Of a stretch of 64,000 nt of DNA, positions 1-64,000 are shown one piece after another. The stretch comes from Owenia fusiformis. Taxonomy: Eukaryota; Annelida; Polychaeta; Sabellida; Oweniidae. How positions within the stretch are numbered: the stretch's first letter is position 1; the number at the start of each line of letters is the position of its first letter. The position numbers and the translations under genes were made by a program. The notes under the pieces are model-generated. The model searched no databases. It was not told where the DNA came from and saw nothing but the letters and a program-made list of their open reading frames with translations. The stretch lies in the NCBI GenBank assembly GCA_903813345.2, contig CAIIXF020000012.1, positions 29,772,684 through 29,836,683 of the forward strand. The letters are read 5' to 3'.

Positions 1-422
1 GTTAAATGTGAAGTACAAGTGCTTGAGTTATTTATGTAAATAAATATTTGTGAAATCATATTGGCTTTATTGAGACTTAAGAGGCAATAATAGACAGAGA
101 ATAACCTTTATTGGCCCTCAATATAAGTAAATAGTTTGACAAAATGTGAGATGATGCTGATTCTAATATTTGTGGATGGCTTGAGAACTTTAGGTTTTTA
201 AAGCAGTGATGAATATGGGGGATGGCCCCAATAAGGAAAATAAAAAATTCAAGGCCAAGAAAATTTTGGGCCAAAATCCACCCCTCCCCACATAAACAAT
301 CAAGATGACAAGCTGAAATTCCTTGGCACTCTCTTATAATTTTAGCCATTGTTTTTTCAATTTTGGGCCAAATTTTTAAGAACTTGGGGACAACTGATTT
401 GTAGTTTCTAAAAAGCACATAC

Positions 423-2946
423 CTTTTCACTGATTTTCACTCCACTTGGTAAAGGATTTTTTTTGAGATTGTCGATAAGTTTGAATAAGCCATTAAGTTG
501 TTTTGTCCTGTCACTCTCATTCTTTGGTGTGCTGATTCTATTGGCAAAGGCCTGGTTTCTGAAAGGAAGTGTCTACGTAATAAATAATAAAGTCAAGATA
601 ATTGAATATTGTATCACTGATAGGAAAATCAAAGGGATTGGTCTACAAAAAGTATCTGTGTAAAAAAGCGTCCATTACTTATTGATCACCCCTCGTACAT
701 GGATGTTATTATTTATTTAAACATGACTGTTTCCGTGCCTTCTATAAACTGTGAATAAAGTCAATATATCACCCGATATTTATTCATTGATACAATACCT
801 GGTTATGAGTAATATGTGATGTCATAGTGGTGGGCCATAGTAATGGCCGGCCAAAATGAATATTTGAAAAATTGTGGTGAGTTATCATGTTCAAATCGTT
901 ATATAAATTGATAAGCAAATACATAGTAGAAAAATTCTCATTTGGATACAACTCCTTAAACATTATGGTCGAAGAAAATTTTTTAACTGGCTTAATAAAT
1001 TCACATTGACATAAATTTTTGTTAAATATAATTTTCAACAATTTGATTTGTACAAGTACAGTATATTGCTGCAAAAGAGGCTGCCAATAGAAAAATGTGT
1101 ACAAAAACTGCTCAAGTATTTTCAACAAATAATGAATATGAGATAAAAACTGTACATATCGAACAACTTACACGGCATGAGTTACTCTCTTGCTGGTAAA
1201 TGTAGAAGGTTTACCATCTTTGTCAAGCTTAACACTGCCTAAAATGAAAATGAAATTGTTATAGTGATATACAAAGATATACAACCTATAAAAAGGTAAT
1301 TGAAGGTATTTGATAGCCTTTCGCATTATATTTTCATTGCTAAATGTTCATCTTATATTGTTAGAGACTCTGCCACTTTCAGAAAGTTATCTCTCTCACA
1401 GACAATGAAGTGTCAAAACCCTAAAAATTGGTAATTCAACTGGCAGACCAAAAGGAAGATATGATAATACAACTGTCTTTTTGGCCATAAATTGGTCTAA
1501 ACCAATCAAAATCCAGATAAGTTTCAGGTATTCTAACAGCAAAATCAAGGGCTGACTCAAATTTCATACATTCTAGCTTTCACTTCTAGAATTCTACATG
1601 CGAGGAGTGTCGTCGAAATTGACCTCCAGGTGCAGAATTGCAGAATTTTGAACTTGAATAAATTCCAGCAGAATTCACCAATTTCACTTAATAAATTCAG
1701 CATGCATTTCAACATTCAGAAAACTAGTGGTGAACTTTTTTATTTTTCTATCATAGTCAGATTGTTATTAAGGAATCAGATCAAACGATCAAAGCCTATA
1801 TTTTTTTCTTTTGTCCCCAAAGTCACACTGGAACACCCTGACAACCACAACATCAGATTCAAAAATCTAAAATGGACAGGTGACATACCTTTCTCTACCC
1901 TCTGTAAGAATAATCTCAGCTTCTTCTGTGTACCTGGGGACATTTGCTGGATTCCCTCAATCAACTCTACAATAACAAAAGATGACTTATTTAAAATTGG
2001 AAAACAGTAAGACTCCTTAGGTAGAACACCTCTGTAAATCGAACACCTTCATAAGTGGTACATTTTTCAATTCCAGTTACCCTCAGTATATTGTTATGAC
2101 TTATATGTCATTTATATGACGATTATTGAGTAAACCTAATGTAAAATAGGCCTCTGTTAGTGGAACACCTCCCAAAATGAACACTTATAAAGGTACCAAA
2201 TGTGTTCACTTTCAGAGGTTTTTCTGCATACATAATAGGATTTATTTGTACTGATGCCCTTTTAGGGCCAAACGTACATCCAACATACAATTTTCATTAA
2301 CAGTAAAAATAGCAAAGCAATAAAGTAAAGAAAATAGGATTACATTCTTATATTGCAAGTTAAAAATCCTAGTGTGACTTGCATAAGGTCTATTTGCTTT
2401 TAAGAATGCATATGGGATGGTAAAAACAAAGTTCAACGACTTTCTCTATGTAAACATTGAAAGTAAACATTGATTTCAATGTTTTAATTATGATTTACCG
2501 TATTCTCTCTAATGAGCACACAGTTCCAATGCGACTTTTATGTTGAATATGGTCTCGAGAAAATGCAAAGTTGAATGCATTATTTTTGATTATTTACACA
2601 ACAAGATATCAATGCAGAGAAAGAATACAGGAACTGTAGGGAATGTAAACCTTGGTGGTAACAACTATAATAAAGATTATGGGGGTAATATTTTTTCTAA
2701 ATTTTTTGTTTGTGCACTTATCATCTCTCAATATCTTACCTTTTTAAATTTAAACACATTAGAGAGAATATTAATTCTAGCTAGTAATTGAGTTAGAGTG
2801 GGACCCGAGATAAAGGTAATACCTTGTTCATCCGAGCCGATTTTTAAATCTGGAGGTCTGTTGTCGATTGGTTTGGCATCTGGAACATCTTCACCTGTGG
2901 GCTCAGTGACTTCTGCCCCACCTTCAGTCCTGACTGGTGATGCCAT
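423..2946 (-). CDS. Unrecognised host gene, 5' part, four exons
   Basis: Four coding exons join on the minus strand: 2946-2823, 1966-1889, 1238-1172 and 558-423. Each has an AG acceptor and a GT donor, and the phases agree (1, 1, 2, 0). The ATG at 2946 follows an untranslated stretch that itself starts after an acceptor at about 3025, so there is a 5' UTR intron. The first 135 residues can be read: an acidic, proline-rich start of about 41 residues, then a helical segment (LIEGIQQMSPGTQKK at about 43-57), a basic linker and a second amphipathic helix (NGLFKLIDNLKKN). No signal peptide or membrane segment is visible, which suggests an intracellular protein. I do not recognise the family. The reading frame is open at the last donor (gtatgt at 422), so the gene continues left of the window. 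The exon structure is well supported; the function is unknown. Confidence 0.72.
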
Positions 2947-3025
2947 CTATCTGTAGATTTCAGACAACAGGGTTGATGAGATGGATTTAGGATGTCCTGT
3001 TAGACCCAAACCAGTGGGAATATCC
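2947..3025 (-). other. 5' UTR segment of the left-edge gene
   Basis: A pyrimidine-rich acceptor (ttttcttcag) on the minus strand ends at about 3026 and leads into 79 untranslated bases before the ATG at 2946. It implies at least one upstream non-coding exon, which I could not locate. Confidence 0.5.
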
Positions 3026-3607
3026 TGAAGAAAATGCTTTACATATAAATATGTATTGTTAGACCCCGAAATATAATCATGAGAACAATCAAAATATACA
3101 TTTTCAAATGCAATAAGATAAGATGATCGTTCTTTATAGTGATAGGTTTACATACATGTAACTCAGCCCAGCCTACCTGGGCTTATCAACCACTTCAAAT
3201 TTAAACATTATAAATTATACAATATGTAAAAGGAAATATCAATCTGTTCTATACACATGATTATGTATTTTGACATTGGGTAAATTGTCAATTCTGGTGA
3301 ATGGGAACATGTGAATCAAAGTGCATCTTTGCGTACGATTCCAAAGCCATCAGAAGCTTTTCAAAGTAATACTTACGAGACACATATGAACAATTATGAA
3401 CAATGCACGTACACTAATGAGAACAAATTTTACTCAAATTTTATTCACAAGACTGCGTTTAGTCGATTCGTTCACATGTGATGGGGGCTATAAAAGTACC
3501 TCATATTATACATCCTGATGGAATAATCTGATAATAATTAATACTTGATATATTTTTTTGAAATACATTATCAGCAATTTTTAAAGGAGAGAAAATAATT
3601 CATATTA

Positions 3608-3735
3608 ACCAATAAAATCTTGCAGTGATTAGGCACCAATGAGTATAAGATAATTAGTATTATTTAAATTTCTTTTATACATTGCTTTACAATTTGACCA
3701 AATGTGGGATTTAAAAGTACGAAGTTCATGACTAT
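3608..3735 (+). mobile_element. LINE 3' tail, fragment
   Basis: This stretch matches the 3' untranslated end of the LINE remnant at 14440-14580: both share 'ccaataaaatcttgca', a central 'gataattag' and 'ccaaatgtggga'. The copy has no coding part. It is a 5'-truncated dead insertion, as is usual for LINEs. Confidence 0.6.
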
Positions 3736-4064
3736 TACAACAGAAAGTCAACTTTTACTGTACAATTTCCCACTCACTGCCAGATAATATAAAGACAGTT
3801 ACACTCAATTACCTAATAAGTTATATGAACTCTGTCCTTAGATTCCCATTATGTATTTAGCCTGACATGAACCTATTGGTTCAATATACTAATTGACAAT
3901 TTCTTGATACTCAGCCAAATATAATATCTATTTAGTGTTTACTAATAGAAAATTTCTGCCAGAATCATATTATGAAGCATTTCATATTAGAGTGCTTTTG
4001 TAGCTACTAGGAATGAGTTATGAGAGTGAAATAATTCTGAAAATGTTAGATGACCATAATCTTG

Positions 4065-5505
4065 GGAATGTACTAAAAACCCTTCGACCTACGACCCTTC
4101 GACCCTACGACTTACTGGGTGTCAAGAATTTTTGGAATATATTTTATTGAAAAACCCTTCGACCTCTGATTTCCCAGTCCAGTTTACTAAATGATTACGT
4201 ATAGTTCCAACTTGAGCTCCCTGTGCATGCAAATACGCATTTTACCTGGTAATTGTCAAGCAAAAATGTTTCAGTAGAAAAATTTCTAAAAAAGTTCGTC
4301 TACACAGCAAAAATACGAACGCCGAAAAAAACGTACGCATTTCGTCTTATTTTACTTTTTTACTAAAACTTGAAAAGTAGTTGAACGATTTTGAGATCAA
4401 AAGTTCAATGGGATTTGCTCCACCTCGCGTTGCTGTTAACTAGTTCTGAAATGTTTCATATCTATGTCTAATAAATATAGTTGTATAGATGTGTTTGTAA
4501 TAACCTTTATGCCCTTAAAATGTATATATTCAGGGGGGGGGCATTCGTGGGTTCAAGTGGACCACTCCATTGGCCAAATATTCTCTCAAAATCAGTACAA
4601 TTTTTCACGATTCTGAGCATTTTCAAGATTTCTGGGCCACTTGAAAATTGTCAAATGTTCACCCCTTGATCCTTTTGAAAACCTTGAATTGGCAAAAGCT
4701 GGTTATACGAACCTGATATGACCTAGCTTGCAAGCTTTTTCTTGACGGTTTGTGTTTATTTTCCTTGCAAAACAAAGTATCTACTTATTTAGTTGGCATT
4801 AGATTCTTAACTATACAAATCCAAATTGAATCAAAGTTGATAAAATCAAAAGACGGTTGTCTTTAAACTATATAAAAAATTTGACCTCCTGAAAAATGCA
4901 CGATGCGCCACTGTTACAGAATGTGATGGGAAAAGCACAAATATTTTTACTGAGGAGGTAAGAAACGTTCACATTCGAATGTGCTTGAATACATTAAACC
5001 TGCACATCGCTCCAAAACGCAATATGTTGACATATATTGTTTTTACATTTTTAAGCTCTAATATAAAGTTTATGTAAATAAAAAAAAAATTATCTGCGTA
5101 ATGTCAAAGAACAATCATTTAGTTAAAAAAATAAAAAGGCGAATGCGGGATTCGAACCCGGGCCTCCCGCGTGCTTAGCGAGCATTCTTCCGCTAGACCA
5201 CCGTGATTTTAAGGATGGTGCGAGTAATTAAACGCTACTTATTTTGAATGCTATGATTCGGAAGTGACGTCACGTTCTTCATTTAGAAACCTTTCCGAAG
5301 TCCAGCTTTAAATATCTTTAACTCTCTTGGGACAGATTCTTAAGTTCTATACACAAAGTAATATTTCCAGCAACTTCATATGGACTGAGAAATAGCCTAT
5401 CTAGAAGGTCGAAGGGTTTTTATAAAAATATATTTCAAAAATTCTTGACACGCTGTAAGTCGTAGGTCGCAGGGTCGAAGGGTCGAAGGGTTTTTAGTAC
5501 ATTCC
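4065..5505. mobile_element. Mutator-like non-autonomous DNA transposon
   Basis: Terminal inverted repeats of about 100 bp run inward from GGAATGTACTAAAAACCC at 4065 and its complement ending at 5505. They contain repeated 'cccttcgacc' blocks. The flanks carry a perfect 9-bp direct repeat, ataatcttg (4056-4064 and 5506-5514), which is the target duplication. A 9-bp duplication with long TIRs is the signature of Mutator-like (MULE) elements. No transposase frame is visible inside, so it depends on a partner elsewhere. It carries a tRNA-like segment at about 5136-5208. Confidence 0.85.
5136..5208 (-). pseudogene. tRNA-like sequence inside the MULE, probably a dead tRNA
   Basis: On the minus strand there is a good D-arm/A-box (GGTGGTCTAGCGG), an anticodon stem CTCGC/GCGGG and a B-box (GGTTCGAATCCC). 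The body resembles tRNA-Gly. The acceptor arms ATCACGG and ATTCGCC do not pair, and the anticodon loop TAAGCAC lacks the universal U33. I call it a tRNA pseudogene or captured tRNA-derived sequence, not a working tRNA. Confidence 0.55.
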
Positions 5506-5514
5506 ATAATCTTG

Positions 5515-6122
5515 ATGCTCTTTGCTTTATATTCCCAAATGTTTTCTACATCGCTTGCCTTAGTTTGTGCAACTATGGAGGTTTTCAGCTGCCCTTAGCC
5601 GATCAAGACTTCTTTTTATTGGTTGAGTAAAAATTCTACCAATAATCAACAAGGCATTTAACATGCAAAATATCACCAGTGCCATTTGTTACAAATGCCG
5701 AACACAAACCACAAAACGCTGAACATAATCTGCCAAACTCCATCCATAAAAAAGTTGGAGATTGTAACAATATGCCAACCCTATTGTGATGGTGACATGA
5801 AAATGACGGATATCACAGAAATCAATGAAGTGCCACTCAAACTCTCTGGAAATTTACATTACAAATGGGTGCACTGCTAACTTACAGAGTAAGTAACCCC
5901 ATGATGTAAGTTTTCCACTTTCAGCCACGCCTTTTTGATACTGAAGTGGGCAAAAGCCTAATTTTGATCAAATTTGGAGGATATTCATACACAAGTCGCA
6001 GGACACTTGACAGCTACATGTACTGTACATGCACTCCCCACACTCTTACTTAGTGCAGTGCTTTAGACAGGTGTATTCAGTAAATTGTTTGATTCTAAAG
6101 ATCTCCAAGTCTGAAGAAAGCA
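5515..6122. other. No feature recognised
   Basis: About 600 bases between the MULE and the hAT element. Short open frames exist but show no motif, no paired splice sites and no repeat homology elsewhere in the window. Confidence 0.5.
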
Positions 6123-6130
6123 GTTTTTTA

Positions 6131-7261
6131 TAGTGTTGTCGCGATTAATCGATAAATCGCGATATACATCGCCAAAGCTGGTTCTGGCGATGCATCGATG
6201 TCTGAAACAAAACATCGATGTTTTTAAAAAAATTAATTTGCTAAAAATCGCCCTTTCTTATCTTATTTTGATGCAAATTGCTTACCTTTTTTTCGTGTCT
6301 TATTTTATTTTCCAATGTTTTCTGATATTGTTTCGCTTTAAAACTGTTTTAGCAAGTCGAAATGAACCATAAATCTAAAAAAAAGTTACTTTACTTTCAT
6401 TTCACCATTACTTACTCACTTCGAGAGCCATGTTAGATGTTCAATTTATGGCTCTCGAACGGGGAAATGGACAGCTGAATAATCGTGACCTCTGAAACAC
6501 GAATTGAGTCGATCAGCGTCGATCAGCGCCTTACTTTTGTTCTCTAACTATGTCATACATCATTATCATCCTTCCATGCAAGTATTGGAGCGCTGAAGTA
6601 CTTTCTTTTCAATCAAGACTTATAATTGTTAGTCGAGTGAATCTTTTTTTCTGCCTAATTCCAATGTGGCGTTTTCTGCTCGGACATTTTCGTAAATCTC
6701 CGGAGGTTGTCCGAACCTAACTCATTCTCAAAATTCATTTCGTTCGTTGCGTATCTCGCTCATATTGGAAATGGGTTGAAAAAAACATTCACTCGACGAA
6801 CGATTTACAAGTCTTGATCGCAAATGAAGTATTTCAGCACTCCAATACTTGCACGGATTGATGATACCGATGGAAGACACAGTTAGAGACCAAAAGTAAG
6901 CCCCTGATCGACGCTGATCGACTTAATTTGTGTTTCAAGGGTCACTATTATTCAGCTGCCCAAGTGCGCCGTGGGAAAGCAATTATATCAAAATCCACAT
7001 AGCTTTCGCAGTAAGTAAACCGTTACTAGAAGTTCCAGGATGTACCAGCGTACTCTTAATAATTTGTTCTGTTTGGTATTTTAGTGCATTAGCGTTCGAA
7101 ATTTCAGTGCACTTTTCTCGAACTTTTTCTCGATGTACACATGGGCTTTCAACTAGTCTCTAATTGAAAGCCCATGATGTACATCCCGATGTGCATCGAT
7201 GTTTTCTACTGAAAATTGCCGATGCATCGATGTTCGATTATGGCACATCGTGACAACACTA
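6131..7261. mobile_element. hAT-like non-autonomous transposon
   Basis: The ends are TAGTGTTGTC at 6131 and GACAACACTA ending at 7261. They are flanked by the perfect 8-bp repeat gtttttta (6123-6130 and 7262-7269), the duplication length of hAT elements. Just inside, both ends carry copies of 'gatgcatcgatgt'. A second inverted repeat lies within: about 6430-6660 pairs with about 6780-6985. The inside half resembles the segment at 26330-26420, so this may be a nested element. No transposase frame remains. Confidence 0.85.
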
Positions 7262-7599
7262 GTTTTTTATAGAAAATGCCTCTAAGATTACTGACCTGAG
7301 GCCTAAAAGTGAACAAGAAACTGAAAAAAATTGATTCTGATCATTTCTTACGGATTTCCTGTTGTCGAGCCTTTGTATTTATATTTGAACTGCATTGTTT
7401 ATTTTAACAAATTCTATATAGTTATGAGATGAGAGAGACCTAATAATTGTTCACTTACCTGTTACCAGATCACAAGAAAACGCATTTTAGTGGAGAATAT
7501 TTACAAATCTGGATGGTCGATCTCAGATCTTGTTTGAAAAGGAAGGGAAAGGCCCAAAATGACGTCATTTGAGGATTTCCTTCACTGGACGAAAAAGCA

Positions 7600-7985
7600 G
7601 TGTGCAACATTATTTCCCGGGGGAAAATTCATTTAGGGGCTGATCTGGGAACCAACAAGGGGGAGGGGGGCAAATTTCAGGTTAGAGGAAAAAGATTTTG
7701 GCCCCCTAAAACCCAAAAGTGGGCCCAAATTTTGAGGCCCATTTTTTCAAAATTTGGCCTGGAATTAAATAATAAGGCCTTGGAAGGCCCAGTCATGACC
7801 AAAAAGGGCCACTTTTTTCCAAACCCGACGTCATGTGCGCTGCACATTCCTATGTTAAATTCAAATTTATTAAATCGTTCCATGCACGTTAAAGTTGTGC
7901 AAGCTTAACTTCTTTAACTTTAATATACAATTTTTCTTTTCTTGGGCCCACCCAAGGCCCCCAGCCCCCCTCCCCCATATCCGCC
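7600..7985. mobile_element. GGCCC-rich short transposon copy
   Basis: The stretch is rich in ggccc/gggcc blocks and G runs and ends in 'ccgccagtgc', the complement of the GTGGCGGATCCAGG end seen in the better copies at 24636-24869 and 55353-55606. It is a diverged copy. A 115-bp dispersed repeat (7813-7925) is fused into it. Confidence 0.45.
7813..7925. repeat. 115-bp dispersed repeat, copy 1
   Basis: Starts 'aaacccgacgtca' and ends 'ttaatatacaat'. It matches 8513-8625 over almost its whole length with a few substitutions. The two copies are in the same orientation. The family is unknown. Confidence 0.7.
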
Positions 7986-8512
7986 AGTGCTATACCAGGC
8001 AAATATGACATGAGAACTCTGGAGTATGATGATTAGTTCATATATCATGCGTAGGCATCACAGTTCAATGATATCTTCCACCGCTAATAGGAAGGTAACT
8101 GGGATTTTGGTTTTACACTGATGGTTTTAAGATAACTGATAAGTGGTTATCATACTTCAGAGTTCCCATGTCATAAGCCTGATTTGGTTCAAATATCAAA
8201 GCATAACGTCAACTATAAAGTAATGAAATTCGATGAAAACTAAAAATATCGAAATAGACAAATACAGTCCGCCATCTTAGATGCAAAGCCACGGTTACTG
8301 CTCCCAACTTCACTTGATACTGACCAGTGTGTTTAGACAAGCTCTTTTCGTAAGATATTATTTGAGCTAAAACATGCATGACATCCATCATCTTTTTCAG
8401 AAAGGATTCTACTATGCATTACCAATTAGCACAATTGTCAGCATAGTATTCAATTGAGATCGAGTATAATGATTTCCGTTGACACCAATGTGAAATTTCA
8501 AGTGTCCCGTTC

Positions 8513-8625
8513 TAAACCCGACGTCACGCGCGCTGCACATTCCTATGTTAAATTCAAATTCATGAAATTGTTCCGTTCACGTTAAGTTGTGCAAGCTTAA
8601 CTTCTTTAATTTTAATATACAATCA
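8513..8625. repeat. 115-bp dispersed repeat, copy 2
   Basis: Second copy of the repeat at 7813-7925, carrying the same 'gctgcacattcctatgtt' core. No terminal inverted repeats were seen. Confidence 0.7.
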
Positions 8626-8860
8626 TCAAGCAAAATACTGTACATGATCTTCATGACTAAAAAAATGTTTGAAATTGCAGTGCGTTTTTCAAAAAGATGA
8701 ACAAATATAAAAGTGATAATTGTTCTTTTTTACAAACATTTGAATTTCCCACCATTCTAGCGACAAAGGCATATATTTAACGTCAAATAATAAACTATGC
8801 AATCTTTCGGGCAAAAGATGATGAGTTTTACCGTAAAACTCGTTTCGTAATTTCGAGTCA

Positions 8861-8999
8861 TTAGGGAGTTTAAGCATGCACTGTTTTTCACAACCTAAAC
8901 GCGAACAGAAAATATTTAAGCGAGGCATTTGTTTGGGCGATTGGTCATACGTACTGGTCGGCGTTTCGATTTTATTTACAAGCTTAAACTCCCTATTGT
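8861..8999. mobile_element. Small MITE
   Basis: The complementary ends AGGGAGTTTAAGC (about 8866) and GCTTAAACTCCCT (about 8990) enclose about 110 bp with no coding potential. The target duplication is unclear. Confidence 0.5.
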
Positions 9000-9104
9000 T
9001 TATTTACGTGGGTATTGTGTTACGCTATAACCTTGTATTCCTTTTTGCTAAAACTCATCCTGACATTTTTTGATTTTTTGTAAGGACGAGAACATTTCAA
9101 TTAG

Positions 9105-9172
9105 TATAGATACCATCTTCGCACGCTCGGTCTCCGACGGTAGCCGAGTGAACGAAGATGATATATACTGTA
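9105..9172. repeat. 65-bp imperfect hairpin
   Basis: The left arm (agtatagataccatcttcg) and right arm (cgaagatgatatatact) are complementary and are followed inward by ctcgg/ccgag. It lies just past the poly(A) signals of the minus-strand secreted-protein gene. It could be a tiny MITE or a structured RNA end; the sequence does not decide. Confidence 0.5.
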
Positions 9173-9282
9173 TTACAAACATCCGAGGTGTTACAATGTA
9201 CTTAGTAATACAATGCTAACTGCCGTAATTTGTCAGTGCTGTTTTTATTTGATTTTATTGTTCATTCTTAACATTACACAGA

Positions 9283-12200
9283 TTATCTCAAAAGATCACA
9301 TTCGGGACTGTCAATCCACGTGTTGCCATCGCAACAAAGATAATCCCGGAAGTAAGCTGGGTCGGTGCTCATGTACCCCTCTGTCTCGGGGCAATCGTCT
9401 ACCATGAAATAAGAGGCTGCTGGAAGTCCTGGGACCCCCACGTCAGGTCTATCTGCTTCAGACATGGCGTTAATCTTCTCACAATACTCTGTTCCCCTCG
9501 TTTTACCCTATAAATGAAATAATGAGAATGTTACATATTCGTTGAACATTGTTGAACGTATTCGTTTAACTAAAATGAGAATGTTCTTTGAATAGCTTTG
9601 GACATGGTTTATGTTATGTTTATTGAATATCATTGGATGAACATCGTTGAACATATACGTTTATTTAAAGTGAGAATGCTATGTTCATTGAATATAATTG
9701 AACGTATACATTTATTTAAAATAAGAATGCAATGTTCGTTGAACATCATTGGATGTATATGTTTATTTAAAATGAGAATGCTATGTTCGTTTAACATCAC
9801 TGAATGCGTTTATTTAAAGTATATACGTTTATTACTACAAGATTTCTATGTTCGTTTAACAGCATTTTACGTATTTATCAAAAATGAGAATGTTATGTTC
9901 GTTGAACACCGTTGAACGTAGACATAAGGGAACATGGGGCAAAACGGCCCTATGGGGCAAAGTGGCCCATCGAAATATCTTTTGAATAATAAAAAGATGG
10001 TTCTTCAAAAGTCATCCTCCGACCACAGGGCTTCAAAATCAAGAATATATTCTTTCTTTTTACCCCCTGCGATAAGCAGTTAGCATTTTCCCGTATAAGA
10101 ACTCGCAATTTGATTGGCCGTCGCAACACTGCGACAGAAATCATGTGTAAGTCAATGCGCATAATTAGATCACGTGATTCAGTTTAATCGGGCGCCTCCA
10201 AATTGGTTATAGCAGGGGGAAGAAGGAGGTACGGATTCTGGATACCTGCTTAGGAGGATGTCAAAAGTCACATAATCGAATTTTGAAATTTCCGCCACCT
10301 TCTCGACTGCCCATTTTTAACCTACTAGCGTCTCGCTTTACGTAAGAGATAATTCTACTTTTCACTCTTTTTTTGCAAATTAGCCCTCCAACGAGAATCT
10401 CTAAAAAATCCGGCAACAATAGAATATCGTTTTGATTTAACATTTTACATAGGGTATGCATATTTATTCTTTATTTGTAAAAATTTCGAGCTACAAATAT
10501 CAGGCAAATTAAAATGACTTCTATTTGAAAATTCACATGTCTTTGGGACAAAGCGGCCCACAAAGGTTATAACATACAAAAATCTTATTGTACAAGAACA
10601 ATTGATTTTCAAATATAACGATTTTAACATTTGGAATTTGTACCTTATTTCTATCCGACACATATCGAATGACTAGAATTATGGTAGCGGTTAAGAATAC
10701 TTTATCTGTCAAAGGTTTGAACGTCTGAGAAGAGATGTGTGTGGACGAGTCTTGTAATTGATTAATTTTGCTTTTAAAACCCATGTAACAGAGGGAGGGC
10801 CGTTTTGCCCCACCCATGGGCCGTTTTGCCCCTCTCTCGACATTATTTTTTGCCATTGAAAAATCACAGAAGATAGTTCTAGGCAAGTATACAACACTCG
10901 AAAAATGTAAACCACAACCCATTAATAAAGTGGAACATCAAAGTGCGTGATGATTGACAGATAAGAAAATACCCCGTACGGAACAACTCAAAATTAATTT
11001 TTAGGGCCGTTTTGCCCCAGGTTCCCTTACGCGTATCTAGTAAAATACTATGTTTGTGGCAAATAAGACGGAAGAATATCCTATCCTGGTGTGGCCTCAT
11101 GCCAATGTAATCTGCACATGCAAATATAGTGTCATCCCACGTTGAAAAATATTGAATATTTTTCCAATGTGGAATACGTCTCCTTATATTTATCTTATAT
11201 TTATGCCCGTATTTATGTCACGTGTAATGTATAGACCAATGAGAGAATGGGGAATATGACATTGATATAAAAAAACTCAAATATTTTGCAGCATTGTGAA
11301 TGAATTTTTTGCCACAGTAGTTGACGCTGGAGCATATCAAACTATGACTTACCGAACTATTTGGGCTTGGTGTATCTAAAAGGAATGGGTCTGGGAAATC
11401 AATTGCCCTATCCAAACAAATGTCACTACATTCTTTGAGATCTTCATTGTCGCACACGGGAACATCTCCAATGTCAAACTGATAGTAGCTTTCCAGGGGA
11501 ACTGAGATATCTACGGCATCTTCAACCTTCACTGCGCATCGGCACCTTAAACACATAGAACGCGCGTACATAATGGCATCGGATATTATGTAATAACACC
11601 GGAAAACAAGTTGCTACTTCCGCTTAGCCGTGTCGGCTAGCCTTCGTGGCTCAGTTGGTAGAGCATCAGGCTCTGAATCACTGGAAGATCCTGATTTCGA
11701 TTCCTGCAAGGTACTAATTGAATTTATCATATTCTCTTACATGTCTGCATCTGACTGGTTACACTACAGCTTCGCAGAGGCGCCCTCGGGTCGGTGCAAT
11801 AAGTTCTTAGGGACTCGTAGAATAATTTCATAATTTTTATTTAAATCAATTTAAAACATGAGGAAACGTGTACAACTTGAAAAATTGAACTGTTCTTTGG
11901 AAAGCTAGGTATACTCCCCTCCAAAAGTTTGACAACCTTAGCTCCCTCATTGAACTACATGAACGGGTTAGCCTTTTATTTGCATAACGTATATAGAAAA
12001 AACTACTTTTAAGGCTGGAAATATGAATTGATGTCATTTCCATACCTCCAATTTTCTATTTTTTCAACAATTACAATAGATCGGAAATGGATGAATAAAC
12101 GAATGTAAACCAATGGGAAATGGTAGGTTTGCCGCAAGTCATATGACAGAATTTTTATCCATCCGAGTTTTTGCAAAAAATCAAGTAAGGTTGTCTATTG

Positions 12201-13197
12201 AATTTGCTAACTTTATCTTTCAAAAATTGATAAGTTTCTTCAGGTTCAAAAAAGTTATAGGTATTCAAAGTCAAATTAAATTTTCAAAAACCTCCTCCCA
12301 TTGAAATAACACAGGAGGCGAAAAATGATTTTCAAAAATGTCTTTGAAGCTCTGTAACTTAGTTTTCACAAAGTAAACTAAACACCTGGCGTACGAAAAG
12401 AGTACGCGTAAGACAATTCCATTTTCTATTTAAATATATTTTTGGGTGTATCTTTTACTAGATAAATATCCTGAAATCAGATTTGCCCCGAACCCACCAT
12501 TTCCCATTGGTAAACATGGGAATGTCGATTTTCAAAAATTCATCAAATTTATCATCAATTTTCGACCTATTATAATAAAGGAAAAAATTAGAAAATTTGG
12601 AGGCATGAATGAAGGCATGGTATGAAGTCAAATTACATTTTTCATCAATATTATAAGTATTTTCGTCCCAGGTTATGTAAATAAAAATTAATAAAGAGGC
12701 TTTAACACGTACTTCAATGAGGGAGCTAAGGTTGCCAAACTTTTGGAGGGGAGTGTAACATGAAAAAATGTACAATTCTAGTAAAAGCAAAGTGAGAGGA
12801 AAAAATTGTTCTCTTCATGAACTGTTTTTGTGATATCAAGGTAACATGCTGAAAGGTGTACTGTTTTGTGAATGCAAGGCAACGTGTAAGCAATGTGAAA
12901 TGAAAAGGTGTACTATTCTTGTGAAAGCAAGGTAATATAAAAGTTGTCGTATTCTTGTTAAAGAAAGTCAACATAAAAAGTGTACTGTACTATGTTCTTG
13001 TGAAGACAAGGTAACATGAATAATTGTATTGTTATTGTGAAAGCAAGGTAACATCATGAAAATGTACTGTTCTTGTGAAAGCAACTGAGATAACATGAAA
13101 AATTGTACAATATTAAAGATGACTGGGATTCTACTCACAGTGCTCCAGTGGTTGAGCCAATCAAAGAGGCGACTGTTGCAATGTATAAAAAGTACAT
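9283..13197 (-). CDS. Small secreted cysteine-rich protein, three exons
   Basis: Minus-strand exons 13197-13139, 11545-11353 and 9507-9283 join in frame (phases 2 and 0) to give 158 residues and a stop. Exon 1 encodes only a signal peptide (MYFLYIATVASLIG, then a small-residue cleavage region). The mature part has ten cysteines: a CxC start, then VPVC, LKEC, DIC, EYC, DDC, LCC and a final EC. One N-x-S sequon (NSS) lies at the exon 2/3 junction. Two AATAAA signals follow the stop (9254-9259 and 9244-9249, read on the minus strand). The cysteine order (CxC, LKxC-x3-C, V-x2-C, Y-x-CC) recalls, from memory, the arthropod follicle cell protein 3C-1 group; this is a guess. The product is likely extracellular. 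Intron 2 holds a tandem repeat and a TIR element; intron 1 holds a tRNA-like segment and a mariner-type insertion. Confidence 0.8.
9515..9920. repeat. Degenerate ~58-bp tandem repeat
   Basis: About seven diverged units carry 'atgttcgttgaacatc', 'gaacgtatac' and 'gtttatttaaaatgagaatg'. The array begins a few bases inside intron 2 of the secreted-protein gene, next to the exon 3 acceptor. Confidence 0.75.
9927..11027. mobile_element. TIR element with GGGGCAAAACGGCC ends
   Basis: The ends AGGGAACATGGGGCAAAACG (9927) and the complement ending GGTTCCCT (11027) are flanked by TA, which suggests a TA-targeting (Tc1/mariner-type) non-autonomous element. Extra internal copies of 'gggccgttttgcccc' lie at about 10797-10832. 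No transposase frame is visible. It sits in intron 2 of the secreted-protein gene. Confidence 0.7.
11639..11712 (+). pseudogene. tRNA-like segment (A and B boxes), tRNA relic or SINE head
   Basis: A clear A-box (TGGCTCAGTTGGTAGAGCA, D stem GCTC/GAGC), an anticodon loop CTCTGAA (CTG, glutamine-like) and a weak B-box (TTTCGATTCC) are present in order. The anticodon and T stems are imperfect, and only CCTT/AAGG of the acceptor pairs. It is probably a dead tRNA or SINE head in intron 1 of the secreted-protein gene. Confidence 0.5.
11857..13115. repeat. ~38-bp tandem array split by a transposon
   Basis: Units of the type 'gtgaaagcaaggtaacatg' plus 'aaaatgtactgttctt' repeat about nine times from 12757 to 13115. 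A further piece of the same array lies at 11857-11911. The element at 11912-12755 sits between the two parts, so the array is older than the insertion. Confidence 0.7.
11912..12755. mobile_element. Tc1/mariner-type non-autonomous element
   Basis: The TIRs begin (C/T)ACTCCCCTCCAAAAGTTTG with 'caaccttagctccctcattgaa' inside, and are flanked by TA (11910-11911 and 12756-12757). A further inverted pair around 12108-12135 and 12495-12520 makes it partly foldback. A related single end occurs at about 61514. No transposase is encoded. Confidence 0.75.
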
Positions 13198-13199
13198 GT

Positions 13200-13886
13200 T
13201 TGTTGTTCTGATTTTCTGGAAAGCAAAAGTTTAAACTTCGAACATAATTACGTACAAATATCATTGTATATTACACTTTATTTTCGTCCAGTGCAGTTTT
13301 CAGAATTCCCGGGCAGACAATACTCCGGGCAATACGTATCTTATTATCCTTAAATTGAGGGAGCTGTGAAATCGGTATTTTTGATCACATGGTACTGAAT
13401 CAGCCAATCATATCGAACAATTTCTAGCAATGACATAATACTAGTAAATATATGCCACACCATACGTACAAATGTACATTAGGTAAACAGAAATATATTG
13501 GCATAAGTTAAAATCAATCGTTAATTAAATGTACTATGTCTTACCTCCACTTGAATTTCGTAAAAGTGCATAGCAAAACAATTAACATCTATATTAAATG
13601 CAAGTACGTGGGAAAACAACGTTTGTTTTAACCCTGATAAATTATATCTTAGAAGTTATAAATGTCGCATAGTTCTCACTACGCCCATTTTTATAGTACA
13701 ATGTTATTGTAGATAAATATGTTCACGATGACAAATTAAAAAAACGCAACACATTTTTCATTGCGTAAACAATAATGAACTTACATTGGCGTTATTGAGA
13801 GATTGCATCATAGAAGATGGTCGCCAGAACTTCTATAAATTGCACGGTCAATACGACTTGCTATATATATACTTTGCTCACGCACA
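13200..13886. other. No feature recognised
   Basis: This is the upstream flank of the secreted-protein gene. A possible 5' UTR acceptor (ttgctttccag, minus) lies about 18 bases before its ATG. No other exon, TIR or tandem repeat was seen. Confidence 0.4.
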
Positions 13887-13887
13887 T

Positions 13888-14585
13888 CAATGATGTACTT
13901 AAATATATTTACAATGGTACTTCACCAAACTATTTAAACTTAAAACCAAGAGAAATTAAGAAATTACTGGAAAATAGATACATACAATTTTGGGAAACTA
14001 AAATAAAATCAAATAATGGTAAATTGAGGTTTTATAAGATAATAAAAGCAAAATGGAACAAGGAACCCTACTTGGATTTAAACAAAAATGAAATAGACAG
14101 AAATAACTTGACAAAGCTAAGAATTAGCGTACATAAATTAGAAATCGAAACAGGTCGTTACACAAAACCAATTACCCCTATTGAAGAAAGAAAATGTTTA
14201 ATGTGTAACAAGAAAACCGGTTCAGAATGCCATTTCATATTAGAATGCAATAAGTTAAAAGATGTTCGGTCAAGTTACATGGATAAAATAAAAAAACACT
14301 GTCAAAATTTAGAAAACATGAATAACGTGGAACATAAATTAATGTTTCTATTTAATTCAGAGGGAATAATATTAAATATACTAGCAAAATATATATCAAA
14401 TATTTTCATCGAGAGAGAAAAAAACACGAAATGCATCCAATAAAATCTTGCAATGATCAAGCGCCCTTTGATTAGTTAATATAATATATAGATAATTAGT
14501 TAAGCTTTTTCATTTTTTCTGTTTAAGCTGTACACTTTGCCCAAATGTGGGATACAAGTATAATAAAGCTCATAATAATAATATG
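13888..14585 (+). mobile_element. LINE remnant: C-terminal ORF2 piece plus 3' tail
   Basis: An open frame of about 180 residues ends at 14443. It has the basic, lysine-rich look of the region after a non-LTR reverse transcriptase and a zinc-knuckle-like motif, CLMCNKK-x5-CHFILEC, typical of the C-terminus of CR1/L2-like and related LINEs. A 3' tail with AATAAA-like and ATA-repeat ends (to about 14585) follows and matches 3608-3735. No reverse transcriptase core is present, so the copy is 5'-truncated and cannot move itself. The open frame suggests it is fairly young. Confidence 0.7.
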
Positions 14586-14689
14586 CATGCCACTGGACCA
14601 TATAGTACCATGCCAAATTGAACACTGTTTGTGGGGGGGGGCGTTGGTGTTTCGCAAAAATCAGAAGATTCCATTATAATAATGCAGAT

Positions 14690-15045
14690 GCGAGTGAGTA
14701 GTTACCAGTTTCACCACCAGGTGGCTCGTTCGGGTCGGATAGCATGGCGGGTATAGTAGAGAGTTCCCTTTAACTTAAATTACATCTAGCGGTTCAATTT
14801 TCAAAATGTTATCTGTCCAATACAAGAAAAGATTTTTAACTTTTTGTTTGTTTTGTAACATGGGGTCTATGGGGAATCAACCCGAACTAGAAGTCACATT
14901 TTCAAAAGAAATTAGATTTTCAAAGTTGATAAACAATTTTCTCGAAGTACTTTTACATGTAGATTTCAAATGTGACATCACTTTGACTGAATTTTGAATA
15001 TTTAATGACGTAAATCAAGATTATTTCTACTCGCATTTAGTCTAT
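14690..15045. repeat. ~380-bp dispersed repeat, copy A
   Basis: It matches 55680-56097 in the opposite orientation. Shared blocks include 'accagtttcaccaccaggtgg', 'catggggtctatgggg' and 'aatcaagattatttctactcgc'. The ends 'gatgcgagt' and 'actcgcatt' are complementary, so it is likely a MITE. Confidence 0.65.
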
Positions 15046-15467
15046 TAAGAAGGTGATTCCAATCCAGGTCTGTCCACGGAAACAGTCATGTGCAACATTT
15101 GATTCATCAAATAAAAAACGTTCATCTTGAATAGTCCAAGTAAGCTTAGTCAATTTTAGATTCTAATATTTTGAAAAGTTCATATCAATTCGAAAAACGT
15201 TTTGGCTCAAACATACGAGTATAGACTAAACCTAGAAGACAAGAATTATTTAGACAGAAAAACCACACTTGAAACCTCTACTGTACTAGATTAACCAAGC
15301 ATGCTAAAATTTTATGAAGATTATTCAGGGGAATAACATATACTGTTTGCCAAATTAAAATATCTTATTATCTACCCCTGAAAATGAAACGGTCGAAAGG
15401 TTGACTTGAAACGTGTAGACAACGTCGTTAAAGTGGCCTTTCACATAGACACCGGAATAGCCTGACT

Positions 15468-15958
15468 ACGGTATAGTCAAATACCGTTGTCACAAATGGC
15501 GGACATAACCGTCGCTTCAACTGTTTAATCAATTGGTCCTCATTTCATGGGATTTTATCGTCGTTAATTCTGTGCATGCATTAAGCTCTTGTCGTGATAA
15601 TGTATCATATGAAATACCATTTTCGATCAAATTGTGTCGTGAATCGCCACAATATAGCCTCTTCGATATCGTCAATGACTTAACGGAATCTGAATTTGAG
15701 TGATTTAGAAAGACAACGGCATATGGTAATTACAGTGTCCGTTGTCCCGTATCTCATTTTGATCGGTTAAATTTAAGACTTTATTTCGATGGTAGAACAT
15801 TATTAACTGTACAATGAGTATTAAGACACTTTGATTGATTGTTGTTCCAAAGGAATTTAGTCTAGGTGCTCTATTAAACATACAGTTCATGAAAATCTAA
15901 TTGAAGCGACGGTTATGTCCGCCATTTGTGACGACGGTATCTGATTTTACCGTAGTCA
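15468..15958. mobile_element. MITE nested in the outer element
   Basis: Near-perfect inverted repeats of about 50 bp: 'gtcacaaatggcggacataa' follows the left end, and the complement precedes the right end (about 15902-15955). It splits the left end of the outer element at 'cctgact|gttacgcgg', so it arrived later. Confidence 0.7.
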
Positions 15959-17517
15959 GTGTTACGCGGTAAACACGATACAAAAATATGTCATATTCCG
16001 CAACGAATATGGCATATTCACTTGCGGTGTATGACAGATTCACCTGCGGTAAATGGCATACACACTTACCAATGAGAACGTGATACGGAAGTAATTGAAC
16101 GAACAAGTATATTATTATAATGATTACTGAATCAACCAAGGGCGTTACAATACCCGGGAATTTATCGGTTCGTGCAGTACTTGTTTGTGATAGCGCCCTC
16201 TGTAGGTCACTGTGCTTATAGCCTACAGTAATACGGGGTAGGATATCGGGAATTCGGTCAGTTTCCATCCGTCGATTTCGCTATGAATTGAAGCAAGTGT
16301 GACCACTTTATCCACTTAAACAATTTGATAATTGATTAAATCTTTAAACAAAATCGATAAACACGTTATACACTTCCTATCTCCTTAGAAATTAGCATGT
16401 ATTTATGGATTGTGTTTTCGAACAAGGCTCGACCCAAACCAATAGGGAAATCCTTATGCTAATTAGTATGACGTCATATTTTCCTGGGGAATCCTAGATT
16501 TCAAAGCCTCAGTCTGTTATTGTGTCAAATGTAAACGCTCTTTTGCAGACAGAAAATTGACAGATTAGCTTTTAACTTTCAGCTTTGATGTTTAAATATT
16601 CTGTATTTCTACCGGACTTCTTGTTGAATATCATATAATGTTATAACTTGATTTGGACCATTGCCTGATTGATCATTCTGAAATTTTGATTGTGACTCAT
16701 GATTGATTGGCGAGAAAAATAATTCCTATTGTTTTCCAGCGAAGTCAAAATGTTACAGCATGAGTTATAATGTCGAGTTTGCATCATGTTAAATTCTGCT
16801 AGTGATTAGAAGTCCATGCACAAGCATACACATAAGAGACAAACACACCCAGGCTCCAGGCCGTGGATGGAAATATAAAACTATTTAAGGCACAAACTGG
16901 TATTTAATAGACCGATATGTAGTGTCCGCCATGTATTGAAGGTAAACAATCTGCATTATTAATGTTACTTCTATCAATACATGGATTGTGCAATGGAAAA
17001 GCAATGGCACAATCAAAAATGTGCATATCAATCGTGAATATCTCTCGGTTCAAAGCTTATTTCCAACAGAATCGTGTCAAAATATGTGTCTGAGTAACAG
17101 TTATACATTATAAGATCGCAAAATCTTACCAATTATCAGCCGAATGGCTAATTTTCAACGAAATGTCCTTAAGACAACAGCCCTGGGTCGCGCCTGAGAC
17201 CAAAAACTATTTCAAATAGCCCTCCCCTAATTATATTGGATAATCACATTAATGCGTGCGCGCGCAGCTCATCCACTGAACGAAACGCCACTTCCCGCTG
17301 AAATCACCGGGTATTGATCTTTCCCTTGAATCAACAGTACTGTGTATCGAATATATTAATTTAGCAAAAGTATCAGTCACCAATCTTGCGTAATAAACTT
17401 GCTCAATCAATCTAGGATTCATATATTAGTACTCGACGCACTACCTATATTGGCAATCCAGCGTAGTTTTACATTTAGAGTCGATTCTCGCAACCAATCA
17501 AATCAAGGCTTTCTGTA

Positions 17518-17712
17518 TCACGTTTTCACCTGCGGTATATGTCATATTCACCTGCGGTATATGGCATATTCCGCAAGTGAGTATGACATATTCCGCAGGT
17601 GAGTATCGGGTATTCACTGAAATCAATGTATCGCATATTCACTGCGGAATATCGCATACTCACCTGCGGAATATGCCATATACCGCAGGTGAGTATGGCA
17701 TATTCACCCGTA
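17518..17712. repeat. Cluster of CACCTGCGG(T/A)ATATG palindromes
   Basis: About eight half-sites of the form cacctgcggtatatggcata occur in both orientations within 195 bp, including a long perfect palindrome around 17650-17695. A matching smaller cluster is at 15983-16072. They look like subterminal transposase-binding repeats. Confidence 0.7.
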
Positions 17713-18144
17713 TCACAAATACCGCGCAACCATGAATGTATGCCATATACCGCGTAACAGTCAGGCTAATCCGGGGTGACATAAGAGATTTTAAGACGGA
17801 AAATCCAAAATAGCCACTTAACACTTCCCGTAAATTGAATTGCCTCCCATTATGGCTGTAGACTTTGCTCAAATTAGACAATACTATTTCTGTCATGAAA
17901 TGGTCAATACAAGTTATTCCCGGGCGTACGCATAGAGAGATGAAGCCAAAGTTCCAGGACTGAGGATATCCATCAGGCTTAAAAAGGGTGAACCCCTGGA
18001 TACGTTCAAAGAAGACCGAATAATCAATTCTTTTGTTGCAGATTATAATGCCAACAAACGAATATCGGTAGGGATATATAGTGAAGCTGTCCGTCAGATG
18101 TGGTCGGTTGGTCTGCTAGCTATGATTAGTATAGGTCCCGGTTT

Positions 18145-18420
18145 ACGTTTCGTCCCTTCACTATTATAAGGTTCTAACTACCAATATGGGTCAAATGCAT
18201 GTGAAAGTGGATTCCCCCTAAATTCACCATGCTCTTTTCAAAATTTAAGGTTATAAAGCTGTATCTCCAACATAAATAGGAGATTTTCAATGCAATAAGG
18301 TTCTATGTCCTTCATTTGAAAAAGATAAATACTGCTACAAGGTTCTATCTCTTGAGATAAAAGTTTTTAACATTCAATGTCATGATTCAAATTGGAGTTA
18401 AAACCTTTTTACATTTAATT
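18145..18420. repeat. AAGGTTCTATCTC repeat, left copy
   Basis: Contains several 'aaggttcta(t/a)' blocks and starts 'cgtcccttcactattat'. It matches, inverted, the segment at about 24000-24315. The pair could be the ends of one outer element now interrupted by the 4-kb element, or two copies of one family. Confidence 0.45.
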
Positions 18421-19259
18421 ACAGTGTCACTGTTCCACAACTGGATGACTCTAACTGCAGTTAGCTTCATTCAAGATGGTGGACAAAATTCGTTCGTTTT
18501 CGATAAATCTCCAATTACAGCCAAACCAAGCTGAATCTTGATCCCAAAAGTTTCGCCATGCAAACTAATAAAGATATGATTGTAAACAACCACAAATAAA
18601 GGCTCACGCACCCGCGATATTAGAGAAATTGAAAGAAAACGGCTTCACTTAGAATGACTCTAACTGAAGTTAGTGATGACGTAGGAATGAAGCTAATTGA
18701 AACGGGGAATGAAGCTAACTCAATGGGATGAATATATGGACGGCCCTGTCTGTTGTTATAAGATATCTAAATGTTATTGACTGTTGTTATTGGTTGTAGC
18801 CATTTGTATTTTGACATGGAGTGAGTTTTTATTCAATCCCATGGCCGGTGATCGTAGAAATTGGACGGAGGGGGAGCAGACAAATTCTGGTAGAAATTTC
18901 AACAAATCTGGAAAATTTACTTTTTCAAGACAAAATTTAGTTTACGATTGAATGGCCAAATGAATAGGCTTACGGTATGGTAAAATATTGTAAGTATTCT
19001 AGGATTAAAGTATATGATGTAAAAGGCGAAATGCCGCAAACGTCCGAAAGTCAATGTTTTGCTAGTCAAGCAAGAATGGTCTACACGACCTGTAATTAAA
19101 AAACGCCACCATGGAACATTGCAGTATTCTTATTTTAGGTTTACTGAAGACAGATACAGAGACCAGACTCCAACGGATATAGGAAAGCGTTAAAGGATGA
19201 CATAATTTTGTATTTCAGGATCCATCAATTGCGTATCTCAATGCCATAACCCACGGCGC

Positions 19260-21640
19260 CAAACTGTGTTTGTTTATCAACCAAAACATTCGCATACACC
19301 ACCAAACCCATATCAAAACCTATAAAACTATACATCAAAATGTAGCCACAAACCCCCGCTACAAAATGAAACCATTTACAATGTTACCTGACAAGGAACA
19401 TTGTCAACAGAATCAATTATTGCACGAAATCACAGTTCGAAGACACCAAAAATGGAACATTATCGTCGAATTCGTGTTCTTACCAACAACCTCTAACACT
19501 AAAACACGAGCGAAATGTTCTACAAAGCCTAACTAATAAGATGTAACAAATTTCATCTGAATTGACGCACCACAACGGAAACTATAAAAGATACAAAACA
19601 GGCAAGAAACAAAGTCCGAGCAAATCGTTCACTTTCCAGGCATTTCCAAAAACCGGAAGCTTGTTCTCTAACGTCCGCGCAATATTATATAAACAGAAGC
19701 GCCGAACTAAACTGCCGCATACTGAGACAAGAACAACAAGAAACTACCTCTTCAAACCCAATGAACAACGCAAGGCTAACGCCCATCATACCAGGTGCAC
19801 TTCTCACAGATCTCACTATGTATGAATAGGTACCAAACCTATCGCATATACTAATAATGAACACAAATACATTTAATTATTGACTCTACTAAGAATTAAC
19901 GAATATACCTACACTATAATACCCCAAACCACTAACTTGTATCTAAACTCCACGATACACCAAAACCCAACACAACCTGCTACTCAATATACAACCTACC
20001 ACAACCAACCATTACAACCAAGCACAACCCATAAGATCACCAACAACGCAACACAACCAATGTCTGAAGAATTAGAACGCAGCTGAACTCACAATTACCA
20101 AGAACACAACCCACTGTCAAATTAACTCAACACAATTTGGCACAACCACACAACAAAGCCAAACTATCAAAACACAATCAGGAACAACCAAACTAAAACC
20201 CCAACACAGAGAGATCACACAACACAACCGAACACAACCAAATAAACTCACCCGACTAGGCACAACCGACCACCTATCTTAACATAATCGGGCACAACCC
20301 GCCACCACCCCTCATTTAACGATCAGGCACAACCAACCACATAACACAATCGGACTCAACCAGATACCTAACCTGACTGGGCACAACCTGCCCCCCGACC
20401 AGCATAACAAAATCACAACATAACACAACGCATTTTAAAATTAACATAACACAATAAGGCACAACTCGAAACCAGGCTAAATAAACAACCAGACACAACC
20501 CAACTACAAGCCAACAACACAATACGACACAACCCAATACTACAACCTTAGTTTAACCTCCGAAAACACAACCAATTGTCAAATATATGCAACACAATTT
20601 GGCACAACCAAAACACAACCCATTATTGACGAAGAACAACACAATTTTACACAAAACAATCAAAACACAATCAGGCACAACCAAACTGGAACACGAAAAC
20701 ACCCAACCAACACTCTCTGAAAACAACACCAATCACGCAACACAATCTGACACAACCACATACTTCATCCTACTGGGCACAACCCGCTACCGACCAGCAC
20801 AACACAATTACAACATAACACAACCACTTTGAAATTAACATAACTCAATGAGACACAACCCGATACCAAACTTACACAACACAACCAGGCTCAACCAGAC
20901 AAACAACCACCAAAACACAATCGACTATCAAACTAACACAATGGAACACAACCAAACAACAAACCAACACAATACAACATAGCCAACGAGACCGAATTCA
21001 AATCAACCCATTGTTGAATCATTACAACACAACCTGACACCAACCACAGTAACAGAGTCAGTCACAACCCAATACTAAATCAATTGAATTACACTATTAA
21101 ATACAATCAGGCACAATCTACAAACACAACCAAACTATGATACCAATTTACTTAGCACCCAACCAACTGTCTCCAACTGGAGACAATCCCAAAACAAAAC
21201 CTAACCCAGCAAAACAACATTCTCTAGAAACCAATAACAATCCCGCGAAACGCGTAACCTGAACAGGAAAAAGTAACCCTCACTATATTCTTAACCTTTT
21301 TTCTTTGGATCAACTAAATATACTCTACCTGTCACATAAGAACTGACGATGGTTTGGGGAAACTTAGATACTAGACCATATCTCCCAGGTCCAATCAACG
21401 AGACCTCTAACCAATTGACACAGATTGCATGACCATGCGTGTCCATAAAAGGTAATGTCTCAAGACATGGTCTAAGCCACCACTCCCAACACTATACACC
21501 ACACCAACTACTTAATATTTACACAGAACAATTAACCACCAGTATCATGGGAAGGCATCATCTGTGGTCACGTGGTTACATAACAAGACAAAGCCCAGTG
21601 CGTATGACAAAACACAGTCTCTCACAAATAATCTAATTAA
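19260..21640. repeat. 2.4-kb strand-asymmetric A/C-rich tract, CACAACC motifs
   Basis: The plus strand is almost depleted of G and T over 2.4 kb and is built from loose repeats of (g)gcacaacc, acacaacc and aacacaat. Longer blocks recur: 'caacacaatttggcacaacc' at about 20126 and 20593, and 'gggcacaac..gaccagca' at about 20377 and 20776, so there is a higher-order period of about 0.4-0.47 kb. Open frames here are threonine/asparagine/glutamine low-complexity artefacts. Confidence 0.8.
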
Positions 21641-21954
21641 TTAAGGAAATGTGTTCGAAGTTTAAAAAAGGGAGAATAAGAAGGTGAATTCTGTCATAGG
21701 CAATAATTTAGTAAACCGTATACACTTATATTATTTTGATAATGCACTGAACAAATAAAAATGAACATTGCCTTTAACTGCATGTCTTCAATATTCAGGT
21801 TGTTACTACCCTTTGCATTCGTTGGACTTCACTTCTTAAAAGAGAGCTTCGTCTTCAGTTTAACTAGACTCTGCACGCAGGGTAGGTTGTTACATCATTG
21901 TATACAATTTATCCATCATTCGCTTACAATTTAGAATGATAATATTCTCCGGTG

Positions 21955-22115
21955 CTATTCGAATCGGGGGGGGGGTGCTTTTTGATAGTTTTGTTAAGAA
22001 AATCGTGCGAAAAGTGCTCAGAGTGGTGAAAACCTGCGGGAATTTGAAATAATTTCTGGCCAGCGAGGGGGAAACTACCGAACCTCCAGCTTCCCCTGGT
22101 TACGGAACTGCTTAT
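21955..22115. mobile_element. Diverged copy of the CAGGCCCGTAGCC MITE
   Basis: Shares 'aagtgctc', 'tttgaaataattt' and 'ccctggttacgg' with the copies at 42726-42928 and 46045-46224. It is the oldest-looking of the three. Confidence 0.5.
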
Positions 22116-22450
22116 TGGTAATTTGTATAGCCCATTATAAATCTCCATTCAGTTAGAGTCATCAATGGTGAAAATCTGTGTTGGAGTTAGCTTCATTATC
22201 AACCTCAGTTAGAGTCATTCTAAGTGAAGCCGTTTTCTTTCAATTTCTCTAATATCGCGGGTGCTTGAGCCTTTAATTGTGGTTGTTTACAATTATATCT
22301 TTTTTAGTTTGCATGGCGAAACTTTTGGGATCGAGATTCAGCTTGGTTTGGCTGTAATTGGAGATTTATCGAAAACGAACGAATTTTGTCCACCATCTTG
22401 AATGAAGCTAACTGCAGTTAGAGTCATCCAGTTGTGGAACAGTGAGTGTG

Positions 22451-22640
22451 TATATACAGTGTGACACAAACAAAATGACACCCACACACATAATGTTAAA
22501 TGTGGCATAACTTTTTTATCGGGATGAATGTCCTTTTGCATAGTAAAACCTTACTCCATGGAGCAGCCCCACGGGAAGTTTCAGATTACTAGCTGAATTA
22601 GATGCACCTTTATGAGCATTACAAGATGTGTCATCTATTC
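22451..22640. mobile_element. Mariner-type MITE end
   Basis: Begins 'tacagtgtgacacaaa'. Its body shares 'tggagcagccccac.ggaagt' with the complete small MITE at 31345-31505. The right end is not found. Confidence 0.4.
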
Positions 22641-22756
22641 CTTTGCAGGAGCGCCCGTGTATTTTACACAAAAATGCCATCCTCCTTTTAAAGCAGAAAA
22701 TGTTATCATGCCTTATCATGTTTGCTCTGGGTATATAAAAGTTTACCCTTCGCAAT

Positions 22757-23990
22757 TGTGTGGCTTGCTTCTTTAAAGGTGCAACAATTAGTGCAGAGGG
22801 ACCATTCAACGATCATGGACCAGCGTCGAAATATATTTTGTTTGGATATTTCATCAAGCCTCACATCATATTTTTATTATCTCCAAAAAAAACCTGGATG
22901 AACATTATTTCACCTGATATTCCCCTTCAAACATGGTGGATCGTAAAAATCTATATATATATAAGTGGGAATGCCTTTATAGAAGATTTGGACTGAATTT
23001 ACACTTCTTAATGCTGGAATTGATAATTTATCCATATATTTAAAGTCCCCGTCTAAAGTTTGAAAATATTTTTTTTTCATTCATTTACTATTTGTCAGGA
23101 CTTAAAAAGTGATTTTAGAGATTTTTGAACAAAAAAAAAATTTTGAAAAAAAAGTTGTGAGCATTTCATTTCTCAAATATTCAAATTTCCCGCCATTTTT
23201 CAAAAAAAGTTGAAATTTCTTAATCATCAAATATTTCTTAATGGATTTCAAAAAGATTATCTTTTTAACACCAATGCAAAGGTTGAACAAAGGACACACT
23301 ATTTCAATAATAAAATGCCATATTTAATGGGCCACTTCAATGTTTTAACATATCAAAAATATTTTGAAACATTAGTGATGTCACTAAGGTACCAAAAACT
23401 TTTTGAAAAAAATTCAAATTTCTTTTTCGATGTCAATCTTTTCTAAATATGTTAGACTTTCATAAAAAACCAATGTTGATTGTCTAACCAGGTAAAAAGG
23501 AAGAATAAATTATGTTTTAAATATCTTTGTACCATTGGTTTCTATGAGAACTAAAATTTTGAAATGCATTTTTCTCAGAACCATTTTCATGCACCGATAA
23601 GTTCAATTTTTGCTTGTTTATCAACCGATTTTCTTAATTTTTTCGGCAAAAAACATGGGAGGATGAATGCTATGCATTGATATGAATTGTGGCTAATTAG
23701 AAGATATGAGTGACCTCTAAAAGTTGGTTTTAAATAAATTCACAAATTTTGGAACAAAAAGTCTATCAAAAACCACTTTTTGAAATTTAAAAAAAAAGTT
23801 TCACATATCACACTTTGATAACATTGGGTAAGACTACAATATAAGCCAAAGTGGTTTAAACTTTACATGGGGCCTTTAAAAAAATAGGTATGTCAAAGAA
23901 GATGTTAAGCCAAATGTTGCCCCAATAGCTCAGAAAAACTAAAAACATTTGAATTTTCCCTCCACAGTCCTTGTTGCCCCTTTAAAATAG
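22757..23990. repeat. Dispersed repeat interrupted by a TTAA element
   Basis: The left part (22757-23039, 'aaaggtgcaacaattagtgc' onward) and right part (23876-23990, 'aaataggtatgtcaaag' onward) match the continuous copy at 27430-27835. The break holds the element at 23044-23875. Confidence 0.8.
23044..23875. mobile_element. TTAA-flanked MITE
   Basis: The ends (t)ttaaagtccccgtctaaag and the complement of ttaaaggccccatgtaaag are flanked by TTAA (23040-23043 and 23876-23879). The uninterrupted paralogue at about 27704 ('ccatacattttaagaaaatagg') shows the empty site. The TTAA duplication points to piggyBac- or Kolobok-type transposition. A related copy seems to lie at 61944-62715. Confidence 0.8.
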
Positions 23991-23999
23991 CTTTATCTA

Positions 24000-24315
24000 A
24001 TTGACAAGCCCTTTATTCCAGGATAAGAAAGGGTTCTATCTCCATCATTTAAACTCATTATTGTGTTACAGACGCAAAAGGTCCCATCTCTAAAAGCATT
24101 TTTTTTAAAAAGTAGCCTTAAAAATTGGCATTTCTTGCCATCCTGATCAGGAATGATTCGTCTTGGCTATATGATGCATACGCGTTCATGTCAACATTCT
24201 ATTTTACCGTATCACAAAGATAGAGATACCTAAATGTTTGCTCCCAGTTTTCTCAAATATGGTACATGAGGACATAGAACCTTTTAATAGTAGAGGGACG
24301 ATTTAGTTTCATCTG
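24000..24315. repeat. AAGGTTCTATCTC repeat, right copy
   Basis: Inverted relative to 18145-18420. It ends 'aatagtagagggacg', the complement of the left copy's start. Confidence 0.45.
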
Positions 24316-24635
24316 AGGTTACTGTACATTAGATCACACAACTTAGCCTACAAGTAGAGCCTCAACAAAGGAAAACTGGTCCAATCGCCAAAAAAGTAAA
24401 ACTTGTGCTTCAGAGCCCAAAATGTGCCAAACATTAGGAAAATGTGTTAAATTCAAATCTGTCTTTCAGGGTCCATATCTGCAGCAAGGAAAATTGTTAA
24501 GACATAAGCCATGGCTCATGTGAAATGTATTTTTGTGTTTTTAACACAAATTAAAAGTCAGAATATTGAAAAAAATAGGCATTTGTGATTTGTTCAATTA
24601 AAGTTAATGTCCGTCTTTTATTATCTGCAACTCCC

Positions 24636-24869
24636 GTGGCGGATCCAGGGGGAGGGGGGGGGGGCGGACTTTGTGGGCCCACATTTTTTTAGGGCCCCAG
24701 TCTGATAGGGCCTCGAAAACTGGCCTTTTTGGCGTAGTTTGGCCTTCTTAGGTCTGGTTAGGCCAAATTTTCAAGTTTTGGGCCCAATTTTAGGTCACGT
24801 TTTAGCCCAAGATTTTTTACTGAATCAAATTAATGTGCCCCCTTTTGTTAGCTTCTGGATCAACCACTG
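24636..24869. mobile_element. GTGGCGGATCCAGG MITE
   Basis: The ends 'gtggcggatccaggggg' and 'ctggatcaaccac' are complementary. The inside is a poly-G run followed by ggccc/gggcc-rich sequence. The same family lies at 48964-49180, 55353-55606 and, diverged, 7600-7985. Confidence 0.65.
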
Positions 24870-25582
24870 AACTCAAAGGTAGAGTAAATGGTAAATATAA
24901 TATCGGATATAACATTAATGAATATTATATTCTTTGGGGTTTGCTACTCCATGGAGTTGCCTTTTTCTGAGGCAAGACCCGGGAAGCAAGATTGCACTGA
25001 ACGAACCAAATGTGAATCATTCTTCCGGTCAGTGTTTTCCGGTTTACATGATTTCAAAGATTTTCCGAAGGAAAGTGTTGAACAGTGACTGATATGCATC
25101 GTTCATTCAAATGACAAGTATTTTCTTTTCAAAGTAACATTAATCTTAAAACGTAGAAGAAAAAAGGTAAGGAAAATAAAGATGAAGCCAAGTTTGCAAC
25201 GCAAAATCTTTTTTTAATTTTTTCTAAATTTAATTATAGCCTACATGTAAGCTTACATGATACACTGTAGATCTATTTATCACTGTATGCTGCCCTGTCA
25301 ACCCTCACGCATTAGGCGTGATCGTCACGCATTTGCTGGAAAAATAGAAATCACGCATCAATTTAGCGTGTATGATCAAATATCACGCAAATCATGCATT
25401 TTGTTGATATTTTTAAAAATCGTTTTTTGTGAAATGCCGGTACGGTAGAATACCAAACAGCGAAAAAAGTGAACGCATTCCGTTCGACCTTTGCACGCGA
25501 TTGCCGTTTATGTCACGCATTTTGTACAAAATTTGGGTATATATCACGCATTTGTTTCGAAAAAATTTACACCTACCCTTAA

Positions 25583-26323
25583 GGTGCTATGGAAGTTAAC
25601 AGGAAATGACAAAACAGGAAGTGACAATTTTTTTTGCATTTTTAGATATTTTTTGAATAAAGATAACAGAGTTCTGGTTTGACCTCCAGTCAATTTAACA
25701 ATTTCCACCAGGATCACAATGTGCATGGTCAGAATGACCCTAAACATGATGAAATAACCTTTTTAGCCCCTTGAAAGTGTGACTGAAAAAAAGCTAAAAG
25801 TAGGAGCGTAGGGAAGGTCACTGAACAGAATCTTTTGAATTTTTCAGAAAATGTGCCCAATATATTGCTCTAAATGATACAATCTTTGAAAATTTGATAT
25901 CATTCATAGAAAAAGAAAAAAAATGAAAAAACTGATTTGAAAAGCGATCTATTTTCCTTTTTATGACCGCCATTTTTGTTTAAGACAATTTTCTAAAATT
26001 TCAAAGATTGTACTAGTTAGAGCATTATATTGGGCACATTTTCTGGAAAATTCAAAAGATTCTGTTCAGTGACTATCCTTACGCTCCTACTTTTAGCTTT
26101 TTTTCAGTCACACTTTCAAAGGGCTAAAAAGGTTATTTCATCATGTTTAGGGTCATTCTGACCATGCACATTGTGATCCTGGTCATGTAAATGATATTTG
26201 AAAATAGTTAAATTGACTGGAGGTCAAACCAGAACTCTGTTATCTTTATTCAAAAAATATCTAAAAATGCAAAAAAAATTGTCACTTCCTGTTTTGTCAT
26301 TTCCTGTTAACTTCCATAGCACC
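25583..26323. mobile_element. Near-perfect 741-bp palindromic element, TTAA-flanked
   Basis: The left arm from GGTGCTATGGAAGTTAACAG (25583) is the complement of the right arm ending at 26323, with about 330-bp arms and only scattered mismatches. TTAA flanks both sides (25579-25582 and 26324-26327), so it is a piggyBac/Kolobok-type foldback. The high arm identity suggests recent origin or arm homogenisation. Confidence 0.85.
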
Positions 26324-26639
26324 TTAACTCGATTTCAAAGGTCACTATTAATCAGCTGTTCACTTCCCCGTTTGAGAGCCATAAGTTTCAAAATCTAACA
26401 TGGCTCTCGAAGTGAGTAAAGCGTATGCATAATGCATTTGTCACGAGTTTGAGCTGAACTTTTGCCAAAATGAAGTAGGCTAAGGGTAGTCTCTGCCAGG
26501 TTTGTTTATTGTGGTAAGCTTGTAAGTGCTCAGAAGCAAATAATTCATGTGCGCAAAATAATCAAATAATATGATTGGTTTAAACTTTGCTGCATATGCG
26601 CGCAATGTGTGCCATTTGTTTTCTCGTGATTTTGTTTCG

Positions 26640-26704
26640 CTTCATGGAGTTTGCGTTTCAGTGTAACTTCCGCAAAAATGGCGGACCATGGACAGAATTA
26701 ACAG
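26640..26704 (+). other. Possible upstream exon of ADAR (tentative)
   Basis: A promoter-like, CpG-bearing stretch ends in 'gaattaacag|gtaaaa'. Spliced to the acceptor at 29750, the frame stays open into the ADAR start (…GPWTELT then DNMAHG). A separate ATGGCGGACC in another frame stops quickly. This is only a splice-compatible candidate for a 5' UTR or N-terminal exon. Confidence 0.25.
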
Positions 26705-27347
26705 GTAAAATCACTTCTAAATTTCGAGAGAACTTTTTACCTATAATAGCAAAACTTTTGAATTATTTGTGCATTCTATCTATCAGATAAGAGTCTCAAG
26801 GGTACACTGTATGTAGGCAAATTCATTTTGGTAGGAGCACTCTGTTTAGTTTGAAAATGCACCCTTTATTATTATATATCAACACTGTAAATGTTTGGAA
26901 CTAGTCTAAAAATAAGCAATCAAATGACTATATTGCAACAGTATAAGAAAAAAATGGAAACATGTACAAGTCCTAGGTTTTGTATATTTCAGATAGTTGT
27001 GTATAATGTGCAGCAAAGCTGTGGCCCTTGGCTTTGTAATTTAGGGAGTTTCAGCCATGTTAATTTTCTCCAAAATAACATGGCAGAGAAGCATCAAAAT
27101 ATAAGAGGCCACAGATATGATAGCTAAACTACAAAACAAACTAAAATATACAAAAGTCAGGACATGTATAAATGTTTCTATTTCTACATATTCTGTGTCA
27201 ATATGGTCCTTTAATTGCTTATTTTTTAGATTCTAGTCGTAGTTCCAAACATTTAAAATTTTATTGTACAATGTAGATCCTGCAGTCCTAAGCTCACATA
27301 GGCCCTAGAACATGTATAAAAAATGAAAAGAGTTGAATACACCAAGT

Positions 27348-28988
27348 AAAGAGGGATGCTGCAATAGAAAAGCACAATCAAGACCCCTCTGGACTTTATT
27401 GCATGTTGAGTCGTACCACATATTCGCATAAAGGTGCAACAATTAGTGCATAGGGGCCATTCAACTACCATGGACCAGTGTCAAAATATATTTAACTTTG
27501 AACATTTCATCAAGTCTTAAATCTATTTTATTATCTACAAAGAAACACCCTAGATATTTCAGCTGATATTCCTCTTGAAACATAGAGGATCTTAAAAATA
27601 TATAAAAGTGGATTTCCCCTTTCTGAAGTTTTGAACTGAATTTTCACCTCTTTATGCTGAAATTGATAGTTTATCAATACATTTTAAGAAATTGATAGTT
27701 TATCCATACATTTTAAGAAAATAGGTATTTCAAAGAAGATGTTAAGCCAAATGTTGCCTTATTGATAGCTCAGAAAAAGTTCAAATTTTCCTATTTTGTC
27801 TCTACAGGCCTTGTTGCCCATAATCACCTAGCTTACCAATGAAAAAAACCCTGAATCTACCGCTTTATGTGCTAATTTTGAGATTGTGTTGACCGGTCAA
27901 ATTATTTTCATCCAAATTAATTATCTGAAACTTGAATAAACAGGAGAAATCCACATGTTTATATCTGATTGGTCATCAAAGGAGGACGGAAAGTATCGCA
28001 ACAGATTTCGGACAGTCATATGGATTGTGGCTATTCTCTGAGGATTTAAACAGGTGCATATCTTAGATCAATGCTTTACCTCCAGGAAAAGCACTCAAAG
28101 AGATGATAAAATAATTTCAACTTTGAGACAGGGGAGGTGCAAACAACCCACCCACATGTTTTTCTGAAATGTTGTTCTGATTTTCAACCCCATCCACCCC
28201 TGTTTTTACAATTTTTGTTGTATCAATATGTTGCGTTTTGACACACAGTTAACCACTTGAAAGGAATAGGTGATTCCTTCAGGGGTTTTAAAGATATCCA
28301 TTATGGGTGACCAAAATTAGCTGAAAGCAATGGATCGCATGAGTCTTCCCTATCGGAAAATAACATGGGGAATATTGTTTTCCACTTTATCTAAAAGGAA
28401 TCACTTATTCCTTTAAAGGGGTTAATTGTGTGTCAAAACGCAACATATTGCTGCAAGAAAAATTAAAAACATTTCAGAAAAAAATTTGGGTGGGTTGTTT
28501 GCATCTGCCCTGTCTTAAAGTTGAAATTATTTTATCATCTCTAGAAGTGCTTTTCCTGGAGGTAATGCATTGGCCTAACATATGCACCTGTTTAAATCCT
28601 CAGAAAATGGCCAAAATCCAACATATGACTGTCCAAAATCTGTTGCGTTAATTTCCCTCCTCCTTTGTTTAGTATGCACTTGGGCCTTCAATGATGCCCA
28701 TGGTATGCAGCATTGGATAAGTAACCAAAGGAACTCTGTAAATGGCAGGTCTGGAAATTCTTAAAGAAATTGACAACTGGCTTTAAATCTGATTTTAAAG
28801 TTTTAGATAACTTTTTTTTGAAGAAAATAATTCGACTGGTCGGCACAATCGCAAAATTAGCACATAAAGCGCCAATTTTGGTCTTCTTTGTTGGTGATTA
28901 AGTAGATAGGTGAATATGTGGTACGGCTCAACATGCAAAAAGTCCAGGGGGTCTTGATTGTGCTTTCCTATTGCAACATTCCTCTTTA
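27348..28988. mobile_element. 1.6-kb foldback element
   Basis: The TIRs 'aaagagggatgctgcaatag' and the complement of 'ctattgcaacattcctcttt' continue for about 80 bp. A second inverted pair (27850-28255 against 28405-28870) shares 'gatgataaaataatttcaac' and 'gttgcgttttgacacac'. The right end abuts TTAA. The left arm holds the dispersed repeat 27430-27835, so it is a composite. Confidence 0.7.
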
Positions 28989-29002
28989 AGGAACAATATT
29001 AA

Positions 29003-29319
29003 CCCTTTCACGACGATAGGCTCCATATGGAGCCCTATTATGTAATACCTTTCAGGACGATAGGCTCCTTTTGGCACCATTATTTTTATTCATATACATC
29101 AATGAAATGACAATATCTCCAGTTCTATGCAGTATTTTTACATCACTTCTTGACAAGTTGTTCTAATGTGATAATCCTTACTACAAAATTGTATTTCAGT
29201 GATAAAATTCAAGGTATAGGTCCTGGGGCATAGGTTATTTGCAGTTTCCCCTAAAAACCGCTCTTACTTATCCGTCTCCAGGGCCAACATTTTCCTTTTA
29301 TATTCACGTCATGAAAGGG
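29003..29319. mobile_element. TTAA-flanked MITE, CCCTTTCACGACG ends
   Basis: CCCTTTCACGACG (29003) pairs with the right end CGTCATGAAAGGG (29319), and TTAA flanks both ends. It has an internal duplication of 'acgataggctcc'. Non-coding. Confidence 0.75.
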
Positions 29320-29336
29320 TTAACAGATCTGTTACC

Positions 29337-29562
29337 AGGCCTCTCGCCAGGCTTTTAGACTGTGGCGCAGCACCACACTCTATTTAGCTCCCTCCACACC
29401 CTATTGGCAAATCATGACTGTTTCCACAGTCTAAACTTGACTGAATATACAATAATAGCATGTAAAAAGGATAAAACATATCATAAAAATGATTTATCAC
29501 GATTGAACCGTTAATCTGAAGATGTTAGCACCACACCCTAAATATTTCCTGGTGAGAGCCCT
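29337..29562. mobile_element. Short MITE
   Basis: 'ccaggcctctcgccagg' pairs imperfectly with 'cctggtgagagccctgg'. Inside, 'actgtggcgcagcaccacac' and 'agcaccacaccct' are related. The target duplication is uncertain. Confidence 0.5.
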
Positions 29563-29754
29563 GGTTAGTGGTTACCATTCTGTTACCATTCTGTATTTTC
29601 AGATCTCTTACTGCTCTGACAAGGACAATATTAACACATCTAAATACATGTAGTTCTATTAACTGACATTAATTCAAATTTTGTTTTGTTTTTAACACTT
29701 ATATTACTAGATTATAATATACCAAGTCACATGTTTATTTATATTTTAGACAAC

Positions 29755-32700
29755 ATGGCACATGGAGATGGAATCTCGAAGGACATGTTCTACCAGATCA
29801 GTCTACAGCAACAAGGAGGACTGAGGAGACCTACAACAGCTCCTAAATGTCTAGAGGGGACAGGGATAAAGGTAAGTTCATATACAGGGTGTTCCGAAAG
29901 AGGGGACGGGGATAAAGGTAAGTTCCTATACAGGGTGTCCCAAAAAAGGGGACAGTAATGCAAATGCTTATGAAGCAGTGTGTCTCAAAAGAGGGGACAG
30001 GGATAACGGTAAGTTCATATACAGCTCCTAAATGTCTTGACAGGTCAGGAATAAAGGTTAGTTCATACAGGGTGTCCCAAAAGAGGGGACATAGATAAAG
30101 GTAAGTTCATTATACAGGGTGTCCCAAAAGTAACAGCTCCTAAATGTCTGGAGCGACAGGGATAAAGGTAAATTCCAATACAGGGTGTCCCAAAAGAGGG
30201 AACAGGAATAAAGGTATGTTTATATACAGGGTGTCCCAAAAGAGGGGGCTGGAATAAAGGTAAATTCATACGCAGGATGTCCCAAATGAAACAGCTCCTA
30301 AATGTCTGGGATGGATAGGATGGATCACAGGTTGTCTCAAAAATAAAATGACTGATTTTGCTTGAGAGTTTTCATTGATAATTTTAATGCTGCATTTATT
30401 GTAACACTACAAGAAAATAAATGCTGTGAAAATGTGAACAGGATCCATGCAGTAACTAAGGGCAGCATCTGTGTTTTTGGACACCCTGTATATATGCGCA
30501 TTACAGAATACTGCCAATTTTCTTGAGTTTGACATTTTGGCTTTGAGCTATATATGGGGGAGGGTGATTTGATTTACACGTTCAGTTTGGAATTATTTGC
30601 TACTGCATGGAATATCTGTTTTCATACCACTTTGTCTAGTAATCCTGGGCTGGCATGTATAAATCTTGCCATCAGAATTCCAGGAAAATGCTAATTATTC
30701 GATCAACTTGAAAGTGTTTATGATTCAAGAAGAGACTAAAAGTGTCAACATCTGATTTGGTTTCAAGCGTGATGGGTAAATAACATGATGCCATTTTGCC
30801 CTTCAAGGTGCGATATTTACCACTGTGTGTCTTATGATTACAATTTTTTAATCTCCAGGCACCTACGATGTCCAGAACGGCCCATACCACTGCATATACC
30901 ACACAAAGAGAACAGAAATACATCCCTGGTCTTACGCAAGCTCCTCCCTCCTCAGCTTCCCTGCCCCCCACTCTAGCAACACAAACTCAAGGTATCACGC
31001 AACAGCCAGCTAAAAGCACCCCTAAGAAAGTACCAAAAGCATTGATCGATGCATTCTTAAGTGGGAAGAAAAATCCGGTGAGTGCAATAATGGAGTATTC
31101 ATCCATGGTGAGGTACACGACCACATTTCATGAAACCTCCGTTGATCATCCATCCATCGTGGACCGTTTTGCCAATTATTGTGAGATAGAAGGCATTGGT
31201 AAATTCCCTCAGGGAACGGGGAAGACGAAGAAAGAAGCGAAAACAAATGCGGCAAAGATTGCATTCACGGCACTCTTAGGTGTTGAAGAGGATGATGTTG
31301 AAGATGAAAAAGGTAATTGTCTCAATGTCTAGGATTTCTACTTACAGGGTGACACAAAAAGACCACTCATATAATAGTATGCATATTTGTCTGTACCATT
31401 TCTTACTTGTTCTTTAGCATATTAAATAAAGTAGACTCAATGGAGCAACTCCACTAGAAGTATAAATTTTGCCCGGAAAATCCAGGCTTTTTTTGTGTCA
31501 CCCTGTATTATCCAACCGATTAAGTTCAGAAGGGAAAGCAGCCATTTGTTATCCATCTTTCGTCTATTTGTTCAACAATAACTTGAATACTAGTGGACAA
31601 ATTGAGTTTAAATTTAAGCTCATTTATGACTTATATGGGTGTAGAATCTCTAGTAGAGAATTAATTTTCAATACGACCACCTAATTTAAAATGGTCATCA
31701 TTTTTTAGAGAAATGCAACTATGCTGGTTGATAGAAGTGGTTTTAAATGTATACATGTACATGTAATAGTACATTTTTGGACTAAAGAGTTACAGTGTAC
31801 TTAATATAATGCTGTATTTGATATCTGTACATGTATTTCACCATTTTCAGAATCTGGTAAAGTACTATTTGATTCTCATGGACGTAAGATTGTGATGAAG
31901 AGCAATGTTAATGAGCCTAGCAGACCAGCCGTCCAAGAAGAAGATACCAATGATGAATACATACCAGGTTTGCATTGAATATATAGGGGTTATGCACTGG
32001 GAGGTTTTGGATATGGGGTTTATCCAGAGGGATATATGCATATCTACCTGAGGAACCATAGGGACGGAAGGTAGATGTGAAATTCTCAATAGTGATAAAC
32101 CCCATATCCAAACAAGTCGTACATTACGGCTTTATCCTATCAAAATTTTTTCACATTTTTTAGAATTTTTTTCTATTTTTTTCACATTTTTTTCTTAAAT
32201 TTTTCAACTTTTGTTTTCAAAAATTTTGTTCAACTTTCTGGAGCCTCAGAATCAGGATACAGGACATATCTTACCAACTTATCTCTCTAAAACTCTTCAT
32301 AGAATAAATCTTTTTATCTCACAATAAACCTTTATAGTATTCAGATGGGTTTCTACAATATTTCTTTTCATTGTTTATATCTACAAAATCTACATAAGTA
32401 CTGGTCAGATTTTGTGTATGAATCAGCCTACACACCTGGCAAATGTAGTACTCCAAAGGCTGTTTTGGTGTTGCTTTTTGAAAATCAAAGACAGGTGATA
32501 TTTTGTATCTCCATGAAAAATATTCATTATACAAGTCATCATCTTTGTCTAGTTTCTGTAAATAGTTCGCTAAATCGGCTGGTGAAGTAAAATCACGAAT
32601 GTCAATATAAGACTTTGGTGGTAGATATTTCTCATGGTTTGCACCTCCAAGAATTATGGGTACCACCTCTCTTATTGCAAGTGCTAGCCACAACTTCTCT

Positions 32701-35700
32701 GTTATGTAATCCTGACAGATATTATTCTCAAATGCAAGGTAAAACTTGTATGTCTTAAAAAGAGTATTTTCACAGTCATTTGATGTTGGACAATTCAGGG
32801 TGCCACATCCACCGTAGATATCCACTGGAACATGCTTGCCTAGCTCTTTTACATAATCCTGTCGGTTACTTCGTGGGTTACAGTTGCTGACAGCCCAGAA
32901 CAGAAGTTTGTTTTTTCTTGCCGCGAAGTCAATTCTGGTATCTAAAAACATGTTATAGATCACGTTGTATGTCCATATATGAGTGCCATTATATTTCCCA
33001 TATGGAAGCCAAACCAGACTTGATGGATAGTAGTTTATGGTACCGTTGAACATTTTCTGATTAGTTACATACGTTGCGATTTCGTTAGCCATTAATGGTG
33101 GACTTTCAAGGTTATAATACAACCAAATTTGTCCGGGCTGTCGCTTCGGCATTGAATACACATGTGGTTCAAAATAATGAAATAAGACAGCAACACTGTC
33201 TTCAATTGCGCTCTCGTCATGTGTAAACTCACATTTCAAATCTGGGCATTCACTGAACATGTCATTGATTTGTTCTTGTGTAAATTTATCGGGATGATAC
33301 ATCATTAAGATTGTTGTTTGGTTGACATTGCTGACATGTCTTACATTAGGATGTACAAAGTAGCCTGGGAACAAGTAGATCGCCAAAGTGACAATAATAC
33401 CGACTCCAATGATCAGCTTTAATACTTGGACCTTCCTCGATGCTATCGTTTTCAACATCATTCCAACTGAAAATGCATTATTGTAAAAATCTTTAGTTTT
33501 CCTGATATAAAGTATGCACTTTGGGGATTTTTAGAAAATAGACATGAAAAGGAATGACATTAGCCAGAAATATTCTAAAATTGAAACAAGTTTTTGTTTG
33601 GCCGCTCGCTAGATCTGATTCTCTCTTTAATAAAAGACAAGTGAAGTTTTATACTATATTGACTGTCATGTGTCATTTAATCAGATAAAAATGTACCAAG
33701 ATTAGCAATAGTAATTTAAATGGTTGGACTTAATTTCTCAATTCGTTGGTAATGCAGACAGACCATTGACTACAATTCCACTTATTGCTACATATATTAT
33801 CCAAGTTTAACATTAAAACATTCTGATACTCATAGTATCTTTGTGTTTCGCCAACTCTAAAGGCTGAGAAAAAATGAGATGTCATGGTTTATCATGATGT
33901 TAGCAAATATTGATTTTAAAGTACTTACTTGTAAATTACTTACGGTACTTGGGTGTACATGTAGGTATTAGTATTCAAGGAAGTAGATCGGCTTTACTCA
34001 TCTACTTGATTCATTAGTTTCCTGTTTTTCATCACTATTATAACAGTGGGCTATAATTTACAGGTAGTTACATGGGCTTTCAATGTCTCTTGAAAGCCCA
34101 TGGTAACTATTAGAGTATATCACTCACTTGTGTGTCTGTCCGTCTGTCAGTCTTTCCATCAGGCTGTCAACAATAATGGCATATTTTGAAACATCTGTCG
34201 GTAGGATTCCTGTTTTAAGTTATTTTTGTTCAACATCAATACAGTAACCCCCCTCCCCCCTATGACTCCCTGTTCAATAGCTCCCTTATTTTCAAAATGG
34301 CCACCATTTCACCTTTGCTCCATTTAGTAGCTTTATAAATAATTTCAGGTTTTCATCATTGTAAAAACCAATGTCACTGTAAATAGTTTTATTAAATGAT
34401 TTTGTAAAAAAATCTACAAAAATTTATATCCCCTTTTTTTTATCCATTTGTCATAATAGTGGCATGTTTTAAAACCACTATTGATAGGATTCCCATTTTA
34501 AGTTCATTTGGTTCATCAATACAGAAATCCTCCCCACGAGTTCCAGTTCAAAAACATGCCTATTTTCAAAATGGCTCTTTTTGAGCAACACCATGTGAGC
34601 CCAGTACCCATGGTACTATTTTTATAATTGATATCACCACCATACTGTACTTCACTCATCTTATCTCAGTTTGGATATCCAGATATAAAAACCTTTCAAA
34701 TATTACCTATATTTATTCAGAGTATCTTTGATCTGTAAATAACCTATATGCAAAAAGAATAATATATCGTATTGTATTATAAAAAAAATGCTTCACTCCT
34801 CTTGATATGAACAGTATTGTGAACTAATATTTTAAATATGACTGTAATGTCATATCATGTTTTGCTGATAAGAAAAGACAATGGTTCACATCTGGATGAT
34901 AAAACAAATATATACCGTTGTTCATAAATATGGATTATTTTCAAATTTACCGTTGATTTCCTCATTTTCAATGCCCTCTCAAATTTTAATGAATGGAGAT
35001 TTTTCAAATATTTTTTCACAAACCTGTCAGGAAAAAGAAACTTAACACAGTTATAACTAACAACATGTTTCATTTTCCAGGACTTATTCATTAGAATTCA
35101 TTCAAATCTTTGAGAATATTCTGGTAAAATAGCATATTCTTCAGACTAATAAAGGTTTCCTTGAATACAGTTATTTTAGAACAATCACTCTTGAATACTC
35201 TCATGCAATTACATTTTTATAACATTCATAGAATATCCCATATTATGAGCAATGGTGTATATACTGTATTAACGTATGCCAATGAAAAGTCTTGCCATTA
35301 TTATCCCACTGAACGAAATTCATAGGGATATGTTCATCTCTCCATTTGTTTGGGTAATAACTCAAATACCAATTCATGGATTTGGTTCAAATGTTATAGC
35401 CTTATGCCAATATGGGGGGGGGGGGCTTAAGAAGGATTTTTTCAGTATGGCCAGTTATTTAAAATGACTGCCATTTTTTGTAACAAGTAATCTTTAATGA
35501 TTCATATACCAGTTGACGATTTTGTTCAAATTTTATAAGCAGGTATTAATGGAGATAGGAGCTCTGTCAAAAAGGAATTCTCAAGATGGCTCGTGAATTT
35601 CAAAAATTTTTGAATTTAGGGGTTCATGCCATTACTCTGAAACCAAATACTCCGAAAAATTTAATAGTCTTAAACTTACAGAAAGAGAAATCAAACTTTA

Positions 35701-38700
35701 TGAAAATGTTATGCTGACATATTTTAAGCTTTTGCCAATTTTTTTATGCCATGCCTAAATAATGGCAATAAAAAAAATAATGGCATAAAAAATATTACGT
35801 TTGATAACTCAACCAGTTGATCAGCTTGATTCAAATTTTTTCTTTGCTGATACATCTTGGGACATAGGAGCTCTGTTGAAGAAAAAATTTAAAAATGACT
35901 GCCATTTTTCATATGTTTGATATAACTCAAATACCAGTTGACAGATTTGGTTCATATTTAGGAACATAATAGGACTCTGCTCAAGAAAGAATTTTTAAGA
36001 TGGCGACTCATTCAAAATGACTCCTATTTTTCATGTAAAATATTTTTTATAACATCTTAAACACTGTACCAGTTATAGAATTTTGGTGCAAATTTGATTT
36101 ATATCATGTAATGTACAATAATCATGTACAATTTTAATTATACTGTATAATACTTTGAATTGCCCTACACTTTGCAGTGATCTCCTCAGCATTAAAGCAA
36201 GTGGGTGCAGCACTCACCTGAGACTCTGAAAATAGGCTTGCACCCACCTGAAAATCCATTTGCACCCACTTGAAAATGAGAATAATCATGAAAAATGGGC
36301 ATATTTTGACCAAATTTGGCCTGAATTGTGAAAATGAGAATTTTGCTCCCACCTGAGAAAAAATCCTGGGAGATCACTGCAATGATAAGATAAATAACTA
36401 ATGAAGTATGTATCATTGTAGGTGCACATGGGCAAAGTACATCAATCGCTGCCCTCAGTAAGAACCCAGTGTCTGTATTACACGAATATTGTCAGTCTCG
36501 GAAGAAACCATTTACAATAGAAATCGAGGACATCCCAGGCCAAAGTGGGTATGTAATTAAAAGTCAGTTAAACCTCTTTATTCAAACACATCTCTTATCT
36601 GAAAATCTGTCAATTTGAGCACGTTTTTGGTCTCGTTATCTATCGACAGTAAAAATTGGAAATTTTCTTATCTGAAAACCTGTCAATTCGAGCGCGTTTT
36701 TTGGTCTCGTTATCTATCTACAGTAAAAAACTTGAAATCTCACATGAACATGTATTTGAATTCCTATTGTTCTCTCAAACTGTAATCATATGTAAACCCT
36801 ACATCTTAAATAACCAAGTTATCTGCATTTTACCTGTACCAAAAGGTTCTCTGCAACTGTACACATAGATGGCATGCGTGTAGCTTCAGCTGCTGCACCA
36901 AATAAAAAAGATGCAAAAAGAGAGGCAGCTGATGTAGCTGTGTCTATACTTCTTGCTTATGATAAGGTAATATGATTTTGATGTATCTGTTTTTTCCTTC
37001 TAGCTTATGATATGGTAATTTAGCTTTTAAAGAAAATGTAAAAATATCTCAGCACCATCTATACCTTTAATATAAAAGGTGAAGTCCATTTACTTAAAGA
37101 TCTCAGATTTTTAAAAAACTACTGGAAGTTTTTTTTCTGATGCTACAGTTCAAAATATTTCATTAAACATGGTCTCCCATGCATTAACCAATCAATTTAT
37201 AGGATTTATATCAACTTACCCAAATATTTATATCATCTAAAGATTAACATAAATAACTCATTAAATTGGATTTCTTGGTCAAAAATGGAATTTCCTTCAA
37301 AATTTGAACTTGGTACATTGAGTTGTTACCTTGCTTATGTTAAATGGGATTTCTTGGTCAAAAATGGAATTTCCTCCAAAATTTGCTTTGAACTTTTGAG
37401 TTGTTACCTACCTTGCAGCCAGAGGAAGTGAAAGAAGAACTCGGTCACTATGACAAGATGGCTGCTCTAAGTCACAGTTGTCTGCACAAACACCTCATGG
37501 CAGTACCAGAACACTATGCTGGACGCAAAATCCTGGCTACATTCATCATAAAAAGAAGTATGTTCACTGTTTGAACACATTTGTAATCCTCTTAATATGA
37601 ACACCTCTTAATATGAACACTTTCTCATCGTCCAAATTTTCTAATCTCCATTTGGGTTCTTTGTTAAATAAACCTTGAAATGATAAATATAAGATAAATT
37701 GAATTGAATTGAAATTGAAAAAATTGAATTGAAATGTGAACACCTGCTTGTTCCAACCACATTTGGCTGGTCAAAGTGGCGTTTCAATGACCCTTCTAAT
37801 ATTACTGGATTTCCTTAAACTTAGAAGAATTGAGTTGATAATGGTTTCCTTCAATGTTCATACCTGTAGTCTAGGATCATAATGAACCTAGTTGAATGCA
37901 AATCAATTTCGAAAATGGCCGTAGGAAATGGTGAAAATATGCTTTGTTTAATTCCCTAGGTCCCCTTAAAAATAAGTTTGTACCACTCTATAACTCCCGC
38001 ATTCAGAGACCAGCCCTCTCTTGATTACACTCTTGAAATGCAAATATCAGCACAAAGTTTTTCCAACTCCACCTTGGTAACTACAGAATTTTGTTTTTCA
38101 TATAGCACCCAATGATGATGGAGAAGTTGTTGCCATGGGAACTGGTAATACCTGTATCACCGGAGACAGACTAAGCATGGATGGACGTACACTGAATGAC
38201 TGCCATGCTGAGGTGATTGCTAGAAGATCTCTTTTAAGGTAAAGCCAAATTACAATATGACTCAAACATCCATCTTGATTCTCAGTGTATTACATGTAGT
38301 TGCATACTCCAACTTCACCTTAATATATCTAGTGTAGTGTACGATTACGTAAGACAAACAGATCACTTAAGAATCAATAGCTTCTTTTAATAGACACCTC
38401 ATTAAGGACCATAAAATTGTTATTTGTAAGTGTGGTTACTTGTGAAATGAATATTTAGACAAATTTGATTGGTACCGTGGTAAAACACACAGGGAATGAA
38501 CCACCACACTGTAATGGGACAGAAAAATCAGCTATTTGTTCCAAGGGGTGTTATAACCACTTGGAATTCGAAGATGTCAAACATCTGGGTCAGTGATATT
38601 TGACAAGGTAAAGCATGCTGTTTTAGGACATCCAGGCGTGTGAGCATATATCTTGTCATCAAAGTTTCAGGAAAACCATTTATCCATTAAACTTGAAGTT

Positions 38701-41700
38701 TTCTCAGATGCAAGAGTAGGCAAGTATCAAGAAAGATTTGATTAGCTTGGGCATGCTCTAAATAAAATGGCACCCGTTATGTCTATGTGATATTTATAAC
38801 TGTATGTCTTTTTTCAGATATTTGCTCAAAGAATTGAAAATGTTCTACGAAGGGAGCATAGTGCATTCCATTTTTGAGGAGAAAGAGGGCACCACTAAAC
38901 TTGGACTAAAAGAGCATATCTCTTTTCATCTTTACATCAGTAAGGCTCCCTGTGGAGATGCTGCCCTCTTTAGTCCAAGGTAAGTTAATGGAGATATTAG
39001 GGAGATTAAGCTACAAATTTTCGGGCAAATTTTTTAAGAATTTGTTCCTACACATGTATAATTATGGTTCACTAGGGATTAGTTCTTCCCTTTGTAGTAT
39101 TTACTTACTTGTTATCAAGTGTATTACAAGAGAGTTACATGTATCAAGGTATAAATAAAATTAGGTCATTGGAAAAGACAATTGAAGGGGGGACAGTAAT
39201 CCATGAAAGTCAAAATATTACACATTCTCATATGGGTTCTCTTGAAAAATATGTTATATTCAAGGGTCATTTTTTGGCTCACATTAGAGAGATTTCTCAA
39301 CTCACTTATAGCATGTTTATTATTACTGTATAATATATAACTTATAAAGCGTTTGATTACGTCATCATTTATTGCGCAGCCATAAGTGTCCATAAGTGTG
39401 ATATTTTTATGTACAGACAGCGATTTAATAATAAACACGCTATAAGTGAGTTGCGAAATCTCTCTATTGTAAGCTGAATCACCCATTCATCCATGTGTAG
39501 TGCTCTATCCCTTATACAGGGTGTCCAAAAAAAAGCAGGACCGAAAGAAAGTTGAATAACTCAGTCAATTTTGCATATTTTGTCTTGAAATTTCAGAATT
39601 ATTTAGTTCATTCAATGTGAATTTTGTTGTGAAAGTTTGACAATAATCTGCCAATTGAGTCAAAAATTATAGCTCCTTACAAAACATGCCCTAAATGTGC
39701 ACCTCTCCTCTCTATGCACAATTTAATCCTGCGATCAAAGTTGTTGATGATCCTCCTACACACATGTCTTTCTGAATGGACAAGTTTGTTTCAAGAACAA
39801 TTGCTACTTAGGCTTACTTTCCTCCTGATGAAGTGTTACAGCATCCATTGCATTCTGAGCAATGCACTGCCTAGGTGGCAATGAGGAAACATGGAATCAT
39901 CAGTCCTTTTTTGTTCGAGGGTGACTGGGGACATGCTATCACCATGAACAAGGACCAGTTAGTTCTCACTTAGTTTTTTGGAGGTCACTAAGCACCAGAA
40001 GGGACATCTTAGGAGATAAGCAGTGGTTTCAACAAGCCAATACCACCCCAAAACTGCAAATGATATGCTGAAATGGTCTAGGCAATGATTTGGTGGTCAG
40101 CTCATCAGTTGCAGAACGCAAACCATATGGGCAGCTCATTCCCCAGATCTAAATCCCCCAAATTTTTATCTTTGGGGATTTCTCAAGCCCAATGTGTATA
40201 CAGACAGGCCCCTAACAATCTTAAGAGGGCAATAACTACCCCAATATTTACCATCCACATTGATATGTATAGGTCAGGGTCATTAACAACTTTCTTAGCA
40301 GGAATCGTTTGTGCATAGAGAGGAGAAGTGCCCACTTTGACCATGTTTTGTAAAGAACTGTAGTTTTTGACACAATGGACAGATTATCATGAAACTTTCA
40401 GAACAAAATTCACATTGAATGAACTAAATAATTTTAAAATTTCAAGGCAAAATATATAAAATTGACCGAATTATTCAACTTTCTTATGGTCCTGTTTTTT
40501 TTTGGACACCCTGTAATTCTTTTTAAGCCTTCTTGTATGTTTGTTTTGTTTTACAATATTGTTACATGTAGTTTCTCCATTTAGACAAGAAAATCCTCTT
40601 AGTGATGCTGATTTAGAACTGATGAACTCGGGTGCCCACTATCCAACATTTCAACATGATACGCAAGGGAACCTGAGAACAAAAATAGAACTAGGTAAGT
40701 ATTTGAAATTGTAAAAATGTTGTGGAGTTCACGCTCTAAATCAGTTTGTAGTTTAATTAAGTTAAATTACGCAAAATTAAAAAATGTTGTTTATGGTTAA
40801 AACATGAGTTTTCATGACTTGAAAGTTACTTTTCATAATTAAAATTTCCTGTGTTTTTATTTGGCTAAAATTTCATAGACTGGAACCCCGCATGGGCAAA
40901 GGTCCTCTGAGAACTTCTTTCTAGGCCATTCAGTTCTAAATGGCTGCTTTTCATAAAAAGTGAAGTTATATCAGATTTTGTTCAAATATTTTATAAGTTG
41001 GGGATTTTTGGGCATAGAACCTTTAGTCAAAGACATTTTCCAAATTCGATTTTTAAATCAAAATGGCTGCCATTTTGGGTAAATCTTTTTATCATATCAT
41101 TACTTTAAGCTTAAATAGTCTGGTTGGTCACATTAAAATTAATAACACCTCATAAATTTACAATCTCAAAATTCAAAATGTGGCTGCCATTTTATTTCAA
41201 AAATCCAATGTTTTTAATTTAAATACAATTTGATGGATTTGAAATAGCCAATTTCATCGTTTTTCATGAAAAAGTAGATAATTTACCAAATATTTCATGC
41301 CAAAATTGTCATTGGTGTAGATTTAGCCAAAATGAGACATTTTGAAAAATCCTAATGGACATTTTGAAGATTTCACTGCTCTTACTCATACAAAAATGGA
41401 AAATGAAAAAATACTCAAAATTTAATTTGGAGCTTAACTTCTCTGTCAATTTTCAAAAAAGCAAAATTGCATTTTTTCAGTGGAACGACTAGCGACAAGT
41501 TGAGACTAAGTTATAAAATTGGCACAATACATCTACAAAGATTTCAAAGCTAAATCAAAGAGTGTTATTATTATAAGTTGTTGTGGATTTGAAGTTTATT
41601 GTTACATTAATTTTATTCTTCTCCTGTTTTATTTTAGGTGCAGAAAATGAGGATGGTAATGTACATTTTTATTTATTTATTATTTGTGTCAACCAATATA

Positions 41701-44700
41701 AGACAATCATATTTTGGATCAGAGAAGAGCTTACCTGTAGTTTGTTAAACTACATATTTTTAAGAGAACATGCACCTGAATGTATAGAATTATGGTCCTC
41801 GAGGGATTAGTTGCCATTCATTGTATTTATTAGACATGGAAGCCCCGCCTCTAGTGACTTTTTGACTATAGGACTTTTAATGGGTCACTTTCTGGGGTCG
41901 TGACAAATCTTAGATATATAAATAAAGCCCCAGAGGCGTTTTAATGCACCTACAGTATGTATTTACTTGCCCGACAGAGTATAAAGGTATGAGGAAAGTT
42001 TGAAAGGGGGACAGTAGTCCTTGGTGGTCATGAAATTACACATTCACATAATAAGTTCTTTTAAAAATGTGTAGCTTAAAATTAGCTTCCCTGTTATCTT
42101 TAAGAAATATACTTAACATGTAATGTAATTACAATAAGCTAATTGGATCATTAGATAATTTAGAACCCATTAACCTATCTAGATTCATGTAGAATAATTC
42201 GATAAGATAAGTTTTCGCGATTTTATCACTTTTATTCTCAAAATGATAAACTTAATATTTGACCTGTACATGTATCTCATGCGTAGGTCTTGTATGATTT
42301 TGAAATATGGTTACATCTTAGAAATATATAAACTCTTATGGACTATTGAAGTAGCATTGTGAATGAATTTTTATCTTTTGAAATTTTTTTCTAAACATCA
42401 ATACTGGATTTTGGCTATCTAATACTTGAGACAATATTAAAAAAACTGTTGATCTTTCTCCTTTGAAATTAGAAATATTTTTTAAGCTATTATTATTTAC
42501 TGTCAGATTAAAAGTCCATTCATTCAAGGAGGATTGGATCCCAGAATGCAATTCTGATATTATGCCATATATGGTGTCATGATGTCATCATTGCCGTGTA
42601 CAGAATTCACAATTGAACAGTCTCCATTTGTCGATTTTTCTCACTTCAGAATTTGAATTGCGAGTTTTGGTTTCATTACCTAACAAAAAATTCAAACACA
42701 CAAGAAATGGTCACATTATTTGTTCCAGGCCCGTAGCAAGGATTTGCCAAGGGGGGGTTCAGTTTTCAAAAGTTTCCAGGGGGGATCACATTTGACAATT
42801 TTGGCCCAAATATGGCTAAAATCACTTGAGAAGTGCTCCAAATAGTGAAAAACTGCATGATTTTGAAATAATTTTTCGGCCAGGGGCGGGTTCGCCCGAA
42901 CCCTGCGACCCCCCTGGCTACGGGCCTGTAGTTCAAATCCTTTGATTACTGATTGTGAATTTATAGCCAGATAAATGTTACATGTTGACAATAATGACAC
43001 TAGCTTTGTTGGAAAATATCGGTGTTGCATTCTGGCTGTCAATCTTCCTTGCATACTAGTGACCCACTGTAGTATTTTTTATCTGATCACTTAAGCCCTT
43101 GTTATTTTCTTATTTTTACTATTGTCAAAGTGGGTAATAATAATTTTTAACAAAGCTGCTCATATGTAATGTATGTATTATAGTTGATTTATGGAAATAA
43201 AATGATGATAAAAAAATCCTCCTTGCCATTCATTATAATGTACACTTGAAGGTGAAGGTACAATCCCAGTTGATAAAAGCAGGCCTTACATTCAGACCTG
43301 GGATGGTATCATGCATGGAGAAAGGCTGCGAACCATGTCCTGTAGTGATAAACTTCTACGCTGGAATGTCTTGGGCTTACAAGGGGCCCTTCTCAGTCAT
43401 TTTGTGAGCCCTGTATATGTCAGCTCAATAAGTATAGGTAAGGCGTTTGTAATACTCCTGTTGTATATTTCCTGTTCTTTTTTATGTGACTGAAAAACAA
43501 ACCAATGAATAATAAAACAAATATTTCATTCCTTGGAGCTGTAATGCATTAGACGTTTGTACTACTAGAGTATTCCCCATATTCCTTGTTCATTTTTATG
43601 TGACTGAAAAACAAACCAAAGAATAATAAAACAAATATTTCATTGCTTGGAGCTCTAAGGTATTTGACGTTTGTACTACTACTAGAGTATTCCCCATATT
43701 CCTTGTTCATTTTTATGTGACTGAAAAACAATCCAAAGAATAATAAAACAAATATTTCATTGCTTGGAGCTGTAAGGCATTTGACATTTGTACTACTAGA
43801 GTATTCCCCATATTCCTTGTTCATTTTTAAGTAACTGAAAAACAAACCAATGAATAGTAAAACAAATATTTTATTCATTAGAGAAACTATGATATATTGG
43901 CTAGATTGATGATGTCATATGTTGTACTTTCAAAATTAGCAAAAGGTTCTCATATTTTTGCTTACACAGATTGCTACCTACAACTGATGACATCATCAAT
44001 CTAGCCAATATATCAAAGTTCCTCTGATGTATCAAAAGGGGGCAGGGTTCATCGGAAAGGTCTCTTCTTGAATGTTGCTTCATGTATTTCAGGCTCTTTA
44101 TATGATCATGGCCATCTTACACGTGCAATATGCTGCCGTCTACCTGATGAACTCACTCACCAGGTAAATATCTTTGAACAATCATAAACAGGCTTGTAAT
44201 CTGCCATGTATTTACCCAGTCATTTTAGTACTAAATGGCACTGTGGTTAAGTCATATTCATTTTTTCTGGTTTCTTCTAATCCAACCTGTAATTACCTGA
44301 CTCGCACAATTTTTTTGTGGCCTGACTCGACCACAATAATATCACACAAATACAATGTATATGGTTCTTCAAGACATTTAAATCGGGCCACTATTTAACG
44401 CATTTCAATACGCATCCCCTTTTCAGAAATTGTCCATATAGTGTAGAAGAAACTTTTGATATGTTTAAATTGAGAAAAGCAAGATCCTCTTTTTAAAAAG
44501 TGCCAGGGTGGGGCCCTAATCCATAATTTTTCAGAGAGTTGGATTGATATTTTACTATCATGGGGACTTAGCTATATGCGCTTCTTTTCAGGTACCACCA
44601 AACAGTGGTTTTTATTTGTCACATCCGCATGTAGGACGTGTCACTCATTACGATCCATCCAGGGACGTTGAAAAATCCAACACTTTAAGCATAAACTGGT

Positions 44701-45843
44701 CTCACGAAGATGACAAGGTTGAAGTCGTAGATGCAAGGATAGGGAAAAGCACACCAAGGTGAGGCCACTGTGCTCCATCAGAATAATTCATTCCTGAACA
44801 AGATCATCATATGGTTGTTCGGAGAAATGCAATTTTATTACGTTTTGGAATTCGTCAAAATATGTGTTAAAATAATTCAATATTTTACTAAATTTACCCC
44901 CTGGTAATGAAATGGTTAATGAGACAACTGAGCAACTAGTAAATCTTTGAAAGAAGGTCAGATTTAGTTGACATTCATCTTTCCAATGGTATTAATAGGA
45001 AAATGGCATGATTTATGTCATCTCAATAGATAGACATTTACAGAAGTGTTTACAGAAATATATCATTTCGGATATTTTTTCGACTATGAAATTAAACTCA
45101 AAAGGAAGTAAATTATACAGTGAAACCTGTATATCCAAACACCTCTCTTCCATGAATTATCTGAATACATTTCAACATGAACACTTGTTTTGAGTCCAAA
45201 TTTGTAATCTCCCAAAGATGTTCATGTTAAGAAAACCTTGTAATGTGAACACCTGCTAATCTGAACACTTTTGGCCACTACCGGATGCATTCAAATCAGG
45301 TGAGGTTTTACTTTGCCTCTTTCATCCTAGATTTGCCTCACCTTTTAACATTTGCCTCACCACGTTTATGATCCTGCCAAGGGGTCTCACTAGAATTTCT
45401 CACAACAGGCTAAATAAATGAAAACAACAGGCAATATTAATGGAAATCATAAATTTAACATGGAAAAGTTGAAAAGTCCCTAAAATCAACAGGCGATTTT
45501 GTGAAAACAACTGGTGAAAATCGCCTGTTGTCTTCTACTAATGAAACCCCTGCTGCCTATACACTACTCTGATATTGTTTTCTCTTTCGTATTCAGGTCC
45601 CCATTTAGGACAAGTGCATCAGGTGCTAGTAGACTCTGCAAGATGGGATTTTACCACAGGTTTAAAGAACTAGCTAAATTAGCAAAAAGATATAAACTCC
45701 TTGATGCCAAAAACTATTATGAAGCCAAAATGATGAACAAGGATTACCAGACAACAAAACGGATTTTATTTAGTGTAATAGAAAATACAGGTTATGGTAA
45801 TTGGATAAAGAAGCCCATTGAAGAAGAGCTGTTCTATAAGTGA
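29755..45843 (+). CDS. ADAR: ADAR, double-stranded RNA adenosine deaminase (ADAR1-like)
   Basis: Fourteen coding exons join in frame: 29755-29871, 30859-31312, 31851-31967, 36422-36548, 36846-36966, 37419-37557, 38106-38238, 38818-38979, 40585-40694, 41638-41655, 43252-43437, 44093-44163, 44592-44758 and 45597-45843. They total 2169 nt, or 722 residues. Two dsRNA-binding domains (about 110-180 and 241-308, each starting KNPVS) precede an adenosine deaminase domain (about 320-720). All zinc and catalytic residues are present: CHAE (His392, Glu394), PCGDA (Cys448) and SCSDK (Cys530). GEGTIPV carries the base-flipping glutamate (Glu501 with the microexon). HLTRAICCR and HPHVGRV resemble ADAR1 more than ADAR2. 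The enzyme converts adenosine to inosine in dsRNA. No Z-DNA-binding domain is visible; an unseen upstream exon could add one. An AG acceptor at 29748-29749 shows a 5' UTR exon exists. Confidence 0.93.
29860..30310 (+). repeat. Tandem array repeating the ADAR exon 1 splice donor
   Basis: Units combine the exon end '(g)gacagggataaag|gtaagtt' with 'tatacagggtgtcccaaaag'. Donor-like sites follow 'ataaag' or similar at 29872 (the one used in the model), 29918, 30009, 30057, 30101, 30168, 30214 and 30260. The exon piece 'cagctcctaaatgtct' also recurs at about 30024, 30134 and 30291. The second half of each unit looks like a mariner-type terminal repeat. Confidence 0.85.
30640..30845. repeat. Intron-end repeat before ADAR exon 2
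   Basis: Roughly matches 38635-38812 ('atcttg(c/t)catca', 'ccaggaaaa', 'aacttgaag', 'gatattta'). Both copies end within about 30 bp of an exon acceptor. Confidence 0.45.
31345..31505. mobile_element. 161-bp mariner-type MITE
   Basis: The ends CAGGGTGACACAAAAA and TTTTTTTGTGTCACCCTG are flanked by TA on both sides. It lies in ADAR intron 2 just after exon 2. Non-coding. Confidence 0.8.
32319..33461 (-). CDS. Alpha-1,3-fucosyltransferase (GT10), nested in an ADAR intron
   Basis: A single coding exon of 380 residues lies antisense within ADAR intron 3. It has the type II Golgi layout: a short cytoplasmic tail, a membrane segment at about 14-36 and a luminal domain. GT10 signatures are present: [12 protein letters not shown]-x2-YVKEL (189-207), VDIYGGCG (213-220) and the donor-binding core [19 protein letters not shown] (240-258), then VPIILGG and [16 protein letters not shown]. 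Sequons lie at about N47, N139, N158 and N351. The family transfers fucose from GDP-fucose to GlcNAc in Lewis-type or core glycans; the exact acceptor cannot be read. An acceptor (gcattttcag) sits five bases before the ATG, so a 5' UTR intron is likely and a simple retrocopy is not required. Length is normal for the family and the frame is intact. Confidence 0.93.
   Translation of the reverse strand: MMLKTIASRKVQVLKLIIGVGIIVTLAIYLFPGYFVHPNVRHVSNVNQTTILMMYHPDKFTQEQINDMFSECPDLKCEFTHDESAIEDSVAVLFHYFEPHVYSMPKRQPGQIWLYYNLESPPLMANEIATYVTNQKMFNGTINYYPSSLVWLPYGKYNGTHIWTYNVIYNMFLDTRIDFAARKNKLLFWAVSNCNPRSNRQDYVKELGKHVPVDIYGGCGTLNCPTSNDCENTLFKTYKFYLAFENNICQDYITEKLWLALAIREVVPIILGGANHEKYLPPKSYIDIRDFTSPADLANYLQKLDKDDDLYNEYFSWRYKISPVFDFQKATPKQPLEYYICQVCRLIHTQNLTSTYVDFVDINNEKKYCRNPSEYYKGLL
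33470..36100. repeat. ADAR intron 3 remainder with degenerate 'aaaatggctgcc' repeats
   Basis: From about 34150 to 36100, blocks such as 'caaaatggc(t/c)(g/a)cc', 'aactcaaataccagttgac' and 'gatttggttcaaat' recur loosely every few hundred bases. They look like an old tandem or dispersed family. A hairpin 'catgggctttcaa…ttgaaagcccatg' lies at 34073-34101. No exon was found. Confidence 0.5.
36563..36735. repeat. 76-bp tandem duplication in ADAR intron 4
   Basis: Two copies of 'cttatctgaaaa(t/c)ctgtcaatt(t/c)gagc' through 'ctatc(g/t)acagtaaaaa' lie in tandem. The preceding 'agttaaacctctttattcaaacac' part recalls pogo/Tigger-type ends. It is 110 bp before exon 5. Confidence 0.65.
38635..38812. repeat. 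Intron-end repeat before ADAR exon 8
   Basis: Partner of 30640-30845. It runs to within a few bases of the exon 8 acceptor tract. Confidence 0.45.
39286..39465. mobile_element. 180-bp MITE with ~45-bp TIRs
   Basis: 'agagagatttctcaactcac' pairs with the complement of the right end (ttgcgaaatctctct). The flanks repeat att (39283-39285 and 39466-39468), a 3-bp duplication compatible with PIF/Harbinger. It lies in ADAR intron 8. Confidence 0.7.
39527..40513. mobile_element. Mariner-like transposon relic in ADAR intron 8
   Basis: The TIRs start CAGGGTGTCCAAAAAAAAGC and extend about 150 bp with homology at the right end. TA flanks both ends. On the plus strand at about 40133 a conceptual frame reads [16 protein letters not shown], the conserved C-terminal transposase block of mariner/IS630 elements. 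The rest of the transposase is heavily decayed or lost and stops interrupt the frames, so the copy is inactive. Confidence 0.8.
41638..41655 (+). other. ADAR: 18-nt in-frame microexon of ADAR
   Basis: gtgcagaaaatgaggatg lies between a strong acceptor (tgttttattttag) and a donor (gtaatg). It is phase 1 to phase 1, encodes AENEDG and can be skipped without a frame change, giving ELGEGTIPV instead of [15 protein letters not shown]. It is likely alternatively spliced. Confidence 0.65.
42726..42928. mobile_element. CAGGCCCGTAGCC MITE in ADAR intron 10
   Basis: The ends CAGGCCCGTAGCAAGG and CCTGGCTACGGGCCTG are complementary. The body has G-rich and C-rich stretches. The same family lies at 46045-46224 and 21955-22115. 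Confidence 0.8.
43440..43880. repeat. ~115-bp tandem repeat in ADAR intron 11
   Basis: Units begin 'tgaaaaacaa' at 43491, 43605, 43722 and 43836 (114, 117 and 114 bp apart). The open frame on the minus strand here is an artefact of the repeat. Confidence 0.85.
43886..44024. mobile_element. Short foldback next to the tandem repeat
   Basis: 'gatatattggctagattgatg' pairs with 'catcaatctagccaatatatc', with about 35-bp arms and a 65-bp loop. It ends about 70 bp before ADAR exon 12. Confidence 0.7.
45119..45313. mobile_element. pogo/Tigger-type MITE in ADAR intron 13
   Basis: 'cagtgaaacctgtatatcc' pairs with 'caggtgaggttttac'. The inside repeats 'gaacacctgctaatctgaac'. The TIR start CAGT(A/G)AAACCT is that of pogo/Tigger elements. 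Related degenerate pieces are at 2010-2220, 36563 and 37570-37760. Confidence 0.6.
45373..45552. mobile_element. Short MITE just before ADAR exon 14
   Basis: 'aggggtctcactagaa' pairs with 'ttctactaatgaaacccct', with 'caacaggc' and 'gcctgttg' inside. It ends about 45 bp before the exon 14 start. Confidence 0.6.
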
Positions 45844-45988
45844 AGACTTGACACCATCAACCACTGTACTAAAAACCAGTCAAACGCACATTCAATAGAA
45901 TGGAAATAAGTCTGGATGGAAACATTTGGGCTTTGAATAGGAAGTTATATGCGTAACATATTACCAAATATTGTAATTTTAAATTTTC

Positions 45989-46760
45989 TTTAGAAAATAC
46001 AGGTTATGGTAGTTGAATAAAGAAGCCTGTCAAAGTAGAGTTGTCAGGCCCGTAGCCAGGATTTGCCAAGGGGGGTTCAGTTTTCAAAAATTTCCAGGGG
46101 GGTTCACATTTGACAATTTTGGCCCAAATATGGTTAAAATCACTTAAGAAGTGCTAAAAATGGTGAAAAACTGCATGAATTTGAAAGAACCCTGCGAACC
46201 CCCCCCCCCCTGGCTAAGGGCCTGGTTGTTCTGTAATTGAAAACTGGACCCATCAACTACTGTACTTAAAACCAGTCAAACACACACATTCAATAGAATG
46301 GAAATAAGAGTCTGTCAGTGGAAATATTTGAGCTTTGAATAGCAAAAAATATGTTGAAGTGCACTTTTATGTAACGTTATATGTGTGGAGCATACCAGAC
46401 AACAAACATATTTTTTTAGTGTAACAGAAAACACCATGTCATAATTTAGCATTCAAGTCAGCAACGCAGCCTGAAAAAATGGGCAAGGCAAATGTAAAAA
46501 GGCGAGGCCAAAGGCTAAAAGGGATATATAACTACTATCTTTTGACTTGAATTTCGTCTGAATTTTAATTAATTTAAATTTCTGTAAAATGTTGGTGAGC
46601 CAGTTGCCTCCCCTGCCTAATGCCTGTAAACCCATGCAAAAAGCAATCAAACACACATCCAAGAGAATTAAAAAAGAGAGAAAAAAGGGAGAAATTAGTG
46701 TCTCTCAGTTGAAATATTTTTGTTTACATTGGAACAACAGAAAATATGTTGTCATGTACT
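45989..46760 (+). pseudogene. Two degraded tandem copies of the ADAR last-exon end and 3' UTR
   Basis: The end of exon 14 and its 3' UTR (45770-45945) recur at 45989-46345 (split by the MITE 46045-46224) and again at 46385-46760 (split by about 170 unrelated bases). Shared blocks are 'tagaaaatacaggttatgg', 'ccagtcaaac(g/a)cacattc' and 'aatagaatggaaataag'. In the first extra copy, 'ggataaag' has become 'gaataaag', making AATAAA at 46016-46021, a possible poly(A) signal for the real transcript. Confidence 0.8.
46045..46224. mobile_element. CAGGCCCGTAGCC MITE, third copy
   Basis: CAGGCCCGTAGCCAGG and CCTGGCTAAGGGCCTG ends, flanked by gttgt on both sides. Comparison with the exon 14 original shows the uninterrupted site, supporting a 5-bp duplication. 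Confidence 0.8.
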
Positions 46761-47688
46761 TTTATGTGTAAAATATTTATTTAAATATAATACATGCAGT
46801 TCATGAAAATTCTGAATTCTTTGATTATTTGAGTACACTTTCTTTATGTCCATCCATATATGATGAAAAATATTATGCAGATTTATATTTGTGATAAGAA
46901 GTGTAAGTTCATTTTAAGCTTCAATTGAAATATATGGGATATTGTGTCCACATGGTGGGCCAAAATATGCAAACTTTTCTAAATGCCATGAATTATTCCT
47001 TAACCTGCATCCATGGAAAGGGTGGGATGCAATACATGACAAATACACTTAAACAATCTAACGTATTAGACTTTACCCAAAATACAAGTATTGTAGTGGT
47101 CTTTAACAATTATTCTGAAATATAAAATTCATTTCACATATTTGTACACTAGAACTTGTACATGATACTGCAGATCTGTTTTCCATACTAACTTTATATA
47201 GGGTGGGACAAAATATTGTACATGTTTTTAATTTGGCAGTAACTTTTAAATAATGCATGGCTTTTAAGTTTTAAAAAAAAAATTTCTGGTTTTAAACGAA
47301 ACTATTCTGCAATTCGTCCTAGAATAAATTTTCTTGGATATCTGTAAGATTGAATTGAAGATTAAACACCAGTAGTCTGAATGCAAAATTACAGGATGGT
47401 GTTTGAAGGAACAAATTTACATTTTTATTAAATAAAGTGGAATTTTGGAAGGTTGAAAACCAATATAAAAATAATTGAGAAAAGTTGATTTGGGCATTTA
47501 GAAAAAGAGGGCCTGAGAAAAGCTGTATGAGGAGATCTCATGGTAAAAATGAGCGAGATGCTCGATTTCGCATGAAATTATAATATAATTTTTTTCAAAT
47601 GATCAAAAACGAATTGGTGGTTTTGGTTCAGTTTAGAACACATCCACCTTCGTCATCCGTTTTCTCCTAGTCCTATACTTGGGTTTCT

Positions 47689-47842
47689 AGACAACTCATC
47701 CCAAGACAACTCATCCCAAGACAACTCATCCCTAAGACAACTCATCCCAAGACAAGTCATCCCTAAGACAACTCATCCCAAGACATCTCATCCCAAGACA
47801 ACTCATCCCAAGACATCTCATCCCAAGACAACTCATCCCACT
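47689..47842. repeat. 15-bp minisatellite, left array
   Basis: About ten copies of ctcatccc(t)aagacaa or ctcatcccaagacat. Confidence 0.9.
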
Positions 47843-48485
47843 AGTATAATTGATAAATTATCTAATTTGTCCTCTATATTATATATTTCCCTTTTTCATT
47901 TTTACGATTACAAAGTGATTATACACTCAATCTTAATATTGATAATTTTTAGCATTTTGAAATGGCACTTGAAAGTTATGTTCTATTTTTACGTACCGGT
48001 ATTTTTTATTAATTCTGGGTTATTCTCAAATTCTCAATATATTTGAGAATATAGAATTGAAGATAAAAGTCAAAGACATAGTTTCCAAATTCAATCATCA
48101 TGATTTTGAAAGTTTAAAATTGGAAATCTTATTTATATGACATATTGGAATTAAGCAAAACATTTTAAAACAAAGACTGAATTAATCTGGGAGAATTATT
48201 CTGATAATACCCCGGATAATACATTCTTATGCGTTAATCCTAATCTGACACCCTTGATGATCTTTGATTTAATGATCAAAGTATATATTAATTTGAGCAT
48301 GTTTATCTTTATCCCAATCAATCAACAAAAATTAACTGAAACTAGACTAAACTAACTTCAAAATACAAAATACATTCCATGGCCAAACACAGTGTGCTTA
48401 CTGCTAAAACCTCTAAACATGTTTCAAATATTCTTTCAAAAGTTGAAATTAATTGTATAAAATTATGTTATATTTCAAGTTGGGA

Positions 48486-48662
48486 AGAGTTGTCTTGGGG
48501 ATGAGTTGTCTTGGGATGAGATGTTTTGGTATGAGATGTCTTGGGATGAGTTGTCTTGGGATGAGATGTCTTGGGATGAGATGTCTTGGGATGAGCTGTC
48601 TTGGGATGAGTTGCTTGGGGATGAGTTGTCTTGGGATGAGTTGTCTTAGGGATGAGTTGTCC
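48486..48662. repeat. 15-bp minisatellite, right array (inverted)
   Basis: About twelve copies of ttgtcttgggatgag, the exact complement of the left array unit, separated from it by about 640 bp. Confidence 0.9.
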
Positions 48663-48963
48663 TGTTACCTATACTTGAACATTGGGATTAAAAATGTTTA
48701 ATGAACATTATAATACAATGTAAAAATAACAATTGTAGTGAATACAATTCGATCAGATTCAATGGGGTGTACAAGTATAATTAGAACATGCATCGTTTGA
48801 CTTTAAATTTCATTCAATATGACATAAAAGCTTTATATACTCCTCAATTTTCATGGCATTTGCTTCACACAATACGCACATATAATAATATTGGAATGTC
48901 CCATGTTTTGGTCCACCCTGCATAAACCTAAAACTCGATCCAATATCGTCATCTGTACTATAT

Positions 48964-49180
48964 TCTCACCCGCCCCCCCATGGGTAGGCCCAGAAAGTAA
49001 AATTGGTCCAAAAATGTTTTGGGCCCAAAACTTTTTTAAAGGCCCGTATAATGGGCCTTTTTGGGCAATGCCGGGCCTTTAAGACCTTATTTTTAATTTT
49101 AGGCCAAATTATCAGGAAAATGGGCCTTACATTTTCAAAAGTTGGGCCCACTTTTTGGTTCCTGGATCCGCCCCCGATTC
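48964..49180. mobile_element. GTGGCGGATCCAGG-family MITE, inverted copy
   Basis: C-rich left side, many ggccc/gggcc blocks and a right end 'cctggatccgcccc'. Same family as 24636-24869. Confidence 0.6.
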
Positions 49181-49616
49181 TTATTGTCTTCTGGGTTGTT
49201 TATACTTAGTTAATGAATAATGGACAATAACACATCCATTGTTTTTACAACTTCACAGACTTATCTTACACTCAACGCCAATAGGAATACGTGTACCTGA
49301 ATTCAATCTCGTTTTGTACATGTTTACTAGTTGTCACTTAATTATGAGAGTTGAATGTAAGGGGAGGTTTAGAATTAGGTTACACTGCATGATCCAAACT
49401 CAAAGTTTCCATTGAAGTTTTTGCTGCTGTGAAATATGAGATGCATCATTTCCAAACATAAATACGAGGTTTAGAATTGCCATTTTTGTTATTCTTTAAA
49501 CTTCTTGCTCATTATCTTAGGAACGCTATATGCTGTCTACAGAATTGAAATGACATGCATATGACACAATAGTCTTGGAATACCGGGGATTTACTTACGT
49601 GCACAAACTGGACATC

Positions 49617-52600
49617 ATGAAAATGCAGAATTTCCCTACTTTGAGGTTAATTTTGCTTCTTAATGTACCACAGTGCTGGTCAATTTTCACAACAACCGGT
49701 AAGTGTAAGTGAGAATGTGTTTTAAAGGAGTTAAGCCAAAATACTCCATGAGATGTTGGTGATTTCTTGTTAGAGTTTCTTGTTTTCAGTCAGCATAACT
49801 AAATTATTTAAGCCCATACGTATACTCTCTTAGCAGCCGGAAAAAATTGAATGCAGTTCGCAGAGTCTCCAAACAAAGCAAATATTATTAAGAAATATTA
49901 TAAAAAAAATCCAATCAGATTTTTTGCAAGTTCAATTTTCCCTCTTTACCATACTAGTGCTAGGTGTAACATGCATAGTCCCATAGACATTAAAGGCTCG
50001 TCTCTCTTGTATGTACCTAATTTACCGTATCTTTTCCAGTGGTTAACACATGTACTGCCGACTGGCAATATAGAGGTAGCCTTGGGGAAGACAAATGGAA
50101 CATATTCTGCCCTCAGTGCAAGGCTAACATGCAGAGTCCCATAGACATTAAAGGCTCGTCTCTCTTGTATGTAACCTAACCTACCGCATCTTTTCCAGTG
50201 GGTGACACATGTACTGCCGACTGGCAATACAGAGGTAGCCTTGGCGAAGACAAATGGAGCATACTATGTCCACAATGCAAGTCTAACATGCAGAGTCCCA
50301 TAGACATTAAAGTCTCATCTCTCTTGTATGCACCCAACCTGGACCTGCTATCTATGGAGGACTACGATACCATGAGAGATGTACAAGTAACAAATATGGG
50401 ACGATCAGGTATGATAAATGGATAGCCAAAGGGGATGCCCTTTATAAGTAACGTGGGAAGATGGTCTTTGAACATAACTGAGCAAATGATCACTGAGATT
50501 TCACTCTGGATAAATATATCCGAATGTCGTAACGAATCTAAATGTCCCGTTTCAGTGTTCCTTGATCTGCGGTCTGCTGGTGAATATTGGCTATCAAGAG
50601 GCAACCTGCCAGGAAAGTACCTAGCCGATCAGATGCATTTTCACTGGGGATCAGATAGTTCAAGAGGCTCTGATCATCGGGTAGATGGTCGTCAGTTTCC
50701 TTTAGAGGTCAGTGTATTAGTATAATTATACTTTTGAGATAACTTAATGGCAATGTTGCAAGCAACATGTGCAATAGATCTAAATATTGTATGTATTCCC
50801 TGCAATCTCAAATATTGTACCCGGCAGCTCCACCATGTGATATTCTATTGTTTCTTTGAAAGCAACATGTGCAATAGATCTAAATATTGTATGTATTCCC
50901 TGTAATCTCAAATATTGTACCCGGCAGCTCCACCATGTGATATTCTATTGTTTCTTTGAAAGCAACATGTGCAATTGATCTAAATATTGTATGTATTCCC
51001 TGTAATTTCAAATATTGTACCCGGAAGCTCCACCATGTGATATTCTATTGTTTCTTTGAAAGCAACATGTGCAATTAACCTACCGGCAACTCCACCATGT
51101 GATATTCTATTGTTTCTTTGAAAGCAACATGTGCAATTGATCTACCGGCAGCTCCACCATGTGATATTCTATTGTTTCTTTTTATAGACAAACTTAAGTA
51201 ATATTTTTTTTTCTTTTAAAGATTCTCGCAATCTTTATCCAATCAGCGTTTGCGAGTGTGCCGGCTCACGTATAAAAGGCGAATCCAACTCAAATCCATG
51301 CAGGGGTGTATGAGGTACTCGAATAGGAAAGAGCTCGTGAAATCTGAATTTATATGCACATGGTCAATGTTTACACATGTTTGGAGTTATTGAAGAAAAT
51401 GTGATATGGGTGTGGTTCCGAATTTGAAGTCATTGCTGGAAAATATGATTTTAATACGTGAGATTATATCTATAAATACAGCACTAAAAATAACAGTACA
51501 CATGAAGTACATATATGATTGTGTTCAGAAATGTTTGAAACCCTTACGGAAAATTCTGTCTGCATTTTGTCACCATTGCTCTTTTTTCCCGCATTCTAGT
51601 GCTGTTTGAATGAATATATTAATTAATGTATTTCTAACTAAAATATATCACATTTTTTTATAAACCACAAACATTTAGATCATAACAAATTGTTCAATAC
51701 TTGAGTGAGCACGATATGCAAGGGTTACTAAGTTGACACAGTAAATGACCACTGATATTGTGTTAGTCCATGCACACAGCGTATTCTGCTAATACACATT
51801 TGCTAACACCCCTCACTTTCATAGTGAAGTCACTAATTGGTTTATGTTTACGTTTTAATGTGTTTTGGGTTCCTTGTTACAGCAAGGGGGGCCAGTAAAG
51901 TAGACTAACATGTATGCATGGCAAGTTTTGATCGAATATGTGAGACACTTTAAATCTGGTCTCATGAACATCTATTTTGAATTTTGAATCTATGATCGAG
52001 GTACCTCGTGTCTTGCACTTTATATCTGGCGCACATCACCGCGTGGTATCTCAAATTACCAAACAGAGGGAAATATCGCTCCATAACAGTATCTACCGAA
52101 AGATCCACGACATGTCAACAATTGGTTCTAAAGCTTCGTGAGACGGGTGTGAAACTTGGTTGTTTTTTAACAGTTCTTGTTTGTTTCAGATGCACATCGT
52201 TTACGATTTGATGGATCAGGTTAAAGACAGAGAGATGATTGCAGCGGTATCTGTTCTTTTTGAGGTATTTAAGTTCCCCTCCTGGGTTCACTTATTACTC
52301 GATGTGTATTTAACATACATTTTCTTACAATTTGGATTAATGTATTAAATAAGCATGCATTGCTTCAGAAGCAATTGATCAATTTGGTACATAATTGTAT
52401 GAAACAAGCATATGTCGCCTCGAAAGCAATTGATCAATATGGTACATTAATGCATGATACAAGCATACATTGCCTCAAAAGCAATTGATAAATTCGGTAC
52501 ATTAATGTATGAAACAAGCATACATCGCCTTGAAAGCAATTAATCAATTGGTATATTAATGTATGACACAAGCATACATTGCCTCAAAAGCAATTGATCA

Positions 52601-55600
52601 ATTTGGTACATTATTGTATGATACAAGCATACATTGCCTCAAAAGCAATTGATCAATTCGGTACATTATTGCATGATACAAGCATACATTGCCTCAAAAG
52701 CAATTGATCAATTTGGTACATAATTGTATGAAACAAGCATACATCGCCTCGAAAGCAATTGATCAATTCGGCACATTAATGCATGACACAAGCATACATC
52801 ACCTCGAAAGCAATTAATCAATTGGTATATATTAATGCATGACACAAGCATACATCAACTCGAAAGCAATTGATCAATTGGTATATATTAATGCATGACA
52901 CAAGCATACATCACCTCGAAAGCAATTAATCAATTGGTATATATTAATGCATGACACAAGCATACATCACCTCGAAAGCAATTGATCAATTGGTATATTA
53001 ATGCATGACACAAGCATACATTGCCTCAAAACCAATTAATCAATCTGGTACATTAATGCATGATACAAGCATACATTGCCTCAAAACCAATTAATCAATC
53101 TGGTACATTAATGCATGACACAAGCATACATTGCCTCAAAACCAATTAATCAATCTGGTACATTAATGCATGACACAAGCATACATCACCTCGAAAGCAA
53201 TTAATCAATTGGTACATTAATGCATGATACAAGCATACATGGCCTCTAAAGCAATTAATCAATTGGTATATTAATGCATGACACAAGCATACATCACCTC
53301 GAAAGCAATTAATCAATTGGTATATTAATGCATGACACAAGCATACATTGCCTCAAAAGCAATTAATCAATTGGTATATTAATGCATGACACAAGCATAC
53401 ATCACCTCGAAAGCAATTAATCAATTGGTATATTAATGCATGGCACAAGTATACATCACCACGAAAGCAATTAATCAATTGGTATATTAATGCATGACAC
53501 AAGCATACATTGCCTCAAAAGCAATTAATCAATCTGGTTCATTAATGCTTGATACAAGCATACATTGCCTCGAAAGCAAATGATCAATTGGTATATTAAT
53601 GCATGACACAAGCATACATCACCTCGAAAGCAATTAATCAATTGGTATATTAATGCATGACACAAGCATACATCACCTCGAAAGCAATTGATCAATTGGT
53701 ATATTAATGCATGACACAAGCATACATTGCCTCAAAAGCAATTAATCAATTGGTATATTAATGCATGACACAAGCATACATCACCTCGAAAGCAATTAAT
53801 CAATTGGTATATTAATGCATGGCACAAGTATACATCACCACGAAAGCAATTAATCAATTGGTATATTAATGCATGACACAAGCATACATTGCCTCAAAAG
53901 CAATTAATCAATCTGGTTCATTAATGCTTGATACAAGCATACATTGCCTCGAAAGCAAATGATCAATTGGTATATTAATGCATGACACAAGCATACATCA
54001 CCTCGAAAGCAATTGATCAATTGGTATATTAATGCATGACACAAGCATACATTGCCTCAAAAGCAATTAATCAATTGGTATATTAATGCATGACACAAGC
54101 ATACATCACCTCGAAAGCAATTAATCAATTGGTATATTAATGCATGGCACAAGTATACATCACCACGAAAGCAATTAATCAATTGGTATATTAATGCATG
54201 TCACAAGCATACATTGCCTCAAAAGCAATTAATCAATCTGGTACATTAATGCTTGATACAAGCATACATTGCCTCGAAAGCAAATGATCAATTGGTATAT
54301 TAATGCATGACACAAGCATACATCACCTCGAAAGCAATTGATCAATTGGTATATTAATGCATGACACAAGCATACATTGCCTCAAAAGCAATTAATCAAT
54401 TGGTATATTAATGCATGACACAAGCATACATCACCTCGAAAGCAATTAATCAATTGGTATATTAATGCATGGCACAAGTATACATCACCTCGAAAGCAAT
54501 TGATCAATTGGTATATTAATGCATGACACAAGCATACATTGCCTCAAAAGCAATTAATCAATCTGGTACATTAATGCATGATACAAGCATACATTGCCTC
54601 AAAACCAATTAATCAATCTGGTACATTAATGCATGACACAAGCATACATCACCTCGAAAGCAATTAATCAATTGGTATATTAATGCATGGCACAAGCATA
54701 CATCACCACGAAAGCAATTAATCAATTGGTATATTAATGCATGACACAAGCATACATTGCCTCAAAAGCAATTAATCAATCTGGTACATTAATGCTTGAT
54801 ACAAGCATACATTGCCTCAAAAGCAATTGATCAATTGGATACATTATTGTATGAATAAGCATGTATTGTTGCGGAAGCATTTGATAAACCCGGTACATTA
54901 GTGAGTATCATAAAATCAAACTGACACCATTTAGTACATAATAGTAGCTGGTAGAGTGCGCTGCTTGGAAAGTATGATCAATTTTGAAAACCATTTCAAT
55001 CATCTTACAACGATCAATATGACGGTGTGAGGTATTTTTGGTTTTAATTTCATAGAATAGACATAGTATATCATCTCACATGTGTAAATATCACATTTCT
55101 TTTTTTCCAGGTCTCATCCGAAGATAATGCAGACCTACAGCCACTCATCCAGGCGTTGTCATTAATCAAGACACAGGGACAGGAAACCACTCTTTCATAT
55201 TTTATGCTATCAAAATTTTTACCTCGGAACTTGAAGCGATTTTATCGTTACTATGGTAGTTTAACGACACCTCCTTGTTTAGAAACGGTCGTTTGGACTG
55301 TATTCAAAGAGACCGTGAAAGTTTCCGAGAGACAGGTAAGGTTAGGAGGTACAGTGGCGGATCCAGAAGTTGACAAGGGGGGGGGGGGGAATTGTCAGTG
55401 AGGAATGCGCGGAAAAAATTTGGGCCCTCAAAATCAATAATTGGGACCATTTAAGGGTCATTTTTGAAGATTTGGCTTAAAAAAGGCATAATTACCAAAA
55501 AGGCCAAATTACGCCCAAAGAAGGCCACTTTTTGAGGCCTTAAATTATTTGTCTGGGCCCACTACAGGGGGGGGGGGCATGGGGCATGGCCCCCTGGATC

Positions 55601-57185
55601 CACCACTATTTACGTATCAATCCATTAATTAAGTTAATAGATCTACAAACAGTGCAAACTAAACACTATTGAATACACTAGTAGGTGCGAGTAGAAATAA
55701 TCTTGATTTACTTCATTAAATCTTTAAAATTAAGTTAAAGGGACATCATATTTGAATTCTACATAAAAAATTGCTATTCTAGAAATGTGGTTTAAAAAAA
55801 GTATTTACCAACTTTAAAAACTCAATTTTCTTTGAAAATGTGACTGCTAGGTCGGGGAGATTCCCCATAGACCCCATAAAATCACAAAAAGTGAAATATC
55901 TTCTTTTGTTGGGCAGATAATATTTTCTTTTACTAGACATATTTTAATTTATATAACTCGCTATCAGATACATGCGGGCAATATGGAATTGAACCACTAA
56001 AACTAGTGACTATTCAAGTTAAAGGGAACTTTCAAATACCTTGCCATCCCAATTTATCCGAATCAGCCACCTGGTGGTGAAACTGGTAACTGCCTTCTCG
56101 AATCTGGGTAATTCACCTTATTTACTTAGTCAAACCCACGCGCACGCTCTTCTCTTGCAAGCCCTCTAGTAACCCCTAAATATGAATGCACAAAAAGTGT
56201 AAAAACAGAGAAAGAAATGAAACAAGTACAACCCGGAGTACACAACCAAACAAAAAGGAAAGCAAATCCAAATATCCCCAACAAACTATGATGAACCATG
56301 TAAAGAAACATAAAAATCAATGACGTATAATATATCATTTTGCAGCTTTCTGTGTTCCGATCGCTGACATATAGAGACAATGACAGTGGACAAAATCGCC
56401 AACTAGCAAACAACTTTCGTAAGATTCAGTCATTAAATGGGAGAATAGTGTATAGTACCGAGGACAGATCTGGGGTAACAGCAGGTAGGCAATATAAAAT
56501 CATCTAAACTAGCATTCGTTAATTTAACCACCGGCTATCGGCTGACAGATTAAACGCTAATGTAGGGCTATTTAAATATGAATAGTAGCAGATACTTTTC
56601 ATATTCAAATGAATTGTCCATAAAAACAGTGTAATCCGTCAGCCGTCAAATGATTTCGCAAATGCCACCTAGGGTTAAAGTACAGAGTGCATATTTGGTA
56701 TTTCCGTGTGTAATATCCTATATTTTCTTTTTTTGGGGTTGTCACGTTGGCCGAGAGCGCTTGAGCGCCGGTGTAAAAGGGTAGGAGGTCCTATCAAATT
56801 ATGGTCCTACTCTCCATTGATTTATATGGTGACCTTAATACAACTCTTTCCCTCATTATCTTATACGCAATCAGGGCCAGTAAGGGCCGTTAAGAAAGGG
56901 GACCATAATCCCTGGGGGACCATGATTTCTTTCACACCGGCATGTTTGGGCTAGGCGATTGGGCGCCGTAACCACGAGGTTGCGAGTTCGAGACGCTTGT
57001 GTTCCTTGTGTTTATTTATTTCACATTACTTATTGTTTTTAGGAGCGTTTGCAGCAATAGGATTAACAGTAGTTATTCTTGTGATTGGACTTGGGGCCTT
57101 CTTTGCTTTTGCTTGGCCTAAATACAAAGCAAAGAAAATGCGTGCAGAAGACAAGCAACCAATAGTGGAAACATCAATACAATAG
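49617..57185 (+). CDS. Membrane-anchored alpha-carbonic anhydrase
   Basis: Seven exons join in frame: 49617-49698, 50199-50408, 50556-50707, 52190-52264, 55111-55335, 56346-56484 and 57043-57185, giving 341 residues. Order: signal peptide (LRLILLLNVPQCW), carbonic anhydrase domain, and a C-terminal membrane helix (about 299-318) with a short basic tail, as in the CA IX/XII/XIV group. The zinc ligands are His125 and His127 (QMHFHWG) and His150 (MHIVYD), with the same 25-residue spacing as His94 to His119 in CA II. SLTTPPC supplies the Thr199 region. The proton-shuttle His64 position is Arg (NMGRS), and the Glu106 position is Asp137 (GSDH). The product should hydrate CO2 at the cell surface, perhaps with altered efficiency. 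AATAAA lies at 57262-57267, 77 nt past the stop. Exon 2 has upstream partial duplicates. Confidence 0.93.
49968..50190 (+). pseudogene. Partial tandem copies of carbonic anhydrase exon 2
   Basis: A 159-bp unit with acceptor and exon start (50032-50190, 'cttttccagtgg', CTADWQYRGSLGEDKW…SPIDI) precedes the real exon 2. A tail fragment of another unit (49968-50031) precedes that. The full unit lacks the second half of the exon and meets a stop soon after LLYV. It keeps an acceptor but no phase-matched donor, so it is probably a dead exon. Confidence 0.85.
50761..51186. repeat. 100-bp tandem repeat in carbonic anhydrase intron 3
   Basis: Units start 'agcaacatgtgcaat' at 50761, 50861, 50961, 51061 and 51123. 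The first three are about 100 bp; the last two lack about 38 bp of the middle. Confidence 0.9.
52346..54890. repeat. 54-bp minisatellite, about 47 copies, in carbonic anhydrase intron 4
   Basis: The unit contains 'aagcatacatcacctcgaaa', 'gcaattaatcaattggtata' and 'ttaatgcatgacac'. Variants (cctcgaaagc, cctcaaaagc, ccacgaaagc; catggcacaagt) recur in a fixed order, with near-identical blocks at about 53400-53600, 53780-53990 and 54100-54310, so there is a higher-order period of about 6-7 units. Open frames here come from the repeat. Confidence 0.95.
55353..55606. mobile_element. GTGGCGGATCCAG MITE in carbonic anhydrase intron 5
   Basis: 'agtggcggatccag' pairs with 'ctggatccaccact'. Both subterminal parts carry G runs, and the inside has ggcc-rich blocks. 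It begins 18 bp after the exon 5 donor. Confidence 0.8.
55680..56097. repeat. ~380-bp dispersed repeat, copy B
   Basis: Inverted relative to 14690-15045. It begins 'gtgcgagtagaaataatc' and ends with 'cacctggtggtgaaactgg' near 56085. Confidence 0.65.
56738..57005 (+). mobile_element. tRNA-derived SINE split by a small MITE
   Basis: The left half 'gtcacgttggccgagagcgc' is an A-box of tRNA-Ser/Leu type. The right half 'gaggttgcgagttcgagacgc' is a B-box. Between them is a segment of about 170 bp with ends 'ccggtgtaaaagg' and 'tttcacaccgg'. It lies in the last carbonic anhydrase intron. Confidence 0.45.
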
Positions 57186-57416
57186 GAATAAACCTTACTA
57201 GATGACCAGGTTTTGATTTGACTAGTCTTATTGTAAAATCATTTATACAAAAAGCTTAAGTAATAAATCTGATTCATAGCATTTCGTTTAATGTTTATAT
57301 ATATTAAATTATTTTCTGTATACATAGCTTCTAAAGCTTAAGGACGACGCAAATAGTTTATAGTTGTATCTGTAAAGTGCTCTCATTGTATTTGTCCAAA
57401 TATACATGTAGTATAC

Positions 57417-57620
57417 AGGGTGTTCCAAAAGTAACAGGGCTGGTGCTGGCATTTTGTCAATTCTGCACTGAGTGTCTTCAAATTTTCACAAATTGTACTT
57501 TGAAGTATTGCAACTAAGATTATAAAGTCTCAGAAAAAATAATTAAATGTGGATAGAGTTATGGTTACTATAGTAACATGACATCACAATACCCGGGGCA
57601 ACTTTTTCATGAAAGTGTGT
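57417..57620. mobile_element. Mariner-type end, truncated
   Basis: Starts 'tacagggtgttccaaaagt', the mariner-like terminal motif. The opposite end was not found. Confidence 0.35.
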
Positions 57621-57824
57621 TGCCAGATGTTTTGGTAAAAAACTCTTTTTTAAAAAAGAACGCGCAAGAATCGTGAACGGAGTGTAGTTGATCTAAAAAC
57701 TTCATCGAAACAGCTTTAAAATGATATATAACTTAAAATTAGAATATTATCTTATAATCCGGGGAATCAAAGTTACATTCACGCGATACCCTTAAAAACA
57801 AATGCGCCACCTTTTTGCGAGACG

Positions 57825-58355
57825 TCCTTACTATGAAGCATCGGAATTTTGTTCGGCCATCTTTGGTTATGATAGATCGTTGCACTTTTTATTTAAACAC
57901 CAGAATAATGTTTTTTGGAATTAATATAGACTTGCTTTATAATTACAGTGTATAATGTTTTCCCCCTCTGTTGAGAATTGCATTTAGTGATTTTCAACCA
58001 ATCACATATTCTGCCCAGCCGTCCCAATTTTGAAATATTACAAGTAATTTATACATTTTTATAGGCCATTAGATCATTTTAGGTCAATTTTTGCACACAA
58101 TTCAGGATAACATGAAGTTGCATCAGATAAGTATGCTGGCAATCGCAGGGAAGACAATTTTAGAAAAATGCAAGACAGAAAAATACAATCATCCTCATCA
58201 TTTGTTAAAGAGATGTAGATTTGTTACAATGTATATGTTACAATGAATAGACTATTTCCATTTAACAAGACTATTTAAAATTAACATTTTGATGATTCAT
58301 TTATTTTTTCGAACTGTCAAGAAACATATCACAATGGACAAGATTTAATCAAAAT
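57825..58355. repeat. Segmental duplication, copy 1 (downstream of fibrinogen exon)
   Basis: Matches about 62790-63435 over its length: 'ggccatctttggttatgat', 'tttccccctctgttgagaa' and 'attctgcccagccgtccc'. Together with the exon copies this makes a duplicated block of about 0.9-1 kb, 5 kb apart. Confidence 0.85.
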
Positions 58356-58699
58356 TTAGATAATACGATATATCTTCATCGATGCCTCTTTGAATGAGTA
58401 ATACTTATTGTCTGGGGTACCAATAACAGAGCCCCAATCTTTCCACGTAACACATGAACCAACCCGAGGACAAACTGGTCCCTTTGAGTAGATACCAAAT
58501 AGATTAGCACTACGACAGTCCTTATACCACCATGGACCTTTGAGATGTACAGAGCAATTTAGAGTTCCATGTAAGTCATTATCAGAGTCATATGTAAAGA
58601 ACTGTTGACCGTTATGGAAAGCCATACTGTTCCCCAAAGTTCCTGTAAAACCTCCAATGGTCAGACGATAGTTGTCAACGTTAATATGGTCAATAGCAC
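58356..58699 (-). pseudogene. Fibrinogen-domain C-terminal half, partial copy
   Basis: The frame reads NYRLTIGGFTGTLGNSM, then YDSDNDLHGTLNC, WWYKDCRSANLFGIY and a C-terminal KIYRII before the stop at 58356. This is the calcium-binding and ligand half of a fibrinogen C-terminal domain (FReD, as in ficolins and FREPs). Homology to the copy at 63436-64000 stops abruptly near 58699, where an acceptor-like 'ctttttttag' occurs. No exon for the front half was found upstream as far as 62.8 kb. It is either an orphan exon of a gene with a distant 5' part or a truncated duplicate; I favour the latter. Confidence 0.7.
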
Positions 58700-58724
58700 T
58701 AAAAAAAGTGTTCATTGACTTCAA

Positions 58725-61500
58725 TATGAAAAACTTTAGTTTATCGACCTGACACCGTTAAAACCCAGATCAAAATCTTTGTGACTTTCGAAAGGGAAAA
58801 AGGTATGCCTCCTCGAACAATAAAACTAAATTTTCGAATCGGTTGTATGCCAACTTACAACATTAACTAAGACGGCCTTTGAAAACTAGTACGCGTACCT
58901 ATTAGCAATGATTAGTTGCATACTCTTACATAATTTTTCATAATCTTTCATAATGTTTCACCATCTCCAGCTATCGACTCGGACGCGGGGACCCTCCGCG
59001 TTCCCGTCGGATTCTCTACTTAAAAATCCATTATCCCTGCGGGATTTTTCAGTAACAATGGAAAGACACGACGAATTACTGACACATTATCGAGGGCCGA
59101 TATTTGGGTGACCTTTGACTCATGAACTTCCAGGTCAATACTTAGAAATGGAGGGAGAAAAATCGTGGTAAATATTTGGAACCGCGGATTTAGAATCGAC
59201 ACAGACACGACATATCAATGTTCTCGAGAGCTCTCGCTACAGTTTTCGAACAACGTCGATATTGTTAACAGCGGGGGATAGATATCACAGTATTAGTTTT
59301 CGAAGACAGCCTAAAACTGTGTATAAACGCTTCGGTTGCTACTCGCAGAATAACACGATCCCATCGTGCATCCACTCACATAACCTACTCATGATCACAT
59401 CATGTTATCCAATCAGTTGAAATCGCGTTCGATTTCACTAACGCCAAGATGTTATATCAATCGGAAATAAAATAATTCAACTCTAATTTCAAACGTGTTG
59501 AATTTTAACTCATTGGCCTTGGTTTTCTTAATTGGCTTGGATAAAATGTTGTTCCATTTATTCAGAAAAGGAGTATAGTTCAATATACAAGTTCACATTC
59601 ATTACATCCTCTTGTAGAAATGAATCTCAAATATAGAACACAAACATAATAAAAAACAAATTTCTATTAATTGCAAAAGTTAGCTTCCATGTTATGACTG
59701 AGTTAGGGTTCCAATTCTAGAGAAAAAGATATTCCCTCTTGAAGTATATAATGACCATTGCTATGCACTCCATATTTAATCCTCCCTGTAAATAACATTA
59801 ATATCGATATGACATCGAGGATCTGGGATTTGGGTAATGTGAGACATGAGTTGCTTCTTTTTCAATTTCTTATTCAATCTTCTTTCCTTAAACCCTCATA
59901 TTTAATCTTTTTGGAGTGGTAATTCAATTATTTACCTATTTGTTATTTTTTATCCAATAGTTGAACTCTGTACCGCTCTGTTAGGTAACATGAACACATA
60001 TTTATGAAGTTTTGCAAATGCGTGGAAAAAGTGATAGCTGTAGAATACGGAAAATATTTCACAGATATCACCTTTTGCCAGGGATTTGAAAACTACCACC
60101 AATATGATGTGTTTTGTTACATAGTGATTTCATGACGTCACGGGGATGAATGAATGAATGGATATGTTTTGATTGTTTTGTTTAGTTTTAAAGGTGAACT
60201 ATGGGATAAATAGAACATCCTTTGCATTTGCATGACATCGTGTTAATCCACTCATTGATATTAATATCTGCGCTAATTCGCTATACTAACTTGGCAAGAT
60301 ATTGATCTCAACTCGTGGATAAAGATGAACTCATTTAAAATCATATGATATCCTATACATATCCTTTACTGTGCCACAACTTTCTCATATGTTATATTTT
60401 GGCACAGGCCATCATTTCTTTTCTATGAATTCATGCTTTTGTTCCTCGTTTTAAAATTGTAGTTAAGTTGCTTAAATGATGCCCTGTGATGTTGATAAAA
60501 GTCAATAGTAATCCATTACAGTTACAGTTGAAATGTACCCATTGCTAGCCCAGAACCTACCAAAAATAGCTTTTGCATTTTGCCAATATTGCCCTATGTG
60601 TTTTTCCATGAAAATAGTTTTAATCGTATCTTTTCTTCAGTATTTCATATTTTACATTTTAATACATTTAAATTGGTTTATACATATATGTTATTTACTT
60701 AGACAACAATAGATAAAGACATTTTTGTAAAAACACCAAAAATGGTACATGATCTTTAAATTACTGTAGTGTGAACATCCAAGGTCAAAATTTGCTGAAA
60801 TTGTATTTTTATAAAGCACAAATGATTTTTCTTCAATATGATATGCATTATTATCAGATATCTTTGGGGGCTAAAAAGGGCACTTAATGACACCCATCCT
60901 TTTGACAGTTGTGACTTGAATTTTTGATTACATCGAGAGTCTACCTCGAGATCCACTGATGGCCATCATTTTTTACCTCTAGAGATAAAATATTTAATTT
61001 AACGAATTAAAATCCCCTTGTTGTGATGATATAAGATCTCACCAACAGCCAAGCGTCATTGCTCAACGAAGCATGTGAATGAAACAAACAAACGAAATAA
61101 CTGGCCAAATCATCAAAACAATTCATAAGATTAAATTGATCTTAATTACAAAAAAAGATTTATTTCAATCTATATGGATTTCTAATGCTTTTAATTTGAA
61201 TAAAACATCATTTTACACTTTTTATTATGAAAATAGATATTAAAAAAATGCTGATATTATTTTGACTTAAACCGTTTCATTGATCAGGATGCATATATAA
61301 AGTTGAATTATGTAACCATAACGATTTATCGAATGGGCAAGACAATTGCTTTGTTATTATTACGGATAAATTGAAAAGTACTGTTGTCGCCATCCACTGA
61401 TTGTTTATCATCAATTAATGAAGACATTAATGCTAGATAAGTTTAAATTAATGTTAATCCATGGCTTCAATATTTTATTTTACAAATTGAAAAATACCTG
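58725..61500. other. Intergenic, nothing recognised
   Basis: AT-rich sequence with short open frames lacking motifs or paired splice sites. No TIR pairs or tandem arrays were noticed. Confidence 0.4.
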
Positions 61501-61511
61501 GAATGTGATTT

Positions 61512-61560
61512 ACACTCCCCTAAATAAGTTTGGCAACCTTTGTCTACGTTCCGGACGCCA
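61512..61560. mobile_element. Single ACTCCCCTAAATAAGTTTGG mariner-type end
   Basis: Resembles the TIR of the element at 11912-12755. No matching partner end was recognised downstream. Confidence 0.35.
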
Positions 61561-61943
61561 TATCTCAAAATCGCTAAGAGTAATCAAAAAACGGATGGCA
61601 TACTTATGAAAGGGCTGTTTCTAACCTACAAGATGAAATATAGATGAAGGAGTAACGAGGAATATTGACGACGATATGATAAAGAATGTTGAAAATGCAA
61701 GATTTGCCCTACTTTTGACCTTTGACCTAGAAAAAAATTTGACTTAATTTCCCATCATCCCAGATACATTCCCTAGTTGATCATGTAAGCAGCTTAAAGT
61801 AAGCTCTTCTAAATGGTGAGAAATCTTGTAAGGAGGAAGATTCTGAAAGAATAATAATTAGAAAACTGTCAAAAGCAATAGACTCCAGATTTTCAATCTG
61901 GAGTCTAATTAGAAAATAAGTCATCAATATGACTTGAATGTTT

Positions 61944-62715
61944 AAAGCCCCATTGTAAAGTTTAAAAATAAAGTTTTATCATTCACAAATTTCTTTTCTT
62001 GACTTGAAAACCCGTTTGGACATTTTTTAATGCCTGAGTAGTTATTCATCTTGTGATTTCAAAGATGTGAATTTCCCGCGATTTTAGAAACAAAAGGTTA
62101 GATTTTTAGATAATCAAATATAACATTTAACATAGTAAAACCAGGCAAATGCCATATTTTAACCATTCAATCGATGATTTTATGCTATTTAAACTTTAAA
62201 GGAATTATGAAAGGTTCAGGTAGTTGTTTGCAAACTGTTTCAGAGGGTTATATCATGAATGACTATTTTCTGACCATGAAAACATCATAAAAAGTATATA
62301 CTATGTTAATAAAGTCAATCAGACTCAGAGATAACCCATCCACATACTTTTTAAAGATGTTGACCTCATTTTCACCAAAAATGCAATCACATTTTACAAT
62401 TTAAAAAAACTGATTTGCATTCGTTTATTAAGAATTTCATTTCAAAGTAACCATAATTCAATGATTTTCAATCAAATTTTTACAAAAGTTCCTATCCAAA
62501 TGAAGGGAATTGCATTCAATATGTACTTGCCAAGCAAATAATATAAAACAATCCATATTTTATCATTAATTGTTTAAATTCAACTCATCACTTCATTTGA
62601 CATACAAATACCAAATACCATTTAAACCATTTATAAAGTCCTCTTAAACCATTTACGATAATTTTTGACTCCTCTTAATTTAAGGCATTCATGATATAAG
62701 CCATACATGTACAGT
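61944..62715. repeat. Diverged copy of the TTAA element family
   Basis: Starts 'taaagccccattgtaaagtttaaa', like the TIR of 23044-23875, and follows the same order of A/T-rich blocks ('tttcccgc', 'aatcaaata', 'atgccatatttt'). The right end is degraded. Confidence 0.45.
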
Positions 62716-62789
62716 CCTCACTTAAAGGGTGACACTCCGAAGATGACCGAAAATAGCCCAACCCAACCTCTAACTCTAACCCCTTACTA

Positions 62790-63435
62790 TTAAGCATCAG
62801 CATTTTGTTGGGCCATCTTTGGTTACGATAGATCAATGCCCTTTATATCTAAACACCAGAATAACGTTTTTGGAATTAATATAGACTTGCTATATAATTA
62901 CAGTGTATGATGTTTTCCCCCTCTGTTGAGAAGTGATTTTCAAACAATCACATATTCTGCCCAGCCGTCCCAATTTTAAATATTACAAGTTTTTTATACA
63001 TTTTTTTATAGGCCATTAGATCATTTTAGGTCACGTTTTGTACACAATTCAGAATAACATGAAGCTGCATCAGATAAGTATTCTGGCAATCGCAGTGAGG
63101 ACAATTTTAGAAAAATGCAAGACAGAAATACAATCATCCTCATTATTTGTTCATTAAAGAATACAACGAAGTGAGAAATGTTAACATAAGAGCGATATTC
63201 ATAATTTGAGGTGGTTCTAGGCTGTGCTACTGTTTAATCATTAAACTATGTTATTTTTGAATGTCCAGATTTTGGCCAGCTCATCAGCACCTACTAATAC
63301 AGATGTAGATTTGTCGCACTGTATATGCTACAATGCATAGACTTCCCATTTTACAAAACTATTTCAAAATTAACTTGTTTATTAATTTATTCTCTCGAAC
63401 TGTCAAGAAACATATCACAATGGACAAGATTCTAT
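62790..63435. repeat. Segmental duplication, copy 2
   Basis: Partner of 57825-58355. Here about 115 extra bases (around 63165-63300) interrupt the match. Confidence 0.85.
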
Positions 63436-64000
63436 TTAGATAATACTATAGATCTTCATTGATGACTCTTTGAATGAATAATAATTGTTGTCTGGAGTAC
63501 CAATAACAGAGCCCCAGTTTCCCCAAATGACACATGCTGCATACCGAGGACAAACTGGTCCCTTTGCGTAGATACCAAATAGATTAGCACTACGACAGTT
63601 TTTATACCACCACGGACCTTTGTGATGTAAAGCGCAATTTAGAATTTCGTGTAAGTCATTATCAGAGTCATATGTAGAGAACTGTTGACCGTTATGGGAA
63701 GCCATACTGTCCCCCATTGTTCCAGAAAAACCTCCAATGGTCAGACGATATTTGTCATATCTTTCAATTTCAAAGATAGAATACTCGGCAAACTTTGCTT
63801 CACTTGATGGACCTGGCCACATTGCGAGGTCGAACCGAACTTTGTAGCTGCCCTGCATCAATACACTTGCAAGGTTATCAAGTCCGATAAAATGTTCCTT
63901 TCTTGCATACCCAAAGCCATGTTGGTATTCAGTCCATGAACGATAGAAGTCTTCTGTGCCGTCAAATCGTTTGAAGATATACATCCATCCCTGGTCGCAA
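63436..64000 (-). CDS. Fibrinogen-related domain protein, C-terminal part
   Basis: 187 residues are open from the window edge to the stop at 63436. They start CDQGWMYIFKRFDGTEDFYRS and run through W-x-EYQHGFG, HFIGLDN, YRLTIGGFSGTMG, the calcium site YDSDNDLH, the cysteine pair NCALHHKGPWWYKNC and SANLFGIY, to a C-terminal MKIYSII. This is almost a whole FReD lectin domain, found in secreted pattern-recognition proteins (ficolins, FREPs, tenascin-like). The true N-terminus, with any signal peptide or coiled coil, lies beyond the window. AATAAA signals follow the stop on the minus strand (about 63378-63391). The frame is uninterrupted, so this copy is probably functional. It is one of a tandem pair with 58356-58699. 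Confidence 0.88.
   Translation of the reverse strand, partial: CDQGWMYIFKRFDGTEDFYRSWTEYQHGFGYARKEHFIGLDNLASVLMQGSYKVRFDLAMWPGPSSEAKFAEYSIFEIERYDKYRLTIGGFSGTMGDSMASHNGQQFSTYDSDNDLHEILNCALHHKGPWWYKNCRSANLFGIYAKGPVCPRYAACVIWGNWGSVIGTPDNNYYSFKESSMKIYSII

Follow-up and report, generated by a model that had tools for sequence, protein, structure and literature searches.

Optional cassettes within the deaminase domain of ADARs are already known from mammals. In rat ADAR2, a 10-residue cassette following residue 465 has been reported to lower editing at several sites and to leave dimerisation unchanged, the CAPS1 E/G and FLNA Q/R sites being edited no differently (PMC5852575), and the Alu cassette of human ADAR2 (exon 5a) is found at the place homologous to the rat cassette (PMC5852575). 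Alternative splicing of ADARs has also been described in invertebrates: the isoforms of squid (ADAR2a/2b) and of Drosophila (exon 3a) differ by an additional dsRBD or by the spacing between dsRBDs (PMC10278661, PMC10666284). In addition, Drosophila Adar edits its own transcript at a Ser/Gly site near the active site, which lowers its activity (PMC10666284). Among annelids, the earthworm Pex-ADAR carries an ADAR1-type deaminase without a Z domain (PMC7762157) and is counted among the lophotrochozoan ADAR1 genes (for the group, PMC6651903). Text passages of the former account and section 5 of the latter mention no insert or microexon, and splicing terms gave just a reference-list match in a paper on planarian ADARs (PMC8797187). 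Within the open-licence literature, to which most subscription papers do not belong, no microexon of the ADAR flipping loop appeared among the titles and abstract openings of the matches listed.

This loop has been described in detail for ADAR2, where Gly487-Glu488-Gly489 forms the flipping loop and the adjacent Ser486 contacts the 3′ G (PMC11334849, PMC11120146). Flanked by a glycine on each side, Glu488 inserts into the duplex, where it holds the orphan base; Ser486 binds the 2-amino group of a 3′ G through its backbone carbonyl, and Gly489 clashes with some 5′ neighbours; the Gly-Glu-Gly of the loop has been described as strictly conserved (PMC11334849).

The window, that is the whole 64-kb stretch of DNA analysed here, covers bases 29772684-29836683 of contig C12 of the annelid Owenia fusiformis, whose genome was searched over 498.3 Mb in 525 contigs. 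An ADAR gene was identified on its forward strand at 29750..45843, for which a hand model, checked by translation, gives 14 exons including the candidate described below and 13 introns totalling 13.9 kb. The first ATG is at 29755, and exon 1, with which the model starts, itself carries an acceptor. The predicted protein has 722 residues if the candidate is included and 716 if it is skipped. Pfam assigns to it two stretches of dsrm and a complete A_deamin domain; the latter matches PF02137 over profile positions 1-329 of 329 in both forms, with 364.4 bits for the skipped form and 358.9 bits for the included one.

As to the class of this ADAR, a 306-residue query covering the deaminase part matched nine distinct solved sequences, of which an ADAR1 construct was the best (261.4 bits) and ADAR2 the next (203.7 bits), both human. 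The first-pass annotation had taken ADAR2 as its reference; the deaminase part scores higher with human ADAR1. In the stretch aligned with SPCGDARIF, alanine is present at ADAR2 positions 449 and 455, as listed for ADAR1s in Table 2 of PMC6651903. By eye, position 375 (Asn) is ADAR1-like, and position 376 is Thr, not Arg. On bit scores and diagnostic residues we classify the gene as an ADAR with what appears to be an ADAR1-type deaminase, not as a classical ADAR1, and in this it resembles Pex-ADAR. No match to Z-alpha (PF02295) lies at this gene; the genome has two such matches, both located on C6 and in the same orientation as the ADAR paralogue found there. Under the domain-count rule given in PMC6651903, an ADAR that has two dsRBDs and lacks a Z domain would be named ADAR2. 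The naming therefore varies with the criterion applied, since the deaminase points to ADAR1 and the rule to ADAR2.

The candidate microexon (41638..41655, forward strand) consists of 18 nt in phase 1 on both sides and encodes AENEDG. It lies in an intron of 2,557 nt (40695..43251, forward strand) that is excised whole upon skipping. Upstream, exon 9 (40585..40694, forward strand) ends with KIEL and the opening base of a Gly codon at a donor TAG/gtaagt scoring 6.35; downstream, exon 11 (43252..43437, forward strand) completes this codon and continues with the Glu-Gly of the flipping loop. The junctions of the candidate read ttattcttctcctgttttattttag/GTG at the acceptor and ATG/gtaatg at the donor, its flanks being ...ttttattttag and gtaatg..., respectively. 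Coordinates, length and phase were already part of the first-pass annotation and, like the splice dinucleotides, agree with the hand exon model, and translation yields both junction peptides it had proposed: skipping gives KIELGEGTIPV, with the usual LGEGTIPV restored, and inclusion adds AENEDG ahead of Gly-Glu-Gly. The deaminase alignment and the exon model likewise bear out the gene assignment, the reading frame and a location next to the base-flipping Glu; in human ADAR2 numbering the insert falls between the residues that correspond to 486 (Leu here) and 487. In both forms the Gly ahead of the flipping Glu is restored, the exon ending in G and exon 11 starting with GT; this is no sign of selection, since G commonly ends exons. 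By sequence the candidate has the features of a cassette microexon, i.e. a length of 3-27 nt, AG/GT flanks, an intact frame and no stop.

The splice sites, which had been called good, were scored with weight matrices built on generic animal frequencies. The description holds for the acceptor (6.84, second strongest of 14 in the ADAR gene) and less so for the donor (1.32, second weakest of 13), which has no G at +5. The acceptor region (41593..41637, forward strand) has a pyrimidine-rich tract with the branch-point-like words TTAAT and TTTAT, the next AG being 43 nt upstream. A second, weaker acceptor 6 nt downstream (3.58) would produce a 12-nt form (41644..41655, forward strand) reading LENEDGEG. 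With a summed score of 8.16 the candidate is the best of the four candidates listed for intron 40695-43251 and the only open one of such score in that intron with a length divisible by three. In the 64-kb window, on both strands, it is the sole pair of such length reaching both its scores; one further pair reaches them with a length not divisible by three. The exon is 78% purine and 44% GC, in a host intron with 31% GC, and the genome search with it gave one match, its own locus. Relatives sought in prokaryote and viral contig collections, in one scan each, gave none that was confirmed.

Neural microexons of the SRRM4 type have a UGC enhancer just upstream. TGC does not occur in the 60 nt upstream of the candidate, which gives no sign of such an enhancer. 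In a search for hairpins and inverted repeats spanning the exon, the predicted RNA folding of this region was unremarkable (z -0.11), and four inverted-repeat pairs bracket the candidate, with arms of 14-22 nt that are 77-94% complementary.

Exon 11 has a weak acceptor (ttgaag, -1.43, second weakest of 14), far below that of the candidate, which could indicate that the microexon is constitutive, so that this ADAR always has a longer loop and is perhaps weak, re-targeted or inactive. We consider such an arrangement improbable, as the weak acceptor of exon 11 is needed in both forms anyway, the standard loop is found in three paralogues of the same genome, and the spliceosome has more difficulty in always including an exon as short as 18 nt. 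The start of exon 11 (43246-43258), read by eye, offers two possible acceptors 6 nt apart (TTGAAG/GTGAAG/GTACAA); if the second were used, the flipping Glu itself would be lost.

The GT directly after the acceptor is also what would be expected of a recursive splice site, in which AG/GT at 41638 serves a two-step removal of the intron and no exon is left in the mRNA. This is very improbable: the regenerated donor (TAG/GTGCAG), at -0.45, ranks lower than any of the 13 donors in the model, the intron is merely 2.6 kb long, and five other exons of this gene (4, 5, 11, 13 and 14) start with GT as well.

A more serious alternative is that the candidate is a chance pseudo-exon, in which a T-rich tract of an AT-rich intron happens to be followed by an AG and, 18 nt further on, by a GT, and which is spliced never or hardly ever. 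As a background we used 20 pieces of 10 kb of the genome (200 kb, or 400 kb over both strands), in which genes were unmasked and some hits may be real exons. The acceptor of the candidate is unusual in this background, as only 34 of 21,240 scored AG sites in the 200-kb sample reach its score, and, together with its rank as the best candidate of the intron, this speaks against a pseudo-exon. Open candidates of a length divisible by three that equal or exceed both scores numbered three in 400 kb, all of 30 nt or less, corresponding to 0.019 per 2,557 nt and to a chance expectation of about 0.1 over the 13.9 kb of introns of the gene. When the summed score was used instead, six candidates of up to 30 nt (0.038 per 2,557 nt) and 16 of up to 60 nt (0.10) were found in the 400 kb. 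Among 1,500 dinucleotide shuffles of the intron, a match of up to 30 nt was present in 11 on both scores and in 39 on the sum, rising to 16 and 63, respectively, for exons of up to 60 nt. With chance giving 0.02-0.04 per intron and about 0.1 per gene, the splice signals alone are no proof of an exon: a site of this kind is unlikely for one named intron and not unlikely across the many introns of the window. Microexons occur at a rough prior of 1% or less per intron, and because of this rarity the scores alone favour chance. What raises the reading as a real exon is its location, together with its base composition and the extended stretch free of AG upstream; a combination of the next upstream AG at a distance of at least 43 nt with a YTNAY word was present in 0 of the 6 background hits of up to 30 nt, although this test was picked post hoc.

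The paralogues in the same genome were investigated for the corresponding intron. The ADAR gene on C6, with Z-alpha nearby, has an intron of 6,305 nt at the identical place and phase; in the joined peptide KMEGGEGTIPI it interrupts the codon for the second Gly of GG behind its first base. The C1 gene, which is ADAR2-like, reads IESGEGTIPV and the C9 gene VEMGEGAALM, both being intronless at the loop site; the loop region of the C11 gene was unmatched. The loop intron is therefore common to the two genes with ADAR1-type deaminases, since C1 and C9 read through, and in the skipped form the loop is as long as in the three paralogues, all of which (C6, C1 and C9) read the standard loop. No comparable candidate is present in the 6,305-nt C6 intron, where the best open candidate with a length divisible by three sums to 3.96 vs 8.16, and this agrees with a pseudo-exon in C12. 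Two acidic stretches in the C6 intron (6125 and 6677, reverse strand of L009) were rejected, neither having a good acceptor just before it. The loop is likewise without an insert in all four alignments with solved sequences that were inspected, out of nine. Inserting AENEDG costs 5.5 bits in PF02137, and the same residues cost 1.8 to 11.8 bits at six other places in the domain, so that the profile neither favours nor forbids the insert position.

The weak donor, the lack of an upstream TGC and the unremarkable fold count against a real exon. Taken together, a real exon and a chance site come out near balance, the weights given to the evidence being judgements and not computed. For a real microexon that is alternatively used and that reduces or redirects editing we put the probability at roughly 0.45, and the pseudo-exon stays a strong rival that may well be the correct explanation.

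Should the microexon be alternatively used, skipping would give an ADAR with the standard loop, the frame being intact and the loop length matching that of the three paralogues. By sequence, inclusion places AENEDG directly ahead of the adenosine-flipping Gly-Glu-Gly, the corresponding mRNA being putative. The Glu and both flanking glycines would be kept, the backbone contact of 486 would be shifted six residues off, and three acidic residues (E, E and D) would be added beside the native Glu, near the RNA. Editing may then be lower, or its neighbour preference changed with a weaker preference for a 3′ G; binding of dsRNA through the dsRBDs would be largely kept, and the protein with the insert may behave as a weak ADAR or as a competitor. 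An effect of the insert on ADAR activity, proposed earlier, is plausible in view of the structural literature and of the ADAR2 cassette isoforms. A more specific version, for which our expectation is rather low, is a splicing switch within the flipping loop of an animal ADAR, in which an acidic spacer yields a weak, re-targeted or dsRNA-binding-only protein, with a loop perhaps tuned by 0, 4 or 6 residues, as the second acceptor 6 nt downstream may give a four-residue version.

Compared with the known systems, the candidate would resemble rat ADAR2b and the human Alu cassette as an optional in-frame insert in the RNA-contacting large insert of the deaminase, where the mammalian examples have been reported to lower editing (PMC5852575, PMC11120146). 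Unlike these, which follow residue 465 in the 5′ RNA-binding loop, it would lie between 486 and 487, 21 residues away, and it is not an insert after residue 465 of an ADAR2. It is also shorter than the rat (30 nt) and Alu cassettes, acidic, putative and located in an invertebrate ADAR1-type deaminase. It would share with the Drosophila Ser/Gly site a change at the RNA level near the active site, although the latter changes one residue by editing and the candidate would insert residues by splicing. With the squid and Drosophila isoforms it has in common alternative splicing of an invertebrate ADAR, putative here, but it touches the catalytic loop instead of the dsRBDs.

Several other features were found in and around the gene. 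At 29859-30267, over about 400 nt, the 3′ end of exon 1 of the ADAR gene and the donor that follows (GACAGGGATAAAG/GTAAGTTC) occur in eight copies, 71-100% alike, copy 1 being the donor of the model and seven more lying in intron 1; the units of this donor look-alike array also hold CAGGGTGTCCC. Intron 3 contains, nested and antisense (32319-33461, reverse strand), an ORF of 380 aa with both glycosyltransferase family 10 (fucosyltransferase) domains. Within intron 8, at 39277-40515, there is an inverted repeat with 274-nt arms (39515-39788 and 40242-40515) that are 81% complementary and spaced by 453 nt, and a second one with 49-nt arms (92%); the ADAR pre-mRNA may therefore hold a dsRNA substrate of its own product. 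A tandem repeat of 114 nt in 3.6 copies is located at 43465-43875, in intron 11 of the 13-intron model. Outside the gene, two ORFs on the reverse strand (58356-58724 and 63436-63984) gave partial matches to the fibrinogen C-terminal domain (profile positions 117-218 and 46-218 of 221, respectively).

If the candidate is a chance pseudo-exon it is of little importance. Cassettes in the deaminase domain being known already, a microexon in the flipping loop would be new within the literature covered, on condition that it is used. In that case it would represent a natural length variant of a loop that enters the RNA, and a natural case of changed loop length for designers of ADAR-based editors, who alter residues of this loop (E488Q, PMC11334849). 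Its use would also point to splicing as a means by which animals can uncouple the binding of dsRNA from its editing.
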